DNA from: Methylocapsa sp. S129
Lineage (GTDB): Bacteria > Pseudomonadota > Alphaproteobacteria > Rhizobiales > Beijerinckiaceae
Direction: 5' to 3'
NCBI RefSeq assembly: GCF_009765995.1
Contig: NZ_LMUI01000011.1
Location: forward strand, 789,125-853,124
Length of the DNA stretch: 64,000 nt
Position numbers and translations under genes: made by a program. The notes below the pieces were generated by a model. The model worked only from the letters and a program-made list of their open reading frames with translations, searched no databases and had not been told where the DNA came from. This document shows positions 1-64,000 of the stretch, piece after piece (the stretch's first letter is position 1; every line of letters begins with the position of its first letter).

Positions 1-83
1 CGCTAAAAACCGATCAGGTCGCGGGCGGCGAGCAGCGCGCCGGCAACGATGCACGCGTTGCGAAAACGCCTTTTCGGAGGTTA

Positions 84-119
84 ATGTCCGGCCTCCTCGG
101 CATGGTGCGCGTGCGATGA
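84..119 (+). other. 11-codon leader ORF overlapping the FkbM gene start
   Basis: An ATG at 84 sits three bases after a strong GGAGG at 76-80 and opens a reading frame of 11 codons whose TGA (117-119) overlaps the ATG of the next gene (116-118). The methyltransferase start itself has no close Shine-Dalgarno. Ribosomes terminating here could therefore reinitiate on the larger gene, but this is an inference from position only and the peptide has no recognisable content. Nothing else is recognised in bases 1-83. Confidence 0.3.
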
Positions 120-946
120 GCAATCCGATCGGCGTCCAATCGCCAACAATTGTCGTGGAGAGTATTTTCGGGCCCCTCGTCGCCTTCGAGAATGATTTCG
201 CTACACGACAGATCGCAACCTATGGTGCGCATACTCGGAATGAGATCGCGCTGTTGCGCAGCTTCGTCGATGAGGGCGATCTCGTCTACGACATCGGGGC
301 GCATATCGGCGGCTTCGCCATACCGCTTGCGGCGGCGGCGGGAGAAACCGGAAAAGTGATCGCGGTCGAAGCCGACGCGCAGAGTTTTCCGTTGCTTTGG
401 CAGAATCTCCGCAATCGGGGATTGGTCGGGAGGGTCGTTCCGGTGCACGGCATAGCGGGTGGCCAAGAGGGGCGACACACGCCGCGCCGCACTGGCGGAC
501 ACACCAGCGCCACCTATTTCATTTCCGATTCCGCAGGCGAGGCCGCGGTCACGTTCAAGCTCGACGACTTGCACGCCTGCTTCGGCGGTGTGCGGCGCGC
601 GGCGGTGATCAAGATCGACGTGGAGGGAATGGAACTCGCGGTTCTGCGCTCGGCCGAGGGCGTCATCGCTCGCGACAGACCGCTCCTTTATGTCGAGATC
701 GTGGGCGAACAAATGGCGCGTTACGGCGTCGGCCATATCGATGTCGAAACATTTCTACGCCCTTATGGCTATCGCTTCTTCCGCAATGTCGGCGAGCGCA
801 ATTCTGATAACGACGCCTTCACTTTGGTCGAACTCGCGAACCTCGCCGCGGGTGGCGGCTTCTACGACGTGCTGGCCATACCTGTGGATAACGCGAGACT
901 CGGGCGCGCGGAACAAGCGGTCGCCGCCGGAGCGCTGCGCGGTTAG
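116..946 (+). CDS. FkbM family SAM-dependent methyltransferase
   Basis: A 276-residue class I methyltransferase of the FkbM family, which usually O-methylates sugars or polyketide- and glycan-like acceptors. The SAM-binding loop DIGAHIGG lies at residues 59-66, the acidic residue following strand 2 is in VEAD (84-87), and the family signature IKIDVEGMELAVL is at about 165-177. There is no signal peptide or membrane segment, so it is cytosolic. Upstream lies only a tiny leader ORF, and the next gene is convergent. The acceptor cannot be read from sequence. No sugar biosynthesis genes flank it here, although the left neighbour lies outside the window. Confidence 0.85.
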   Translation: MSNPIGVQSPTIVVESIFGPLVAFENDFATRQIATYGAHTRNEIALLRSFVDEGDLVYDIGAHIGGFAIPLAAAAGETGKVIAVEADAQSFPLLWQNLRNRGLVGRVVPVHGIAGGQEGRHTPRRTGGHTSATYFISDSAGEAAVTFKLDDLHACFGGVRRAAVIKIDVEGMELAVLRSAEGVIARDRPLLYVEIVGEQMARYGVGHIDVETFLRPYGYRFFRNVGERNSDNDAFTLVELANLAAGGGFYDVLAIPVDNARLGRAEQAVAAGALRG

Positions 947-954
947 CCGAGCGG

Positions 955-1926
955 TCAGAACCGCTCGCCCACCATTTCCTCGCTCTTGGCCCACAGCGCC
1001 TTGGCGTGCTCCGGGTCGAGCGCATAGTCGCGCACGCCGGCCATGACCTCCGCGCCTTCGACGCGTTGCGCCACATGGCAGTCCTCGCAATAGCGACCGC
1101 CGACTTCGTCTGCGGAGGCGACGATTCCGGCCCAGACCGACGTCGCCGCGCCCTGCGGGATGGTCTTGTAGGTAAAGGGCGGCAAGCCCGCCGCGGCATT
1201 GGCCGCATTGATCCGCTCAATGCGGCCTGTCAATTGCTGCCTGACCTCGGGCGTCAAGTAGCGGCTAAGCTCAGTCTGGATGCCGCCCGGATGCAGGGCC
1301 GTCGCCCGCACCCCATTCGCCTTGTGGCGCCGGTCGAACTCGACGGCGAACAATATGTTGGCGGTCTTCGAACGGCCATAGGCCCCGAACTCGGTATAGG
1401 GGGTGCGTTCGAAGTTCGGGTCGTCGAGGTCGACGTCGGAGAAGCGGTGGCCCGCCGAGGACAGGTTGACGAGGCGCGAGCCGGGCTTCAGCAGCGAGGC
1501 GATGCGGTTGACGAAGACGAAATGGCCGAGGTGGTTGGTGCCGAACTGGGTTTCGAAGCCGTCGGACGTCTGGCTCTTCGGACAGGCCATGATTCCGGCG
1601 TTGGCTATAACGAGGTCGAACGGTTTGCCGGCGGAAACCAGGGCGTCGGCGCAGGCGCGCACGCTGGCGAGCGAGGCGAGATCGAGTTCGATCAGCTCCA
1701 GCCCGCCGCCGTTCGCGGCCTGGGCGCGAACCTCTTCGGTCGCGGCCTTGGCCTTGTTCAGGTCGCGCGCGGCGCCGACCACCAAGGCGCCATGGGCGGA
1801 CAGGGCGCGGGCGGTTTCGACGCCAAGCCCGGCGGAGGCGCCCGTGACGAGAATGCGCTTGCCTCTGAGGTCCACGCCTGCAAGGACTTCGTCCGTTGTC
1901 GAAGTCGCTCCAAATGGTCCGGTCAT
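955..1926 (-). CDS. Short-chain dehydrogenase/reductase, retinol dehydrogenase-like
   Basis: A 323-residue SDR resembling the retinol dehydrogenase / WW-domain oxidoreductase branch. It has the cofactor loop TGASAGLG near residue 30, the NAG motif in IANAGIMA, the catalytic serine in LSSAGH and the YGRSK tyrosine-lysine pair. The substrate is unknown; such proteins reduce carbonyl compounds with NADPH. The ATG at 1926 follows GGAGA at a suitable distance. It is divergent from a TetR regulator at 2068, with a perfect palindrome between them, so repression by that regulator is likely. It ends eight bases from the convergent FkbM gene. Confidence 0.85.
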   Translation of the reverse strand: MTGPFGATSTTDEVLAGVDLRGKRILVTGASAGLGVETARALSAHGALVVGAARDLNKAKAATEEVRAQAANGGGLELIELDLASLASVRACADALVSAGKPFDLVIANAGIMACPKSQTSDGFETQFGTNHLGHFVFVNRIASLLKPGSRLVNLSSAGHRFSDVDLDDPNFERTPYTEFGAYGRSKTANILFAVEFDRRHKANGVRATALHPGGIQTELSRYLTPEVRQQLTGRIERINAANAAAGLPPFTYKTIPQGAATSVWAGIVASADEVGGRYCEDCHVAQRVEGAEVMAGVRDYALDPEHAKALWAKSEEMVGERF

Positions 1927-2018
1927 GATTTTCTCCGCTGTTTGGCGTCAATCTCCATCCGCGCCAAGCCGGGCCGCGATGATTGCCAAAAGCTGGCGAG
2001 GCCTGTAAGCGGAGGATG

Positions 2019-2037
2019 TCTCCGTCATATACGGAGA
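2019..2037. promoter_or_regulatory. Perfect 19-bp inverted repeat, candidate TetR operator
   Basis: The arms TCTCCGT (2019-2025) and ACGGAGA (2031-2037) are exact reverse complements separated by CATAT. The site lies between the divergent SDR (start 1926) and TetR gene (start 2068). This is where TetR-family repressors typically bind to control themselves and the neighbour. A further partial copy of the half-site (CTCCGTT) follows at about 2042-2048. Confidence 0.6.
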
Positions 2038-2067
2038 GGCCCTCCGTTTATCAAGGGACTGTAAATT

Positions 2068-2709
2068 GTGAACGCCAAGGCCGAGAGGCCAGCCCTTCGC
2101 AGACCGCGAGAGAAGCATGCGGAGGCTGCGGCGCCCCTGCGGAAGCCGCGCGCGGACGGGCAACGGAACCGCGAACGGCTGATGGAATCGGCGAAGGCGG
2201 CGTTCGCCGATCTCGGCGCGGAAGTGAGCCTCGACGAAATCGCCCGCCGCGCAGGCGTCGGGATCGGCACGTTGTATCGGCATTTTCCGACTCGCGGCGC
2301 GATCGTTGAGGCGGTTTACCGCCGCGAGGTCCAGCAATTGGCCGGTTCGGCGACGCGCCTTCTCGCGTCGTTGGCGCCCGGCGAGGCTCTGCACGAATGG
2401 ATGCGGCTGTTCGTCGACTACGTCGCCACGAAGAAGGTCATCGCGCCTGCTCTGGGGTCTATCGGCGGCGGCGCATCGCAGCTCTATGCATCCTCGGGCG
2501 CACAGATCACCGACGCGATGCGTTTGCTCGTGGACCGCGCGGGCGCCATCGGCGCCATCCGTCCGGACGTCGATTCGAACGATCTTTTGCGGGCGCTGGT
2601 CGGCTTCACCTATGGCGTCGCCAGCCCGGACTGGCAGGCCAGCGCGCTACGCCTGATCGACATCCTGATGGACGGCTTGCGGCCGCCGCGTCCGATCCGC
2701 GCTCCGTAG
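2068..2709 (+). CDS. TetR/AcrR family transcriptional regulator
   Basis: A 213-residue repressor. The N-terminal helix-turn-helix spans roughly residues 30-75: a helix containing LMESAKAAFADLG, then SLDEIARRAGVGIGTLYRHFPTRGAIVEAVY, a classic TetR recognition region. The C-terminal ligand domain has no diagnostic motif. Translation starts at a GTG (2068) preceded by AAGGGA about ten bases upstream. It is divergent from the SDR at 955-1926 and probably regulates it through the palindrome at 2019-2037. The inducer is unknown. The 218 bases after its stop contain nothing recognisable. Confidence 0.88.
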   Translation: MNAKAERPALRRPREKHAEAAAPLRKPRADGQRNRERLMESAKAAFADLGAEVSLDEIARRAGVGIGTLYRHFPTRGAIVEAVYRREVQQLAGSATRLLASLAPGEALHEWMRLFVDYVATKKVIAPALGSIGGGASQLYASSGAQITDAMRLLVDRAGAIGAIRPDVDSNDLLRALVGFTYGVASPDWQASALRLIDILMDGLRPPRPIRAP

Positions 2710-2928
2710 ATTTTATCGCGGGTCGCGGCCATCGCGACGCAATTCTCACATCAGCGCGGTCCGTTCGCAATAACAGCCGGCTTGCAGAAGCCGCGTGTTG
2801 ATTGTCGAGGCGGACGCAATGCATTCGCCACAGGTTTGGCCATGCTGCGCTTCGCGACAATCTCCTCGGGGTGACAGCGCTCGGACCGCATGGCATGACT
2901 TTGCCGCCCCTTTACATCGGCGCCATCC

Positions 2929-3483
2929 ATGGACACGTCCCCCTCGCTCGCCGATCTGCTTCACGCCTGGCGCGATTTCTACGCGCTCGTCGGCGCGGCC
3001 TCGGCGACGCTGGTCGGCCTCTTGTTCGTCGCGGCGTCGATCGGCGCCAGCGCGTTCAGGGAAGAGCACCGCACGCCGCTGAACTCTTTCCTCACGCCGA
3101 CCGTCGTGCATTTCGCCGCGGTTTTGTTCACTTGCATATGGGGCTGCGTACCCTCGCAGAGCTGGTGGAGTTTTGGCGGCCTGCTCGGCGCCGGATGGCT
3201 GCTCGGACTGATCTATTGCGCAAGCATCGTGTTTCGCCTGATGATCCAGCGAAGGTTCAAGGTCGATCTCAGCGACCGGATATTTTACGCGGCGATCCCG
3301 GCGCTGGGATATCTCATGATGCTGATCGCGGCGGCGCTGCTGCTCATGCAACGGCCGGCGAGCGTCGAGATGATCGCCGCCGCGCTGCTGACCTTACTGT
3401 TCGCCGGCATTCGCAACGCCTGGGACATGACCCTATGGACCGCGACGAAGTCGCCGCCCGGCGGAGAGCCTCCGCCCGTTTAA
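2929..3483 (+). CDS. Small integral membrane protein of unknown function
   Basis: A 184-residue protein with about four to five hydrophobic segments: near residues 18-38, 61-77, 82-103, 119-140 and 145-162. There is a conserved-looking N-terminus (DLLHAWRDFYALVGAASATLVGLLFVA) and a Pro-rich C-terminal end. The hydrophobic pattern and length fit an uncharacterised family that recurs in Proteobacteria. No enzymatic motif is visible. The start at 2929 has no strong Shine-Dalgarno. The next gene converges on it and the two share four bases at the 3' ends (3480-3483). Confidence 0.6.
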   Translation: MDTSPSLADLLHAWRDFYALVGAASATLVGLLFVAASIGASAFREEHRTPLNSFLTPTVVHFAAVLFTCIWGCVPSQSWWSFGGLLGAGWLLGLIYCASIVFRLMIQRRFKVDLSDRIFYAAIPALGYLMMLIAAALLLMQRPASVEMIAAALLTLLFAGIRNAWDMTLWTATKSPPGGEPPPV

Positions 3484-4673
3484 CCCGGCGTCCATTTCCA
3501 CTCGAATCCGTTAACGAGAACCTCCACTTCCCTAATGTCGCAGACGGATGGATCGACATAAAAAGTCATATATTGGCCAAGCTTCGCCGCTACCGGCGGA
3601 TTGAAGGGCGGCGGGATGAGGGAGATTTTTTCCACTTCCGCTTGCCGCCCGCTACTATTCTCACCCGCTTGCGCGCCGCCGCCGATCAGCAGGGCGGTCG
3701 GGTCCTGGATATAGACGCGACAATTGCCCTTGTTCACCGCAAAGCCGGTCATGGAGAAGTCGGGAGACGAGGGCGCTATTTCTATCGCTGTCGCCGCGAC
3801 GCGGTTCGAAATTCGACTGTCCGGCTGCTTCACGGTTATTTTGACGGGCGAGTAACCTTCCCCGGCGGGAGCTTCGACATAGCGTGGAGCGTTTGGGTCC
3901 GATGTCGTTGGAGGGCGCGTCGCGATAGCGCCGCCGGCTGGAGTTTGCGTGTCGCGAGCGGCCATCGCGTTGAGCGCATCGAGGCTCGTTCGCGCCGGCC
4001 CATAGCCGTGGTCGGCGGCCAATGCGTACCATTTCATCGCCTGGCTGGCGTCGCGCTCCACGCCTTGACCTCTAGCGTATAAATCTCCCAGAGCGTTTTC
4101 GGCCGGGGCGAAGCCTTGCGAAGCGGCCAGACGCAGCAGCCTCTCCGCCTCCGCGTAATCCCGCGCCACGCCTTGGCCCAGGACATACAGCGATCCGAGA
4201 GCGGCTTGCGCCGGCGCGAGCCCCTGATCGGCGGCGAGCCGGTCCCATTTGGCCGCTTCGCCGTAATCTTTCTCGACGCCCTGGCCGTTGAAATAGAGGG
4301 AGCCGAGATTGACTTCGGCGAGCGCGAAATTCGACCTCGCCGCTTTCAGGAAAAATTTCAGCGCGTTGGGAAAGTCCTTGTTCGCATCGTACGCGCGGCC
4401 CAGTTGGAAATTCAGTCTGGCCGAGTCAGGGTTTTTGGCCACAGCGTCGAGACAGGCGGGAATGGCAGTCTTCGGATCGATTTTGCTGAAAGGGATTCCG
4501 GCGACGGGGCTCATTTTATCGAAGTCGCTCGCGGCGTCGCGATCGCAATCGGTGACGGCAGCTTGCGGCTCCGGCGAGTTCGCCGTCTGGGCTATGGCGA
4601 TATGCAATCCGGCGCCGCATGAGGCGGCGACCCATACGATTACTGGAATTTTGAGCTTATGCGCCGATTTCAT
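3480..4673 (-). CDS. Secreted Sel1-repeat (TPR-like) protein
   Basis: A 397-residue protein. The ATG at 4673 gives a good signal peptide (MKSAHKLKIPVIVWVAASC then a hydrophobic stretch ending AIAQ). A longer upstream reading frame only translates a palindromic repeat and is not accepted. After the signal come helix-pair repeats; three clear Sel1 repeats carry the A..GLYxxGxGVxxDxxxAxxxxxxAAxQG pattern (for example ALGSLYVLGQGVARDYAEAE). A non-repeat C-terminal domain of about 150 residues follows. Sel1 proteins are protein-interaction scaffolds in the periplasm or envelope; the partner is unknown. Confidence 0.8.
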   Translation of the reverse strand: MKSAHKLKIPVIVWVAASCGAGLHIAIAQTANSPEPQAAVTDCDRDAASDFDKMSPVAGIPFSKIDPKTAIPACLDAVAKNPDSARLNFQLGRAYDANKDFPNALKFFLKAARSNFALAEVNLGSLYFNGQGVEKDYGEAAKWDRLAADQGLAPAQAALGSLYVLGQGVARDYAEAERLLRLAASQGFAPAENALGDLYARGQGVERDASQAMKWYALAADHGYGPARTSLDALNAMAARDTQTPAGGAIATRPPTTSDPNAPRYVEAPAGEGYSPVKITVKQPDSRISNRVAATAIEIAPSSPDFSMTGFAVNKGNCRVYIQDPTALLIGGGAQAGENSSGRQAEVEKISLIPPPFNPPVAAKLGQYMTFYVDPSVCDIREVEVLVNGFEWKWTPG

Positions 4674-4748
4674 ACACTGCCGCCATCGCGTCGATCCGGT
4701 TGCGGTTAGAACTCGACGAGCTTGACTTGCCGCTCGCCGCCTCTTCGC

Positions 4749-4857
4749 CGTCATGGCCGGACTTGTTCCGGCCATCCACGCGGCGCTGACGCGATACGCT
4801 CTCAAGTCTTGCGACGGCGGCGCGGCGTGGATGGCCGTGACAAGCGCGGCCATGACG
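4749..4857. repeat. Palindromic intergenic repeat with 33-bp imperfect arms
   Basis: The arm at 4749-4781 and its reverse complement at 4825-4857 agree at nearly all positions and flank a 43-base centre. Translated, the arms give the MAGLVPAIHA and MAGTSPAMT peptides often found in spurious extensions of alphaproteobacterial ORFs, the mark of a dispersed repeat family. The rest of the 362-base gap 4674-5035 holds nothing recognised. Confidence 0.75.
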
Positions 4858-5035
4858 ATCAGGCAAGCAAACCAGTATAATCAAAAAGTCTCTCTTTCAG
4901 AGGCTTGTTCAGAGGCTTGGTATCAGACGCCATCAGCGGCGGCAGGCTTTAGGTTTGTCGAGTCTCTGATAGCGGTAGGCTGCGGCCGGCATTGCAAGGC
5001 GAAGCGACCGGCACGCCGCGATCCTAGCAGCGTTT

Positions 5036-5797
5036 CTATATCGATCCGGCCTCGACCATATAATTATTCGCCGTGCACATCGCCGAATCGTCGGAAGCGA
5101 GGAACAGCGCCATGCGCGCGAGATAGACCGGTTCGATCAGGTCGGGCAGGCATTGGCGGGCGAGGTGGCGCGCGATCGCCTCAGGCTTGGCCCATAGGGC
5201 CTTCTGCCGCTCTGTCATCACCCAGCCGGGCACGATCGTGTTGACGCGGATGCGGTGCTTGCCAAGATCGCGCGCGAAAGCGCGGGTCATGCCATGCACC
5301 GCTGCTTTGGACGTGGTGTAGACGGGCATGCCGCCCGCCGCTTCGAACCATGAATTCGAGCCGAAGTTGATGATCGATCCTTTGCCGGCCGCGATCATGT
5401 CGGGCGCGACCGTCTGGATCGCAAAGAACATATGGCGAAGATTGGCGGCGATGCGCTCGTCGTAATAATCGGGGGTCACGTCCTCCCAGCCATGCCTGTC
5501 GTCGCGCGCCGCATTGTTGACGAGGACGCCGGCCGGCCCGACAGCGCTCTTCAACCTGGCGAAAGCGCTTTTAAGCGCCGCGATGTCGCGCAGATCGCAG
5601 GGCTCGAACCGCGCCGTCGCGCCCGCGCTCGTTAATTCCTCCGCCAGCTTGCGTCCGCCCTCCACATCGATGTCGACGAAACCGACATGCGCCTTTTGGG
5701 CGGCAAAAGCCCGGACCATGTCCCGTCCGATGCCCGATGCGCCGCCGGTGACGAACACGACAGCGCCGTTGAGACTGGGATATTGCGCGAATGACAA
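5036..5797 (-). CDS. SDR family sugar dehydrogenase (xylose/galactose 1-dehydrogenase-like)
   Basis: A 253-residue SDR. The start is a TTG at 5797 with AAGGAG six bases upstream; the longer frame to 5896 is translated repeat. Visible motifs are TGGASGIG for NAD(P), NNAA, a serine in FGSNSW, YTTSK, and a C-terminal stretch VMTERQKALW...QCLPDLIEP...ALFLASDDSAM. That stretch resembles bacterial D-xylose/galactose 1-dehydrogenases oxidising an aldose to the lactone. Substrate assignment is inference from the similarity. It stands alone, with a large inverted repeat directly upstream. Confidence 0.8.
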   Translation of the reverse strand: MSFAQYPSLNGAVVFVTGGASGIGRDMVRAFAAQKAHVGFVDIDVEGGRKLAEELTSAGATARFEPCDLRDIAALKSAFARLKSAVGPAGVLVNNAARDDRHGWEDVTPDYYDERIAANLRHMFFAIQTVAPDMIAAGKGSIINFGSNSWFEAAGGMPVYTTSKAAVHGMTRAFARDLGKHRIRVNTIVPGWVMTERQKALWAKPEAIARHLARQCLPDLIEPVYLARMALFLASDDSAMCTANNYMVEAGSI

Positions 5798-5852
5798 AGC
5801 TTGCTCCTTGGGTGGAAAGAAAGTGCGCCGATATTCGAGGGCCGCCGCTATC

Positions 5853-6000
5853 GTCATTGCGAGCGGAGCGAAGCAACCCACGAGTCGTGACTTCACCGAT
5901 TCAAGCTAAAGCGGCGCGATCACGGTTTTTCTGATTGCACACTGTGAACAATTCAGCAAAGCCCTCGACCCCTGGGTTGCTTCGCTCCGCTCGCAATGAC
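5853..6000. repeat. Perfect 28-bp inverted repeat pair
   Basis: The bases at 5853-5880 reappear as an exact reverse complement at 5973-6000, with 92 bases between. The unit contains the core GAGCGGAGCGAAGCAA, recognisable as a dispersed bacterial intergenic palindrome family. It lies between the SDR (start 5797) and the convergently spaced ModE-like gene (stop 6011), and the left arm has been mis-translated as an N-terminal extension in the SDR frame. Confidence 0.8.
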
Positions 6001-6010
6001 AGTCGCGATC

Positions 6011-6358
6011 TCACCCGATCGCCGCCAGCGCTTTCTCCATCTGCGCGATCTCGGCCTTGGCGCCGACCCGCATCTTGCGCTCCGCTGCGCGATAGAGCGC
6101 GATGACCTGGGCGCCCGCGGCGGTCAGTTCGGCGCCGCCGCCGTTGATTCCGCCGGGCCGGGCGGCGACCAGCGGCTTGACGAACATGCGGTTCATCTCT
6201 TCGACTAGCAGCCACGCCTTGCGGTAGGACATGGAATGGGCGCGCCCCGCCGCCGAAATCGATCCGGTCTCGCCAATCGATTCGAGCAAAGCGATTTTGC
6301 CGGGGCCAAGCCGCCGGCTGTCGTCAAAATCAAGGCGAATCGTGAGGCGCGTCGGCAT
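6011..6358 (-). CDS. ModE-like winged-helix regulator lacking Mop domains
   Basis: A 115-residue protein matching only the DNA-binding half of ModE. It has LGPGKIALLESIGETGSISAAGRAHSMSYRKAWLLVEEMN at about residues 18-57, the LysR-type winged helix used by ModE, and then the wing region with the GGxxGGGAELTAAG signature. Full-length ModE carries two molybdate-binding Mop domains of about 70 residues each; here none is fused, but a free Mop protein is encoded 580 bases upstream in the same operon. It probably controls modA through the box at 7979-8002, with molybdate sensing either absent or delivered in trans. Confidence 0.8.
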   Translation of the reverse strand: MPTRLTIRLDFDDSRRLGPGKIALLESIGETGSISAAGRAHSMSYRKAWLLVEEMNRMFVKPLVAARPGGINGGGAELTAAGAQVIALYRAAERKMRVGAKAEIAQMEKALAAIG

Positions 6359-6415
6359 GGCCGTCCCTGACGTTTGCCGTGATGTTGCGTCGGATCGCGA
6401 GGCGCGGCAAGCGGC

Positions 6416-6925
6416 CTATTGCGCGGGCGCAATCGCCAGATCGATGGCGGCGGCCGGCGCGTTGCTGATCTGGACCGTCAGGGGCCCGGCCTTCAGGTCG
6501 AAGCGCACGCTTTTGCGCACGCCGGGACAACCTTTCTGCCCGGAGAAATCGGTGGATTTTACGAGAGAATTGTCCTGGACCGCGTCGATCCGCCCCTCGT
6601 CCGACAGCGTGATCTCATAGGAGCCGGCTTTGTCGATATTCGCAACGGCCAGCGTCGCGCCGAAGCCGCCAGGTTTCAGCGCCTTCTCCGGCGGCGTGCG
6701 AAACGCGACGGATTCATTGGGGGCCAAGGTGACGGCATAGCCTTGCTCCGCCGCGATCGTCGCGCCGGAAGCGACAGGCTTGCGTTCGGCGCCGAACCAG
6801 GCGCGCTCGCGCGCCACGCTCCATTTGAATTGATCGCAACCTGTCTTGTCCTGCGCCCACGCGCCGCTGCAAACGAACGCCAGCGCAAGCGTGAGGCCGA
6901 ATGCCGATATCGCGCGACCCGTCAT
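6416..6925 (-). CDS. Secreted protein of unknown function in the molybdenum operon
   Basis: A 169-residue protein with a clear signal peptide (MTGRAISAFGLTLALAFVCSGAWAQ, cleavage after AWA) and two cysteines in the mature part (CDQF near the new N-terminus and KGCPG near residue 133). The pair may form a disulfide. The rest is predicted beta-rich with no known motif. It starts at 6925 after GGAGACG and sits 12 bases downstream of mop and 57 upstream of the ModE-like gene, so it is in the molybdate operon. A role in periplasmic molybdate or molybdoenzyme handling is only a guess from context. Confidence 0.65.
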   Translation of the reverse strand: MTGRAISAFGLTLALAFVCSGAWAQDKTGCDQFKWSVARERAWFGAERKPVASGATIAAEQGYAVTLAPNESVAFRTPPEKALKPGGFGATLAVANIDKAGSYEITLSDEGRIDAVQDNSLVKSTDFSGQKGCPGVRKSVRFDLKAGPLTVQISNAPAAAIDLAIAPAQ

Positions 6926-6937
6926 CCGCTTCGTCTC

Positions 6938-7144
6938 CTAATCGATTCCGATCATCACATCCGAGGATTTGACGACCGCATAGGCCGCCTTGCCTTTGAC
7001 GAGGCCGAGTTCGTCGACGGATTCATTGGTGATGGACGCCGTGACGATGGCGCCGTTGACATCGAGGCGCACATGCGAAGTCGTCGCGCCCTTGGTGATT
7101 TCGACGATCTTGCCTTTGAGGATGTTGCGCGCGCTGATTTTCAT
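6938..7144 (-). CDS. mop: Molbindin, single Mop/TOBE-domain molybdate-binding protein
   Basis: A 68-residue protein consisting of one Mop domain, starting MKISARNILKGKIVEITKG and containing the typical ITNESVDELGL and AVVKSSDVMIG segments. Molbindins assemble into hexamers that bind molybdate or tungstate in the cytoplasm and buffer or sense it. The start at 7144 has AGGAG upstream. It lies 20 bases after modA. Together with the truncated ModE-like protein it looks like a ModE split into separate DNA-binding and ligand-binding pieces. Confidence 0.88.
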   Translation of the reverse strand: MKISARNILKGKIVEITKGATTSHVRLDVNGAIVTASITNESVDELGLVKGKAAYAVVKSSDVMIGID

Positions 7145-7164
7145 GGAAAGGCGCTCCTGCCGGT

Positions 7165-7938
7165 TCAGTTCAGGACCTTGAAGCCCTGACGCTCGAAGAT
7201 CGCACGCCCCGCGGGCGACTTCAAATAGGTCAGGAACTTCGCCGCGGCTTCATGATGCGATGAGGCGGTCAGCGCGAAGGGATAAAGGATCGGCGCATGC
7301 GACGCCTCCGGGAATGTGGCGACGACCTTGACGGTGGGATCGGCGACGGCGTCGGTGGCATAGACAATGCCCAGCGGCGCTTCGCCGCGCGCGACAAAGG
7401 CGAGCGCGGCGCGCACGTTGTCGGTCATCGCCAGATGCGGTTCGACGACGCTCCACAGCCCGAGATTGCGTAAAGCTTCCTTCGCATAGCGGCCGACCGG
7501 CACGGTGTTGACCTCGCCGGTTGCCAAATGCCCGGCGCCGATCGCCTTGTCGAAAGCGTCAGGGGTGAGCGCGAGCGTGTCGGTCGCCGATTGCTTGGGG
7601 GCGACGACGACAAGCTGGTTGCCGAGCAGATCGGACCGGCTGTCGGCCTTCACTGCGGCGCCTTTGACGGCTTCGTCCATCGATTCCTCGTCTGCCGAAG
7701 CGAACATGTCAGCCGGCGCCCCGGCGACGATCTGGCGCGCCAGAGCGAGCGAGCCGCCGTAGCTGATCTTGATCTCCGCGCCGCCCTCCGCATGAAAGGC
7801 GACGGAGGCCGCATCGAGCGCGCTCTTCAGGCTCGCGGCGGCGAAGACGACGATGGGTTCATCGGCGCGGGCGGGCCATGCGACACACGGCAGCGCCACG
7901 CAAAGGGCGATGGACGCGAGGCGAAGCAGTGGGCGCAT
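7165..7938 (-). CDS. modA: Molybdate ABC transporter substrate-binding protein
   Basis: A 257-residue periplasmic binding protein with a signal peptide (to about residue 25, ARADEP). It has the ModA hallmarks VFAAASLKSALD, SYGGSLALARQI and GAPADMFASADEESM near residues 30-105, and the closing VGRYAKEAL and PTVKVVATFPEASHAPILYPFAL segments. It would capture molybdate or tungstate. The operon continues with mop, a secreted unknown and a ModE-like gene, but no ModB permease or ModC ATPase is present anywhere in the window. A ModE-type box lies 41 bases upstream. Confidence 0.92.
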   Translation of the reverse strand: MRPLLRLASIALCVALPCVAWPARADEPIVVFAAASLKSALDAASVAFHAEGGAEIKISYGGSLALARQIVAGAPADMFASADEESMDEAVKGAAVKADSRSDLLGNQLVVVAPKQSATDTLALTPDAFDKAIGAGHLATGEVNTVPVGRYAKEALRNLGLWSVVEPHLAMTDNVRAALAFVARGEAPLGIVYATDAVADPTVKVVATFPEASHAPILYPFALTASSHHEAAAKFLTYLKSPAGRAIFERQGFKVLN

Positions 7939-7978
7939 AAATATTTCCGGATTTGTTGGCGGCAGGTCCGTGGCTGCG

Positions 7979-8002
7979 CGCTATTTGCATTAGGATATAG
8001 CG
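7979..8002. promoter_or_regulatory. ModE box upstream of modA
   Basis: Read on the minus strand, the site is CGCTATAT, eight bases, then AAATAGCG. This is a 24-base near-palindrome with the half-site sequence and spacing of known ModE operators (CGnTATAT-N8-ATATAnCG). It is 41 bases upstream of the modA start, where binding would block the promoter. The match was judged by eye from memory of the published consensus. Confidence 0.7.
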
Positions 8003-8035
8003 CTTGGCACGCAGAGACTAGGCGGTAATGGCTCC

Positions 8036-8055
8036 CCTTCCCCCTCGGGGGAAGG
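8036..8055. terminator. GC-rich hairpin after the aminotransferase gene
   Basis: An 8-bp perfect stem (CCTTCCCC / GGGGAAGG) with a four-base loop lies 12 bases downstream of the aminotransferase stop and upstream of the ModE box. There is no T-run, so termination is uncertain. Confidence 0.35.
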
Positions 8056-8067
8056 ATCGCTAGCGCC

Positions 8068-8925
8068 TCACCCCGAATGCGCAAACGCCCAGTAAAGCTC
8101 CCGCGCGCGTCGGAAGGCCGGCCCGGGCTGCAGGTCGCGTTGATCGATGCGGCGCACCGGCGTCACCTTGCCGAAATTGCCGACCACGAAGATCTCGTCC
8201 GCCTCGTCGAAATCGGCAAAGCTCAAGGTTGCTTCCCGCGCATCCTTGCCGTCCTCGCCGAGCAGCTTCAGCACGCGCTGGCGCGTCACGCCATTGAGGA
8301 AGCTGCCATTGGCCATCGGCGTCTTGATCACGCCGTCCTTGGCCATGAATATGTTGGCGGTGGCGAGTTCCGCGACATTGCCGAGCACGTCGCACAGGAT
8401 GCAGTTGTCGAAGCCGCGCGTGCGCGCCTCCATCAGGGCGCGCGCATTATTGGGATAGAGGCAGCCGGCCTTGGCGTCGATCGGCATGGTGTCGGCGGTC
8501 GGCTTGCGATAGGCCGAGCGCGTGATCGCTATGCCGGTCGGCTCGGGCAGCGGCGCTTCATAGATCGACAGCAGGAAGCGCGTCGAATCGGGGTCGGGCG
8601 GCACAGAGCCAACGCCGTTGCGTTCGGCCCAATACATCGGGCGGATATAGAGGGCCGTTCCCGGCGCGAATTTCTTCACGCCTTCGCGCGCCAGCTCGGC
8701 GATCGCCTCTTCGCTCATCGTCGGCTTCAGCCACATAGTTTTGGCCGAACGATTGACCCGCGCGCAATGACGATCGAGATCGGGCGTTACGCCTTCGAAA
8801 GCGCGGGCGCCGTCGAACACGCTGGAGCCGAGCCAGAAAGCATGGCTGCGCGGCCCAAGGATCGGCTTGTTGCCCTCGATCCATTCGCCGTCGAAAAAGG
8901 TGAAAGTCTGCGACCAATCCGCCAT
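8068..8925 (-). CDS. ilvE: Branched-chain amino acid aminotransferase (fold-type IV PLP enzyme)
   Basis: A 285-residue class IV aminotransferase that interconverts branched-chain amino acids and their 2-oxo acids. The ATG at 8925 (MADWSQTFTFFDGEWIEGN) is preferred over the longer frame to 9003, which adds a basic non-conserved segment. The PLP lysine lies in IDAKAGCLYPNNARA, the PLP-nitrogen glutamate in GNVAELATANIF, and YIRPMYWAE is the arginine/tyrosine substrate loop. It appears monocistronic. D-amino-acid transaminase or aminodeoxychorismate lyase are relatives, but the length and motifs favour IlvE. Confidence 0.85.
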   Translation of the reverse strand: MADWSQTFTFFDGEWIEGNKPILGPRSHAFWLGSSVFDGARAFEGVTPDLDRHCARVNRSAKTMWLKPTMSEEAIAELAREGVKKFAPGTALYIRPMYWAERNGVGSVPPDPDSTRFLLSIYEAPLPEPTGIAITRSAYRKPTADTMPIDAKAGCLYPNNARALMEARTRGFDNCILCDVLGNVAELATANIFMAKDGVIKTPMANGSFLNGVTRQRVLKLLGEDGKDAREATLSFADFDEADEIFVVGNFGKVTPVRRIDQRDLQPGPAFRRARELYWAFAHSG

Positions 8926-9084
8926 TTTTGGTTCTCGTTCGTCCAGAGTTCGATGAAAATGAGGTTCGGACCGTAAGTTAAGGCGGCTGAAACGCAAAAT
9001 CACGCGTTTGCGACGACTATTTTGGGCTTAAGTTAAATGATCTCGCCGCCTCGCCGCGGCCAGATGACTCCAGGGGGTCGAATC

Positions 9085-10008
9085 ATGGGCTGGCTGCTCG
9101 ATAATTCCCTCGCGGACATGCGGGGCCCCGATTTCCTGATGTTTTACGGAATATTCGCCTGCGTCGTTCTGATCGGCGCTTATTTCTACCTCGAGACGCG
9201 GGACACGACAGGCGGAATGACGCCGCCCCCGACGCCGCGCGATATCGATCCCTATGAACTCTCCTACTTGCGCGGCGGGATCAATGAAATCATTCGCACG
9301 GTGATCTATGCGCTCCGCCAGAAGGGGCTGATCGCCTTCGAGAAGGGGCGCATCCAGGCCAGCGGCGTCAGCGCGCAGGAACTCGCGCCTATCGAACGCC
9401 TTGTTTTCGATGCGGTGTCGCCCGCGCCGAAAATCGCCGCGCTGTTCGCGGACAGGGATCTGCGAAACGCTCTGGAGCGCTTGTGCGGCGCCGCCAAACA
9501 ACGCTTGTCGGCCCAGCAATTGCTCGCGCCGCCGGAGATTCGCCGCGCCGGCTATTTCGCGTTGGCGATCGCTGGCGGCCTGCTCGTCGCGTTCGCCGCC
9601 TACAAGGCCTGGGCGGCCATCATGCACGGCCGGTCGAATCTCGGCTTTTTGTTCATCGAGACGGCGTGGTCGTGCGGCGCGCTTTTCTTGATATTCCGGA
9701 AGAAGACCGCCAGCGTCGCCAGCAAACGCGGCAAGGCTTTTCTGGCGCAGATTCAACTGGCCTATTCCGGCCATGTCGGCGCCGTTTTCGGCGCCGCGAC
9801 TGAGGGGATCGGGGGGAGCGCAGCGGCGGGCGGCGCCGCGCTGCTCATGGTGGGCCTGTTCGGCTTCGCCATCTTGAAGGGCACGCCCGACGCGGCGCTC
9901 GCCCAGGCGTTCGCGCAATCGTCTGGATCGGGCGGCGATGGCGGCGGCGGATGTGGGGGCGGTGGCGGAGGGGGGTGTGGCGGCTGCGGCGGCGGGGGAG
10001 GAGACTAG
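9085..10008 (+). CDS. TIGR04222-type membrane protein with C-terminal Gly/Cys tail
   Basis: A 307-residue protein. The ATG at 9085 is chosen for the AGGGGG about eight bases upstream. It has an N-terminal membrane segment (about 17-36), a cytosolic-looking domain with the family YLRGG motif at 61-65, and three further hydrophobic segments (about 156-175, 187-204, 246-265). The last 27 residues are almost only glycine with Cys at 290, 298 and 301 and a terminal Asp307. This matches the TIGR04222 family, defined by such tails and functionally uncharacterised. Its stop lies two bases from the next gene, a DUF692 oxygenase; the tail is therefore a candidate substrate for that enzyme (inference). 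Confidence 0.8.
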   Translation: MGWLLDNSLADMRGPDFLMFYGIFACVVLIGAYFYLETRDTTGGMTPPPTPRDIDPYELSYLRGGINEIIRTVIYALRQKGLIAFEKGRIQASGVSAQELAPIERLVFDAVSPAPKIAALFADRDLRNALERLCGAAKQRLSAQQLLAPPEIRRAGYFALAIAGGLLVAFAAYKAWAAIMHGRSNLGFLFIETAWSCGALFLIFRKKTASVASKRGKAFLAQIQLAYSGHVGAVFGAATEGIGGSAAAGGAALLMVGLFGFAILKGTPDAALAQAFAQSSGSGGDGGGGCGGGGGGGCGGCGGGGGD

Positions 10009-10010
10009 CG

Positions 10011-10850
10011 ATGGCCGCACTCGCCGATCTCACGCCTCTTGGGGTCGGCCTTGGCTATCGTGCGCCGTTTCGCGCCGATCTGTTCGCCAGTCGCGAAAGG
10101 GTCGATTTTCTGGAGGTGATCGCCGATCATTATTTCGACGCGGCCCAGGAAAAGCTTGATGAGCTTGATCTGCTCGCCAATCATTTCACGCTGATCCCGC
10201 ATGGGCTCGATCTGTCGATCGGCAGCGCCGAGGGGATCGATAGCGCTTATCTCGATCGCTTCGCCGCGCTGATCGACCGGCTCGATCCGCCCTATTGGAG
10301 CGAGCATCTTTCGTTCACGCGCGCCGGCGGCGTTTCGATCGGCCATCTCGCCTGCCTGCCCTATACGCGGGAAGCGGTGGACGCGGTTGTCCGGAACGTC
10401 GAGATCGTCCGCCGGCGGATCAAGGTTCCGCTGATCCTCGAGAACATCACCGCGACGGTGTTGATTCCGGGCGCGGAAATGGACGAGCCGGCATTTGTCG
10501 ACGCGGTGCTCAGCGAGGCCGATTGCGGCTGGCTGTGCGACGTGACCAACCTCTTCACCAATGCGGTCAACGAGGGGCGCGATGTCTCGGCCGAACTCGA
10601 TCGCTGGCCATGGGAGCGCGTCGTGCAGATGCATTTTGCCGGCGGCCGCATCAGCGAGGGCGTGCTGATCGACAGTCACGACGGGCCGACCTCACCGGAG
10701 GTCTGGCGCCTGCTAGAGGCGGCGGTCGCCCGCTCCAAGGTGAAAGGCATCATCCTGGAGCGCGACGAACGCCTGCCGCCGTTCGGCCAATTGCTGGATG
10801 AACTCGACAAGGCGCGCGCGATCGGCCGATGGCTCGGGCGATGGCCTTAA
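10011..10850 (+). CDS. DUF692 family multinuclear non-heme iron oxygenase (MNIO), MbnB/BufB-like
   Basis: A 279-residue TIM-barrel protein of the DUF692 (MNIO) family. The start at 10011 is preceded by GGAGGAG inside the end of the upstream gene. Likely metal ligands are conserved: His40 (ADHYFD), His64 (IPHGLDLSIGS), Glu98/His99 (WSEHLSFT), Glu144/Asn145 (LENITA), Asp177 (CDVTN), His208 (QMHFAGG), Asp221/His223 (DSHDGPT) and Glu250 (LERDE). Characterised relatives (MbnB, BufB/HvfB, TglH) use two or three irons to oxidise Cys or acidic residues in ribosomal peptides. The substrate here is probably the adjacent Gly/Cys tail, unproven. Confidence 0.88.
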   Translation: MAALADLTPLGVGLGYRAPFRADLFASRERVDFLEVIADHYFDAAQEKLDELDLLANHFTLIPHGLDLSIGSAEGIDSAYLDRFAALIDRLDPPYWSEHLSFTRAGGVSIGHLACLPYTREAVDAVVRNVEIVRRRIKVPLILENITATVLIPGAEMDEPAFVDAVLSEADCGWLCDVTNLFTNAVNEGRDVSAELDRWPWERVVQMHFAGGRISEGVLIDSHDGPTSPEVWRLLEAAVARSKVKGIILERDERLPPFGQLLDELDKARAIGRWLGRWP

Positions 10851-11428
10851 GCGCGGTTCAGGCGGCGCTGGCGCGCCTGTTCACCGACGAGGCGGCGCGC
10901 GCGGCCTTTCTGCGCGATCCGCAGGGCGCGGGGCGCTCGCTTGGGCTCGATGAAGGCGAGGCCAACATGCTCGCGGCGATCGCGCCGAAAGCCTTGCGTC
11001 AGTTCGCCGGCGGCCTGAAAGCCAAACGCGCGCTCGACGCGCGCAAAGCGATGCCGCTCACCGCCAAAGCGCTTGGCGAGGCTTTCGGCCGTCATTTCCG
11101 CGCCGCCGCGCAATCGGCGCCGGCCGGCGCCAGCCGCGTGAGAGAAGCGCGGGCGCTCGCGATGCGGCTCGCCGCGCTCGCTCATGAGCGCAAGTTTGAG
11201 CCCAAATGGGCCGGCGATCTCGCTCGCTACGAGGCGGCTTTCGTCGAGGCCGCGCACAGGCGATTCGGGTTGCGGTTGCTGTGGTTTGGCTATCCCGTCG
11301 GCGCCATCGCCGCATCGCTTCACGCCGGCGCCCCCGTCAGCGCTATCGCTCCGGCAACGACGCTCGGCCTATGGGCGCGGCGGCCGGGAGGACGGCTCTT
11401 CCATCGCTTATGGTCCTTGACGCGTTGA
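10829..11428 (+). CDS. Helical partner protein of the DUF692 enzyme, unknown family
   Basis: A protein of 199 residues, or 195 if the second ATG at 10841 is used (MALSAVQAALARLFTDEAARAAFLRDP, which looks the better N-terminus). It overlaps the DUF692 stop, implying translational coupling. The first 60 residues (FLRDPQGAGRSLGLDEGEANMLAAIAPKAL) resemble the short helical leader-binding or LigA-like modules found beside MNIO enzymes. The remainder is Arg/Ala-rich helix with a hydrophobic stretch near 155-175. MNIO enzymes generally need such a partner to bind substrate, so it is interpreted as the MbnC/BufC analogue. No sequence family was recognised with certainty. Confidence 0.6.
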   Translation: MARAMALSAVQAALARLFTDEAARAAFLRDPQGAGRSLGLDEGEANMLAAIAPKALRQFAGGLKAKRALDARKAMPLTAKALGEAFGRHFRAAAQSAPAGASRVREARALAMRLAALAHERKFEPKWAGDLARYEAAFVEAAHRRFGLRLLWFGYPVGAIAASLHAGAPVSAIAPATTLGLWARRPGGRLFHRLWSLTR

Positions 11429-11514
11429 AATTGCCGGGCCGCGCCGCCGTCGCCGGAAGGCGGATAGTCGAGGACGCCTGTGTCGGATAAAGTCGCGCCG
11501 CCGAGACTTGCGAG

Positions 11515-12156
11515 ATGGAGAGCAAAACTTTGAACCCTGCGCGAAAGGCGTCGCTTCGGCTCACCCTGATCCGCCATGGCGAAACCGAATGGTCGCTTTC
11601 CGGCCAACACACCGGCCGCACGGACATTGCGCTGACCGCGCGCGGCGAGGATGGCGCCCGCGCGCTCGAACCCTGCTTGCGGGGGATCGCCTTCGCGCGC
11701 GTGCTGACCAGTCCGCGCGCCCGCGCGCAACGAACAGCCGTGTTGGCCGGGCTAGGGGCGGCGGCCGAGATCGAACCGGATCTGGCGGAATGGGATTATG
11801 GCGATTACGAAGGGCTGCGCTCCGCCGACATCCATAAGGAGCGGCCCGGCTGGAACATCTTTCGCGACGGATGTCCCCATGGCGAAACACCCGCAGAGGT
11901 CGCCGACCGCGCCGACCGGCTGCTCGCGCGGCTGCGCGCGGAGGGCGGCGAGATCGCGCTGTTCACGCACGGCCATTTCGGCCGCGTCCTCGCGGCGCGA
12001 TGGATTGGCGCGCCTGTGATCATGGGGGAGCGTTTCACGCTTGGCGTGGCGTCGCTCAGCGTACTTGGCTTTGAGCCTAGCCATCCCGAGACATCGACGG
12101 TAGTATTATGGAACTTTGATCCGTCGAACGAACCAGGGAGCGCGCGATGCAAGTGA
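11515..12156 (+). CDS. Histidine phosphatase family protein (phosphoglycerate mutase-like)
   Basis: A 213-residue phosphatase of the histidine (RHG) superfamily. The catalytic LIRHGETEWS lies at residues 18-27, the SSPRARAQRTA-like arginine region in LTSPRARAQRTA (about 66-77), the acid residue in EWDYGDYEG (92-100), and the second histidine in LFTHGHFGRVL. It dephosphorylates small phosphoesters; family members range from alpha-ribazole phosphatase to sugar phosphatases, and the substrate is not readable here. The last ten bases overlap the next gene (12147), so the two are translated together. It lies 86 bases after the DUF692 unit and may or may not be co-transcribed. Confidence 0.85.
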   Translation: MESKTLNPARKASLRLTLIRHGETEWSLSGQHTGRTDIALTARGEDGARALEPCLRGIAFARVLTSPRARAQRTAVLAGLGAAAEIEPDLAEWDYGDYEGLRSADIHKERPGWNIFRDGCPHGETPAEVADRADRLLARLRAEGGEIALFTHGHFGRVLAARWIGAPVIMGERFTLGVASLSVLGFEPSHPETSTVVLWNFDPSNEPGSARCK

Positions 12157-12557
12157 ACCCCTATCTCCTGTTCAACGGCGATTGCGAAACGGCGTTCAGG
12201 TTTTATGAGCCAATCGTCGGCGGCAAAATTACCGCGATGTTGACCCATGTCGGCACGCCGATGGCGGCGCACACGCCGCCCGAATGGCATCACAAAATCC
12301 TTCACGTGAGCATGACAATCGGCGACACCGTTCTGATGGGTTCCGACGCGCCGCCGGACCGTTATGAAAAGCCTCAGGGTTTTTCCGTCTCACTTGTGCT
12401 CAAGGATACGGGCGCCGCAGATCGTATATTTCACGCTTTGGCGGAGGGCGGATCGGTGCGCATGCCGATCCAGAAGACCTTCTGGGCCGCTCGTTTTGGC
12501 ATGCTTGTCGATAAATTCGGCATTCCCTGGATGATTAACTGCGACGAGCCCGCCTAA
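12147..12557 (+). CDS. VOC family protein, PhnB-like
   Basis: A 136-residue vicinal-oxygen-chelate protein. It begins MQVNPYLLFNGDCETAFRFYEPIVGG, the standard PhnB/3-demethylubiquinone-like opening, and continues with ILHVSMTIGDTVLMGSD and the closing FWAARFGMLVDKFGIPWMINC. The PhnB group resembles glyoxalase folds but usually lacks the full metal site, and its biochemical role is unclear. The start lies inside the end of the histidine phosphatase gene, with AGGGAG upstream. Confidence 0.85.
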   Translation: MQVNPYLLFNGDCETAFRFYEPIVGGKITAMLTHVGTPMAAHTPPEWHHKILHVSMTIGDTVLMGSDAPPDRYEKPQGFSVSLVLKDTGAADRIFHALAEGGSVRMPIQKTFWAARFGMLVDKFGIPWMINCDEPA

Positions 12558-12610
12558 GCGCGGACGCCGCCGCCGGCGCGCGATGGACGAACGGCGCGGG
12601 ACGTGGGAAT

Positions 12611-12967
12611 ATGCAGGACGCGCGCCGCCGCGGCGGCGCTTCATCAGGAGAAGCGCCTCCGGTGAGCGACATCGCCACGACGCCAAAGACCAAAACCCGG
12701 ACGAAGACGGAACGACCGCGTCTGCACAAGGTCATTCTCGTCAACGACGATTATACGCCGCGCGAATTCGTCGTCACAGTGCTCAAGGGCGAATTCAGCA
12801 TGAGCGAGGATCAGGCGCATAAAGTGATGATCACCGCGCATCGGCGCGGGACCTGCGTCGTCGCGGTCTTCACCAAGGACGTCGCCGAGACCAAGGCGAC
12901 GCGCGCCATCGACGCGGGCCGCGCCAAAGGCTATCCGCTGCTGTTCACCACCGAGCCGGAGGAATAA
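12611..12967 (+). CDS. clpS: ATP-dependent Clp protease adaptor ClpS
   Basis: ClpS delivers N-degron substrates to ClpAP. The core KVILVNDDYTPREFVVTVLKGEF, the MxxVHxxG-type stretch HKVMITAHRRGTCVVAVFTKDVAETKA and the C-terminal GYPLLFTTEPEE cover the whole domain. It includes the hydrophobic-pocket residues (Asn-Asp-Asp near the start, the TAHRRG histidine). The length is 118 residues from the ATG at 12611; a GTG at 12662 with AGGAG eleven bases upstream would give a more usual 101-residue protein. No clpA follows in this window: the next gene is convergent. Confidence 0.9.
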   Translation: MQDARRRGGASSGEAPPVSDIATTPKTKTRTKTERPRLHKVILVNDDYTPREFVVTVLKGEFSMSEDQAHKVMITAHRRGTCVVAVFTKDVAETKATRAIDAGRAKGYPLLFTTEPEE

Positions 12968-12989
12968 CCGGCATCACGCCGAAGCGGTT

Positions 12990-14102
12990 TCAGCGCACGC
13001 CGGTGGTGCTGCCGCGAAACAAATCCTTCTGCTCGTGCGGCGGCGCGCGCCAATATTGCGGCGGCGCCTCGACCGTCGCGCCAAGCGCGGCCGCCGCACG
13101 CCACGGCCAGTGGGGATCGTAGAGCATGCCGCGCGCCAGCGCGACGAGATCAGCCTTGCCGCTCGCGACAATGTCCTCGGCTTGCTGAACCTCGGTGATC
13201 AGACCGACGGCGATCGTATTGACGCCAGCCCCTTCTTTTATCGCTTGCGCGAAGGGCGTCTGATAGCCGGGCCCCAGCGCGATCCGCTGCAACGGCGAAA
13301 CGCCGGCCGAGGACGCGTCGATCCAGTCGACGCCGCGGCTTTTAAGCGCCTTGGCGAAGGCGATGGTGTGCTCGACATCCCAGCCGCCTTCCACCCAATC
13401 TTTCGACGAGACCCTGATGCCGAGGGGTTTGTCAGCGGGGAAGGCGGCGCGCACCGCGTCGAACACTTCGAGCGGGAAGCGCATGCGGTTTTCGAGCGAA
13501 CCGCCATATTCGTCGCTGCGCTGATTGGATATCGGCGAAAGAAATTCATGCAGGAGATAGCCATGGGCCGCGTGCACCTCGATGGCGTCGATCCCCAGCC
13601 GCGCCGCGCGCTTGGCCGTCGCCGCGAAGGCGTCTCGCACCCGCTTGAGGCCGGCGGCGTCAAGCGCCAGCGGCGCCGGCTCGCCCTCCTTGTAGGGCGT
13701 GGCGGACGGACCATGCGGCGCCCAGCCGCCTTCGGACAGCGGGATCAACTGGCCGCCCTCCCAGGGCAAATGGCTCGACGCCTTGCGGCCGGCATGGGCG
13801 ATCTGCATCGCCACGGCGATCTTCGAATGCTTGCGGATCGCGGCCAGCACCGGCTTGAGCGCCGCTTCGGTGGAATCATCCCAAAGCCCAAGATCGCTGG
13901 GCGTAATGCGCCCGTCCGGTTCGACGGCCGTCGCCTCGATGCACAGCATGGCGGCGCCCGAAAGCGCGAGGCCGCCAAGATGAATCATATGCCACGCCGT
14001 CGCGCGGCCCTCTTCGGCCGAATATTGGCACATCGGGGAGACGACGATGCGATTGGGGAGGGTCAGGCTGCGCAGCGTGAATGGGGAAAATAGGGCGCTC
14101 AT
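12990..14102 (-). CDS. NADH:flavin oxidoreductase, old yellow enzyme (YqjM-like)
   Basis: A 370-residue FMN ene-reductase of the YqjM subgroup that reduces activated C=C bonds with NAD(P)H. The start at 14102 (MSALFSPFTLRSLTLPNRIVVSPMCQYSA) matches the family. The FMN-modulating cysteine is in PMCQYS; the substrate histidine pair is in QIAHAGRKAS and EVHAAHGYLLHEFLSPISNQRSDEYGGSLENR; the FMN phosphate-binding region is near VGLITEVQQAEDIVASGKADLVALARGMLYDP. It is followed by the convergent clpS. Physiological substrate unknown. Confidence 0.9.
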   Translation of the reverse strand: MSALFSPFTLRSLTLPNRIVVSPMCQYSAEEGRATAWHMIHLGGLALSGAAMLCIEATAVEPDGRITPSDLGLWDDSTEAALKPVLAAIRKHSKIAVAMQIAHAGRKASSHLPWEGGQLIPLSEGGWAPHGPSATPYKEGEPAPLALDAAGLKRVRDAFAATAKRAARLGIDAIEVHAAHGYLLHEFLSPISNQRSDEYGGSLENRMRFPLEVFDAVRAAFPADKPLGIRVSSKDWVEGGWDVEHTIAFAKALKSRGVDWIDASSAGVSPLQRIALGPGYQTPFAQAIKEGAGVNTIAVGLITEVQQAEDIVASGKADLVALARGMLYDPHWPWRAAAALGATVEAPPQYWRAPPHEQKDLFRGSTTGVR

Positions 14103-14300
14103 CGAGGGGCCTTCGGAAAAGAGAACGATCGGTTCCATATAAGGCTTCGAACCGATAAGCAAATAGGCGCGGCGGCCGGACGCTTCGATATCAGGCCGAG
14201 TCGAAAGATTGATGGTCGGGAGGAGTTCAATAATCGCAATCTTGCGCGTGGCGCCATTTTACCGGATAGTCATGTTTGAAATAGGCGCTGGCGGGCCGTC

Positions 14301-16832
14301 ATGTCGAACCAATTCTCGCAATGGTTTTGGCGGGGCGCGCATTGGATTTGGACGTCTTTTGCGCGCCGCCCGCTGTTGCCGCTTCAATATTTTGAAGATG
14401 TTCTCGCGGTCGAGTTCCGCGCCATCAACGAGCGTCGCAAAGAGCATGGCCGACCGAAGGTCTCGCCGTTTGCGCCGCCGCCCGCGCGCCGCCCGGAGCC
14501 ATCGCTGGTCAGGCCCCGCGCGCCGGAATCGAAACGGTCGCGCAAACTTTCACCCGATCCGCGCAAGCTCTTCGCCAGCGCCGCGGATCATGTCGACGCG
14601 GCCGTTCGCATTGATGCGCTTGCGCAGCCGCGCGTCGACCTCCGCCACCCCGATTACGACAAGACTCGTCCGCAACCCGTACCATGCGACGCGAACGGTC
14701 TCGCTTTTTCAGGCGGCGGGATCCGCTCGGCGGCGGTTTGTCTGGGAGTACTGCAGGCGATTCATGCGCGCCGCCTCCTCGAATCGATCGACTATCTCTC
14801 CACCGTGTCCGGCGGCGGCTATATCGGCGCGTGCCTAAGCGCCGCCATGAGCACGCGCGGCGGCGGCGCGTTCCCGTTCGGCGACGACGTCTTCGACAGC
14901 ATCGCCGTCGCCCATTTGCGCAACTATTCCAACTATCTGATGCCGCGCGGCCGCAGTGGCGTAAGGAACATCGCGGAAGCCGCCGCCATCATCCTGCGTG
15001 GGCTGCTCGCCAATTTCGTCATCGTACTTGCCTGCCTGCTCGGCGGGGCGCTTCTCACGTTTGTCGCCTATCCCGATGCCGGATCGTTGGTTCGTGGGAG
15101 CTTTGCGCCGCGCCTGATCGACGGATTGTTATTTCACGCCATCGCGGTCAATGATCTTGTGGGAGAACAGCCGTTCAGGCTGACGCTCTGCTTGATCGTC
15201 CTAATAACGGCGGCGCTCGTTCTTTGGGCCGTGCTGCGTTCGCGTCCATGGCTTGACCGCTATACCGATGACGCCGATAGCGACGCGCTCCGCATCGCCC
15301 GCGTCCTGATGATCATGACCGCGGTCGTTGCGTTTCTCGATCTCCAGCCGGTTGCAATCGCATTCACCGTGCATGTCCACCGCTATCTGGAAAAAGAGCT
15401 TTTCTCTCCAGCCTATCTGCCAACAATCGTCGGCGCTTTGGGCGCTTTCAGTGGCGCCGTATCCGCGCTGAGCAGCTTTCTCGGCAGATTTCTCACAACG
15501 AGCGAGCGCGCCACAGACTGGAGCACTTTCGCGCTGCGCATCGCGACGCAGGGCTTGATCTTTGTTGCGGCGCTGGTCCTGCCGGTCGCGATCTGGATCG
15601 CCTATCTCGAACTTTCGCTCTGGATGATGAACGGCTCGGTCGTCCTGGCGGCCATCGCGGCGTTTGGGGTCGCGGCGCTTATCATGATCGCCTTGCAAGC
15701 CAATGGCTATTCGCTGCATCGCTTCTATCGCGACCGGCTGAGCGAGGCTTTTCTGTTCCGCGCTCCCAAACAAGGCGACGATGCCGTGACCTCGCTCGAC
15801 GATTTGAAGCTATCGGAGCTGCAGGGAGACGTCGGCCCTTATCACATCGTCAATTCCGCCTTGAATGTGGAAGGATCAAAAGAAGCCAACCGGCGCGGGC
15901 GCAACGCCGATTTCTTCATGTTCACGCGCGATTTTGTCGGCAGCGATCTGACGCATTATGCGCGGGCGCACGACATGGAGCGGATCGACCCGCGGCTCAA
16001 TCTCGCGACCGCGATGGCGATATCGGGCGCCGCGGTCTCGGCGAATATGGGTTCGTCCACGGTGAGGCTGCTGTCGCCGAGCCTGGCGCTTCTCAACATC
16101 CGGCTGGGTTATTGGCTGCGCAATCCGCTTGATCTCGCGACGAAATCAGGGGGCGCTTTGCAAAGAGGGTTGAACGGGCTGTTGGGGAAATTCTATCTGC
16201 TTCTGGAAATGCTCAACCAACTCGACGAGGCGAGCCGCAACATCCTGCTCACCGACGGCGGCCATATCGAGAATCTCGGAATCTACGAGCTGTTGAAGCG
16301 CGGTTGTCAGCTCGTTATTGTCGTCGACGCGGAAGCCGATCCCAGCATGTCTTTTCCGTCCCTGCTGACGCTGGAGCGCTATGCGCGCATTGATCTGGGC
16401 GTGCGGATCGCGCTGCCCTGGGAAGAGATCGCGGCGATGACCAAATCCGTCGATGCGCATATGGATGCGGATCGCGTTTGCTCCAACGGGCCCCATTGCG
16501 CGATCGGCCGGGTGACCTACGAGACCGGCGCCGAGGGAATCATAATTTACTTCAAATCCTCGCTGACCGGCGATGAGAAGGACTATATTCTCGATTACAA
16601 GAAGCGTTATCCGTCATTCCCGCATGAGAACACGGGCGACCAGTTTTTCACCGAGGAGCAGTTTGAAGTCTATCGGGCGCTCGGCTATCACATGGTCGAT
16701 GGCGTTTTTGGCGGCTCGGATAGTTTCAGCTTTCCATCGACCGGCCCCGGCGCCTTTGCCGATCGTCTCGCCGTGATCGCCGCGGTTCGCGCCATGCTCG
16801 GAGCGGCAACGCCGGAATGGGTCACGCCTTGA
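14301..16832 (+). CDS. Large membrane-embedded patatin-like phospholipase
   Basis: An 843-residue protein in which the patatin catalytic dyad is far apart. The oxyanion loop SGGGIRS (137-143) and nucleophile Ser170 (TVSGGGYIG) are N-terminal, while the partner aspartate is Asp652 in LLTDGGHIENLG. Between them are about eight hydrophobic segments, roughly residues 236-252, 275-290, 300-315, 335-352, 375-398 and 410-460. Such giant patatins are known but poorly studied; acyl hydrolysis of membrane lipids at the inner membrane is the likely activity. A DUF427 gene follows 38 bases later. Confidence 0.8.
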   Translation: MSNQFSQWFWRGAHWIWTSFARRPLLPLQYFEDVLAVEFRAINERRKEHGRPKVSPFAPPPARRPEPSLVRPRAPESKRSRKLSPDPRKLFASAADHVDAAVRIDALAQPRVDLRHPDYDKTRPQPVPCDANGLAFSGGGIRSAAVCLGVLQAIHARRLLESIDYLSTVSGGGYIGACLSAAMSTRGGGAFPFGDDVFDSIAVAHLRNYSNYLMPRGRSGVRNIAEAAAIILRGLLANFVIVLACLLGGALLTFVAYPDAGSLVRGSFAPRLIDGLLFHAIAVNDLVGEQPFRLTLCLIVLITAALVLWAVLRSRPWLDRYTDDADSDALRIARVLMIMTAVVAFLDLQPVAIAFTVHVHRYLEKELFSPAYLPTIVGALGAFSGAVSALSSFLGRFLTTSERATDWSTFALRIATQGLIFVAALVLPVAIWIAYLELSLWMMNGSVVLAAIAAFGVAALIMIALQANGYSLHRFYRDRLSEAFLFRAPKQGDDAVTSLDDLKLSELQGDVGPYHIVNSALNVEGSKEANRRGRNADFFMFTRDFVGSDLTHYARAHDMERIDPRLNLATAMAISGAAVSANMGSSTVRLLSPSLALLNIRLGYWLRNPLDLATKSGGALQRGLNGLLGKFYLLLEMLNQLDEASRNILLTDGGHIENLGIYELLKRGCQLVIVVDAEADPSMSFPSLLTLERYARIDLGVRIALPWEEIAAMTKSVDAHMDADRVCSNGPHCAIGRVTYETGAEGIIIYFKSSLTGDEKDYILDYKKRYPSFPHENTGDQFFTEEQFEVYRALGYHMVDGVFGGSDSFSFPSTGPGAFADRLAVIAAVRAMLGAATPEWVTP

Positions 16833-16870
16833 GCCGGCGCGTCGTCCGGCGGATAAAGGAACATAAAGCC

Positions 16871-17254
16871 ATGACAGCCAAACCGATCAAGATTCCCGGA
16901 CCCGATCATCCGATCGTGATCCAGCCGAACCCGGCGCGCGTCGTCGTCACGATCGCTGGACGCGTCGTAGCCGACACGACGAAGGCCCTGGCGCTACGCG
17001 AGGCGTCCTATCCCGCCGTCCAATATATCCCGCGCAAAGATGTCGATATGGCGCTGCTGGAGCGGACGGATCGCGCGACCTATTGTCCCTATAAAGGCGA
17101 ATGCGCCTATTACAGCATCCCCCTTGGCGGCGAGCGGTCGGCGAACGCCGTATGGACCTACGAGAGCCCGTTCGCCCCTGTCGCCGAGATCAAGGACCAT
17201 CTCGCCTTCTATCCCGACCGGGTCGATGCGATCGAGGAGCGGCGGGAGGGCTGA
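16871..17254 (+). CDS. DUF427 domain-containing protein
   Basis: A 127-residue protein made of a single DUF427 domain, a small beta-rich fold of unknown function found across bacteria and fungi. Recognisable segments are VVVTIAGRVVADTTKALALREASYPAVQYIPRKDVDM, RATYCPYKGECAYYSI and the ending AFYPDRVDAI. The start at 16871 has AAAGGA ten bases upstream; an in-frame extension to 16817 would overlap the patatin stop and is less likely. It may be co-transcribed with the patatin. No catalytic role can be assigned. Confidence 0.85.
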   Translation: MTAKPIKIPGPDHPIVIQPNPARVVVTIAGRVVADTTKALALREASYPAVQYIPRKDVDMALLERTDRATYCPYKGECAYYSIPLGGERSANAVWTYESPFAPVAEIKDHLAFYPDRVDAIEERREG

Positions 17255-17310
17255 GGAGCGGCGCGGCGCCTCGCATACGAGATCAGCGGTTCGCTTCGCT
17301 CCTCCCGCGC

Positions 17311-18249
17311 TTACTTGCCCGAGCCCGCCGTCAGTCCCATCACGATATAGCGCTCGAGGAATATTCCGATCAGCACCAGCGGCGCGATCGCCGCCGTCGA
17401 CAGCGCGGCCATCGTCCACCAATTGATCCCTTGCGATCCCGTCTGGCTCGCGACCATGACGGGGAGCGTTTGCGCGTCGAAACCGGTCAACAGCGATGCG
17501 AAGAAATACTCATTCCAGCAAAGAACGATCGACAGGATGAAAGCGGCGACCATTCCAGGCATCGCGATCGGCAATACGATGCGGAAAAACGCCCCCCAGA
17601 TCGAGCAGCCGTCGACGAGCGCCGCCTGTTCGATCTCGTTGGGGATCGTGTCGAACTGATCGCGCATGACCCAGATCACGATCGGCAGCACCATCAGCGT
17701 GTAAACGAGGATAAGGCCGATGCGCGTATCGAGCAGCGCGAGCTCCTTGTAGAGAATGAGGAAGGGCATCGCCAAAACGACGGGTGGCAGGATGAGTTGC
17801 GACAGGAAGAAAAAGGAAATGTCCTTGTTGCGCCATACCCCGAATTTATAATCGAACCGGCTGAGGCCATAAGCGGCGAGCGAACCGATCACGACGGCGA
17901 GCGCTGAGGCGCCGAGCGAGCAGATGACGCTGTTGAAAAACTTGTTCAAGAATTCGTCGCGGACGTTCGAGTGGGCGAAGATGGTGTCGGGCGACAGGCC
18001 GAGTGACTGAAATCCCTTCCAACTCGGCTGGAAATCGAGCCAGGGAATGAGATGTCCCTGCGTGACGTCCCTGCCGAGCTTGAAGGATGTCGATAACGTC
18101 CAATAGAGCGGAAACAGCGCGATAAAGGTCCATAGCGCGAGCGCGGCGTAGATCAGCACGCGTTCGATGATATGGGCCCCTGTCGCCGCGGCCCTTGATG
18201 ATATGGGCGCGTTGCGCGGCGCGACGCCGTTGGCGACTTCAGCGCTCAC
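17311..18249 (-). CDS. Carbohydrate ABC transporter permease (MalG/UgpE-like)
   Basis: A 312-residue inner-membrane permease with six predicted helices. The ATPase-coupling EAA loop reads IEQAALVDGCSIWGAFFRIVLPIAMPG at about 210-236. It pairs with the larger permease encoded 48 bases upstream. The start is GTG at 18249 after GGAGGGA. Last gene of the importer operon (ATPase, creatininase remnant, binding protein, permease, permease). A carbohydrate or polyol is the likely cargo; the exact sugar is unknown. Confidence 0.9.
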   Translation of the reverse strand: MSAEVANGVAPRNAPISSRAAATGAHIIERVLIYAALALWTFIALFPLYWTLSTSFKLGRDVTQGHLIPWLDFQPSWKGFQSLGLSPDTIFAHSNVRDEFLNKFFNSVICSLGASALAVVIGSLAAYGLSRFDYKFGVWRNKDISFFFLSQLILPPVVLAMPFLILYKELALLDTRIGLILVYTLMVLPIVIWVMRDQFDTIPNEIEQAALVDGCSIWGAFFRIVLPIAMPGMVAAFILSIVLCWNEYFFASLLTGFDAQTLPVMVASQTGSQGINWWTMAALSTAAIAPLVLIGIFLERYIVMGLTAGSGK

Positions 18250-18297
18250 GCTGTCCCTCCTTCTTCGCGAATTCCACGACGTGCAATGTTCGCGTCC

Positions 18298-19395
18298 TCA
18301 GGTCATCTTTTGCATGAATCGCCCCAGCGCTTTGAGCAGCAGCGTGACGAAGATGATGATAATGATGAGATAGACCTCCGCGATCATTGTCGCGTAGCCG
18401 ACATTGGAGCGGTCGCGGTATTCGCGGTAGATGAAGCTGGAGATGGTGTCGGTCGCGCCGCCAGGTCCGCCCGCAGTGACGTTGATGACGATGTCGGCGA
18501 GCTTCAATTCGAAAATGACCCGCAGCACGATCGCCGTCACGCTGACCGGCAGCATCAAGGGAAAGGTGATCTCCCAGAACGATTGCCAGCGATTGGCGCC
18601 GTCGACCTTGGCGGCTTCCTTTACGTCGACCGGCAACGCCTGCAGTCCGGCGAGCAGCATGATGACGATGAAGGGAATCCACACCCAGCTATCCATGATG
18701 ACGATGCTCGTTCGAGCGATCCAGGGCGAGGTGAAGAAAGCGGGGTTCTCCCAACCGATAGCTCTGGCGAAGGTCGCGGCGGGGCCGAAGCGGTTCTCCA
18801 TGATCGACTTGCCGATCATCCAACTGACCGCGACGGGGCTCAGCATGAAGGGCAGCAGAAAGGCGACGCGAAAGAATTTGCGCGCGCGAATGTCGGCGTT
18901 GAGAAGCAAAGCGAGGCCGAAGGCGATGGCGTATTGGACGAGCACCGTCAACGCATAGATCGCCATATTGCTGAGCGCGTTCCAGAAATAGGAATCGCCC
19001 CAGAGCGTGCGCAGATTGTCGAAGCCGTTGAAGTGATGTCCCGACTGGGCGTTGAGGTTCCAGTCGGTGAATGCGATATAGAGCCCAAAGATCGTGGGAA
19101 AGATCACCATCGCGGCGGTGAAGAGGAGCGCGGGCAGAACGAACGCCGCCTGCTGGCCGGCTTCGCCGCGGGTCAGAATCTGGCTGCTCCCGAGCGCTAC
19201 GCCCCAGAAAATGTACGTATAGAGAACCGGCCGCCAGTTCGCGAAGCCGATCGTCAGGACGCCGGCGGCGTCCAACGTCTGAAGCGCCACGACGGCGATG
19301 AGCAACAGCGTTGCGAGTCGGAAGAGCCAACGCCCCAGCCGAACGCGCCTTTCCGACAAGTCCTCATGCGCCGCTTCGAATTTGCCCCCGGTCAC
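18298..19395 (-). CDS. Carbohydrate ABC transporter permease (MalF/UgpA-like)
   Basis: A 365-residue permease from a GTG at 19395 with GGAAG upstream; a TTG at 19443 would add 16 residues. The N-terminal part carries an extra hydrophobic segment and then the six-helix MalF-type domain. The EAA loop is EAAKVDGANRWQSFWEITFPLMLP, and NVTAGGPGGATDTISSFIYREYRD is typical of the class. It forms the heterodimeric channel with the following permease and would be energised by the ATPase at 21695-22756. Confidence 0.88.
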   Translation of the reverse strand: MTGGKFEAAHEDLSERRVRLGRWLFRLATLLLIAVVALQTLDAAGVLTIGFANWRPVLYTYIFWGVALGSSQILTRGEAGQQAAFVLPALLFTAAMVIFPTIFGLYIAFTDWNLNAQSGHHFNGFDNLRTLWGDSYFWNALSNMAIYALTVLVQYAIAFGLALLLNADIRARKFFRVAFLLPFMLSPVAVSWMIGKSIMENRFGPAATFARAIGWENPAFFTSPWIARTSIVIMDSWVWIPFIVIMLLAGLQALPVDVKEAAKVDGANRWQSFWEITFPLMLPVSVTAIVLRVIFELKLADIVINVTAGGPGGATDTISSFIYREYRDRSNVGYATMIAEVYLIIIIIFVTLLLKALGRFMQKMT

Positions 19396-19520
19396 TGACT
19401 CTTCCCATGCGGCCTGGCGACCCTGCGGTTCGCGGCGCTCCAAATTCTTCTATCGCCCCTTCGCGGCGAAGCTTTGCGCGCCGCGGAGGGGCTGTTTGAC
19501 GGGAGGATCGGTCGCCGGGT

Positions 19521-21179
19521 TCAGAGGCCCATTGCGATCCTATAATATTTGACCTGGTTTTCCCGACCGAGCTTGTCGGTCAGTTTCTCCCAGGCCGCCG
19601 CGATATTGTCGGCGCCCTGCTGCGCGGTCTCCTTGCCGGCGAAGGTCTTCTGCAGCTCGTCCTCGGCGATGCTGTAATATTGGAAAATGCCGGGAATGCG
19701 CGGCTCGATCGCCGAGTTCGGATGATTGTAGGACGTCGACTGCGAGTCCATGTAGGAGCCGATGTATTTCTTGTCGTATCCCGCCAGGGCCCACAGGTCG
19801 AGATTGGTGTGGCTCTTGCGATAGGGCTGGAAGCCGGAGGGATAGGCCGAGGTCCACATCGACAGATCCTTGCCGCCGAGATGCGCCGCCGCGCTCCACG
19901 CCGCCTTGTGCCGTTTGGAATCGGCGTCGACCGTCTTCATCACGTAAATGCCCCACCCGAGGTAGGCCATGTTGGGCGCGATGTTCGGACCGCTCGCGAG
20001 TTTCTCCCAGGCGCCTTTGCGGAAATTATAGACGTCGTCGGAGCCCGGCAGGATGTCGAAGCTGAGCGCGTCGCCGATGGTCGCTGTGTCGCTCGTCTTG
20101 GCGACCGTGCCGATGTCGCCCCACCATTCCAGCAGCGAGCCGGTGCCGGTGAGGAATTGCTGGAAGGCCGTCGTGCCGGGGTCGGCGTTGATCTGGTCCG
20201 CGGGCTCGTAGGGCAAGCAGTCGATCACGTCCTGGATCGCGCGGACGAAGGCGGGGTTGTTGACCTGCGGCTTCATATTCTCGTCGAACAGCCAGTTCTT
20301 TTCGCCGGGATATTTGGCGTAGGCGGTTGCGCGGCTGCACAGGAAGTAGAAGCAAAAGCCGCCCCAGGGCTTGGGCTGGTCGAGGAAGCCGTAGACGTCC
20401 TTGCCCTTGACCTTCTTGCCTTTGAGGAACTTGTTGATCGGCAATACCTGCTGCCAGGTCTTCGGCGGACCCCAATCGCCTTTGCCGCCCCCGTCTTTCC
20501 AGGCCTTGGCGAGGTCGGGATCGGAGAAGACGTCCGTGCGGATGTTCATCGTGTGGCAATCGCTATCGATCGTGACGCGATGAATCTTGCCGTTCCAGGC
20601 GCCGACCGGCGGCTTGAGGTAATTGACGATGTCGTCGAATTCGATCTGCTTCATCACCCAGTCGGGCATTTCCGACAGAAGGTCCTTGACGCCCATGTCG
20701 CCTTCGAACGGCGCGCCCATTTCGATGATGTCGAAGTCGACGGTGCCGGTCGCGATCGACTGCTGCAGGCGTGCGTTGTAATCGGCCTGGGCGAGGTCGA
20801 TCCATTTGATCTTGGCGCCGGTGTAGGCCTCCCAGGGCGTCAGGAAGCCACGGAACAGGAAGTTGTGAAGGTTCTGGTTGTTCAGACCCATGAAGGAGAA
20901 TTCGATGCCTTTGAATTCGCCGGGCTGGACGGTGGCCTTGGTCGGCTCGAGGCAGAGTTCGCCGACTTTCTGCCAGTCGGCGTCGGTCGGCGATCCATTG
21001 CCGGCGCCTGGAATTTTCATGATCTGGGCGACGATGCTATCGGCGGCGTAAGCCGGCGTGGCCGAGAGGGCCAAAGAGCCGTTGGCGGCGATCGCCGCGG
21101 CCGCGCCAGCGGCGCCTTTCATGAGCTGGCGGCGACTGGCCTGCATCGCCATCAATTGTTCATAAACCTGAAGTCGCAT
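19521..21179 (-). CDS. Extracellular sugar-binding protein of an ABC importer, Tat-type leader
   Basis: A 552-residue solute-binding protein of family 1, larger than the usual 420-450. The N-terminus MRLQVYEQLMAMQASRRQLMKGAAGAAAA carries a twin-arginine-like SRRQLMK followed by a hydrophobic run and an AYA/AD cleavage site near residue 46, suggesting Tat export. The body has typical segments IKWIDLAQADYNARLQQSIATGTVDFDIIEM and GSLLEWWGDIG, and many aromatic residues expected for sugar stacking. The start at 21179 follows GGGAGGGA. It sits between the creatininase remnant and the two permeases. Confidence 0.88.
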   Translation of the reverse strand: MRLQVYEQLMAMQASRRQLMKGAAGAAAAIAANGSLALSATPAYAADSIVAQIMKIPGAGNGSPTDADWQKVGELCLEPTKATVQPGEFKGIEFSFMGLNNQNLHNFLFRGFLTPWEAYTGAKIKWIDLAQADYNARLQQSIATGTVDFDIIEMGAPFEGDMGVKDLLSEMPDWVMKQIEFDDIVNYLKPPVGAWNGKIHRVTIDSDCHTMNIRTDVFSDPDLAKAWKDGGGKGDWGPPKTWQQVLPINKFLKGKKVKGKDVYGFLDQPKPWGGFCFYFLCSRATAYAKYPGEKNWLFDENMKPQVNNPAFVRAIQDVIDCLPYEPADQINADPGTTAFQQFLTGTGSLLEWWGDIGTVAKTSDTATIGDALSFDILPGSDDVYNFRKGAWEKLASGPNIAPNMAYLGWGIYVMKTVDADSKRHKAAWSAAAHLGGKDLSMWTSAYPSGFQPYRKSHTNLDLWALAGYDKKYIGSYMDSQSTSYNHPNSAIEPRIPGIFQYYSIAEDELQKTFAGKETAQQGADNIAAAWEKLTDKLGRENQVKYYRIAMGL

Positions 21180-21434
21180 GATGATCCCTCCCGATTGTCT
21201 TGTTTTTTAACGACGATCCTCGCGTCCGTCGGATCTTCACCGACTCCTACGCAAACGGACGTCGCCCCGCTTCGCCCGGCTCTTCGCTTTGCGAATGCCC
21301 GGCAGCGCGCAGGAATCCAAGGGGAACGGCGCCCACATGCTAGTATGCAACAGGCCTGAGGGAAGTCAATCAGCTTGCCCTTCACAGGACTTGCGGCGCC
21401 TGACGCGACTGACCCGCTCGCCGCGCTTGAACTC

Positions 21435-21690
21435 TCAAGGGCTCTTCAAGGCCGCGTGAAGGCGCGCGAGGATCCGATCGCGACCCTGGCCGCCCAGATC
21501 GGCCGTCGCATGGCGGGCGCTGCGCGCGTGCCATTTCTCGTCTGACAGCCGCGCGAGATCGACCCCTTCGGGGCGCAGCGCCATCCGCAGCGATGTCTCG
21601 CCGAGGCCCGCATGATCAAAGGGATAGCCGTCGATCGTCTCCGGCGTCATCAGCGGATGCGCCTTGATCCCATTGAACGGATCGCCGCGA
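21435..21690 (-). pseudogene. C-terminal remnant of a creatininase-family amidohydrolase
   Basis: An open frame of about 85 codons reads RGDPFNGIKAHPLM then TPETIDGYPFDHAGLGETS and continues with a helix ending RILARLHAALKSP. This is the C-terminal third of a creatininase-type enzyme, including the DHAGxGETS motif that closes its active site. The N-terminal metal-binding two thirds (about 190 residues) are missing: the frame runs straight into the end of the ABC ATPase gene. It lies in a sugar importer operon, where such enzymes are sometimes found. A short expressed protein from the ATG at 21650 (71 residues) is possible but unlikely to be active. Confidence 0.65.
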
Positions 21691-21694
21691 GATC

Positions 21695-22756
<1,062 letters not shown>

Positions 22757-22925
22757 GCCTCCGCTCCCCCTTGCAGTTTGCCGCCGCGCGCGCAAATCTT
22801 TGGGGCGAAGCTATTCCATCGCGGCCGCGTCGTCGAGCCAATGCGGACGATGAGCGAGCAAGGTGGACCTGACGGCGCAACCGAAGCAAAAGGCGGGGCG
22901 GCGGCGATCCGCCTCGCCCTTGCCG

Positions 22926-23285
22926 TCAATGCACGGCGATTGCGAAAATCTCGGCATGTCCGCGTCGGCGCGGAAAGGTCACTTTATCAACGCCGGTGAA
23001 CCCCGCGTTGGACGTATACCAAACCTCTCGGGTGACCGCGTTGGGATTTCCGCATCGGCTCTTCACCGCTTCCTTGAAGGCGACCGTCCCATGTTCGGCG
23101 AAAGCGGTTCCCGAGAAGGGATATTGGACTCTTCCGATGCAATTGGCGAAAGTCCAGATATGCGTGGGGACGCCAGACGCGGCGTTTCTTTCCACATAGG
23201 TGTGGTACGCCGCCGCCGTCGCCGCACAGGGCGGTGCAAGAACGGTGACGATCGCTAGGGCGCGTAGAACGAGTTTCGCATTCAT
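22926..23285 (-). CDS. Small secreted protein of unknown function
   Basis: A 119-residue protein with a signal peptide (MNAKLVLRALAIVTVLAPPCAATAAA) and a mature part of about 93 residues. The mature part contains a Cys pair (FANCIGRV and KSRCGNP) that could form a disulfide. The ATG at 23285 is preceded by AAAGGAG; a GTG one codon earlier is possible. No known domain. It ends 170 bases before the divergent ABC ATPase start. Confidence 0.6.
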   Translation of the reverse strand: MNAKLVLRALAIVTVLAPPCAATAAAYHTYVERNAASGVPTHIWTFANCIGRVQYPFSGTAFAEHGTVAFKEAVKSRCGNPNAVTREVWYTSNAGFTGVDKVTFPRRRGHAEIFAIAVH

Positions 23286-23288
23286 CAC

Positions 23289-23712
23289 CCATTCTCCTTT
23301 TTTGCGCGATGTCTGCTGGCTTCGAAGCGGAGAAGCCCGACCAGAGCGCGGCCACGATCCTCATCAGTCGATACGCGCGGCGAACTGAACCCAGTGATTT
23401 TTGCTGATCGGCGCGTTGGATGATCTCGCCTTCGATATCTCCCAAGTCCAGGGGACTATCAGCCGCCGTAATGTTACTCACCGTAGTGCTACGATCCGTA
23501 GCATATAGCTGTGAGGTTCGCAAGCAGGACTTTTGCAAGGCCAAGCCAAACGGGCGGCCATTGTCCTTCGTGTGTGGATCAGGGGCGGCCGCACGATATG
23601 TGGGCTGCGCCACATCGCGCGCGGCGGCGTGGGCCTACAAGCAGCCGGGCTCGTGGATGGTCCCGCTTTATAGCGGGGCCGCGCATGGCAAGCGCTCTTT
23701 GCGGGGATCGTC
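23289..23712. other. 424-base region with no supported gene
   Basis: Several overlapping short frames occur on both strands, but none has a convincing start, signal or family resemblance. The right-hand part should hold the promoter of the small gene at 23713, and the left that of the secreted protein at 22926-23285. No repeat or stable hairpin with a T-run was seen. Confidence 0.5.
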
Positions 23713-24015
23713 ATGAAACGCTTTGCAATCGGACTGGCGGCTCTGGTCATCGCCGGCGGCAGCGGCCTGGCGGCGGCGCCATGGAAAGACATGCCGTCGT
23801 CGGTCGGCGACGGCTATTCCGAGTCCATGGGGACGACGCTTGCCTATCCTGGCCGCGATTCCGCCAATGCCTCGAATTGCTATGACGCCTGCGCGGCGAT
23901 ATGGGGCGCAGCGCTGATTGACGAATCCAAGCCCGCGAGCCGCGCGCCCATCGCTGCGCGGAACGACAGCGCCGTTAGCGCTTCTTCGGCGCCGACAAAG
24001 GGCCCGGCGACGTGA
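23713..24015 (+). CDS. Small secreted protein, possible
   Basis: A 100-residue product with a credible signal peptide (MKRFAIGLAALVIAGGSGLAAA, cut near residue 22). The mature segment of 78 residues contains CYDAC, and the tail is Ala/Ser/Pro-rich. No family recognised. The ribosome site is weak (GCGGGG). Support comes mainly from the signal sequence and from its stop overlapping the start of a second small membrane-protein frame (TGATG at 24013-24017), which suggests a two-gene unit. Confidence 0.45.
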   Translation: MKRFAIGLAALVIAGGSGLAAAPWKDMPSSVGDGYSESMGTTLAYPGRDSANASNCYDACAAIWGAALIDESKPASRAPIAARNDSAVSASSAPTKGPAT

Positions 24016-24188
24016 TGGTCCATCACTTCAAAGCGCTGCTCATCGGCGTCGGCGTCTATGGCGGCATCGGCGCGACCATGGTCGTCTTATGGGGCGCGGT
24101 CGACGCCGCTATCATCGGGGTCGCCGCGATTGTCCTCGGCGCCGGAAGACGCTTGAACAATTTCCGGCCAGGAGCCGGGCGGCGTTAG
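24015..24188 (+). CDS. 57-residue small membrane protein, possible
   Basis: The ATG at 24015 overlaps the TGA of the preceding gene. The product begins MVHHFKALLIGVGVYGGIGA and has two hydrophobic stretches (about 7-27 and 29-43) followed by a strongly basic tail (GRRLNNFRPGAGRR), so it would sit in the inner membrane with the tail in the cytosol by the positive-inside rule. No homologue is recognised. Evidence is the overlap and the clear membrane character. Confidence 0.4.
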   Translation: MVHHFKALLIGVGVYGGIGATMVVLWGAVDAAIIGVAAIVLGAGRRLNNFRPGAGRR

Positions 24189-24338
24189 CAATCCTTGCTT
24201 GCGCGACAAAGAGGGCGACCTTGCGGCCGCCGCGCGACATAAGAAATCAGCGATGGGCGTCTCAGACCACCTTATGCGAGCGGCGCCCGAAAGCGCCACT
24301 GACAACGACACATCGACGCCCTCGGCTCCCGAACGCAA

Positions 24339-24704
24339 TCAGACCAACTGCGCCATCCTGAGGATCAACACGACGATCAGAAGGGCCGCGCTCAAGCCGA
24401 CCATGATCGAAAATTCGGCCCACACCGCCAACGGCCGGCCGACGGGATGGGCGAGCCACGAAAAGCTCGTCGTCAATGTCGTCAGCGCAAAAGCCAGCAC
24501 GACAAGTTGAAGCAGGAGAAAGACATCGGCGAACTGAACGGAAGCCGTCAGTTCCGGGGCGATCAAGAGAATGACGCCGGCGGCGACGAGCGCATTGACC
24601 AGCACGATGCCGTTCACGTTCCTGCGTGCGAACGCCCAAACGAGCGCCGCGGCCTCGATGAGAACCGCGAGCAGCGGAATGGCCTCCAGCAGTTCGTCCG
24701 ACAT
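24339..24704 (-). CDS. Small integral membrane protein of unknown function
   Basis: A 121-residue protein from an ATG at 24704 with TTTGGAGG upstream; the much longer open frame to 25097 is not supported. It has four hydrophobic segments (about 7-25, 31-49, 58-80, 97-119), and short loops carry the few charged residues (ARRNVN, HPVGRP). No domain recognised. It is not close enough to the gnd gene to be called an operon; the 247 bases between them hold nothing recognised. Confidence 0.65.
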   Translation of the reverse strand: MSDELLEAIPLLAVLIEAAALVWAFARRNVNGIVLVNALVAAGVILLIAPELTASVQFADVFLLLQLVVLAFALTTLTTSFSWLAHPVGRPLAVWAEFSIMVGLSAALLIVVLILRMAQLV

Positions 24705-24951
24705 GTCCCAATCCTCCAAACGGCCGCCGATCCCAACGCCGTTGCCCCCGCGCGAAAATTGCACTTGCGGGGCACGCTGCCGATCACGGCGATTCGTCTT
24801 CCGCCAGAACCATAGACCTGCCTCACCGCTCATGATGTGGCGCCTGTCACATATTGCGCCGGCTTCGCCGTTCAAGTCCGGGAATCGGCGGCGCCTCGCC
24901 TTCGCAAATTCGCGCCATCGACGTGCGCAGCGCAAAACGACGCGCTCTTTG

Positions 24952-26382
24952 TCAGACGCTGATCTCGTCGCCGTCCTGACCCCAGCGCGTGTGGAAGCTG
25001 CCTTCCTTGTCGAGCCGGCGGTAGGTGTGAGCGCCGAAGTAGTCGCGCAGCCCTTGCAGGAGGTTGGCCGGCCCGCGGGCGCGCCGCAGGCCGTCATAAT
25101 AGGCGAGCGACGAGGCGAAGGCCGGCACAGGCACGCCTTGCTCGACGGCGAGCGACACGACGCGCCGCCAGGCGGGTTCCGCCTTCACGACGGCGTCGCG
25201 GAAATAGCTCTGCAGCAGAAGATTGGGCGCGATCTCGCCGCTGTCATAGGCCTCGCGAATACGATCGAGGAAGCGGGCGCGGATGATGCAGCCGCCGCGC
25301 CAGAGCGTCGCGACCTCGCCAAGCCTGAGATTCCAGCCGAACTGATCGGAAGCCGCCGTCATCTGCTCGAAACCCTGGGCGTAAGCGACGATTTTCGAGG
25401 CGTAGAGGGCGTCGCGGATCGCATCGATGTCGGCCTTCTCCGGCTTGCGTGCGACATTGGTCGGGTGAGGAAAGAGCTTTTCGGCCGCGATGCGCTGGGT
25501 CCGCCGCCCGGAGAGCGCGCGGGCGTAGACCGCCTCGGTAATCGAGGTCAGCGGCACGCCCAGATCGAGGGCGGACTGCGCCGTCCAGCGGCCCGTTCCT
25601 TTCTGCTCGGCCTCGTCGACGATCGCATCGACAAGCGCGCCGCCGGCGGCGTCGCGCTTGCGCAGGACGGCGGCGGTGATCTCAATGAGATAGGAATCGA
25701 GTTCGCCCGTTTTCCATTCCTCGAAGATGCCGGCGATCGCCGAGGCCTCGAGGCCGTAGACGGATTTGAAGAGATCATAGGCTTCGGTGATGAGCTGCAT
25801 GTCGGCATATTCGATGCCGTTATGAACCATCTTGACGTAGTGGCCGGAGCCCTCGGGGCCGATGAAGGCGCAGCATGGCGTACCGTCGACTTGCGCCGCC
25901 ATTTTGGTGACCATCGGCGCGATGCGGGCATAGGCTTCGGCGTCGCCCCCCGGCATCATGCTGGGGCCTTCGAGCGCGCCTTCCTCGCCGCCCGAGACGC
26001 CCATGCCGAGGAAACGCAGGCGCTTTTCTTTAAGGGCGTGGAAACGCCTGCTCGTATCGGTGAAGAGAGAATTGCCGCCATCGATGATGATGTCGCCTTC
26101 TTCGAGATGGGGGACGAGCTCGGCGATGACGTCGTCGACGGGCTTACCCGCCTTAACTAGAATGATGATGGCGCGCGGGCGGGCGAGCGCCGCGACAAAA
26201 TCGGGAATGGTCTTGGCGGGGGTGAAGCGGCCTTCCGATCCATGATCTGCGATCAGTTCGTCCGTCCGCCCGCCGTGGCGATTGTAGACCGCCACGCCAA
26301 AGCCTTTTCGGGCGGCGTTGCGCGCGAGGTTCGCGCCCATTGTGGCGAGGCCGAGAACGCCAAGGTCGGCAAGGTTTGTCAT
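24952..26382 (-). CDS. gnd: 6-phosphogluconate dehydrogenase, decarboxylating
   Basis: A 476-residue enzyme, full length for the long form, oxidising 6-phosphogluconate to ribulose 5-phosphate and CO2. The NADP loop is GLATMGANLARNAARKG at about 10-26. The family segments MGVSGGEEGALEGPSMMPGG, the catalytic lysine in GHYVKMVHNGIEYADMQ, and the C-terminal tail with RDYFGAHTYRR and HTRWG are all present. The start at 26382 follows GGGAAG. Downstream of an idnO-type gene in the same orientation, so it belongs to a gluconate-use cluster. Confidence 0.95.
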   Translation of the reverse strand: MTNLADLGVLGLATMGANLARNAARKGFGVAVYNRHGGRTDELIADHGSEGRFTPAKTIPDFVAALARPRAIIILVKAGKPVDDVIAELVPHLEEGDIIIDGGNSLFTDTSRRFHALKEKRLRFLGMGVSGGEEGALEGPSMMPGGDAEAYARIAPMVTKMAAQVDGTPCCAFIGPEGSGHYVKMVHNGIEYADMQLITEAYDLFKSVYGLEASAIAGIFEEWKTGELDSYLIEITAAVLRKRDAAGGALVDAIVDEAEQKGTGRWTAQSALDLGVPLTSITEAVYARALSGRRTQRIAAEKLFPHPTNVARKPEKADIDAIRDALYASKIVAYAQGFEQMTAASDQFGWNLRLGEVATLWRGGCIIRARFLDRIREAYDSGEIAPNLLLQSYFRDAVVKAEPAWRRVVSLAVEQGVPVPAFASSLAYYDGLRRARGPANLLQGLRDYFGAHTYRRLDKEGSFHTRWGQDGDEISV

Positions 26383-26507
26383 CGTTTCTTCCCTTTTCCT
26401 CTGTCGATAGGCCGGGCGCATGGCGCATGCCCGTGGCATTATCGATACATATGGTCGCTCCGTCGCGCAATTTCATCTCGCCCATGACGGCGAGCGCGGT
26501 GCGCGGT

Positions 26508-27284
26508 TCAGATGGATGCGGTAATGCCGCCATCGACATAGAGAATGTGGCCGTTGACAAAGCTGGAGGCGTCGGAGGCGAGGAAGATGGCGGCGCCGAC
26601 GAGTTCCTCGACATCGCCCCAGCGTCCTAGCGGCGTGCGGGCGGCGAGCCATGCGGAGAACTTTTCGTCTTCAACCAACGCCTTGTTCAACTCGGTGCGA
26701 AAATAGCCGGGACCGAGGCCGTTGACGCGGATGCCGTGCTTGCCCCAATCGATCGCCATGCCCTTGGTCAGCATTTTCACCGCGCCTTTTGAGGCGGTGT
26801 AGGGCGCGATGCCGGGGCGGCCCAATTCGCTCTGCACGGAGCAGATGTTGATGATGCGGCCGCGCTTGCGCGGGATCATCGCGCGCGCCACCGCCTGTCC
26901 GACAAAGAAAACGCTGTCGAGATTGGTCTTCATCAATTCGCGCCAGGTTTCCTCCGGGAAATCCTCGAGCGGTGTGCGCCGCTGGATGCCCGCGTTATTG
27001 ACCAGAATGTCGATCGGGCCGGCTTCCGCTTCGATGCGGGCGACGCCGGCGCGAACCTGGGCGCTATCGGTTACGTCAAAGACGGCGGCGAACGCCTTGC
27101 CGCCCAAAGCCTCGATTTGCGCGACGACGGCGCCGACTTTGTCCGCCGAGCGCCCATTGACGACGACGAACGCGCCCGCCTCAGCCATGCCCTCGGCCAA
27201 TGCGCGGCCGATGCCGCCCGACGATCCCGTCACCAGCGCGATGCGCCCGTTCAAACCAAATAGACGCTCGATTTTCGAGGCCAT
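26508..27284 (-). CDS. idnO: SDR family oxidoreductase, gluconate 5-dehydrogenase-like
   Basis: A 258-residue SDR. It has the cofactor site TGSSGGIG, NNAG in LVNNAGIQRRTPLEDFPEETWRELMKTNLDSVFFVGQ, the catalytic serine in NICSVQSE, and YTASKGAVKMLTKGMAIDWGKHGIRVNGLGPGYFRTELN, a stretch typical of gluconate 5-dehydrogenase (5-keto-D-gluconate reductase). It sits beside gnd and divergent from an idonate dehydrogenase-like gene, so the pathway idonate to 5-ketogluconate to gluconate to 6-phosphogluconate is readable, though the gluconate kinase is not here. Confidence 0.82.
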   Translation of the reverse strand: MASKIERLFGLNGRIALVTGSSGGIGRALAEGMAEAGAFVVVNGRSADKVGAVVAQIEALGGKAFAAVFDVTDSAQVRAGVARIEAEAGPIDILVNNAGIQRRTPLEDFPEETWRELMKTNLDSVFFVGQAVARAMIPRKRGRIINICSVQSELGRPGIAPYTASKGAVKMLTKGMAIDWGKHGIRVNGLGPGYFRTELNKALVEDEKFSAWLAARTPLGRWGDVEELVGAAIFLASDASSFVNGHILYVDGGITASI

Positions 27285-27347
27285 GAGCTGCCACTCCCGA
27301 TAATCTTGTTCCGGCGCAATGTCGTGAAGGAACAGAAATATCGCAGC

Positions 27348-27363
27348 ATGTCATGGATAACAT
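27348..27363. promoter_or_regulatory. Candidate GntR/IdnR-type operator
   Basis: A 16-base imperfect palindrome, ATGTCA, four bases, TAACAT, which has the 6-4-6 layout of the E. coli GntR/IdnR operators (ATGTTA-N4-TAACAT-like). It is 64 bases upstream of the idnO-type gene within the divergent promoter region shared with the idonate dehydrogenase. No LacI-family regulator gene lies in the window. Confidence 0.45.
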
Positions 27364-27404
27364 CCTGCGCCAGTCAAACTTTTTATTTTGCGACGCTCGC
27401 CGAT

Positions 27405-27498
27405 CGACGCATTGTCCAGGGGAGCGATCGGCGGGGCCGGGCTTGACGTATTCTGGAACAAGCCCAACATCGGCAGGCGCTCTCTCGATTTCCTCAAT
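27405..27498 (+). pseudogene. Short remnant of a D-2-hydroxyacid dehydrogenase
   Basis: An open stretch translates as DALSRGAIGGAGLDVFWNKP followed by NIGRRSLDFLN, matching the conserved C-terminal active-site region (GAIGGAGLDVFxNEP) of 2-hydroxyacid dehydrogenases such as glyoxylate/2-ketogluconate reductases. Only about 30 codons remain; both ends are lost. It lies between the two idonate/gluconate genes, consistent with a decayed 2-ketogluconate reductase. Confidence 0.55.
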
Positions 27499-27572
27499 CC
27501 GATCGCGCAATTCTTAAAGCCAACCCTCGCTCACGTCCGCGGCGCGAGGCCAGAATTCAGGAGAGCCAGTTT

Positions 27573-28604
27573 ATGCGCGCCATCGTCGCTCACGCCGCCA
27601 AAGACCTGCGCGTTGAAAATCTGGATATCCCCGAACTCGGCGCCAACGACATTCGCGTGCGCATCGCCGCCGGCGGCATATGCGGTTCGGATCTGCACTA
27701 TTACAACCACGGCGGATTTGGCGTCGTGCGTTTGCGCGAACCGATGGTGCTCGGCCACGAAATCGCCGGCGTCGTTGAGTCTGTGGGCGCCAGCGCGCGG
27801 CGGGTCAAAGCCGGCGACCGCGTCGCCGTCAGCCCCAGCCGCCCGTGCAACAAGTGCAAATTCTGCCTTGAGGGGCGGCAGAACCAATGTCTCGATATGC
27901 GCTTTTACGGCAGCGCGATGCGCTTTCCTCATGTTCAGGGCGCCTTTCGCGAAGTCCTCGTTTGCGACGAGGCGCAGGCGCATGTCGTCGCCGACGGCGT
28001 GTCGCTCGGCGAGGCGGCGATGGCCGAGCCGCTGGCGGTCTGTCTGCATGGCGCAAGGCGCGCCGGGCCGTTGCTGGGTAAAAACGTTCTCATCACCGGC
28101 TCCGGCCCGATCGGCGCGCTGGCCGTGATCGCCGCCCGGCGCGCCGGCGCGGCGGAAATCATCGTCACCGACGTCGCCGACGGGGCTCTCGGCTTTGCGC
28201 GCAAGGTCGGCGCCGACAAGACCATCAATATCGCAGCCGAACCTCAGGCGCTCGCGCCCTACGCCGCCGACAAGGGCGCATTCGACGTGATGTTCGAAGC
28301 CTCCGGCAATGAGGCCGCGCTGCGCGGCGGTCTCGATGTCGTCAGGCCTGGCGGCGTCATCGTTCAGCTTGGCCTGGGCGGCGAGATGAAGCTGCCGGTG
28401 AACACAATCGTCGCCAAGGAGATTGAACTGCGCGGCACGTTCCGTTTTCACGAGGAATTTGCGCTCGCCGTCGCGCTCATCGGCAAGGGTCTGGTCGATG
28501 TGAAGCCGCTGATCTCGGCGACATTGCCTTTCACCGCGGCGACCGAGGCGTTCGAACTCGCGATGGATCGGAGCCGATCGATGAAGGTGCAACTGTCCTT
28601 CTGA
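27573..28604 (+). CDS. idnD: Zinc-type alcohol dehydrogenase, L-idonate 5-dehydrogenase-like
   Basis: A 343-residue medium-chain dehydrogenase. The catalytic zinc ligands are Cys37 (GGICGSDLHYYNHGGFG) and the His/Glu in VLGHEIAG; the structural zinc cysteines are in RPCNKCKFCLEGRQNQC (four Cys); the NAD-binding loop is ITGSGPIGALAVIAA. The NHGGFG and DLHYYxxGG features favour L-idonate 5-dehydrogenase over sorbitol dehydrogenase. It oxidises L-idonate to 5-ketogluconate, the substrate of the divergent idnO-like gene. Confidence 0.85.
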   Translation: MRAIVAHAAKDLRVENLDIPELGANDIRVRIAAGGICGSDLHYYNHGGFGVVRLREPMVLGHEIAGVVESVGASARRVKAGDRVAVSPSRPCNKCKFCLEGRQNQCLDMRFYGSAMRFPHVQGAFREVLVCDEAQAHVVADGVSLGEAAMAEPLAVCLHGARRAGPLLGKNVLITGSGPIGALAVIAARRAGAAEIIVTDVADGALGFARKVGADKTINIAAEPQALAPYAADKGAFDVMFEASGNEAALRGGLDVVRPGGVIVQLGLGGEMKLPVNTIVAKEIELRGTFRFHEEFALAVALIGKGLVDVKPLISATLPFTAATEAFELAMDRSRSMKVQLSF

Positions 28605-28735
28605 AAGCCACGCTGCAATCTGGTTTCAAATCGTCGCGCGTGCGATCGCTCAGAGCCTGATGAGAATTCATTGAATCGAACGGCTATCGGCGACAGCTTC
28701 GTTATGGAGCCATTGTTCGCATGGAGGCATTTTTT

Positions 28736-29947
28736 TCACCCTTGAACGTTTCGATCAAAAGCCATCCGACTCTCATCGGGCTTAAAATCGCCCCGCACGA
28801 TCTGGAAACGCTCGAAGCGGTGCAATTCCTCTTCGATTCGCCTCTTGTGGGAAGTGGCCTTGCCCGCGCCGACCCAGGTCCATTGTTGCACAAGTAGGGC
28901 CTGCTTCTCGCGATCCGCCTTGAGGTCGATGGCGGCGACGATTTCACCGTCGACGAGCACGGGCAGGGCGAAATATCCGAGCACGCGCTTCTCCTTCGGC
29001 ACATAGGCTTCAAAGCGGTGCATATAGTCGAAGAAGAGGTGCAGCCTCTTGCGCTGGATGATCAGGGGATCGAACGGCGAGAGGATGTGGGTCGTTTCGT
29101 CGGCGGCGGCGGGAAGGGCGTCGAGCGTCTGAGGCTCCGCCCAGTGCTCCACCTTCCCGCTCCCTTCGATCGCGACGGCGGCCAGGCGTCCGCGGCGCAT
29201 CCTTGCTTCGATCAATTGGCGGATGGCGCCCTTGCGCCCGGCGTCGAGGTGGCAGATCGAATCGAGGCTCACCAGTCCCTGCGATCGGAGCGCCCGATCG
29301 AGCAGATAGTCGAGAATCTGTCTTTCCGACGCCGGCTTCGGCCGCTGGTCCCAGCCAAAATGGCGCTCCGGCAGCTCGTAGGTCTTGAGCATGCCGGAGC
29401 GCTCGCTGATCGTCAGCGCGCCGGTGAAGAACGCAAGCTGCAACGCCCGCTTCGACGGCTTTCTGCTGGCCCAGGCGTGATCCTTTTCCACCAAGACGTC
29501 ATCTTCGATGTCGCGGATCGAGAGGGGGCCATCCTTTCGGATGAGGGTCAGGACCTTTCGCAAATGCTCCGCCTTGACCGAGGCGAACCAGCTCTTTGGC
29601 GACTGCCGATGACGCTTCATCTCCGGCAGGAAGAAAGGCATGTCCCTGGTCGGCACATAGGAGAGGGCGTGGGTCCAATATTCGAAGACGCTTTTATCGA
29701 TGGTCTGGGCCTGGCGAAGATGCTCGCGCCGATAGTCCGGGATGCGCGTCCAGAGGATGTGGTGGTGGCAACGCTCGATCACGTTGATGGTGTCGATCTG
29801 AAGGTAGCCCAAATGCTCCACCGCGGCGCGCGTCGCCTCGGGTCCGTCTCCGAACGGCGCGCGCTCATCGAGGCGCTGGGCGCGGAGCCAGATGCGTCTG
29901 GCGTCGGTTTTGGCGAGTGCAAAGGGCTTGGCGGGAGAATCGAGCAT
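28736..29947 (-). CDS. Winged-helix DNA glycosylase, YcaQ family (interstrand crosslink repair)
   Basis: A 403-residue HTH_42-superfamily protein. The catalytic QxD motif is in HLGYLQIDTINVIERCHHHILWTRI at about residues 45-69, followed by the winged-helix repeats (RKVLTLIRKDGPLSIRDIEDD, KRALQLAFFTGALTI) and a C-terminal domain with ILSPFDPLIIQRKRLHLFFDYMHRFEAYVP. YcaQ/AlkX removes bulky N7-alkylguanines and unhooks crosslinks. A single gene, flanked by an unrelated dehydrogenase and a 434-base empty stretch. Confidence 0.85.
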   Translation of the reverse strand: MLDSPAKPFALAKTDARRIWLRAQRLDERAPFGDGPEATRAAVEHLGYLQIDTINVIERCHHHILWTRIPDYRREHLRQAQTIDKSVFEYWTHALSYVPTRDMPFFLPEMKRHRQSPKSWFASVKAEHLRKVLTLIRKDGPLSIRDIEDDVLVEKDHAWASRKPSKRALQLAFFTGALTISERSGMLKTYELPERHFGWDQRPKPASERQILDYLLDRALRSQGLVSLDSICHLDAGRKGAIRQLIEARMRRGRLAAVAIEGSGKVEHWAEPQTLDALPAAADETTHILSPFDPLIIQRKRLHLFFDYMHRFEAYVPKEKRVLGYFALPVLVDGEIVAAIDLKADREKQALLVQQWTWVGAGKATSHKRRIEEELHRFERFQIVRGDFKPDESRMAFDRNVQG

Positions 29948-30381
29948 GGGCGGAAGTGTAGCGGAACCGATGGCGCTTGGCAGTTAGCCACTCTTGTCGT
30001 TTACACAAGCCCTTTTCTTGCGCACTCGCAACGATCGGCCGTTGCTACGACCGGAGTTCAAACATTGGGCAATTTCGCCGTCCATCCCTTGAGCTGCGAG
30101 CGCGCGCGGCGGTGAGCGGACGGATTCTCGCCCGGGCTGACGAGCCGTCGGCGCGCCGACAAATTGTTGACCGGCATGGCGCGGCATGAGATTCTCAGCG
30201 ATGCGGAGTTCAGCGCTTTCCGGCATGCGCCTCTATCGACGCCATGTTCGCGAAAAAAAGCGCGCGGAAGGAAAGTGGCGTTTAACCCATTGATATCGCT
30301 CATTTCGCGGAAGCGCGGCTGTTTCCGTGGACGCGAATATCAATGACTTAGCGGATGTTTTGACGCACGGTTTGCTTCCCT
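29948..30381. other. 434-base region with no supported gene
   Basis: Small frames exist on both strands, but none has a plausible start, composition or family match. An AT-richer segment lies near 30250-30300. The left edge must contain the promoter of the YcaQ gene. No hairpin with a T-run, tRNA or repeat copy was seen. Confidence 0.45.
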
Positions 30382-30810
30382 TTACGCGCCGCGGCTATTC
30401 CCTAGCCCTTCCGCGACCCGCAAAGCCGCGATCGCCTCGCGCGCGGCCAGAGCCAGCGGCTCGGGCGGATCGCTCAGCGCGAACCAGCCGAGCGCCGCGA
30501 TCTTGCTCGGCTCGCGATTGACCGGGTCGCCCGCCTTGATCGAAGCGCGGTAGACCGGCGAGACCCAATGCTGGTCGTCGATGCCGACCATCTGGACGAG
30601 GCAGAGCAGGGGACCGAGTTCGACGGCGACGCCGACTTCCTCGAGCGTCTCGCGCCGCGCCGCCTCTTCCGCGCGCTCCAGAAAATCGACCTTGCCGCCG
30701 ACCAGACTCCAACAACCCGCTTCCGGCGCCTTGCGGCGCTTGACGAGCAGAAGGCGGCCCTCGCGCACAATCGCGGCGCCGCAGCCGACGCCGATCGCTC
30801 CGGCGCTCAC
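30382..30810 (-). CDS. Nudix hydrolase
   Basis: A 142-residue Nudix protein. Its GTG start at 30810 overlaps the stop of the upstream peptidase (GTGA, 30807-30810), so an extended upstream frame is rejected. The Nudix box GKVDFLERAEEAARRETLEEVGV (about 37-59) fits GX5EX7REUXEEXGU with Thr at the U position. The N-terminal VREGRLLLVKRRKAPEAGCWSLVGGK and the later AALGWFALSDPPEPLA are typical of ADP-ribose or nucleotide-sanitising members. Translational coupling with the peptidase is likely. Substrate unknown. Confidence 0.85.
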   Translation of the reverse strand: MSAGAIGVGCGAAIVREGRLLLVKRRKAPEAGCWSLVGGKVDFLERAEEAARRETLEEVGVAVELGPLLCLVQMVGIDDQHWVSPVYRASIKAGDPVNREPSKIAALGWFALSDPPEPLALAAREAIAALRVAEGLGNSRGA

Positions 30811-32189
30811 GCCGCGAGCGCGGCCAGCAGGCGGGCCCAGGAGCGCGCGCCCTTGTGGAAGGAGGAGCGCTCGTATTTCTCGTTGGGCGAATGGATGGAA
30901 TCGTCGTCGAGGCCGAAGCCGACCATCAGCGCATCCATGTTCAATTCGCGCTTGAACACGCCGACGATCGGGATCGAACCGCCCGAGCCGATCAAGAGGG
31001 GCGGCTTGCCCCATTCGGCCTCCAGCGCGCGGCGGGCGCGGCGCAAGGCTTCCGACTTGGTCGGCAAAACGATGGCCGGGCTCCCGCCATGGGCGATGAA
31101 TTCGGCGCGCACGTCGGCGGGCAGGCGCGCCTTGACGAAAGCGCGAAAGCTTTGCGCGATCTTCTCCGGGTTTTGCTTGCCCACCAGCCGGAAGGAGACT
31201 TTGGCGCTGGCGATCGCCGGCAGCACCGTTTTTGCGCCGACGCCGGTATAGCCGCCGACGATTCCGTTGACGTCGCAGGTCGGGCGCGACCAGATCATTT
31301 CGAGCGTGCTGCGCCCTTTCTCGCCGGCCGGAACTGCGAGGCCGACCTTGCCGAGGAATTCGCCTCCGTCAAAATCGAGGTCGCGCCATTGCGCGGCGAT
31401 TTCCTCCGGCAATTCCTCGACGCCGTCGTAAAATCCGGGCAGCGCAACCGCGCCGTTGTCGTCATGAAGTTCAGCAAGGATGCCCGAGAGAACGTGGATC
31501 GGATTGATCGCCGCGCCGCCATAAAGGCCCGAATGCAGATCGCGATTGGCGGCGCGCAAGATCACCTCTTCGAACACCATGCCGCGCAGCATGGTGGTGA
31601 TCGCCGGCGTTTGCTTGTCCCACATGGAGGTGTCGCAAACGAGCATGATGTCGGCTTTGAGCTCGCTGGCGTTCTCCGCCATGAAGGCGGGAAGCGAGGG
31701 CGAGCCGGTTTCCTCCTCGCCCTCGAAGAGAACGCTGACATTGCAGGGCAGGCCGCCGGTCTCGCCAAAGGCGCGGCAGGCCTCCACAAAGGTCATCAAC
31801 TGCCCCTTGTCGTCGGCGGCGCCGCGCGCGACGATGCGCTGGCCGGAATCGGCCTCGACCAATTGCGGCTCGAATGGCGGCGTCTTCCAGAGGTTCAGGG
31901 GATCGGGCGGCTGCACGTCGTAATGGCCGTAGAACAGAACATGGGGCGCGTCGCGCCGCTTCGCCTTGGCGTGCCCGACGACCATCGGCCGCCCCTTGGT
32001 CTGGCGCTTGGCCACATCGAAACCGAGGCCGCCCAATTCGCGCACTAGCCAGTCGGCGGCGCTGTCGCAATCGGGGAAGTGAGCGGGATCGGCTGATATC
32101 GAGGGAATGGCGAGAAGCGCGAACAGGCGCGCCAAAGCGTCTGTCTGATTGGCGTCGATTTTCGCGAGGACGTCGTCGATCGTAGGCAT
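30807..32189 (-). CDS. M20 family metallopeptidase (dipeptidase-type)
   Basis: A 460-residue zinc peptidase of the ArgE/DapE/CNDP group. Metal and catalytic residues are visible: YGHYDVQPP (His, Asp), ARGAADDKGQ (bridging Asp), FEGEEETGS (catalytic Glu and ligand Glu), VCDTSMWD (Asp), and the C-terminal GGSIPIVGVF with GFGLDDDSIHSPNE (His). The dimerisation/lid domain is in the middle (about 190-330). It probably cleaves small peptides or acyl-amino acids in the cytosol. The last bases overlap the Nudix gene. Confidence 0.9.
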   Translation of the reverse strand: MPTIDDVLAKIDANQTDALARLFALLAIPSISADPAHFPDCDSAADWLVRELGGLGFDVAKRQTKGRPMVVGHAKAKRRDAPHVLFYGHYDVQPPDPLNLWKTPPFEPQLVEADSGQRIVARGAADDKGQLMTFVEACRAFGETGGLPCNVSVLFEGEEETGSPSLPAFMAENASELKADIMLVCDTSMWDKQTPAITTMLRGMVFEEVILRAANRDLHSGLYGGAAINPIHVLSGILAELHDDNGAVALPGFYDGVEELPEEIAAQWRDLDFDGGEFLGKVGLAVPAGEKGRSTLEMIWSRPTCDVNGIVGGYTGVGAKTVLPAIASAKVSFRLVGKQNPEKIAQSFRAFVKARLPADVRAEFIAHGGSPAIVLPTKSEALRRARRALEAEWGKPPLLIGSGGSIPIVGVFKRELNMDALMVGFGLDDDSIHSPNEKYERSSFHKGARSWARLLAALAA

Positions 32190-32282
32190 GAAAGGCTCCG
32201 GCGAGTATCGATGGCGATGACTCGTGTGATTGAGAACCTATCAGCCGCGCGCGGCGTCTCCAACTGCCAAGCGGCGCTTTAA

Positions 32283-32317
32283 TAAAAAGGCGGCGTCGGC
32301 CGGAGGCGCGACGCCGC
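32283..32317 (-). terminator. Intrinsic terminator of the phosphate transporter gene
   Basis: A 9-bp perfect stem (32290-32298 with 32309-32317, GCGGCGTCG/CGACGCCGC) and ten-base loop, followed on the minus strand by CCTTTTTATT. It lies 27 bases beyond the transporter stop. Confidence 0.8.
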
Positions 32318-32343
32318 TTCAGTGGGGGTCTAGGAGTCGCGGA

Positions 32344-33960
32344 TCAGAATATCTGACGGAAGATGAAATACAGCGTGCCCGAAAGCAGCATCGCCGCCGG
32401 CAGCGTGAGAACCCAGGCGAGCGCGATATTGCGCATCGTGGAGAGCTGGATTCCCGACCCATTGGCCAGCATCGTGCCCGCCACGCCCGAAGACAGAACG
32501 TGGGTCGTCGACACCGGCAGGCCCAAACCGTCGGCGGCGCCGATCGTCGCCATCGCGATGATTTCGGCCGCGGCGCCCTGACCGTAGGTCAGATGCTCCT
32601 TGCCGATCTTCTCGCCGACGGTGACGACGATGCGCTTCCAGCCGATCATCGTGCCCAGGCCCAGCGCCAGAGCGACGACGACCTTCACCCAGATCGGGAT
32701 GAACTTCGTCGAGATGTCGAGCTGCTTGCCATAGGCTTTGAGCGCGTCGTCTTCCTCTGGCTTCAGGCCGTTCTCTTTGTCTTTGGCGAGGTTGCGAACA
32801 GCCTCGGAGGCCAGATACATGTCGTTGCGCGTGTTGCTGACCTGGCCGAAGGGCACTTTGGCGAGCGAACTATATTGATCGACCTGGTTGGCGATGTCCT
32901 TCACGAACACCGCCAGGGCAGGGTAGGTGCCTTCTGCGATCTTATGGTCATGAACATAGGCGGTGACCACGGGGCGCGGATCGCCCAGGACCTGGAAGCC
33001 GGCGCCCTGAGCCTCGATGATCTTCGCGGCGGCGTCGGAGGCTTTCGCAAAATCGGCGACGTGGCTTTCCGGCAAGGCGCGGTTGAGCGCATAGGCGGTC
33101 GGCGCGACGCCGACGAGGATAAGCATGATGAGGCCCATGCCCTTCTGTCCGTCGTTGGAGCCATGGAAGAACGAAACGCCCGTGCAGGTGAAGATCAGCA
33201 GCCCGCGAATCCACCACGGCGGCGGCGCGTCGGAGGCGGGGGCGGTGTAAAGGGTCGGCGTGCGGATCAGGGATTTCATGATCAGCAGCAGCAGCGCCGA
33301 AAGGACGAAGCCGAAGACCGGCGAAACCAACAACGCCAGGCCGACATTCTGCACTTGACTCCATTGGACGCCCGCCGTGCCGTCCTGGCCGCGCAGCAAG
33401 GCGTTGGTGATGCCCACGCCAATGATCGATCCGACCATCGTATGCGAACTGGAGGCTGGCAGGCCCAGCCACCAGGTTCCGAGGTTCCAGATAATCGCGG
33501 CGATGAGCAGGGCGAACACCATCGCAAAGCCGGCGCTCGATCCGACCCCGAGGATCAGTTCGACCGGAAGCAGCGACAGAATGCCGAACGCGACGGCGCC
33601 CGAAGAGGTCAGCACGCCAAGGAAATTCCAGGTGCCCGACCAGATAACGGCGATCTGCGGTTGCAGCGAATGCGTGTAGATCACTGTCGCCACCGCGTTG
33701 GCGGTGTCGTGAAAGCCATTCACGAATTCAAACCCGAGCGCGATCAGCATCGCCACGCCGAGCAGAATGAACGGCAGCACGGTCGTCGGCGCGGGCGCGC
33801 CGGAAGCGGCGATGTCATGATAGATGCTATAGGCCATGAAGAACAGGCCGCCCGCCAGAACGGCGAGAAAAGCGATCACCCCTCGCACGTCCATCGGCTT
33901 GTCGAATTTTACGGTCGCGGGGGCGCCCGCTGGCACTTGGGCATCGGTGATGGCTGTCAT
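32344..33960 (-). CDS. pit: Pit-family inorganic phosphate transporter
   Basis: A 538-residue low-affinity phosphate/cation symporter. The start at 33960 (MTAITDAQVP) follows AGGAG. The two PHO4 half-motifs are GFEFVNGFHDTANAVATVIYTHS in the first half and ADGLGLPVSTTHVLSSGVAGTM in the second, with GSNDGQKGMGL between and roughly 12 hydrophobic helices. A hydrophilic insert of about 150 residues separates the halves, as in the long alphaproteobacterial forms. No PhoU-like gene is beside it. Confidence 0.9.
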   Translation of the reverse strand: MTAITDAQVPAGAPATVKFDKPMDVRGVIAFLAVLAGGLFFMAYSIYHDIAASGAPAPTTVLPFILLGVAMLIALGFEFVNGFHDTANAVATVIYTHSLQPQIAVIWSGTWNFLGVLTSSGAVAFGILSLLPVELILGVGSSAGFAMVFALLIAAIIWNLGTWWLGLPASSSHTMVGSIIGVGITNALLRGQDGTAGVQWSQVQNVGLALLVSPVFGFVLSALLLLIMKSLIRTPTLYTAPASDAPPPWWIRGLLIFTCTGVSFFHGSNDGQKGMGLIMLILVGVAPTAYALNRALPESHVADFAKASDAAAKIIEAQGAGFQVLGDPRPVVTAYVHDHKIAEGTYPALAVFVKDIANQVDQYSSLAKVPFGQVSNTRNDMYLASEAVRNLAKDKENGLKPEEDDALKAYGKQLDISTKFIPIWVKVVVALALGLGTMIGWKRIVVTVGEKIGKEHLTYGQGAAAEIIAMATIGAADGLGLPVSTTHVLSSGVAGTMLANGSGIQLSTMRNIALAWVLTLPAAMLLSGTLYFIFRQIF

Positions 33961-34134
33961 TGGGACGGCTCCTGTCGTCGAAACGCGGCGCATCTAAAGC
34001 GGTGGCGTATGACGAGTGTGTGACAGTTGCGCGCCCAGTCTGTCATAATGTGCGGGGCCGGAGTTATTTGGGCGGCGCGCAGCATAAATGACCGCGCCGC
34101 GGGCGCAAACGCACATCGGACGTCGCGCCCTGGC

Positions 34135-34791
34135 TTACTTTGGCTGCGCGACGACGCGCAGATAGGGCTTGGGCGTCTTCCAGCCCTGGGGAAAGCGCTT
34201 TTCGGCCTCTTCGTTGGAAACCGAACCGGCGATGATCACGTCGTCGCCATTCCTCCAATTGGCCGGCGTCGCGACCTTATGCTTGGCCGTGAGCTGCAGG
34301 CTGTCGATGACGCGCAGCACCTCGTCGAAATTGCGCCCCGTCGTCATGGGATAGACGAGCTGCAGCTTCACGCTCTTGTCGGGGGCGATGACGAAGACGG
34401 TGCGCACCGTCTGGTTGTCAGCGGCGGTGCGCCCTTCCGATCCGCCGGGGGTTGCGGCCGGCAACATGCCATAAGCCTTGGCGATGGACAGGTCGGTGTC
34501 GCCGATCATCGGATAGTTCGGCGCCGTCCCCTGCGTTTCTTCGATATCCTTGGCCCATTTGGCGTGGGAATCGATGGGGTCGACGGAAAGGCCGATGATC
34601 TTGGTTCCGCGCTTGTCGAACTCCGCCTTCAGATTGGCCATGGCGCCAAGCTCCGTCGTGCAGACGGGCGTGAAATCCTTGGGATGGGAAAACAGCACGC
34701 CCCAGGAATCGCCGAGCCATTCATGGAAGCGAATAGTCCCTTGAGTCGTCTGGGCCGTGAAATCGGGGGCGGTTTGTCCAAGCTGCAACAT
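34135..34791 (-). CDS. 1-Cys peroxiredoxin, Prx6 family
   Basis: A 218-residue thiol peroxidase. The start at 34791 (MLQLGQTAPDFTAQTTQG) fits the family; the upstream extension is not conserved. The peroxidatic cysteine is in HPKDFTPVCTTELGAMA at about residues 37-53, and the Prx6-type C-terminal domain has LVYPMTTGRNFDEVLRVIDSLQLT. Only one further potential resolving cysteine is absent, consistent with the 1-Cys mechanism. It reduces hydrogen and organic peroxides in the cytosol. Flanked by convergent-independent genes; nothing is seen in the 230 bases after its start. Confidence 0.9.
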   Translation of the reverse strand: MLQLGQTAPDFTAQTTQGTIRFHEWLGDSWGVLFSHPKDFTPVCTTELGAMANLKAEFDKRGTKIIGLSVDPIDSHAKWAKDIEETQGTAPNYPMIGDTDLSIAKAYGMLPAATPGGSEGRTAADNQTVRTVFVIAPDKSVKLQLVYPMTTGRNFDEVLRVIDSLQLTAKHKVATPANWRNGDDVIIAGSVSNEEAEKRFPQGWKTPKPYLRVVAQPK

Positions 34792-35078
34792 AGCGGGCTC
34801 TTTCCCGGGCTCATTGCCCGTCCGCGTCGCGTATGATGCGACGTTCATCGAGAATTGCCTGGAATTACCTTATTCGATCCGGTCGAGAGGATCAATCGAC
34901 GAATCATATAGACTGAGAGCGCTGAGAGGCTCGCGTCTCCTTGTTCGGCAATTGACCTGGAGTCATGGCGCCGCTCCGTTCCGCCATGCCGTCATTCGCG
35001 CGCTTGATTTTGCCGCGGGAAGCGGCGACATGAAGACCTGACAATTTCCCAACCGTCCCTATCCCTTAAGGAGAGACT

Positions 35079-35486
35079 ATGGACAATCTGATCGCGCGCG
35101 TCGCCACCGCCGCCGATGTCACGCCTGACATCGCGCGCCAGGCGGTCAGTCTGGTTGTCGATTTCGTCAAGCGGGAAGCGCCGCAAGACGCCGTTGATAA
35201 GCTCCTGGCCAAGGCGCCGGCCCTGAACGCCATTGTCGCCTCCGGACAAGGGACCAGCGGCGAAGGTATGGGCGGCTTCGTGAAAGGGCTGATGGGCGTC
35301 GCCGCCGGCGCCATGGGCGGCGGCGGCATTATGGCGCTCGGCAGCCAGCTCATGGGGCTCGGCCTTGGCATGGATCAGATTCAGACGATCGGCAAGGAAG
35401 TATTCGCCTATGCGCGCGAAGTCGCCGGCGACGACGTCGTGGGTGAAATCGCGGGCGCCATTCCGGGTCTGTCGCAGTTCATCTAG
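35079..35486 (+). CDS. Small conserved protein, DUF2267-like
   Basis: A 135-residue protein with a strong AAGGAG before its ATG. An N-terminal helical part (LIARVATAADVTPDIARQAVSLVVDFVKREAPQDAVDKLLAKAP) is followed by a Gly/Met-rich loop (about 58-90) and a C-terminal helix EVFAYAREVAGDDVVGEIAGAIPGLSQFI. The pattern resembles DUF2267-type proteins of rhizobial genomes. Function unknown. It precedes the mutase small-subunit gene by 17 bases and could share its transcript. Confidence 0.6.
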   Translation: MDNLIARVATAADVTPDIARQAVSLVVDFVKREAPQDAVDKLLAKAPALNAIVASGQGTSGEGMGGFVKGLMGVAAGAMGGGGIMALGSQLMGLGLGMDQIQTIGKEVFAYAREVAGDDVVGEIAGAIPGLSQFI

Positions 35487-35503
35487 CCATCGGCGGGACC
35501 GAT

Positions 35504-37348
35504 ATGACAGGTCTGGCGGGGACTTTCGCGCCGACGGACGAACAACAGTGGCGCAAGCTGGTCGCTGGCGCCCTCAAAGGCGGCGCGTTCGAAAAGCTCG
35601 TCTCGCACAGCGACGACGGGTTTGACATCCAGCCTATCTATAGCCGCCGCGACGGTCCGAGGGTTCCTCGCACAGGCGGTTCCTGGCGCGTGCTGGCGCG
35701 CGTCGATCATCCCGACGCCGCTGTCGCCAATGTCCAGGCGCTCGACGATTTGACCAACGGCGCCGACGGGCTCGAAATCATTTTCGCCGGCGCTGGCGGC
35801 GCCTATGGTTACGGCGTGGCCCGCATCGACGCCGCCGGGCTCGAAGCCTTGTTCGAGGGCGTCCGGTTTGATGCCGGCCTGACCCTCGAACTCGATCTCG
35901 GCCCGGCCGCCGAAGATCAGGCGCTCGCCGTCGCCGCCCTTGTCGAGGCAAGCGGAGCCGATCGGACGGCCCTCGATCTCTCCTTCGGTCTTGATCCGCT
36001 CGGCGCTTTGGCGCGCTGCGGCCGCGCGCGGGAAGAATGGCGGGAAATGGCGCGTCGTCTCAGTCAATTCGCGACGGCGCTCAAGGGGCGCGGGTTCGCC
36101 GGCCCTTTTGTCGTCGCCGATGCGCGCTGCGTGCATGCCGCGGGCGGGTCGCAGGCGCAGGAGCTTGCCTTCGCTCTATCCGCCGGAGTCGATTATCTGC
36201 GCGCGCTCAGCGACAATGGCTTCGAGCCGGAGGCCGCGCGAGCGGGCATTGCGTTTCGCCTCGCCGCGGATGCCGATGAATTCATGAGCCTGGCCAAATT
36301 CCGCGCCTTGCGATGGCTTTGGGCGCGTGTCGAGGAAGCCTGTGACTTGCCGCCGCGCCCGACCCGCATCCATGGCGAGACCGCCTGGCGGATGATGAGC
36401 GCGCGCGATCCTTGGGTGAATGTGCTGCGCGGCGCCATGGCGGTCTTTTGCGCCGGATTGGGCGGCGCCGATAGCGTCAGCGTTGCGCCATTCACGCAAG
36501 CGATCGGCCTGCCCGATTCCTTCGCGCGGCGGCTGGCGCGCAACTCTCAACTGGTTCTGCTGGAAGAGTCGCATCTTGGTTTTGTCGCCGATCCCGCCGC
36601 CGGCGCCGGCGCGTTCGAGGCGCTGACGCAGGCTTTGAGCGAAAAGGCCTGGAGTCTGTTTCAAACCTTCGAAGCTCAGGGCGGCGTTTACGCGGCGCTT
36701 CAGCGCGGTGACTTTCAGGACGAGGTCGCCAAAGTCGCTGAGGCGCGCGCGCGCGATGTCGCGCGCCGAAAGACGCCCCTAACGGGCGTGAGCGATTTTC
36801 CCGATCTCGCAGAGGTCAAGGTCGAGACGCTCGCCGCAGCGCGGCCGCGCTTTGCCTATGAAGGCGAAAAGCGCGCGGCGCCGCTGGAGCCTCACCGGCT
36901 GGCCGAACCGTTCGAAGCCCTGCGCGACGCGTCCGACGCGGCTTTGGCGCGCGATGGTCGCCGCCCTGCGATTTTCCTCGCCAATCTTGGCTCGACCGCG
37001 GCCTTCGGCGCGCGCGCGGCTTTCGCCAAAAGCCTGTTCGAAGCCGGCGGCGTCGAGGCGCTCGGCAATGACGGCTTTGCCAGCGCCTCGGAAGCCGCCG
37101 CGGCATTCAGGGCGAGCGGCGCGAGGCTTGCCTGCCTTTGCTCGTCCGATGAGGCTTACGCCGCAATGGCGGAGGACGCCGCCCGGGCGCTTAAAAGCGC
37201 CGGTGCGCAGGACATCTTTCTTGCTGGCAAGCCAGGCGAACGCGAGGCCGCGCTGAGGGCGGCGGGCGTCGATGGGTTTGTCTTCGCCGGTTGCGATGCG
37301 TTGGCCGCGCTGCGCGCCGCCTATCAGGCGATCGCCTCGACGGCTTGA
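35504..37348 (+). CDS. mutA: Methylmalonyl-CoA mutase small subunit
   Basis: A 614-residue beta (small) chain of the heterodimeric mutase. It resembles the TIM-barrel part (PIYSRRDGPRVPR near 40, RIHGETAWRMMSARDPWVNVLRGAMAVFCAGLGGADSVSVAPF near 288-330) and has a C-terminal Rossmann domain. It lacks the DxHxxG cobalamin motif, as expected of the non-catalytic subunit. It would support MutB in converting (R)-methylmalonyl-CoA to succinyl-CoA. The mutB gene is not adjacent but 2.8 kb downstream, past a tannase and DUF817 gene. Confidence 0.88.
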   Translation: MTGLAGTFAPTDEQQWRKLVAGALKGGAFEKLVSHSDDGFDIQPIYSRRDGPRVPRTGGSWRVLARVDHPDAAVANVQALDDLTNGADGLEIIFAGAGGAYGYGVARIDAAGLEALFEGVRFDAGLTLELDLGPAAEDQALAVAALVEASGADRTALDLSFGLDPLGALARCGRAREEWREMARRLSQFATALKGRGFAGPFVVADARCVHAAGGSQAQELAFALSAGVDYLRALSDNGFEPEAARAGIAFRLAADADEFMSLAKFRALRWLWARVEEACDLPPRPTRIHGETAWRMMSARDPWVNVLRGAMAVFCAGLGGADSVSVAPFTQAIGLPDSFARRLARNSQLVLLEESHLGFVADPAAGAGAFEALTQALSEKAWSLFQTFEAQGGVYAALQRGDFQDEVAKVAEARARDVARRKTPLTGVSDFPDLAEVKVETLAAARPRFAYEGEKRAAPLEPHRLAEPFEALRDASDAALARDGRRPAIFLANLGSTAAFGARAAFAKSLFEAGGVEALGNDGFASASEAAAAFRASGARLACLCSSDEAYAAMAEDAARALKSAGAQDIFLAGKPGEREAALRAAGVDGFVFAGCDALAALRAAYQAIASTA

Positions 37349-37433
37349 CCCAGGCGTAGGGCGGAAGCACGTTTGCGTCCAAGTTCGTCGTCGGGAATGT
37401 CGCAGGCGATAAACAGGAAAAAGGGAGGAGCCA

Positions 37434-39071
37434 TTGACGCTCGTTCGACGTCGGCCCGTTTTTGGTCTCGCAGTTTTGGCTGGCGCAGCGTTTGGCTGCG
37501 GTCTGACCCCGGGCGCGTCTTTCGCGACAACGCCGTCAGAGGCCTGCAGCGCTCTCGCTCCCTTTGAGATCGCGAGCGATGCGATCGGCCTGCCTACCCG
37601 CGGCGCGACGATAGCCTCCGCGACGCTCGTCGCCTCTGACGCCGCGGGCAACGCCGATGGGGAATTCTGCAAGGCGTTGGGGGCGATTCATCCCGTCGAC
37701 GCCACGGCCCCGGACATTCATTTCGAGGTCAATCTGCCGAGCGACTGGAACGGCAAGGCGCTGCAGTTTGGCGGCGGCGGCTACAACGGCAATCTCATCA
37801 CCGGTCTCGATAATGTTCGTTTCTTCAAGCCCGGCGCGCCGACGCCGCTCAAGCGCGGCTATGTGACGTTTGGCAGCGATTCCGGGCATCAGAGTCCTTC
37901 GGTCGCCGACGGCTCCTTTGCGATGAACGCGGAGGCGCTCGTCAATTTCGGCGGCGCGCAATTGAAGAAGACGCATGACGTTGCGCTGGCGCTGATCGCC
38001 AAGCGCTACGGCGCGAAGCCTCAGCGCACTTATTTCTTCGGCAATTCACAGGGCGGACACGAAGGGTTCCTGGTCGTCCAGCGATGGCCGCAGGATTACG
38101 ACGGGGTCGTGGCGATCCATCCGGTCTATGATTTCACGCCGCTCCAAATAGACGGCAACGCGCTCTCCCGAGAACTATACAATCCCGAAGGCGGCTGGCT
38201 CAATCCCGCCAAGCTGAAAATGCTGCAGGATGCGGTGATGAAAACCTGCGACGGGCTCGATGGCGCCGAAGACGGCGTGATCAGCAATGTCGCGGCTTGC
38301 CAATCGACATTCCAACTGTCGTCGCTGCGCTGCGCGGACGGAAAGGATGCGGGCGACAACTGCCTCTCCGATCCTCAGATCAACGCTGTGGAGGCGATCC
38401 ATTCGCGCGTATCCTTCGGTTTCGCTTTGCAGTCGGGCGTTTCGTCTTTCGCGCCATGGCCCATTCTGGAGGGCGCCGATTGGACGGGGTTGTTCGCGTT
38501 CGGCTCACGCCCCAAACCCAGCAATCCGCCGACGCCGATGAAGGACTTCGGACTGGCGGTCTTGTCGGATCCGGCGGTTCGCTTCATGGCGACCCGCAAC
38601 GTGAACGTCGATCCGCTTCAATTTGATCCGATGAAATATAAAGACCGATTGCAGGAGGCGTCGCGGCTGATCGACGCCAGCGACGACGATATTTCGGCTT
38701 TCAAAGCGCGTGGCGGCAAACTGCTGCTGATGCATGGCACGGTGGATTCGGCAGTCCCGCCGCAGAACACGATAGATTACTATCAGCGGCTCGTGGCGCG
38801 GTTTGGCCAAGGACCGCTTGACGACTTCGTGCGCTTCTACATTGCGCCCGGATTCGGGCATGGAACCGGCCAGTTCGTCGTTGGCTGGGATGCGTTCGGC
38901 GCCCTGGAGCAATGGGTCGAGAAAGGCGAAGCGCCTGGGCCGCAGATTGTCGTCGACACCCGGGAAGGTCATCGCCAGCGCACGCGTCCGCTCTGCGTCT
39001 ATCCAGGCTGGCCGCGCTACGTCGGCGGCGATATCGACGTCGCTGCAAGCTTCACTTGCGTCAGCCCATAA
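37434..39071 (+). CDS. Tannase/feruloyl esterase family alpha/beta hydrolase
   Basis: A 545-residue secreted esterase. The start is TTG at 37434 with GGGAGGAG just upstream. Signal peptide to about residue 31 (GASFATT). The nucleophile Ser205 is in FFGNSQGGHEG; the catalytic Asp and His are in LMHGTVDSAVPPQNT and APGFGHGTG. A calcium-loop stretch DGLDGAEDGVISN and several cysteines for disulfides are typical. It hydrolyses aromatic ester bonds (tannins, feruloyl esters) in the periplasm. It is inserted between the two mutase genes, the same strand as mutA. Confidence 0.85.
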   Translation: MTLVRRRPVFGLAVLAGAAFGCGLTPGASFATTPSEACSALAPFEIASDAIGLPTRGATIASATLVASDAAGNADGEFCKALGAIHPVDATAPDIHFEVNLPSDWNGKALQFGGGGYNGNLITGLDNVRFFKPGAPTPLKRGYVTFGSDSGHQSPSVADGSFAMNAEALVNFGGAQLKKTHDVALALIAKRYGAKPQRTYFFGNSQGGHEGFLVVQRWPQDYDGVVAIHPVYDFTPLQIDGNALSRELYNPEGGWLNPAKLKMLQDAVMKTCDGLDGAEDGVISNVAACQSTFQLSSLRCADGKDAGDNCLSDPQINAVEAIHSRVSFGFALQSGVSSFAPWPILEGADWTGLFAFGSRPKPSNPPTPMKDFGLAVLSDPAVRFMATRNVNVDPLQFDPMKYKDRLQEASRLIDASDDDISAFKARGGKLLLMHGTVDSAVPPQNTIDYYQRLVARFGQGPLDDFVRFYIAPGFGHGTGQFVVGWDAFGALEQWVEKGEAPGPQIVVDTREGHRQRTRPLCVYPGWPRYVGGDIDVAASFTCVSP

Positions 39072-40014
39072 TCGTCTCTTCGCCGATTGGTGCGGACGGC
39101 GCGTCGGACTGCGCCTTAGCCTCAGCGCGGCTTTCGTAGGGCCGCGGCCGCAGCGTCGCGGCGACGATCGCGTAGCTGATGATCAGCAAGAGAAACCAGG
39201 AGCCAAACTTGCTGACGCTGACCATCGACCAGCCATGCATCTGGGCGGGATAGGACCAGGCCTTGACGAAGGTGCCAATATTTTCGGCGAACCAGATGAA
39301 CAGGGCGCATAGACCATCGGCGACGAGGATCGGCATCCGACGATGGATGCGCCAGGGCTTGAAATAGATCCAGCCGCGGCCAAAAATCACGACGGCAGCG
39401 GCGAACAGGACGAGCCGGCCATCGACGCCGAAATGATCGAGGAAGAAATTCGCGTAGATCGCCGCCGCCAGCGCCATTACCGCCCACATGGGCGGATGGT
39501 GAGAGAAACGGAAATCGAAGAGCCGCCACGCGCGGGTCATATAGCTGCCGATCGCCGCATACATGAAGCCGGTGAACAGCGGCACGCCGGCGATCCGCAG
39601 CAGGCTCGCCTCCGGATAGATCCAGGAGCCCGTCGCGGTCTTGTAGACTTCCATCGCTGTGCCGACGATATGGAAGATCAGAATGACCTTCGCCTCCTCC
39701 AGCGTCTCAAAGCGCAGGCAAATCAGCAAGATTTGCAAGGCGATCGACGCCAGGACAAGAAAATCATAACGCGCCAGCATTGCGTCGCGCGGATACCAAA
39801 GGAACGTGCCCGCGAGCAGCGCGAGCATCAGCGCGCCAAACAGGCAAGCCCAGGCCTCTTTGACGCCGAAACGCAGGAATTCGTAGAAAAAGGCGGTCGC
39901 CGGCCGCTTCGTGGCCCAGGCGCCAAGCCTCGCTTCGCTGGCGATGAAACGGTCGAGCGGGCGCCATAGGGCGGCGGCGCTCGTCGTGGGCCGCGCGGAA
40001 TCTCTGTCGCTCAT
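39061..40014 (-). CDS. DUF817 integral membrane protein
   Basis: A 317-residue protein with about eight hydrophobic segments. The DUF817 signatures are the central ILIFHIVGTAMEVYKTATGSWIYPEASLLRIAGVPLFTGFMYAAIGSYMTRAWRLFDFRFSHHPP and the later LALAAAIYANFFLDHFGVDGR. Function is unknown. Its 3' end overlaps the tannase 3' end (39061-39071), so the two are convergent, and it is divergent from mutB. Confidence 0.88.
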   Translation of the reverse strand: MSDRDSARPTTSAAALWRPLDRFIASEARLGAWATKRPATAFFYEFLRFGVKEAWACLFGALMLALLAGTFLWYPRDAMLARYDFLVLASIALQILLICLRFETLEEAKVILIFHIVGTAMEVYKTATGSWIYPEASLLRIAGVPLFTGFMYAAIGSYMTRAWRLFDFRFSHHPPMWAVMALAAAIYANFFLDHFGVDGRLVLFAAAVVIFGRGWIYFKPWRIHRRMPILVADGLCALFIWFAENIGTFVKAWSYPAQMHGWSMVSVSKFGSWFLLLIISYAIVAATLRPRPYESRAEAKAQSDAPSAPIGEETIMG

Positions 40015-40148
40015 GACGCCGCTTTTGGCCAGAGCCGCCCCGGCTCAGCCCGCTTGAGAACAAACCTCAAGCTTTTGTGGCGCGAAATCGGGCCGCGTCG
40101 TAAACTCATGACCGATGGTCCCCGCCATACCCGGTTCGCGAAGGCGCA

Positions 40149-42305
40149 ATGAATCCGATTCCGAACTTCTCCGCCATCCCTTTCGCGGCTCCTGACGCGT
40201 CGCCTTTGAACGTCGGCGCCAGCGTCTGGCGCACTCCCGAGGGCATTGCCGTCAAGTCGATTTACGGTCCGGGCGACCTTGCCGGCCTCGATTTTCTCGA
40301 TAGCTGGCCCGGCGCGGCGCCTTATCTGCGCGGACCCTATCCGACCATGTACGTCAACCAGCCTTGGACGGTGCGCCAATACGCCGGATTTTCAACGGCC
40401 GAGGATTCCAACGCCTTTTATCGCGCCAATCTCGCGGCGGGGCAGAAGGGCCTGTCGGTCGCCTTCGATCTGGCGACGCATCGCGGTTATGATTCCGATC
40501 ATCCGCGCGTCGCCGGCGATGTCGGCATGGCGGGCGTCGCGATCGATTCCATTTATGACATGCGCACCTTGTTTTCGGGCATTCCGCTCAGTCAGATGAG
40601 CGTATCGATGACCATGAACGGCGCGGTGCTGCCCGTGCTCGCTTTGTTCATCGTCGCCGCGCAGGAACAGGGCGCGCCGATGGAATCGTTGTCGGGCACG
40701 ATCCAGAACGACATTCTCAAAGAATTCATGGTGCGCAACACCTATATTTATCCGCCTGCCGCCTCGATGCGGATCATCTCCGATATCTTCGCCTTCACCT
40801 CCGCTCATATGCCGAAGTTCAATTCGATTTCGATTTCCGGCTATCACATGCAGGAGGCGGGCGCGACGCAGGACCTCGAACTCGCCTATACCCTGGCCGA
40901 TGGCGTCGAATATTTGCGCGCCGGCATCGCGGCGGGCTTGACCGTTGATCAATTCGCGCCGCGCCTTTCGTTCTTCTGGGCGATCGGCATGAATTTCTTC
41001 ATGGAGATCGCCAAGCTCCGCGCGGCGCGTCTGCTCTGGGCGAGCCTCGTCAAAGGCTTCAATCCGCAATTGGAGAAGTCGCTGCCGTTGCGCACGCACA
41101 GCCAGACTTCGGGCTGGTCGCTGACGGCGCAGGATCCGTTCAACAATATCGTGCGCACGCAGATTGAGGCGATGGCGGCGACGCAGGGCCATACGCAATC
41201 GCTGCACACCAATGCGCTGGACGAAGCGCTCGCGTTGCCGACCGCTTTCTCCGCCCGCATTGCGCGCAACACCCAGCTTTTTCTGCAGCAGGAAAGCGGC
41301 ACGACGCGCATCATCGATCCCTGGGGCGGCTCTTATTATGTCGAGCGGTTGACCGCTGAATTGGCCGAGAAGGCCAAGGCGCATATCGACGAGATCGAGG
41401 CGTTGGGCGGCATGGCCAAGGCGATCGAAGCGGGCATACCCAAGCTGCGCATCGAAGAGGCGGCGGCGCGCACGCAAGCGCGCATCGATTCCGGCCAGCA
41501 ATCGGTGATCGGCGTCAATAAGTTCAGGCCGGAATCCGAACGGCCCATCGATGTGCTGAAGGTCGACAACGCCAGCGTGCGCGCGCAGCAGATCGAAAAG
41601 CTGCGGCGCCTGCGCGCCGAGCGCAATGAAGCCGAGACGCAGGCGGCGTTGGCGGCTTTGACCCAGGGCGCGCGCGGCGGCGCCAATCTGCTCGCGCTGT
41701 CGATCGAAGCGGCGCGCGCCAAAGCGAGCGTCGGCGAAATGTCATTGGCGATGGAAAAGGCGTTCGGGCGCCATGTCGCCGAAATCAGGTCGATGGCCGG
41801 CGTCTACAGGCGGGAGGCTGGATTGGGCGTCGAGGCGATCGAGCAAGTGCTGGCGATGACCGAGGCTTTTGCGGAAAACGAAGGCCGCCGCCCCCGCATC
41901 CTGGTGGCCAAGATTGGCCAGGACGGGCATGATCGCGGCCAGAAGATCATCGCCTCGGCCTTTGCCGATCTGGGGTTCGATGTCGATATCGGGCCGCTGT
42001 TCGCCACTCCCGAGGAAGTCGCGCGCCAGGCTGTCGAAAATGACGTTCATATCGTTGGCGTTTCGTCGCTCGCCGCCGGTCATCTCACCCTGGTGCCGGC
42101 GCTGAAAAGCGCGTTGCGGCAGGCGGGCCGGCCCGATGTGATGATCGTCGTGGGGGGCGTCATTCCGGCTCAGGATTTCGATGTTCTGCGCCGGGAGGGC
42201 GCTGACGCGATTTTCCCGCCGGGAACAATGATCGCCGAAGCCGCCGCGCGCCTGCTCGAACAGTTGAACCAGCGATTGGGTTATGCGCAAAAGGGCGCGG
42301 CTTGA
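40149..42305 (+). CDS. mutB: Methylmalonyl-CoA mutase large (catalytic) subunit
   Basis: A 718-residue cobalamin-dependent mutase, full length for the alpha chain. The substrate-binding barrel carries [21 protein letters not shown] (about 64-84), [21 protein letters not shown] (about 112-132) and [15 protein letters not shown]. The C-terminal B12 domain has the base-off motif DGHDRG at 592-597 ([10 protein letters not shown]) and [14 protein letters not shown]. It isomerises methylmalonyl-CoA to succinyl-CoA for propionate or odd-chain use. The epimerase and MeaB chaperone are not in the window. Confidence 0.95.
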
Positions 42306-42376
42306 GGCGGAGGGCAATAGCCAGTAGGCAGTAGCGTTGTTTCCATGCCACTGCCCACTGGCTACTGCCCTCCGCC
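42306..42376. repeat. 26-bp imperfect inverted repeat after mutB
   Basis: The arms 42306-42331 and 42351-42376 are reverse complements with two mismatches around a 19-base loop. They start one base after the mutB stop and could form a long RNA hairpin acting as terminator or 3' stabiliser. No T-run follows. Confidence 0.65.
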
Positions 42377-42482
42377 TACGCGCCGCCAGCAATTCTCCTC
42401 TATTTTCAGAGCGGTTTCCTCCTCCTTCAAAATGCTCTATTTGTCCGGAACAATTGGCTATTTGGCTATGGAGTTCACTGAC

Positions 42483-42938
42483 ATGGCGCGTCTTACGCCA
42501 CTTATCCGGCTCGCCCTGTTCGTTTTCGGACTGACCGCGGGCGTTTTGACCATCAGCACACCGTCTTTCGCCCAGCAGAGCTGCGGCGACGATCTCAAAC
42601 GCATGTCCGAAAAGCGGGAAGTCGAACTGAATAAGATCAATCAAATGGTTCAGGCCGCAAAGGGCAAACCTATGAATCCCGCTCTATTCTGCGCCCAATC
42701 GGGGGGGCTCAATGCAGCGGAAAACGCCCTGATCGCCTATATGGAAAAGAACAAGGATTGGTGCGGCATTCCTGATGAGGTTGTGACGAGTCTCAAGGAA
42801 AATCACCTCAAGAGCCTGGCGTTTTCGAACAAGGCCTGCAGCGTAGCGGCGCAGATGAAGAAGCAGGAAGCGGCTCGCGCCGCCGCCGGCTCCAATGGCG
42901 CCCCGCAAGCGCAGCCTCTTCCAGCCGGACCGCTTTGA
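42483..42938 (+). CDS. Secreted protein of unknown function
   Basis: A 151-residue protein. The ATG at 42483 (MARLTPLIRLALFVFGLTAGVLTISTPSFAQ) gives a good signal peptide cut after SFA, with GGAG ten bases upstream; longer frames are rejected. The mature part has four cysteines (SCGDD, LFCAQ, DWCGI, KACSV) that could form two disulfides, and a Pro/Ala-rich tail. It is a known-looking alphaproteobacterial periplasmic family without assigned role. Its stop overlaps the start of ubiA. Confidence 0.65.
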   Translation: MARLTPLIRLALFVFGLTAGVLTISTPSFAQQSCGDDLKRMSEKREVELNKINQMVQAAKGKPMNPALFCAQSGGLNAAENALIAYMEKNKDWCGIPDEVVTSLKENHLKSLAFSNKACSVAAQMKKQEAARAAAGSNGAPQAQPLPAGPL

Positions 42939-43909
42939 GCGCCAAGGGGCAGGGGGCGAATATCCTGTCCGGCGCGCCTGATTCGACTGTCTTGCCGGAT
43001 GCCCGGCCGACGAGCCTTGTTCTTCGGCTGACGCCGCCCGCTGCGCTTCCTTTCGTGCAACTCGCTCGGCTCGATCGCCCGATCGGCTGGCAATTGCTGC
43101 TGGCGCCGTGCTGGCAGTCTGTGGCGCTTGCGGGTGTCGCCAGTCGGAGCGGTCCTAACGTCGCCCATCTCGCGCTCTTTCTGATCGGCGCGATCGCGAT
43201 GCGCGGCGCCGGCTCCACTTATAATGATATTCTCGATCGCAAGCTTGACGCCGGCGTCGAACGCACCCGGGGACGCCCCTTGCCTTCCGGGCGCGTCAGC
43301 GTCCGCGCCGCCGCGATCTTTCTCGTTTTTCAGGCGCTGGTCGGTCTCGCCGTCCTGCTTTGCTTCAATCGCTTCGCGATCGTCCTCAGCCTCGGCTCGC
43401 TGGCCATTGTCGCGGTCTATCCCCTGATGAAGCGCGTCACCGCGTGGCCACAGGCGGTTCTGGGCCTCGCTTTTTCATGGGGGGCGCTGGTGGGTTGGGC
43501 GGCGCTCTATGGCGATCTCTCGGCGCCGGCCTATCTTCTCTATGCCTCGGCGTTCTGCTGGACGATCGGCTATGACACGATTTACGCGCTGCAGGACGCG
43601 CGCGACGACGCGGTCGTTGGGATCAAATCGACAGCGCGGCTGTTTGGCGCAAAGGTTCGCTTCGGCGTCGGCCTGTTCTATTTCGGCGCGGCGCTGTTCG
43701 CTGAAGCGGCTCTGTTGGCGGGGGGAGGGCGCTTCATCGCGCAGATCGGACTGTGCTGCTATTGCCTGCATCTGGTGTGGCAATTGCGCCGGGTCGAGGG
43801 GGCGACCCCTCAGGGGGCGGGCGATCTGTTCCGCTCCAACTGGAACGCCGGCCTCATCCTGTTCGTGGGCTTTGCGCTCGATGGGTGGACGACGCGGTTC
43901 CTGTTCTGA
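42935..43909 (+). CDS. ubiA: 4-hydroxybenzoate polyprenyltransferase
   Basis: A 324-residue inner-membrane prenyltransferase of ubiquinone synthesis, attaching the polyprenyl tail to 4-hydroxybenzoate. The two Mg-diphosphate motifs are NDILDRKLDAGVERTRGRPLPSG (about 98-120) and YDTIYALQDARDDAVVGIKSTARLFG (about 214-239), with about eight or nine helices. The start appears to be TTG at 42935 overlapping the previous stop (TTGA); the first 40 residues are poorly conserved. Confidence 0.92.
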   Translation: MSAKGQGANILSGAPDSTVLPDARPTSLVLRLTPPAALPFVQLARLDRPIGWQLLLAPCWQSVALAGVASRSGPNVAHLALFLIGAIAMRGAGSTYNDILDRKLDAGVERTRGRPLPSGRVSVRAAAIFLVFQALVGLAVLLCFNRFAIVLSLGSLAIVAVYPLMKRVTAWPQAVLGLAFSWGALVGWAALYGDLSAPAYLLYASAFCWTIGYDTIYALQDARDDAVVGIKSTARLFGAKVRFGVGLFYFGAALFAEAALLAGGGRFIAQIGLCCYCLHLVWQLRRVEGATPQGAGDLFRSNWNAGLILFVGFALDGWTTRFLF

Positions 43910-44049
43910 AGAGGGGGCCGGGCGCGCCAAATTCCCTGAAAATAGGTTAAGAAAATAGTAACGCGTCGGCGCGATCATGAGCAATTGTTGGTCGTGGCGT
44001 CGCAATTCGCGACCTTCGGGCGCGTGATTTCGATACCAGACCGGAAGCG

Positions 44050-44065
44050 TGGCACGGGTTTTGCT
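44050..44065 (+). promoter_or_regulatory. Sigma-54 (RpoN) -24/-12 promoter
   Basis: The bases TGGCACG (44050-44056), four spacer bases, then TTGCT (44061-44065) match the RpoN consensus TGGCACG-N4-TTGCW at every conserved position. Transcription would start near 44077 toward the secreted protein gene at 44200. An upstream activator site was not identified in the preceding 130 bases. Confidence 0.75.
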
Positions 44066-44199
44066 TAGCCACAATGAGCGCATTGCGTCACGCTCGCAGC
44101 GTCAGGCGTTCCGGTCGACGAACGGATGATCGGATCAGGTGAACGGCGAGGAAGCGGACATTGCCAACGGTGGAGGGCGCCTAACCATAGGAGTTCCTC

Positions 44200-44586
44200 A
44201 TGTTGAACAAAGCCTGTCTCGCATTTGTCGGCGCTCTGACGGTCCTGCCGCAAGTGGCGATCGCCGCCAATAATTCTTCCAGCCGATGCGTCGACGTCTC
44301 CGTGCCGAAGGACGCGATTACCGCGCGCAACGGCAAGTGGATCGAGCTGACGCAGCAGCAATGGGAATTCATGCGCGGCATTTACGCGATGAATCCCGAG
44401 ACGCCCGCGGGTCTGCCTTACGGGGATAAAGCCGTGCTCGCCCAGGTCGACGGCAACAAAGGCGGGATGGTTTTCTTTATCGACGGCAACAAAGCCTGCA
44501 CCCCCATGCCGATCCCCGTTGAGTTGATCGCCATGATGCAGGACGTCGCGACAGACACGATCAATCATGAATCAGGCGGCCTCTAG
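44200..44586 (+). CDS. Secreted protein of unknown function, under a sigma-54 promoter
   Basis: A 128-residue protein with AGGAG before its ATG and a signal peptide (MLNKACLAFVGALTVLPQVAIAAN, cut after AIA). The mature part has two cysteines (SRCVDVS, KACTPMP) and a WIELTQQQWEFMRGIYAMNPETPAGLPYGD stretch. No family is recognised. The sigma-54 promoter 135 bases upstream implies control by an enhancer-binding activator, hence by nitrogen status, a carbon source or envelope stress, but which cannot be told. It is convergent with the ASKHA protein gene. Confidence 0.7.
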   Translation: MLNKACLAFVGALTVLPQVAIAANNSSSRCVDVSVPKDAITARNGKWIELTQQQWEFMRGIYAMNPETPAGLPYGDKAVLAQVDGNKGGMVFFIDGNKACTPMPIPVELIAMMQDVATDTINHESGGL

Positions 44587-44657
44587 CCAGACCGCGCCGG
44601 TTCGTTTGATAGTCTTGGCGTAAGCAAGACACAGCGCATGTGCGACGCTGGTCGTCG

Positions 44658-46655
44658 CTATCGCCGCCGTCGTCGCTGCCCACGCTCGCCTGCTGCGTTC
44701 TCGCGCGCCGGCGGCAGCGTGATCGCCCTGGCCAGATTGGGGAAGGCGTCGACCTTATTGGGCAACGCCATCGCCGCGACAAAATATTCCTGAAAACGCG
44801 GCTCGATCGCGGTTTCGATTTTTTCGACCCGTCGCACGACGTCCTCGATCTCGCTTCGCGCGGCGAGGTTGAGCAACGCAATGCGCGCGCCCGTGCCCGC
44901 CGCATTGCCCGCCGCGGCGACCTTGGCGAGGTCGCAATCGGGGATGAGGCCGAGCGCCATTGCATAAGTCACGTCGATATGGCTGCCAAAGGCGCCAGCC
45001 AGCGTCACCCGCTCTGGCAAAGTCGCGCCGTAACGCTCCAGCAGCAATTTGGCGCCGGCGTAGAGGGCGGCTTTGGCGAGCTGAATGGCGCGCACGTCGG
45101 TCTGATAGATTTGCAGGCGCGGCTCGCCCTCATGCAGCACATAGGCGAAGGTGCGGCCGACCGCCTCGATGCGCGGCGTCTTTTCCGCAAGCGCGCCGTC
45201 GATGACGCCATCGCTCGTCAATATCCCGCACAGGAACATTTCGGCAATGATCTCAATGATCCCGGACCCGCATATGCCGGTGACGCCGATCTGCTCGATC
45301 GATTGGGCGAAGCCAGCCTCGTTCGACCAGAGATCGCTGCCGATCACCTTGAAGCGCGGCTCCAGCGTCACGCGATCGATGCGCACGCGCTCGATGGCGC
45401 CGGGCGCGGCGCGCTGGCCGCACGAGATTTGCGCGCCTTCAAAGGCGGGGCCGGTCGGCGAGGAGCAGGCGAGCAGCCGATCCTTATTGCCGAAAACCAA
45501 TTCCGCATTGGTGCCGACATCGACGAGCAGGGTGAGTTCATCGCGCAAATAGGGCCCTTCGGCGAGCACGGCGCCGGCGGTGTCGGCGCCGACATGGCCG
45601 GCGATGCACGGCAGGCAATAGACAAACGCGCCAGGCGCGACGTCGAGACCGAATTCACGTGCGCGCGCCTCGAAGGCGCCGTCCAGGGTCAATGCAAAGG
45701 GCGCGCCGCCAAGTTCGGTCGGATCGAGGCCGAGGAATAGATGATGCATGATCGGATTGCCGACCATTGTGATCTCGAAAATATCCGCGCGGGCGACCTT
45801 TGCTTGGCTGACGACCTCGCCGATCAGCGAATCGACGGCGGCGCGCACGCTCAGCGTCAATTCCGCATCGCCGCCCGGGTTCATCATCACATAGGAAACG
45901 CGGCTCATCAGATCTTCGCCAAAGCGGATCTGCGGGTTCATTACGCCCGCCGATGCGAGGACTTCGCCGCTCGCCAGATCGCAGAGATGCGCCGCGATCG
46001 TCGTCGAGCCGATGTCGAAGGCGACGCCCAGCGCCTGCTCGCGAAAGCCGGGCAGGACAGCGACAATGTCGCGATCCTTGCGTAGCGCGACGGTCGCCTT
46101 CCACTGACCCACGCGCAGAGTCTTTTGCAGATCGCGCAGGACGCCCAGATCGGCCGCCGTCTCTCCGACGCCCCATTGCTCGGCGAGGGCCGCCTGAAGA
46201 CGGCGCAGATCGCTGGAGGGATCGTGGATGTCGGGTGCGCGAACCTCAACGTAATAGAGGCGCACGACCGGATCGATAACGATAGGATGGGTTTCGGCGC
46301 GCTTGCGCACGACCTGACGATGAACTTGCGACTCGGAGGGGACGTCGATGGCGAGATCGCCGCAGATGCGCGCCTGGCAGCCCAGGCGGCGGCCCGCTGC
46401 GAGAGCCCCGCGCTTGTCGGCGTAACGCTGCTCGACGCTATTCCATGGCGTGACATGATCGTGCGCCGAAACCACGCCATGCTTGGCGAATTGACCTTCC
46501 GCCACGTCGATCTGGCAGCGCCCGCATATGCCGCGGCCGCCGCATACCGAGTCAAGGTCGACGCCGAGCTTGCGCGCGGCCTCCAGGACGCTCAAGCCCT
46601 CGGACAGGCGCTCCCTTTTGCCGGAAGGCGTGAAGACGACGAGATGCGTGTTCAA
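44658..46655 (-). CDS. ASKHA-domain ferredoxin, reductive activator of a corrinoid protein (RACE/RamA-like)
   Basis: A 665-residue protein. The N-terminal [2Fe-2S] ferredoxin has cysteines at 38, 44, 47 and 93 (CGGRGICGRC and LGCQA). The long C-terminal part carries the DUF4445 ASKHA nucleotide-binding fold with FDIGSTTIAAHLCDL, VDVGTNAELVFGN and GSGIIEIIAEM. Such proteins reduce inactive Co(II)-corrinoid proteins to Co(I) using ATP. The start is a TTG at 46655 overlapping the upstream stop (TTGA). Last gene of the corrinoid operon. Confidence 0.85.
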   Translation of the reverse strand: MNTHLVVFTPSGKRERLSEGLSVLEAARKLGVDLDSVCGGRGICGRCQIDVAEGQFAKHGVVSAHDHVTPWNSVEQRYADKRGALAAGRRLGCQARICGDLAIDVPSESQVHRQVVRKRAETHPIVIDPVVRLYYVEVRAPDIHDPSSDLRRLQAALAEQWGVGETAADLGVLRDLQKTLRVGQWKATVALRKDRDIVAVLPGFREQALGVAFDIGSTTIAAHLCDLASGEVLASAGVMNPQIRFGEDLMSRVSYVMMNPGGDAELTLSVRAAVDSLIGEVVSQAKVARADIFEITMVGNPIMHHLFLGLDPTELGGAPFALTLDGAFEARAREFGLDVAPGAFVYCLPCIAGHVGADTAGAVLAEGPYLRDELTLLVDVGTNAELVFGNKDRLLACSSPTGPAFEGAQISCGQRAAPGAIERVRIDRVTLEPRFKVIGSDLWSNEAGFAQSIEQIGVTGICGSGIIEIIAEMFLCGILTSDGVIDGALAEKTPRIEAVGRTFAYVLHEGEPRLQIYQTDVRAIQLAKAALYAGAKLLLERYGATLPERVTLAGAFGSHIDVTYAMALGLIPDCDLAKVAAAGNAAGTGARIALLNLAARSEIEDVVRRVEKIETAIEPRFQEYFVAAMALPNKVDAFPNLARAITLPPARENAAGERGQRRRRR

Positions 46656-46981
46656 GGGTTCCGTTCCGCCTGGCGCAAGGGCCAGACCTCGCGGCCGTCT
46701 TGCCTGATCAGTTGGGCAAGCCGTTCGTTATCATATTCAGCCTCGATGCGCGCGGCGGCCCCGCTCGCCTCCGCCTCCAGATCGTCGCCGCAGGGGCTGG
46801 GATCGCCACGCCGCCAGTCGGCGAGATAGGCGTCCGTTCCGCTGGCGCCCGAGCGCATCGCCGCGGCGTCGATCGCACGGATGAAACGCTCCGGCAATTC
46901 GCGTTTGGCCGCGGTGCGGCCCGCCTTGACGATGATCTGGCTGGGAATATCGCGCCAATAGAGAATAGTCAGATTGGCCAT
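46652..46981 (-). CDS. 'Virulence factor' PF13769-type small protein
   Basis: A 109-residue protein opening MANLTILYWRDIPSQIIVKAGR and containing AKRELPERFIRAIDAAAMRSG, then an acidic helix. The name comes from a Pfam label without evidence of virulence. It is consistently encoded with corrinoid proteins, DUF1638 and ASKHA activators. It overlaps DUF1638 by 13 bases and the activator by four. Function unknown; an accessory role in corrinoid methyl transfer is inferred from context. Confidence 0.75.
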   Translation of the reverse strand: MANLTILYWRDIPSQIIVKAGRTAAKRELPERFIRAIDAAAMRSGASGTDAYLADWRRGDPSPCGDDLEAEASGAAARIEAEYDNERLAQLIRQDGREVWPLRQAERNP

Positions 46982-47658
46982 CGCTCACTCGGCTGCAATG
47001 GCGTGGCTCGCTCCAAGCGCGTCAGGAATCTCTCAACGCCGCCAACTCCGGTGACGCGGCGCTCAAAGGCGAGGCCGAGCCGCCTGGCCGCCGCCTCCGC
47101 CTTGAGAGTCAGTTCGGGATCCTCGAACTGGGCGAGATAGACGAGGCGGCGGTAGTTCTTGAAATAGTCGTCGCGCAATTGCGGGAAGCGATCGAGCCCG
47201 AGCCCCTCGATGACGAGGCGATCGAAATGACGGGTGAGGAAATCGGTCAGGAAGAACGTGCCCGGCTCATCCTCCATCATGGTGGCAAAATCGGTCGCGC
47301 CGGCGAAAAATTCGTAGCAATGCGCGCCCTCGATCCGCGTCACGCCTTCCTCGCGCAGCACGCGATCGAGCTCGCCGCCCGTGCCGCAATCGGCGTAGAG
47401 GCAGAGAATTTCGTCATAATGGGCGCGATTTTCTACAATCTTGCGGCGCATCTCGCCGGGAATTCGTTCGGGCCTGTTATGCAACTTGGCGGGCAGACAG
47501 GTCACGTCGACATGGGCGAGCGGCCCGCGTTGCAGCGCGACGATTTCGCGCGCCAGCGCGCCGCAAGCAATGACCAGAGTCCGGCGCGCGCCGGCGCCGC
47601 GGCCAGGAAGCTGAGCCTCGCGATCGACTTCTCCGAAGCTGGCTGCGTCCTCACTCAA
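46969..47658 (-). CDS. DUF1638 family protein
   Basis: A 229-residue protein with the family segments LVIACGALAREIVAL, LPAKLHNRPERIPGEMRRKI, ILCLYADCGTGGELD, IEGAHCYEFFAG and GTFFLTDFLTRHFDRL. The conserved cysteines and histidines could bind a metal or cofactor. It starts at TTG 47658 with a weak ribosome site. DUF1638 genes cluster with methyltransferase/corrinoid systems, and here it follows the corrinoid protein with a palindromic repeat between. Role unknown. Confidence 0.82.
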   Translation of the reverse strand: MSEDAASFGEVDREAQLPGRGAGARRTLVIACGALAREIVALQRGPLAHVDVTCLPAKLHNRPERIPGEMRRKIVENRAHYDEILCLYADCGTGGELDRVLREEGVTRIEGAHCYEFFAGATDFATMMEDEPGTFFLTDFLTRHFDRLVIEGLGLDRFPQLRDDYFKNYRRLVYLAQFEDPELTLKAEAAARRLGLAFERRVTGVGGVERFLTRLERATPLQPSERWPI

Positions 47659-47679
47659 AAATCACGTCTCTCCAAAGCC

Positions 47680-47707
47680 GTCATGGCTTCGCTCCGCCCG
47701 CGATGAC
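47680..47707. repeat. Single copy of an imperfect dispersed palindrome
   Basis: A 28-base unit with complementary ends GTCAT/ATGAC that shares the GCTTCGCTCCGC core of the repeat at 5853-6000. It lies between the corrinoid-protein stop and the DUF1638 start, so it may separate or differently stabilise the two parts of the transcript. Confidence 0.55.
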
Positions 47708-47710
47708 GAT

Positions 47711-48418
47711 CTACGCCGACGCATGCGCCGGCGCGGACCCCTGCCGGCGCGCCATGAAGGCTTTGGCCGTTTCCACCGCAACCGCGGCGTCGCGGCAATA
47801 GGCGTCGGCGCCGACCGCCTGGGCAAAAGATTCATTCAAAGGCGCGCCGCCGACCAGCACGATATAATCGTTGCGCATGCCTTTTTCCTTGAGCGCGTCG
47901 ATCACCACTTTCATATAGGGCATGGTGGTTGTCAGCAGCGCTGACATGCCGAGAATTTCGGGTTGGTGCTTCTCTATCGCTTCGAGATATTTCTCGACGC
48001 CATTGTTGATGCCGATATCGAACACTTCGAATCCGGCGCCCTCCATCATCATGCAGACGAGGTTCTTGCCGATGTCATGGATGTCGCCCTTGACGGTGCC
48101 GATTACCATCTTGCCCATTTTGGGCGCGCCGGTGGCGATCAGCAGCGGGCGCAGGATCGCCATGCCCGCTTTCATCGCATTGGCCGACATCAGCACTTCC
48201 GGCACGAACAGAATGCCGTCGCGAAAATCAATGCCGACGATGCGCATGCCTTCGACAAGCGCCTTGGTCAGGACGTCATAAGGCGTCCAGCCGCGATCCA
48301 ACAAAATACGGACGCCCGTTTCGATTTCTTCCTTCAGCCCGTCATAGAGATCGTCATGGATCTGCGGAACGAGTTCGTCGTCGGAGAGCGTCGACAGGTC
48401 GAGTTCATCATCCGCCAT
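47711..48418 (-). CDS. Corrinoid (B12-binding) methyl-carrier protein
   Basis: A 235-residue two-domain protein. A helical cap domain (about 10-95, EEIETGVRILLDRGWTPYDVLTKALVEGM...VPEVLMSANAM) is followed by a Rossmann B12 domain with the base-off motif DIHDIG at 112-117 (GTVKGDIHDIGKNL), plus SALLTTTMPYM and VGGAPLNESFAQAVGADAYC. It resembles MtbC/MttC, carrying a methyl group between two methyltransferases. Neither an MttB/MtgB-like substrate methyltransferase nor a methyltetrahydrofolate methyltransferase is found in this window. First gene of the operon; ATG at 48418. Confidence 0.9.
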   Translation of the reverse strand: MADDELDLSTLSDDELVPQIHDDLYDGLKEEIETGVRILLDRGWTPYDVLTKALVEGMRIVGIDFRDGILFVPEVLMSANAMKAGMAILRPLLIATGAPKMGKMVIGTVKGDIHDIGKNLVCMMMEGAGFEVFDIGINNGVEKYLEAIEKHQPEILGMSALLTTTMPYMKVVIDALKEKGMRNDYIVLVGGAPLNESFAQAVGADAYCRDAAVAVETAKAFMARRQGSAPAHASA

Positions 48419-48541
48419 CGTCTATTTTCCCCAGGACTCCACCGCGCCGAACGAGCAGACGCGGCGGCGCTGCAATATCGCCCCTAGTTACAGAGACGCA
48501 AAGCATAATTATCAATCGGCGCCGCCACATTTTGCGGCTGG

Positions 48542-49369
48542 TCACGTCCGATCAATCTTAACCCTGTGCTGGGCGACAGGGATCATCTGGCGGACTTTGG
48601 CGACCAGAGCCGGGTCGATCCGGGTGGAGACGACGCCGACGCCATCCGACGCCTTGGCGACGATATGACCCCAGGGGTCGGCGACCAGCGAATGGCCGTA
48701 GGTCGCGCGCTGTTCGTTGCCGACCGTGAAGGAGCCGGTCTGGGCGCTGGCGCAGAGATAGGTCTGGGTTTCGATGGCGCGCGCGCGCAGCAGCACTTCC
48801 CAATGGTCCTTGCCCGTTTGCAGCGTGAAGGCGGCCGGCAAAGCGATGATCTGCGCGCCCTTCTCGGCCAGAGCCTGAAAGAGGTCGGGGAAGCGCAGGT
48901 CGTAGCAGATGGAGCAGCCGATCGTGACGCCCTCGCAATCATAGGTCACCACCTTGTCGCCCGCCTTGACCGTCGCGCTTTCCTTGTACGAAGTGCCGTC
49001 CGGGGTCGTCACGTCGAACAGATGGATCTTGCGATAGCGGGCGATCTCCTCGCCCTGGCGATTGAAGACGACGCTCGTATTATGGATGCGCTCGTCGCCC
49101 TCGATCCGCTCCATGATGGACCCGGCATGGATGAAAATGCGGTGTTTGCGCGCCAGTTCCTGCGCCATCGCATAGGCCGGGCCGCCGGGAACGACCTCCG
49201 CATTGGCTTGCTTATCGCCCCGCGCGCCGCCGGCCCAATCGAATTGCTCGGGCAGCAGCACCCAGTCCGGCGCTTCCTCGGCGACTGCTTTTTCGATAAG
49301 GGCCCGCGCGGCGGCGATATTCGCCGCCTTGTCGTTGATCGAATTCATCTGAACGAGCGAAACTTTCAT
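48542..49369 (-). CDS. Carbon-nitrogen hydrolase (nitrilase superfamily amidase)
   Basis: A 275-residue amidase of the Nit1/Nit2/YafV branch. The catalytic triad is visible: Glu in LLPEQFDWAG (about 41), Lys in ARYRKIHLFD (about 113), and Cys in TIGCSICYDLRFPDLF (about 151). The final part QTYLCASAQTGSF...GHSLVADPWGHIVA is typical. It probably hydrolyses omega-amides such as deaminated glutathione or 2-oxoglutaramate. It is upstream of the corrinoid operon on the same strand (123-base gap). Confidence 0.88.
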   Translation of the reverse strand: MKVSLVQMNSINDKAANIAAARALIEKAVAEEAPDWVLLPEQFDWAGGARGDKQANAEVVPGGPAYAMAQELARKHRIFIHAGSIMERIEGDERIHNTSVVFNRQGEEIARYRKIHLFDVTTPDGTSYKESATVKAGDKVVTYDCEGVTIGCSICYDLRFPDLFQALAEKGAQIIALPAAFTLQTGKDHWEVLLRARAIETQTYLCASAQTGSFTVGNEQRATYGHSLVADPWGHIVAKASDGVGVVSTRIDPALVAKVRQMIPVAQHRVKIDRT

Positions 49370-49531
49370 GGGGGCGCCTGGCTGGTCGGGGCATGCCCGG
49401 TCAATGTCGGAGGACGACGCGCGTCCGTCAACCCTTTCGCGGGCCGTTCCGCGGCGGCCTCTCTCACGAAACCTATCGACAAAAGCGGCGCAACAGTGAA
49501 CATTGCCGCTGCCAAAACATGGGGGGACGCG

Positions 49532-50347
49532 TTGTTTTCTTTGCCCGATCTTTTTTCCGTGGCCGGGCGCACAGCGCTGGTGACGGGCGGGGCGACGGGC
49601 ATCGGCCGCGTCTGCGCCGAGGCGCTGCTGAGCGCGGGCGCCCGCGTGCTGATCGCCTCGCGCAAGGCGGAGGCCTGCGAGGCCGTCGCCAAAGAGCTTT
49701 CGGCGATCGGCCCTTGCGAGGGGTTTGGCGGGACGGTCGCGACCGAACAGGGCGTGACGGCGCTCGCTGAGGAAATGCGCAAGCGGACCGATCGGCTCGA
49801 TATTCTCGTCAACAATGCCGGCGTCAATTGGGGAGCGCCCTTCGAGACGTTCGAATGGAAAGGCTGGGACCGCGTCCTCAGCGTCAATGTCACGGGCCTG
49901 TTCAGTTTGACGCGCGATCTGATGCCGCTACTGGTCAAATCCGGTAGCGAGGACCGGCCGGCGACGATCATCAATATCGGCTCGGTGATGGGGACGATCA
50001 CACAATCGGAAAGCGCCTATTCCTATGCCGCGTCCAAGAGCGCCGTGCATCATTTGACGCGCATTCTCGCCAGCGAATTCGCCGGGCGTCATGTGACGGT
50101 GAATGCGATCGCGCCGGGCCCCTTCAAGACCAAGATGACGGCGTTTACCCTGGGCAAGGAGGCGGGACTCGCCGCCGCTTTGGCCAGCGTGCCGATGCGG
50201 CGCCTGGGCCGGCCAGAGGATCTGGCCGCCACAATTCTCTATTTGGCGGGGCGCGGCGGGGCCTATACGACGGGCGCCATCATCCCGGTCGATGGCGGGG
50301 TTAGCGTCTACGCCCCGCCCCCTATGCTTTCGGAGACGGATCCGTGA
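49532..50347 (+). CDS. SDR family oxidoreductase of an acyl-CoA pathway
   Basis: A 271-residue SDR. The start TTG at 49532 follows GGGGGG with short spacing; a GTG at 49496 is an alternative, and the very long open frame upstream is not real. Motifs are TGGATGIG, NNAG, the serine in NIGSVMGT, YAASK and VNAIAPGPFKTKM. Probably reduces or oxidises a 3-hydroxyacyl or related substrate. Its stop overlaps the GTG of the MaoC gene (GTGA), starting a four-gene unit. Confidence 0.82.
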   Translation: MFSLPDLFSVAGRTALVTGGATGIGRVCAEALLSAGARVLIASRKAEACEAVAKELSAIGPCEGFGGTVATEQGVTALAEEMRKRTDRLDILVNNAGVNWGAPFETFEWKGWDRVLSVNVTGLFSLTRDLMPLLVKSGSEDRPATIINIGSVMGTITQSESAYSYAASKSAVHHLTRILASEFAGRHVTVNAIAPGPFKTKMTAFTLGKEAGLAAALASVPMRRLGRPEDLAATILYLAGRGGAYTTGAIIPVDGGVSVYAPPPMLSETDP

Positions 50348-50847
50348 ACGATTCGAGCGCGCCTCGCCTGATTTCGATTGATCAATTCGTGGCCCTCGCG
50401 GGAACCGAGACCGGCGTCTCGCGCTGGTTCACGATCGACCAGAAGCGGATCGATGCTTTCGCCGAAATTACCGAGGATCGGCAATTCATCCATATCGATC
50501 CCCAGGCGGCGCGCGCCTCGCCCTTCGGCGGAACGATCGCCCACGGGTTTCTCACCCTGTCGATGCTCTCAGCGCTGGCGATGGACGCCTTGCCTGAGAT
50601 CGAAGGCCGCGCAATGGGCGTCAATTATGGCTTCGACAAGCTGCGTTTTCTGTCGCCCGTGCCGGCGGGGGCGCGCATTCGCGGACGCTTCAAACTCGAA
50701 AGCGTCACGGCGCGTTCGCCGACCGAGTTCCTTTCCCGGAATGTCGTAACCGTCGAGATCGAAGGCGCCGACAAGCCGGCCCTTGTCGCGGAATGGTTGA
50801 CCCTTTTCGTCCTGAGTCCGGATCATGCGAGGGCTGGCGTCAAATGA
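50344..50847 (+). CDS. MaoC-like (R)-specific enoyl-CoA hydratase
   Basis: A 167-residue hotdog-fold hydratase. The catalytic Asp and His are in EDRQFIHIDPQAARASPFGGTIAHGFLTLS at about 41-70, the standard (R)-hydratase motif. It hydrates trans-2-enoyl-CoA to 3-hydroxyacyl-CoA. The start is GTG at 50344 within the preceding stop, and its own TGA overlaps the next ATG (ATGA), so the genes are translationally coupled. Confidence 0.88.
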   Translation: MNDSSAPRLISIDQFVALAGTETGVSRWFTIDQKRIDAFAEITEDRQFIHIDPQAARASPFGGTIAHGFLTLSMLSALAMDALPEIEGRAMGVNYGFDKLRFLSPVPAGARIRGRFKLESVTARSPTEFLSRNVVTVEIEGADKPALVAEWLTLFVLSPDHARAGVK

Positions 50848-51767
50848 CGATACGCTTTGATGGGCGGGTGGCCATTGTCACCGGCGGGGGCGGCGGGCTT
50901 GGCCGCTGTCACGCCCTGGGGCTCGCCGCGCGGGGCGCCAAGGTCGTCGTCAACGATCTTGGGCGTGATGGCGAGCCGTCGGAGGCTTCGCTCAAGGTGG
51001 TCCGCGAAATCGAGGCGGCCGGTGGCGTTGCAATGGCTAATGGCGCCGATGTCGCCAATGCCGAGCAGGTCGCCGCCATGGTCGAGGCCGCGCAATCGCA
51101 ATGGGGTAGCGTCGATATTCTTGTCAATAATGCCGGCATTCTGCGCGACAAGACTTTCGCCAAAATGGAGCTCGCCGAGTTTGAGCTGGTCGTGAAAGTG
51201 CATCTGCTGGGATCGGCGATCTGCGCCAAGGCGGTCTGGGCGGGAATGCGTGAGCGCAATTACGGGCGCGTGCTGTTCACATCCTCGGCTTCCGGCGTTT
51301 ATGGCAATTTCGGGCAGTCCAATTATGGCGCGGCCAAAGCGGGCATGATCGGACTGATGAATGTGCTGCATCTCGAAGGCGTCAAGAATAACATTCGCGT
51401 CAACACGCTGCTGCCGACCGCGGCGACCGGCATGACGGAGGGGCTGATTCCGCCGGAAATGGCCGCGCTGATGAGCCCGGAGACCGTGACTCCCGCCGTT
51501 CTGTTCCTGGTCAGCGAAGACGCGCCCTCAAAGATCATTCTGGGCGCCGGCGCCGGCGTCTTCGCCGTGACCCATATCGAAGAGACGGCCGGCGTGTTTT
51601 TGACCAAGGCCGATCGCACGCCCGAAACGATCGCCGCCCGTTTCGGTGAGATCGCGGATTCCAAAACGGCGCGTCCGCTCGACAATGCTTTCGGCCAGAC
51701 CTTCAAATTCGTCGAGGCGGCCGCCAAGGCGCTTGGCGTCAAACTATCGCAAAAAGGAGTCTCGTGA
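50844..51767 (+). CDS. SDR, peroxisomal MFE-type 3-hydroxyacyl-CoA dehydrogenase-like
   Basis: A 307-residue SDR resembling the dehydrogenase domain of multifunctional enzyme 2. It has [42 protein letters not shown], the serine in [12 protein letters not shown], and YGAAKAG. It oxidises (R)-3-hydroxyacyl-CoA, fitting the MaoC hydratase upstream. The ATG at 50844 overlaps the MaoC stop. It is followed directly by a thiolase whose start overlaps its stop. Confidence 0.88.
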
Positions 51768-52969
51768 TGCGGGAAGCTGTTGTTGTTTCGACCGCGCGCA
51801 CGCCGATCGGGCGCGCCTATCGCGGCGCCTTCAATGACACCCAGGCGCAGACGCTTGGCGGCCATGCGATCGAACAGGCCGTCAAGCGAGCCGGAGTCGA
51901 CACCAGCGAAATCGACGATGTCGTCATGGGCGCGGCGATGCAGCAGGGCTCCACCTATATGAATGTGGCGCGCCAGGCCGCCCTGCGCGCCGGCCTGCCG
52001 ACGTCTGTCGCCGGCATGTCGGTTGATCGGCAATGCGCGTCGGGCCTGATGGCGATTTCGATCGCCGCCAAGCAGATCGTCTGCGACGGCATGCAGACCA
52101 CGGTCGGCGGCGGTCTTGAATCGATTTCGCTCGTGCAGAACGAACATGCGAATGTGTACCGCGCCAGAGATCCGTGGCTCGTCGCCCATCGCAACGATGT
52201 CTACATGAGCATGCTGGAGACGGCGGAGATCGTCGCGCAGCGCTACGGGATTTCGCGCGAACGTCAGGATGAATATGCGTTGCAATCGCAGCAGCGCACC
52301 GCCGCCGCCCAGGCCGCCGGCCGGTTTGACGCCGAGATCGTGCCTTTGCCGAGCGTGATGAAAGTCACTGATAAGGCGACCGGCGCTGTCAGCGACAAGC
52401 CGATCACGCTCAAGCAGGACGAGGGCAATCGCGCCGATACGACCCTCGCCGGCCTGCAAGCGCTGAAAACCGTCTTCACGAAAGGGCAGCGCCTCGAGAG
52501 CGGCGCGTTCATCACCGCGGGCAATGCGTCGCAACTCTCCGATGGGGCCTCGGCTTCCGTGTTGATGGAGGCGAAGCAGGCCGAGAAGCGCGGTCTGCAG
52601 CCGCTTGGAATCTATCGCGGCATTGCCGTCGCTGGTTGCGATCCCGACGAGATGGGCATTGGGCCGGTCTTCGCCGTGCCCAAACTGCTCAAGGCGCATG
52701 GGCTTAAGGTCGAGGACATCGGCCTTTGGGAATTGAACGAAGCCTTCGCCGTACAGGTGCTCTATTGCCGCGACCGCCTCGGCATTCCCGACGAACGGCT
52801 GAATGTCGACGGCGGGGCGATTTCGATCGGCCATCCCTATGGCATGAGCGGCGCGCGCCTGACCGGCCATGCTCTCATAGAGGGCAAGAGACGCGGCGTA
52901 AAATATGTTGTCGTGACCATGTGTGTCGGCGGCGGTATGGGCGCCGCCGGGCTGTTCGAGGTCGCTTGA
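51767..52969 (+). CDS. Acetyl-CoA C-acyltransferase (thiolase)
   Basis: A 400-residue thiolase. Nucleophile Cys90 is in [12 protein letters not shown]; the other residues are in [21 protein letters not shown] and MCVGGGMG near the C-terminus. The start at 51767 has AAGGAG and overlaps the previous stop. With the hydratase and dehydrogenase it completes a thiolytic acyl-CoA cycle; an acyl-CoA dehydrogenase and ligase are not in the window. Degradative rather than biosynthetic use is inferred from the operon. Confidence 0.92.
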
Positions 52970-52976
52970 GATAGGC

Positions 52977-53003
52977 GGCGGGCGCTGTGGCGTCGCGCCC
53001 GCC
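52977..53003. terminator. GC-rich hairpin between convergent genes
   Basis: A 9-bp perfect stem (GGCGGGCGC at 52977-52985 with GCGCCCGCC at 52995-53003) and nine-base loop lies between the thiolase stop and the convergent binding-protein stop. There is no T-run; a bidirectional role is plausible. Confidence 0.5.
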
Positions 53004-53015
53004 CATCCCTCCGGT

Positions 53016-54227
53016 TTAGCCCTGCAGCAGATCGCCGAACGCGCTCCAGCTCTCGCCGTTGAAGCTTTCAAGCTGTTCTTGCCGAATCGGCGCGAAATTG
53101 TCCGGCGAGGTGTTGATCTTCACACCTGGCAGCAGCATCGGCAATTCGAGGTCCTTGATGTTGGCGGCCTGACGCATGATGTTCTCGCGCGACAGATCGT
53201 TCTCGCATTGCTTGAGCACCTGCACCATCGTGGCGGCGACGCCATATCCGTAGATCGCGTTGGAGTCGATCAGATCGGCCGGCGTCAAGTATTTCGCAAC
53301 GAAGGCGGCCCATCCCTTATACCCCTCGTCATCCTTCCAGCGCGCGTCCGTCGGATCCTTGCCGTAATTGGCGGTGATCACGCCCTTCGACTTCTCAAGG
53401 CCCGCCGGTTTCATCACGGAGGCGATCGACAGCGAAACATCGGTCATATAGCGGACGGGCGTCCAGCCGATGTCGAAAGTCTTGCGGATCGCCTGCGCCG
53501 CGAATTTCGGCGTCGCGGCGATGAGCAAAACGTCAGCGCCCGAATCCTGCAGCGAAACGATCTGCGAATCCACGGTCGGCTCGGAAACTTCATAGGAGGC
53601 CTCCTTGATGATGAGCCCCGCGTGATCCGCGCCGAGTCCCGCCTTCAACCCGGTCAGATAATCCTTGCCGAACGCGTCGTTCTGATAGAGCACGCCGATC
53701 TTGGCGCCCGGCTTCGTCGCAACAATATGCTTGCCGAAGATGCTGGCCTCAGTCTGATAGTTCGGCTGCCATCCGATCGTCCATGGAAAGTTCTTGGGGT
53801 CGTTCCACATGGCGGCGCCGGTGGCGACGAACAATTGCGGCACCTTGTTCTCGGTGAGATAGGGCCGGATCGCGGCGTTGGACGGCGTGCCCAGACTGTT
53901 GAAGATGAACGCGACCTGTTCCTGTTCGACGAGCCGGCGAGTTTGTTCGACGGTCTTGGGTGGGCTGTAGCCGTCATCGAGGCTGATCAGGTTGAGCTTG
54001 CGGCCATTGATTCCGCCCGCCTCGTTGATCATCTTGAAATAGGCGACGTCGGCCTTGCCGATCACGCCATAAGCCGACGCCGGCCCGCTATAGGGCATGG
54101 TCTGGCCGATCTTGATTTCGGCCTCGGTGACGCCTACCGCATTGGCGGCGCGCGCCGGCCGCAGGCCGGATGCGAGGGCGGCGGCCGAGACGGCGCCCGC
54201 CTGCAAAAGAGTACGACGCGAAATCAT
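53016..54227 (-). CDS. Branched-chain-amino-acid-type ABC transporter substrate-binding protein
   Basis: A 403-residue periplasmic receptor of the LivK family, with a leader MISRRTLLQAGAVSAAALASGLRPARA (twin arginine SRRTLLQ, possible Tat export). Typical segments are ITEAEIKIGQTMPYSGPASAYG and GGINGRKLNLISLDDGYSPPKTVEQTRRL. Strong ribosome site AGGAGG. Despite the family name, such receptors also bind aromatic or aliphatic acids. Last gene of the Liv-type operon and convergent with the thiolase. Confidence 0.88.
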   Translation of the reverse strand: MISRRTLLQAGAVSAAALASGLRPARAANAVGVTEAEIKIGQTMPYSGPASAYGVIGKADVAYFKMINEAGGINGRKLNLISLDDGYSPPKTVEQTRRLVEQEQVAFIFNSLGTPSNAAIRPYLTENKVPQLFVATGAAMWNDPKNFPWTIGWQPNYQTEASIFGKHIVATKPGAKIGVLYQNDAFGKDYLTGLKAGLGADHAGLIIKEASYEVSEPTVDSQIVSLQDSGADVLLIAATPKFAAQAIRKTFDIGWTPVRYMTDVSLSIASVMKPAGLEKSKGVITANYGKDPTDARWKDDEGYKGWAAFVAKYLTPADLIDSNAIYGYGVAATMVQVLKQCENDLSRENIMRQAANIKDLELPMLLPGVKINTSPDNFAPIRQEQLESFNGESWSAFGDLLQG

Positions 54228-54319
54228 GCTTGCTTCCTCCTGTTGTGACGCGTCTGCGCCGGCTGTTTCCTCGATAAAATATTCTTTCCGGCTTTGCCGC
54301 CGGTTGTGTCGATTTCAGT

Positions 54320-55369
54320 CTAGACCCGCTTCGGGCGCGAGAAAAGCCGCGAAAGAAGCCCGGGCGCGGTTCTGATGACACCCGCGACGCCCGTCGGCAT
54401 CAGATACATCAGGCCGATCAGCAAAATTCCATAGATCGCGCCCGGCAACGCTTTGGCGCTCTCCCCGAACAGATCGGAGAGCTGATCGGCGTAATTGGGG
54501 ACGAATTCGATGAACAGGGCGCCAAACAGGACGCCCCAGATTGACGCCAATCCGCCAACGACAATGCCGACGAGGAACGACAGCGAGAGAAACAATCCAA
54601 AACTGTCGGGAGATATGAATCCCACAACGATCGAGCCGAGCGCGCCGGCGACGCCCGCATAAAGCGCGCTCACGCCAAAGCACATCGCTTTGTAAAACGA
54701 AATATTGATGCCCATCGTCTCGGCGGCGATCGGGTGGTCGCGGATCGCGATGATCGCCCGACCGATGCGGCCGCGCACGAGATTGGCCGCCGCCCAGAAC
54801 ATTAAAGCGGCGCAGACGAGACAGAGGAAATAAAGCCATTGGTCTGATGTCAGCGGCAGCGCGAAGGGGGCGTGCGGCTTGCCGAGTTGCAGGCCTTGCG
54901 AGCCGCCTGTCCAGGCGTCAAACCCCCTGTAGTTGAGCAATTGCGGCGTTGCGACCGCCAAAGCGAAAGTTGCGAGCGCGAGGTAGAGGCCGCCAAGACG
55001 CAAGGCGGGCAGGCCGAACAGGAAGCCCGCCACGAAACAGATGAGGCCGGAGACGGGGATCGTCGCCCAATAGGGCACGTCGAATTTCGTCGCCAGAATC
55101 GCCATGGCGTAACCGCCGATCGCATAGAAGGCGCCGTGCCCGAGCGAGATCTGCCCATTGTAGCCGGTCAGGATGTTCAGGCCGAGAAGCGCGATCGCGT
55201 AGATCAGCACCTGCGCGAATTGAAACAGGTGATAGCCGCTCGCGACAAAGGGCAAGCCCAGGGCGAAGATGCAGAACACGCCCATAGCGAGGCGCTGCAA
55301 TCGACGCGAGCCTGCTTGCGCGATCGCGGCGGCGGATAGGGCGGTCGGCGTATCGTTTGCGAGCGTCAT
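54320..55369 (-). CDS. livM: Liv-type ABC transporter permease LivM
   Basis: A 349-residue permease with about nine or ten helices. Signature stretches are LNILTGYNGQISLGHGAFYAIGGYAMAIL and GRIGRAIIAIRDHPIAAETMGINISFYK. It pairs with LivH to form the channel. The start at 55369 lies three bases from the LivH stop. Confidence 0.92.
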   Translation of the reverse strand: MTLANDTPTALSAAAIAQAGSRRLQRLAMGVFCIFALGLPFVASGYHLFQFAQVLIYAIALLGLNILTGYNGQISLGHGAFYAIGGYAMAILATKFDVPYWATIPVSGLICFVAGFLFGLPALRLGGLYLALATFALAVATPQLLNYRGFDAWTGGSQGLQLGKPHAPFALPLTSDQWLYFLCLVCAALMFWAAANLVRGRIGRAIIAIRDHPIAAETMGINISFYKAMCFGVSALYAGVAGALGSIVVGFISPDSFGLFLSLSFLVGIVVGGLASIWGVLFGALFIEFVPNYADQLSDLFGESAKALPGAIYGILLIGLMYLMPTGVAGVIRTAPGLLSRLFSRPKRV

Positions 55370-55372
55370 GGC

Positions 55373-56245
55373 TCAGACCCGCGTGACGAGCGTGCGCCCG
55401 AACAGGCCCGATGGCCTCACGACGAGCACGCCGACAATAATGACCAGGGCGACCGAAAGCTTGATCTCGGGACCGACGACATAGGCGCCGGCGATATTTT
55501 CGAGCACGCCGACCGTGAAGCCGCCGATCGCCGCGCCCCAGGGATTGTCGATGCCGCCCAGCACCGCGCCGGCGAAAGCGTAGAGCAGAATGCCGAGCAT
55601 CATATTGGGGTCGAGATAGACGATTGGGGCCGCCATCATGCCGGCCACCGCGCCGATCGCCGCGGCGAGGCCCCAGCCGATGGCCAACATCCAGCCGACC
55701 CTGATTCCGACGAGCCGGCTCGACGCCGGATTCTGCGCCGCGGCGCGCATCGCCAGTCCGAGCGGCGTGAAACGAAAGAACGCATAGACCAAAGCCAGCA
55801 CGGCGAAAGTCACGAGAATGGCGCCCGATTCATGCGAGGACATCAGCGTATTGCCGAACCATCGCTTGTCGGGGAACGGGCTGTCGAAGGTCTTGATGGT
55901 GTAGCTGTAGCGCCAGCCGGCGACGCTGTTGAAGATCAGCAGCAGCCCGATGAAAACGATGACAATGGTCAGAACCGGCGCATGTGCGAACGGACGGATC
56001 ACGATGCGTTCGATCAGCATGCCGCCGATGAAAGAAAGAACGATCGTCAGCGCGAAGGCGGCCCAATAGGGCATTCCCGAATCGATCATCTCCCAGGCGA
56101 CATAGGTCGAAAACATCGCCATTTCGCCTTGCGCGAAATTCACCAGATGCGTCGCCTGGTAGATCATCACCAGCGCCAGCGCCAGGATCGCGTAGATGCC
56201 GCCCATCGCCAATCCTGAAAATATTTGGTGCAACAGCGCCGACAT
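55373..56245 (-). CDS. livH: Liv-type ABC transporter permease LivH
   Basis: A 290-residue permease. The ATG at 56245 is preferred (a TTG at 56254 would add three residues). Hydrophobic helices throughout, with the family segments GGIYAILALALVMIYQATHLVNFAQGEMAMFS and GLAMRAAAQNPASSRLVGIRVGWMLAIGWGLAAAIGA. It forms the membrane channel together with LivM. Confidence 0.9.
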   Translation of the reverse strand: MSALLHQIFSGLAMGGIYAILALALVMIYQATHLVNFAQGEMAMFSTYVAWEMIDSGMPYWAAFALTIVLSFIGGMLIERIVIRPFAHAPVLTIVIVFIGLLLIFNSVAGWRYSYTIKTFDSPFPDKRWFGNTLMSSHESGAILVTFAVLALVYAFFRFTPLGLAMRAAAQNPASSRLVGIRVGWMLAIGWGLAAAIGAVAGMMAAPIVYLDPNMMLGILLYAFAGAVLGGIDNPWGAAIGGFTVGVLENIAGAYVVGPEIKLSVALVIIVGVLVVRPSGLFGRTLVTRV

Positions 56246-56258
56246 GGTCCCCAAATCC

Positions 56259-56972
56259 TCAATAGCCGAGATAGGAGCGACGAACCGAATCGTCGCTTTT
56301 TATTGCGGCGGCGGGCCCGCTGATCGCGACCCGCCCGGTCTCGATCAAATAGGCGTGATCGGCCAGATCGAGCGCCAGATTGGCGTTCTGCTCGACAATG
56401 AGCATGCTGACGCGATCCTCGCGATTGATGGCGCGCAAGATGCGGAAGATGTCTTTGATGATGATTGGCGCGAGGCCGAACGACGGCTCGTCGAGCAGCA
56501 GCAGCTTTGGCCGCAGCATCAGCGCGCGCGAGATCGCCAGCATTTGCTGCTCGCCGCCCGACAGTGTTCCCGCTTGCTGCTGCCGGCGCTCCTCAAGGCG
56601 CGGGAAATAGCCATAGACCCGGGCGAAATCTTGTTTGACCGCCTCCCTGTCGGAACGCGTATAGGCGCCCAGGCGCAGGTTTTCTTCGACGGTGAGATCG
56701 ACGAAAGTGCCGCGCCCATCGGGCACATGAGCGATGCCCAGACGCACCACATCCTCGGTCTGGCGCGCGTTCATCGCGGCGCCGCCATAATTGATCGCGC
56801 CTTCGCGCCGAACCATTGCGCAGAGCGCACGCAGCGTCGTCGTTTTGCCCGCGCCGTTGGCGCCCAGAAGCGCAGTGATGCCGCCTTCTTGGACGGCGAT
56901 GTCGAGCCCGTGCAGAACCTGGATCGGCCCATAAAAGGCCTTGAGGCCGCGTGTTTCGAGCAGAGCCTCCAT
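56259..56972 (-). CDS. livF: Liv-type ABC transporter ATPase LivF
   Basis: A 237-residue ATPase. Walker A is GANGAGKTTTLRALC, the signature is LSGGEQQMLAISRALM, and Walker B is LLLLDEPSFGLAP. Its start overlaps the end of livG by one base (TGATG), giving translational coupling. Works with LivG to power the importer. Confidence 0.93.
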   Translation of the reverse strand: MEALLETRGLKAFYGPIQVLHGLDIAVQEGGITALLGANGAGKTTTLRALCAMVRREGAINYGGAAMNARQTEDVVRLGIAHVPDGRGTFVDLTVEENLRLGAYTRSDREAVKQDFARVYGYFPRLEERRQQQAGTLSGGEQQMLAISRALMLRPKLLLLDEPSFGLAPIIIKDIFRILRAINREDRVSMLIVEQNANLALDLADHAYLIETGRVAISGPAAAIKSDDSVRRSYLGY

Positions 56973-57763
56973 CAGGCCGCGTCCCCGAGATAGGCGCGAA
57001 TGACGTCGGGATTCTGCTGCACTTCGCCCGGAGGCCCATCGGCGATCTTGCGGCCGAAATTGAGCGCCACAACCTGATCGGAAACGCGCATGACGAGGTT
57101 CATGTGATGCTCGACCAGCAACACCGTGATGCCGCGACGGTCGCGGATCGCCTGAATCTCGCCGCGCAAGCTGTCGACTTCTTCATGATTGAGGCCGCCC
57201 GCCGGCTCGTCGAGCAGCAACAATCTGGGCTCGCTCGCCAAAGCGCGCGCAAGTTCGACCCGCTTCTGGGTTCCAAAGGGAAGTTCGCCCGCCGGTGTTC
57301 CGGCCACCGCGCCAAGCGCGAATTCATCGATCAACGCCATGGCGCGCTCGCGGATGCGCTGTTCCTCGCGGCGCGTCAGGGGTAGCGCCAGCGCATCGGC
57401 GAAAAAACCGCCGCGCGCCCGGCAATGGGCGCCGATCATGACATTCTCAAGCACCGTCATCGTGCGAAAGAGCGCCAGATTCTGAAAGGTGCGGGCGATG
57501 CCGCATTGCGCGATTTCGTGCTTGGACGCTGAAAGAAGCGGCCGGCCTTCAAAGGTGATAGCGCCGCGGTCGGCCCGATAGAGTCGGGACAGACAATTGA
57601 AGAGCGTTGTCTTGCCGGCGCCGTTGGGGCCGATCAGCCCGCAGATCTGTCCGCCCGCCACTGCGAAGGAAATGCTGTCGAGCGCGACAATGCCGCCAAA
57701 CCGCACGGACACGCCTTCCACGACGAGCAGAGGGGCGGCGCCCGTGCGCGGCGTTGCGCTCAT
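56972..57763 (-). CDS. livG: Liv-type ABC transporter ATPase LivG
   Basis: A 263-residue ATPase. The ATG at 57763 (MSATPRTGAAPLL) is preferred to the long upstream frame, which crosses a poly-C run. Walker A GPNGAGKTTLFNCLSRL, signature ELPFGTQKRVELARALA (variant of LSGGQ as in LivG), Walker B LLLLDEPAGGLNHEE and the C-terminal LivG helix (NFGRKIADGPPGEVQQNPDVIRAYLG). First gene of the importer operon. Confidence 0.93.
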   Translation of the reverse strand: MSATPRTGAAPLLVVEGVSVRFGGIVALDSISFAVAGGQICGLIGPNGAGKTTLFNCLSRLYRADRGAITFEGRPLLSASKHEIAQCGIARTFQNLALFRTMTVLENVMIGAHCRARGGFFADALALPLTRREEQRIRERAMALIDEFALGAVAGTPAGELPFGTQKRVELARALASEPRLLLLDEPAGGLNHEEVDSLRGEIQAIRDRRGITVLLVEHHMNLVMRVSDQVVALNFGRKIADGPPGEVQQNPDVIRAYLGDAA

Positions 57764-58134
57764 GTCGCCGAAGCAATCGGCTTTGCGGCGACGCGGCATG
57801 CGGATCGCCCGTGATGGCGCACCAGCCGCATGGTCATTCCCCCCCCCCCCATTGGACTTCGCCGATCTTGGAGCCGGCATAAGGATGATGCCCTGTAATC
57901 GCTTGGCCAACAAGGCGTCCTGGCTCCTTCCCGACCAAATAGGCGCAATTGGCCGGCAAGACGCTTGTCTGATCGCCCGGACCGGAATCCGTTGGCCATA
58001 CCCTCCATTGTGAGGTCCACCAGGGTTAACGGACGGTTTAGGCTGTCACGAGAATGGTCGAGCCGCTGTAAGGACTTCGTTAGGAATTTGAGGCGGTATG
58101 GCTCCGAGGGTTGGGGATCCCCGGAGTTTTGTTC
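57764..58134. other. Intergenic region with a 12-base poly-C run
   Basis: This 371-base gap separates the divergent livG and outer-membrane barrel genes and must contain both promoters. It has an uninterrupted run of 12 C at 57839-57850, 76 bases upstream of livG. No gene, repeat copy or clear operator was seen. Confidence 0.6.
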
Positions 58135-58749
58135 ATGCGTGTCTCAGCGTTGTTTTTGCTGACAATTGGCGTTTTCGGAATGGGCTTTGCGCGGCCGGCG
58201 CTCGCCGACGGCCCTGATTATCGCACCAATACCGGGCCGAACGGCGCAGACTTCTCAGGCGTCAACCTTGGCGTCGACGCCGGCGTCGCGCTGGGCTCGG
58301 CGAGCGGCGCCAATACGTCGGGACCGGCGGGAGGCCTGCATCTCGGCTATAATTTCCAGGCCGCTCACCTCGTCGGCGGCGCCGAAATCGACAGCATGTT
58401 CGGCTCCATCAAAGCGGGAAGCCTCGGCGGCGATTCATTCAACCAGAACTTCCTGTCGTCGGCGCGCGTCAAGGCCGGCTACGCCTTCGGCGATATTCTG
58501 GGCTACGGCACCATCGGCTGGGCCTATTCGACGGCGACCTATGAAGACCCGCTCGCATCGGAAAGCAAAACGCTCAAGGGCTCCGTTTTCGGCTTCGGTG
58601 CGGAATATGCGCTCACGCGCACCGTTTCGATTCGCGCCGAATATTTGCGCTATGATTTTGGCAACGCGACCTACAGCACGCCGTATTCATCAAAACAAAT
58701 CTACACCGACACCAATCTTCTGAGAGTCGGGGCGAGCGTGCATTTCTAA
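58135..58749 (+). CDS. Outer-membrane beta-barrel protein, Omp25/Omp31-like
   Basis: A 204-residue protein with a signal peptide (MRVSALFLLTIGVFGMGFARPALAD, cut after ALA). The alternating beta-strand pattern has aromatic girdles and ends ...SVHF with a terminal Phe, required for barrel insertion by BAM. Typical Omp25 pieces are FSGVNLGVDAGVALG, GGLHLGYNFQ and SIRAEYLRYDFG. The ATG at 58135 follows GGAG. Probably a small eight-stranded barrel; followed by a fasciclin protein. Confidence 0.85.
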   Translation: MRVSALFLLTIGVFGMGFARPALADGPDYRTNTGPNGADFSGVNLGVDAGVALGSASGANTSGPAGGLHLGYNFQAAHLVGGAEIDSMFGSIKAGSLGGDSFNQNFLSSARVKAGYAFGDILGYGTIGWAYSTATYEDPLASESKTLKGSVFGFGAEYALTRTVSIRAEYLRYDFGNATYSTPYSSKQIYTDTNLLRVGASVHF

Positions 58750-58862
58750 AGTCACGCCGGATCCCCCGTCGAACGAACGATTGGCCCACCGCGCCTGAAA
58801 CTTCATGATGCCGCGTCCGTTTCTTCTTCAGGAGCCCATCAAGGGCCTCGAGGAGACGAACA

Positions 58863-59447
58863 ATGGCATATGGTTCGAAGGGCTCTAAATTTGTCGCTCT
58901 GGCCGCGATGATCGCGCTTGCCGGCGCGTTCGGCGGCGCCATTTCTCAAAGCTATGCTGAGACGTCGGTGATGGTCGGCGGCGCGGCGATGTATCCATCG
59001 AAGAACATCGTCGAGAACGCCGTCAACTCCAAGGATCACACGACGCTTGTAGCCGCCGTCAAGGCCGCCGGCCTCGTCGACACGCTGGCGAGCGCGGGCC
59101 CGTTCACGGTCTTTGCGCCGACCAATGAAGCGTTCGCGAAATTGCCGGCCGGCACCGTCGACACGCTCGTCAAGCCCGAGAGCAAACCGATGCTGACCAA
59201 AATCCTCACCTATCACGTCGTCGCGGGACATTTGACCGCCGCCGATTTGATGAAGATGGTCGACGAAGGCAAAGGCAAAGCTACACTGAAGACCGTTGAA
59301 GGCGATACGCTGACGGTCGACGCGCCCATGGCCGGCAAGCTGGAGGTCGTGGACGGCAAAGGCGACAAGGCCATGATCACCATTCCAGACGTTCTTCAGT
59401 CGAATGGCGTCATCCACGTCATCGACACGGTCCTCATCCCGGGCTGA
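58863..59447 (+). CDS. Secreted fasciclin (FAS1) domain protein
   Basis: A 194-residue protein with an N-terminal export signal ([24 protein letters not shown]) and one FAS1 domain. The H1 motif is [24 protein letters not shown] and the H2 motif is [14 protein letters not shown] at the C-terminus. FAS1 domains mediate adhesion at the cell surface or periplasm. A strong GAGGAG precedes the start. Confidence 0.92.
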
Positions 59448-59463
59448 TCGACTTTTGCGCATT

Positions 59464-59494
59464 GCGAGCCCGCCGATAGAAGCGGTGGGCTCGC
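59464..59494. terminator. Bidirectional terminator hairpin
   Basis: An 11-bp stem (59464-59474 with 59484-59494, one G-T pair) and nine-base loop lies between the convergent fasciclin gene (stop 59447) and isochorismatase-like gene (stop 59514). A T-rich stretch follows on the plus strand. Confidence 0.65.
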
Positions 59495-59513
59495 CTTCGT
59501 TTGCGCGAGGCGA

Positions 59514-60095
59514 TCACAGCGACGGCAGCGCCCCGACAATCTCGGCTGTCGAACGCACGCGCGCGATGCGGGGCAAGATCTTTTCGATAGAGAATTTGTG
59601 GAGGTCTTCGCTCACGCTGGTCACGGCGTCCTCGGCGACGACGACGGCGTAATTATGCTGCCATGCCTCGCGCGCGGTCGATTCGACGCCGAAATTAGTG
59701 GCGATGCCGGCAAGCACGATCGTGGCTATGCCGCGACGACGCAATTGCAGATCGAGCTCCGTTCCATAGAACGCGCCCCATTGTCTTTTCTTGATGACGA
59801 CGCCGGCGCGCAGCGATCCGATCTCAGGCGCGAAATCCGCCCAGTCCGCTGGTAAAGCGGCCTGAGGCGCGGGCGGGGACGCATCGACGGGTTGGCTCAG
59901 CCTGTCAATTGCATTGCCGGAAAACGCGACATGGACGAGCGCCACGAGCGCGCCGACCTCATCGAAATGGAGACCGAGGCGGGCGGCGTTCTGAACGATC
60001 TGCGCGGCCCCATAGGGCGCCAGCGGCATCGACAGGACGCCCTTCTGCACATCGATCAGAACCAAAGCCGTGGTGCGGGGATCAAGCGCCAGCAT
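59514..60095 (-). CDS. Isochorismatase-fold protein, YecD-like, without the catalytic cysteine
   Basis: A 193-residue protein of the isochorismatase superfamily. The catalytic Asp is in LVLIDVQKGV and Lys in VIKKRQWGAFYGTEL. At the position of the nucleophile the sequence is GIATNFGVESTAREAW, so glycine replaces the cysteine of active cysteine hydrolases, as in E. coli YecD and in EntB. Thiol-based hydrolysis is therefore not expected. Function is unknown. Shares a bidirectional terminator with the convergent fasciclin gene. Confidence 0.85.
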   Translation of the reverse strand: MLALDPRTTALVLIDVQKGVLSMPLAPYGAAQIVQNAARLGLHFDEVGALVALVHVAFSGNAIDRLSQPVDASPPAPQAALPADWADFAPEIGSLRAGVVIKKRQWGAFYGTELDLQLRRRGIATIVLAGIATNFGVESTAREAWQHNYAVVVAEDAVTSVSEDLHKFSIEKILPRIARVRSTAEIVGALPSL

Positions 60096-60303
60096 CGCGA
60101 TGTTTTCCTTCGGACGTAAGAGGGTCGACGTTGCCGGCGCGATCCTGGGCCGACGATACGGAACGCGCTCCGTCGAGCTTGCGGCGGTCGCTAGCGCGGC
60201 GCCAATATAGCGCCACGACGGGCTCCTTTGTCCAGCGCGCGACCGCGGCGGTCCGCGCGAGCCCCATTTGAATATTCAACACGCCACAGTGGAAGCAAAC
60301 ACC

Positions 60304-60849
60304 ATGCGCACCGCCGATCTCGATCTCTTGTTTGTCGCCGGGCTCAACGGTTCGGGCCCCGACCATTGGCAGACGCGTTGGCGCAGCCGGCTGCCGACCG
60401 CGAGACTCGTCGAACAGGCCGATTGGGATCGGCCTAAGCTGTCGCATTGGGTTCGCGCGATCGTTGAGGCTTGCGAGGCCGCGCGGCGCCCGATCGTGCT
60501 CGTCGCTCATTCGCTGGGCGTCACCACGGTGGCGCATGCCGCGCCGCTCTTGCCCGAGGGCGCTGTCAAAGGCGCCTTTCTCGTCGCTCCGCCTAGCGAC
60601 GAAACCTTGGTCGCGGTCGGCGCCGGTGAATTTGCCCCGACGCCTTCAGCGCCGCTGCCCTTCGCCTCCCTTCTCATAGCGAGCCGCAACGATCCCCACG
60701 GCGCCTATAGTTTTGCGGAAACGAAGGCGTCGCAATGGGGCTCGCGTCTCGTCGCGGCCGGCGAGGCGGGCCACATCAATGCGGACAGCGGCCATGGCCC
60801 CTGGCCGGAAGGCCTGGTGCAGTTCGCGGCGTTCATCAAGGGGCTGTGA
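60304..60849 (+). CDS. RBBP9/YdeN-type alpha/beta hydrolase
   Basis: A 181-residue hydrolase. The start at 60304 (MRTADLDLLFVAGLNGSGPDHWQTRW) fits the RBBP9 family; a longer frame from 60268 is less likely. The GxSxG nucleophile is in LVAHSLGVTTVAHA and the catalytic His is in GEAGHINADSGHGPWPEG; the aspartate is in ASRNDPHGAYS. A serine hydrolase of uncertain substrate. Ends next to a bidirectional terminator shared with rpsD. Confidence 0.85.
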   Translation: MRTADLDLLFVAGLNGSGPDHWQTRWRSRLPTARLVEQADWDRPKLSHWVRAIVEACEAARRPIVLVAHSLGVTTVAHAAPLLPEGAVKGAFLVAPPSDETLVAVGAGEFAPTPSAPLPFASLLIASRNDPHGAYSFAETKASQWGSRLVAAGEAGHINADSGHGPWPEGLVQFAAFIKGL

Positions 60850-60862
60850 GGTGCGCAAACGA

Positions 60863-60887
60863 AAGGGCCGCCCATAGGGCGGCCCTT
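60863..60887. terminator. Bidirectional terminator between the hydrolase and rpsD
   Basis: An 11-bp perfect stem (AAGGGCCGCCC at 60863-60873 with its complement at 60877-60887) and three-base loop lies between the two convergent stops at 60849 and 60913. Confidence 0.7.
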
Positions 60888-60912
60888 CGATGGTTGCGGC
60901 GAACCGATACTG

Positions 60913-61530
60913 TCAGCGCGAATAGAATTCGATGACCAGGTTCGGCTCCATATGGGTGGGATAGGGCACTTCGGCGAGGCCGGGAACCCGCGTCATCTTG
61001 GCCGTCATCTTGGAATGATCGACTTCCATAAAGTCGGGCACGTCGCGTTCAGCCAGGGACACCGCTTCGAGTACGAAAGCCAATTGCCTGGACGATTCCT
61101 TGACCTCGATCAGATCGCCGACCTTCACCTGATAAGAGGGAATGTTGACGCGCCGACCGTTCACCTTGACGTGGCCATGGTTGACGAACTGGCGCGCGGC
61201 GAACACGGTCGCCACGAATTTGGCGCGATAGACGACGGCGTCGAGGCGGCGCTCGAGCAGGCCGATCAGATTGGCGCTCGAATCGCCTTTCAGGCGCAAA
61301 GCTTCCTGATAATATTTATGGAACTGCCGTTCGGAAATGTTGCCGTAATAGCCCTTGACCTTCTGCTTGGCCTTGAGCTGCGTGCCGAAGTCGGTGGCCT
61401 TGCCCTTGCGGCGCTGGCCGTGCTGGCCGGGTCCGTATTCACGCTTGTTGACAGGGCTTTTGGGACGGCCCCAGATATTCTCGCCCATACGGCGATCGAT
61501 TTTATACTTGGCTTCTGCGCGCTTCGTCAT
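60913..61530 (-). CDS. rpsD: 30S ribosomal protein S4
   Basis: A 205-residue S4, the primary 16S-binding protein that nucleates the 30S body. The ATG at 61530 ([21 protein letters not shown]) is the standard alphaproteobacterial start; the longer frame is not used. The S4 RNA-binding domain has [46 protein letters not shown]. Monocistronic here, as usual in this class, with a stable hairpin in its leader. Confidence 0.96.
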
Positions 61531-62080
61531 CGCGGTTCCTCTTGGGTGCGAATCGAGATTAAAGATGAGGAACGCGCCCTCCTGTGCAAAAAGGAAACCC
61601 TTTTGCCGACAGGCCGTCAGCGAGCTAGCCGGCGGCCACGGGTGCGTCAAACGACAAACGCGCCCTTGCAACAGGGCGCGCCCGACCGCGCTCCTCTACG
61701 GCTTCGCCTCTGCGCTGTCAATTCAGGCGGGGCGCTTTGATCAATCCGCAGTCGCAACGTCGACGAATCAAACTATAGAAAATCGCGTCTGAGCCCATGT
61801 TTGCCGCATGGCCTGCCATGCGTATTTTGCATGCAGATGGAGACTTTCAGAGCCATCGCTCATCATTTCATCGACTGTTGAGCCGTTTTTGATCAATCGC
61901 CACAGTTTCGCCATGGCTTTTTCATGCGCAATTCACATGACTTACCGCACTGCACCCTTGACTTGTGCATCGCACCATATTACCTGAGGGCCGTCTTGGA
62001 GAAGGAACGCCCGGGAATATTGAACCGCCATTCAGCGCATCGCGCCGAAGGGGCGGAGAACAGCGAGAAGGGGACCTAAT
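61531..62080. other. 550-base intergenic region between divergent rpsD and the DUF1127 gene
   Basis: It contains the rpsD leader hairpin at 61659-61680 and, on the plus strand, a possible promoter for the DUF1127 gene (CTTGAC at 61957-61962 with TTACCT 17 bases later). No further gene is supported; a 24-codon frame near 61820 has no ribosome site. Confidence 0.55.
61659..61680 (-). promoter_or_regulatory. Stable hairpin upstream of rpsD
   Basis: An 8-bp perfect stem (CGCGCCCT/AGGGCGCG) with six-base loop is 129 bases upstream of the rpsD start. On the minus strand it is followed by CGTTTGTCGTTTG. It could be a leader attenuator or the terminator of an upstream transcript; nothing distinguishes the two. 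Confidence 0.4.
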
Positions 62081-62236
62081 ATGAAGCTCTCATTCATCAC
62101 GCGATTCCTGGAAGAGCGTCGTCGTTACTGGAACGTGTTGCACGAACTCTCGACCTATACCGATCGCGAGTTGCAGGATATCGGCATCGATCGCGCCGAC
62201 ATCCATCACATAGCCCGCCAGGCGGCGCGCGGTTGA
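62081..62236 (+). CDS. DUF1127 small basic protein
   Basis: A 51-residue protein, too short for many gene finders. It begins MKLSFITRFLEERRRYWNVL and continues HELSTYTDRELQDIGIDRAD, the invariant DUF1127 core (WRxxRxxxxELxxLsDreLxDIGl). Small DUF1127 proteins in alphaproteobacteria are linked to phosphate, carbon or RNA metabolism and stress, but none is assigned here. AAGGGGA precedes the ATG and a strong terminator lies downstream. Confidence 0.9.
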   Translation: MKLSFITRFLEERRRYWNVLHELSTYTDRELQDIGIDRADIHHIARQAARG

Positions 62237-62308
62237 GGAATTGACGATCGGCGCCAATGACCATTCAGCGCGAGCAATCTTAGCGTTGAGCCGTTGGCGA
62301 GAGACATG

Positions 62309-62343
62309 AAAAGCCGTCGTCCCTCGGGCGACGGCTTTTTTTT
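62309..62343 (+). terminator. Rho-independent terminator of the DUF1127 gene
   Basis: An 11-bp stem (62309-62319 with 62329-62339) closes a nine-base loop and runs into eight T (62336-62343). It is 73 bases after the DUF1127 stop, and its complement could also end the convergent manC transcript. Confidence 0.88.
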
Positions 62344-62358
62344 GCGTTCGGCGCCCGG

Positions 62359-63774
62359 TCAGCCTCGGTTATAGACATCCTCAATGCGGATAATATCGTC
62401 CTCACCCAAATAGGAACCCGTCTGCACTTCAATCAGCTCGAGATTGATCTTGCCCGGATTGCCCAAGCGGTGTTCGCAGCCAATCGGCAGATAGATCGAT
62501 TCGTTTTCATGCACGTGATGGGTTTCGCGATTGAGGGTCACCTCTGCCGTTCCGCGCACGACGATCCAATGTTCCGCGCGATGAAAGTGCTTTTGCAGGG
62601 ATAGACGCCCGCCGGGCTTCACGACGATGCGCTTGACCTGATAACGCGCGCCCTCGTCGACGCTCTGATAATAGCCCCAGGGGCGATAGGCGCGCTTGTG
62701 CTCGCTCGCCTCGGGGCGCTTTTCGGCTTTCAGCCGATCGACCAATTGCTTGATCTTGTCCGACTGCGCAGCGTCTACGACGAGGACTGCGTCAGGAGTC
62801 GTCACGACAATGATATTGTCGAGTCCCACTACTGCAGTCAGTTGATCGTTGGCGCGAATGAGAACATTGCGCGAATCCATGGCGACAGCCTTGCCGCGCA
62901 AACTATTGCCGTCGTCGTCGCGCTCGCTCAGACGCCAGATCGTCGACCACAGGCCGATATCCGACCAGCCGACGTCGGCGGCGATGACCGCCGCTTTGTC
63001 CGTGCGCTCCATGACGGCGTAGTCGATCGATTTCTTTGGCGCTTTCGCAAAGCTTTCCGCATCGAGCAGCAGGAAGCCGAGGTCGGAGCGCGCTTTTTCA
63101 ACGGCGCTCGCGGCGGCGCTCGCCATGTCCGGTTCGAACCGATTGATTTCTTCCAGCATGCCGCCGGCGCGGAAAATAAAATTACCCGAATTCCAGAGAT
63201 AGCCCTCGTCGATGAAGCGTTGCGCCGTCCGCTCGTCTGGCTTCTCGACGAAAGCTTCGACCTTGCGCACCTTGCCGGCGGCGTCAATCGGATCGCCGGC
63301 GCGGATGTAGCCATAACCGGTCGCCGGATGATCCGGCTTGATGCCGAAGGTGACGATCACGCCGGCGGCGGCGGCGAGGCCCGCCTCCTGGCAAAGCTTG
63401 GCGAACAGGCGGCTATCGCGAAACACATGGTCGGCGGCGAGCACGGCCACGACCGCATCGGGATCGGATCTGGCGGCAAGGGCCGCGGCGATCGCGACGG
63501 CCGGTCCGCTGTCCCTGCGCATGGGTTCAAGCACGATCGTCGCCTTGGCGCCGATCTCCTCCAACTGTTCGGCGGCGAGGAAGCGGTAGTCGGCATTGGT
63601 GACGACGATCGGCTCAGAAAAAATCTCGCGATCGTCGAGCATGCCGACGATCGATTGAAACGTCGATCTTTCGCCGATCAGCGAAATGAATTGCTTGGGA
63701 CGGCTCTCGCGCGACTCTGGCCAGACGCGCGTGCCAGATCCCCCGCACATGATCACCGGAAGAATTTTCACCAT
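62359..63774 (-). CDS. manC: Mannose-1-phosphate guanylyltransferase / mannose-6-phosphate isomerase
   Basis: A 471-residue bifunctional enzyme making GDP-mannose. The N-terminal nucleotidyltransferase starts VKILPVIMCGGSGTRVWPESRESRPKQF (residues 2-29) with FVEKPDERTAQRFI and NSGNFIFRAGGMLEEI. The C-terminal type II isomerase cupin (about 350-470) carries RPWGYYQSVDEGARYQVKRI, LQKHFHRAEHWIVVRGTAEV and YLPIGCEHRLGNPG. GDP-mannose feeds exopolysaccharide, LPS or fucose. The ATG at 63774 follows GAGGAGA; upstream extension is not conserved. Confidence 0.93.
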   Translation of the reverse strand: MVKILPVIMCGGSGTRVWPESRESRPKQFISLIGERSTFQSIVGMLDDREIFSEPIVVTNADYRFLAAEQLEEIGAKATIVLEPMRRDSGPAVAIAAALAARSDPDAVVAVLAADHVFRDSRLFAKLCQEAGLAAAAGVIVTFGIKPDHPATGYGYIRAGDPIDAAGKVRKVEAFVEKPDERTAQRFIDEGYLWNSGNFIFRAGGMLEEINRFEPDMASAAASAVEKARSDLGFLLLDAESFAKAPKKSIDYAVMERTDKAAVIAADVGWSDIGLWSTIWRLSERDDDGNSLRGKAVAMDSRNVLIRANDQLTAVVGLDNIIVVTTPDAVLVVDAAQSDKIKQLVDRLKAEKRPEASEHKRAYRPWGYYQSVDEGARYQVKRIVVKPGGRLSLQKHFHRAEHWIVVRGTAEVTLNRETHHVHENESIYLPIGCEHRLGNPGKINLELIEVQTGSYLGEDDIIRIEDVYNRG

Positions 63775-63936
63775 TGTCTCCTCGACGCCGCCTCGACGCA
63801 AAAGCCACCGCTCGCGCGACGAAGAAAACTTCACGCGCGCAACGGCCGAGGAGTGAATTAGAGCCATGCGCCGCACTAATCAAATGCCCGGAAGCGCCGG
63901 CTCTATGGCGATCTTGTCGCAGCGCGGCCCGCCGCC

Positions 63937-64000
63937 CTAAGCAGGCCATGGCTGATTCAAGAAAAAGCCATAGAGCGCCGTCGCGATGACGACAACCATC
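63937..64000 (-). CDS. 3' end of a gene continuing beyond the window, unknown
   Basis: The last 20 codons before a TAG at 63937-63939 read MVVVIATALYGFFLNQPWPA, a hydrophobic helix with an aromatic end, as at the C-terminus of a membrane protein. The rest lies beyond base 64000. It is on the same strand as manC, 163 bases upstream of it. Assignment as a real gene is tentative. Confidence 0.3.
   Translation of the reverse strand, partial: MVVVIATALYGFFLNQPWPA

What the first reader, a model, noticed from the sequence alone, without database searches (positions are those of the whole stretch)
9085..11428. Candidate protein-modification system: DUF692 iron oxygenase with a Gly/Cys-tailed membrane protein as substrate
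Seen: three tightly spaced plus-strand genes. The first is a four-helix membrane protein whose last 27 residues are glycine-rich with Cys290, Cys298, Cys301 and a terminal Asp. The second is a DUF692/MNIO enzyme retaining its probable iron ligands. The third overlaps it and looks like the helical partner. Known: MNIO enzymes with a partner protein oxidise Cys or acidic residues in ribosomal peptides (methanobactin, bufferins/HvfA, 3-thiaglutamate). Inference: here the substrate is not a free peptide but a tail tethered to the membrane, whose cysteines could become a copper- or metal-binding thioamide/oxazolone-like group. The family tail (TIGR04222) has no known role, so this may be an undescribed post-translational modification.
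Basis: partly seen in the sequence, partly recalled or inferred. Interest (0 to 1): 0.88.

Follow-up and report, generated by a model that had tools for sequence, protein, structure and literature searches.

The report
Membrane protein tail, candidate oxygenase substrate
Three neighbouring bacterial genes look like a membrane protein with a glycine- and cysteine-rich tail, an iron enzyme that probably oxidises that tail, and the enzyme's helper; the pairing has been predicted in print before, but related genomes suggest that two other kinds of protein can stand in for the enzyme beside the same kind of tail.

Summary
In detail: genes at 9085-10008, 10011-10850 and 10841-11428 encode a TIGR04222 membrane protein ending in 21 Gly and 3 Cys of 27 residues, an MNIO (DUF692) enzyme, and a helper whose model matches TglI, the TglH partner. 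The idea is not new: Antoine et al. 2025 (PMC12452194) proposed TIGR04222 tails as MNIO substrates with PME-type 2 partners.

What I add: of 48 TIGR04222 loci, 40 have at least 2 tail Cys; beside these lie an MNIO (21), a GRDP-like domain (14) or an SbtM-related radical SAM gene (3); the other 2 stop at contig ends. Of 6 usable Cys-poor loci none has a companion. In one Methylocystis clade MNIO, partner and tail are missing together (one event). SbtM and an oxazolin-type MNIO both make thiooxazole from Cys, so 5-thiooxazole on the tail, exposed in the periplasm and perhaps binding copper, is my best guess. Against it: 10 of 17 genomes with GRDP- or rSAM-linked Cys tails show no MNIO, a Streptomyces MNIO-linked protein lacks tail Cys, and no chemistry was tested. 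Verdict: real, known kind, with a testable extension.

The parts
9085..10008 (+). Gene A: TIGR04222 membrane protein, 307 aa, four hydrophobic segments, probable N-out/C-out topology
9925..10005 (+). Tail of gene A, residues 281-307: 21 Gly, 3 Cys (290, 298, 301), ends in Asp; pLDDT under 50 in the model; candidate substrate
9196..9546 (+). Soluble helical loop of gene A (residues 38-154), winged-helix-like by eye, probably cytoplasmic by the positive-inside rule
   Evidence: inference
10011..10850 (+). Gene B: MNIO/DUF692 (PF05114) iron oxygenase, 279 aa
10841..11428 (+). Gene C: partner protein, 195 aa, TglI-like fold (PME-type 2 class)

Best explanation
Genes B and C form a cytoplasmic MNIO-partner pair that oxidises the tail cysteines of gene A, most likely each to a 5-thiooxazole (loss of four hydrogens), before the tail crosses the membrane behind the last hydrophobic segment. 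The result would be a membrane-anchored, periplasm-facing, soft-metal-binding tail, perhaps for copper: like a bufferin, but tethered rather than secreted. Shown: the genes, their families, conserved linkage, partner fold, joint absence. Inferred: that the tail Cys are the substrate (about 0.85), 5-thiooxazole as product (about 0.55), topology (about 0.75), metal binding as role (about 0.5).
For: Tight operon with no room for another precursor. 48 TIGR04222 loci above cut-off: 40 have at least 2 Cys in the last 45 residues, with MNIO 0-179 bp away in 21, a GRDP-like domain fused or 0-3 bp away in 14, an SbtM-related radical SAM gene in 3, nothing in 2 that stop at contig ends; 0 of 6 usable Cys-poor loci has a companion. 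Fisher p 1.4e-7 for 38/38 against 0/6, ignoring relatedness. Partner hit in 19 of 21 MNIO loci and 0 of 27 others at E 1e-3 (9 of the 19 went into that HMM). L033, L042 and L046 keep the membrane protein and the FliJ-like neighbour but lack MNIO, partner and tail; one clade, support 99/99 in a tree of 30 rows. Partner model matches TglI. L199 holds a protein over the SbtM cut-off (494 against 350), 1 of 237 genomes of that phylum; SbtM makes thiooxazole (PMC11002830 passages) and HvfB, an MNIO, makes 5-thiooxazole (PMC13419390 passages). Charge bias places the tail outside in 12 of 12 aligned rows.
Against: No chemistry tested. Of 17 genomes whose Cys tail is GRDP- or rSAM-linked, 10 show no MNIO (one is 77% complete and two have no completeness told), so such tails exist without it. 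A Streptomyces TIGR04222 frame downstream of an MNIO (L214) ends without Cys. The joint absence is one event, and L042 is cut 32 bases upstream of the gene. L109 and L110 rSAMs score 114 and 142 on SbtM, below its cut-off; the true SbtM in L199 lies about 1.8 kb from the TIGR04222 gene with another ORF between. PMC12452194 says over a quarter of TIGR04222 proteins lack C-proximal Cys. The window tail lacks the CGSSC-type spacing seen in many relatives. Three of the 48 loci (window, L137, L138) are in the count because their genomes were the centres of searches.
Confidence: 0.6

Rival explanations
1. The MNIO modifies the tail Cys, but the product is different: oxazolone/thioamide as in methanobactin, or Cys beta-carbon removal as in 3-thiaglutamate.
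For: The partner fold is closest to TglI. MNIO chemistry varies across the family (PMC12452194 section 21).
Against: The best NCBIfam model is the bufferin maturase BufB (222 bits, below its cut-off 310); MbnB scores 53.8 of 325. SbtM-related genes take the same place. The TglA Cys is one enzyme-added C-terminal residue (start of the PMC9016710 abstract in the listing), unlike several internal Cys.
Confidence: 0.2
2. The Cys tail works unmodified (metal-binding or disulfide-forming), and MNIO, GRDP-like domain or rSAM acts on another protein or another part of the membrane protein.
For: 10 of 17 genomes with GRDP- or rSAM-linked Cys tails show no MNIO. The scaffold without tail persists in three species. 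L214 has MNIO without tail Cys.
Against: Companion and Cys tail co-occur in 38 of 38 usable loci and are jointly absent in 6 of 6. The GRDP-like domain also precedes Cys-rich tails on other scaffolds.
Confidence: 0.13
3. The MNIO acts on a non-Cys residue such as the tail's terminal Asp.
For: Some MNIO-modified precursors are changed on Asp, Asn or Phe (PMC12452194 section 21); the window tail ends in Asp.
Against: The last residue of the 21 MNIO-linked tails is D, N, S, G or E. Cys is the shared feature.
Confidence: 0.04

Closest known systems
TIGR04222-MNIO-PME-type 2 clusters (Antoine et al. 2025, PMC12452194)
   Same: Same three gene kinds; Gly/Ser/Cys tail; predicted periplasmic tail; MNIOs close to bufferin maturases
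   Different: That paper reports mostly Actinomycetota and large extracytoplasmic domains; here the genome shares a family with Methylocystis, and charge bias places the soluble loop in the cytoplasm. Its main text does not contain SbtM, GRDP or SPASM
Bufferins / oxazolin / captophorins
   Same: MNIO plus partner acting on Cys; exported product
   Different: Those are Sec-exported precursors with DUF2063 (PME-type 1) partners; here a membrane protein with a PME-type 2-like partner
SbtA/SbtM thio(seleno)oxazole RiPPs
   Same: An SbtM gene near a Cys-tailed TIGR04222 gene in L199; same proposed product class
   Different: Radical SAM enzyme, not MNIO; not in the window
TglA/TglH/TglI (3-thiaglutamate)
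   Same: MNIO and partner fold
   Different: Substrate is a peptide with an enzyme-added C-terminal Cys
GRDP / DUF1399 proteins (PF07173) of plants
   Same: A related domain with a Gly-rich C-terminal region holding interspersed Cys (PMC4299439 passage), as in the bacterial alternatives found here
   Different: No MNIO known to be involved; biochemical function unknown; not in the window

Membership tests
MNIO / DUF692 (PF05114) | Match over curated cut-off | tested here: met
   277 bits, cut-off 25
MNIO / DUF692 (PF05114) | Metal-type residues conserved | tested here: met
   H64, H99, E144, D177, N180, H208, D221, H223, E250 each 21 of 21; ligand role taken from alignment to 3bww/TglH and HvfB N175, D242, H244 (PMC13419390 passages), not from a structure of this protein
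MNIO / DUF692 (PF05114) | Iron-dependent oxidation of a peptide | not testable with these tools
   needs enzymology
TIGR04222 membrane protein | Match over curated cut-off | tested here: met
   96.1 bits, cut-off 43
TIGR04222-MNIO-PME-type 2 cluster | Cys-containing low-complexity C-terminal tail, gene before an MNIO gene | tested here: met
TIGR04222-MNIO-PME-type 2 cluster | Partner without DUF2063 signature but with TglI-like fold | tested here: met
   no Pfam hit at E 1; TglI the only fold matches at E <= 0.001
TIGR04222-MNIO-PME-type 2 cluster | Tail modified by the MNIO | not testable with these tools
   not shown for any member in the papers seen
Bufferin (Buf1/Buf2/EGKCG) | DUF2063 (PME-type 1) partner | tested here: not met
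   no DUF2063 hit
Bufferin (Buf1/Buf2/EGKCG) | MNIO over the BufB equivalog cut-off | tested here: not met
   222 bits, cut-off 310
Bufferin (Buf1/Buf2/EGKCG) | Sec signal peptide on the precursor | not tested
   no signal-peptide predictor run
Methanobactin (MbnA/B/C) | MNIO over the MbnB cut-off | tested here: not met
   53.8 bits, cut-off 325

The most novel reading that the evidence does not exclude
Gly/Cys tails of membrane proteins are a general acceptor for thiooxazole-type modification, and three unrelated modules (MNIO plus partner, SbtM-like radical SAM, and a GRDP-like domain with invariant D, W-H, C and H residues) are interchangeable tail-modifying enzymes. The GRDP-like domain (related to PF07173, shared with plant GRDPs that also end in a Gly-rich, Cys-containing region) would then be an unrecognised enzyme family that acts on its own tail, in bacteria and plants.
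Probability: 0.22. Interest if true: 0.9.

Novelty: new member of a known kind. Interest (0 to 1): 0.6.

Why it matters
If true, MNIO-type copper-binding heterocycles occur not only on secreted peptides but as fixed parts of membrane proteins. The apparent exchange of MNIO for SbtM-related enzymes gives a concrete product prediction for an uncharacterised family (more than 3,500 proteins at under 90% identity, number from PMC12452194), and the third stand-in, the GRDP-like domain, gives a biochemical hypothesis for a domain of unknown function shared with plants.

Tried and rejected
TIGR04222-MNIO fusion in L135: rejected; the tail stretch reads out of frame in that draft assembly. Radical SAM signals beside nine Methylocystis-type loci: not companions; the L033 gene is PqqE (507 bits, cut-off 381), the L045 fragment has PqqE as best hit, and the other seven were taken as the same by clustering. 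GRDP identity: Pfam scans of single proteins and a PF07173 search of 16 genomes gave nothing over cut-off; the link rests on a Stanieria member just over cut-off (23.3, cut-off 22.7), three others below it, and my own HMM joining them to the TIGR04222-linked domains. PDB fold search with gene A: best E 0.86. Methanotrophy: own genome has no PF02461 match. Chloroflexi phylum search: 2 of 301 genomes over cut-off. SbtM-like query in plasmids: no match at E 1e-30. The 22 loci were picked by one sequence pattern close to the window family and are not in the 48-locus count, except L137 and L138, whose genomes then served as centres and were therefore in those samples by construction. The HMMs were built from loci that they then classify, so those members match by construction; MNIO calls for the 19 family genomes were checked with PF05114. 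Set aside before the Fisher test: L111, L112, L114 (contig ends) and L209 (another tail type).

Full report
OBSERVATION. The three plus-strand genes are real. A (9085-10008, 307 aa), B (10011-10850, 279 aa) and C (10841-11428, 195 aa) are packed with a 2 bp gap and a 10 bp overlap. A is a TIGR04222 protein (96.1 bits, cut-off 43) with four hydrophobic segments; its last 27 residues hold 21 Gly, 3 Cys (290, 298, 301), 2 Asp and 1 Ser. B is an MNIO (PF05114, 277 bits), nearest the bufferin maturase model (222 bits, below its cut-off 310). C has no Pfam family; its AlphaFold2 model (pLDDT 88) matches TglI, the partner of TglH, and no other PDB chain at E 0.001. Weak N-terminal similarity of C to the NHLP leader clan (33.3 bits, below cut-off 40) is noted, not interpreted.

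PRIOR WORK. Antoine et al. 2025 (PMC12452194; abstract, sections 16, 18 and 21 and passages seen) describe TIGR04222 proteins with Cys in Gly/Ser-rich tails next to MNIO genes, call subsets of them likely substrates, predict the tail in the periplasm, and find PME-type 2 partners in at least 10% of TIGR04222 clusters. In the held library TIGR04222 occurs in 2 papers (the second, PMC5183585, was seen only in the listing), and TIGR04222 with DUF692 in one. The central idea of the finding is thus in print as an in silico proposal.

LINKAGE ACROSS GENOMES. TIGR04222 above cut-off: family 18 of 199 genomes, order 9 of 397, phylum 14 of 398, phylum of an Acidobacteria MAG 14 of 297, phylum of a Chloroflexi MAG 2 of 301; samples overlap, and the centre genome is always in. 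The 48 distinct loci were classified with HMMs built here. At least 2 Cys in the last 45 residues: 40. Companions: MNIO 0-179 bp away in 21; a GRDP-like domain fused or 0-3 bp away in 14; an SbtM-related radical SAM gene in 3 (L109 and L110 at 4 bp; L199 about 1.8 kb away); none in 2 (L112, L114), both cut by contig ends. Fewer than 2 Cys: 7, of which L111 is cut by a contig end and 6 (L033, L042, L046, L113, L118, L210) have none of the three; L042 is itself cut 32 bases upstream. L209 is set apart (below). No locus has two of the three, once the PqqE gene of the PQQ cluster near Methylocystis-type loci is discounted. Fisher p 1.4e-7 on 38/38 and 0/6; the loci are related, so this is a guide only. 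The partner HMM hits 19 of 21 MNIO loci (9 of them used to build it) and 0 of 27 others.

JOINT ABSENCE. L033, L042 and L046 keep the FliJ-like gene (34.6 bits, below the cut-off 50.45) that also follows the triad in L036, L037, L038, L040 and L043-L045, but MNIO and partner are missing and the protein ends before the tail. They form one clade (99/99) in a tree of 30 of the loci then held, so it is one event; that it was a loss is inferred, all other rows having MNIO. Two of these genomes show no MNIO at all, the third has one elsewhere (367 bits). The body of the protein survives without tail, so it probably has a role of its own. These genomes belong to genus g18, which holds Methylocystis (L038 and L122 share a contig of 58,201 bases).

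PRODUCT. HvfB makes 5-thiooxazole (PMC13419390 passages), and PMC12668002 (passages) reports the same group for fontiphorin, gonophorin and oxazolin. SbtM, a radical SAM enzyme, makes thiooxazole from Cys with loss of four hydrogens (PMC11002830 passages; the primary paper was not held). L199 holds a protein of 494 bits on the SbtM model (cut-off 350), the only one over cut-off in 237 genomes of that phylum. It lies about 1.8 kb from a TIGR04222 gene with 7 tail Cys, with another ORF, by eye a potassium-channel type protein, between them; that genome shows no MNIO. The adjacent rSAMs in L109 and L110 are more distant relatives (114 and 142 bits), as is L139 (127 bits), found by pattern and outside the 48. 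Replacement of one thiooxazole maker by relatives of another beside the same scaffold points to thiooxazole in the window. This is inference.

TOPOLOGY. N-terminus net -1 to -3 and the loop before the last hydrophobic segment +3 to +10 in 12 of 12 aligned rows: N-out, soluble loop in, tail out. This agrees with PMC12452194 on the tail and differs on the loop, which that paper calls periplasmic. The model of A (mean pLDDT 80) shows helix-helix-hairpin in the loop, winged-helix-like by eye; a fold search gave no significant match.

RESULTS AGAINST. Of the 17 genomes with a GRDP- or rSAM-linked Cys tail, 10 show no MNIO. Actinomycetota were sampled only through four plasmid records: Tsukamurella L213 (7 Cys in the last 45) and Nonomuraea L215 (3 and 4 Cys) fit; Streptomyces L214 does not, its TIGR04222 frame after the MNIO ending without Cys; Streptomyces L216 shows no TIGR04222 by this HMM. 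The window's genome has no pMMO match, so a methanotroph copper role is not implied for it.

THE GRDP-LIKE STAND-IN. In 21 proteins the domain has D, W-H, C and H identical at five positions in 21 of 21, and H at two more in 20 of 21. On plasmids it occurs in 11 records; of the 7 examined, Rhizobium, Jeotgalibacillus, Planktothrix and Gloeothece proteins end in Gly/Cys tails, Cupriavidus ends in Cys-containing YCA-type repeats, Deinococcus shows such a tail only in another frame, and Stanieria has none. Plant AtGRDP2 has a DUF1399 domain and a Gly-rich region with interspersed Cys (PMC4299439 passage). That the domain is an enzyme is a hypothesis.

VERDICT. A sound observation of a system already proposed in print; the likely chemistry and the exchange of three companions are the new, testable part.

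Noticed in passing
L030-L032, L034, L035, L039, L105-L108, L115-L117, L206: Cys-tailed TIGR04222 proteins without adjacent MNIO carry a fused or adjacent GRDP-like (PF07173-related) domain with invariant D, W-H, C, H residues
   Followed up: partly
L109 4747-5802, L110 4780-5823, L199 3076 to about 4053, L139 6919-8043: SbtM or SbtM-related radical SAM/SPASM genes beside or near Cys-tailed TIGR04222 genes
   Followed up: partly
L209 4084-6834 and about 7149-8240: Large membrane protein (DUF2207-like by eye) with a CHSA-repeat tail, followed by a radical SAM gene with no family over cut-off (PqqE 100, HxsC4 96 bits): perhaps another tethered tail
   Followed up: no
L241 2959-3597: Cupriavidus GRDP-like protein ending in Cys-containing YCAR-type repeats
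   Followed up: no
L237 2950-3708 and L242 2629-3735: GRDP-like domain with Gly/Cys tail on proteins that do not match my TIGR04222 HMM
   Followed up: partly
L048 4950-5852: Second MNIO of the window's genome, higher scoring (364 bits on PF05114); bufferin-type is a guess
   Followed up: no
L215 2013-2987 and 3027-3989: Nonomuraea has two TIGR04222-like genes in tandem before MNIO, and a weak partner-like hit after it
   Followed up: no
window 10853-11023: N-terminal part of gene C weakly resembles an NHLP leader-clan family (33.3 bits, cut-off 40)
   Followed up: no
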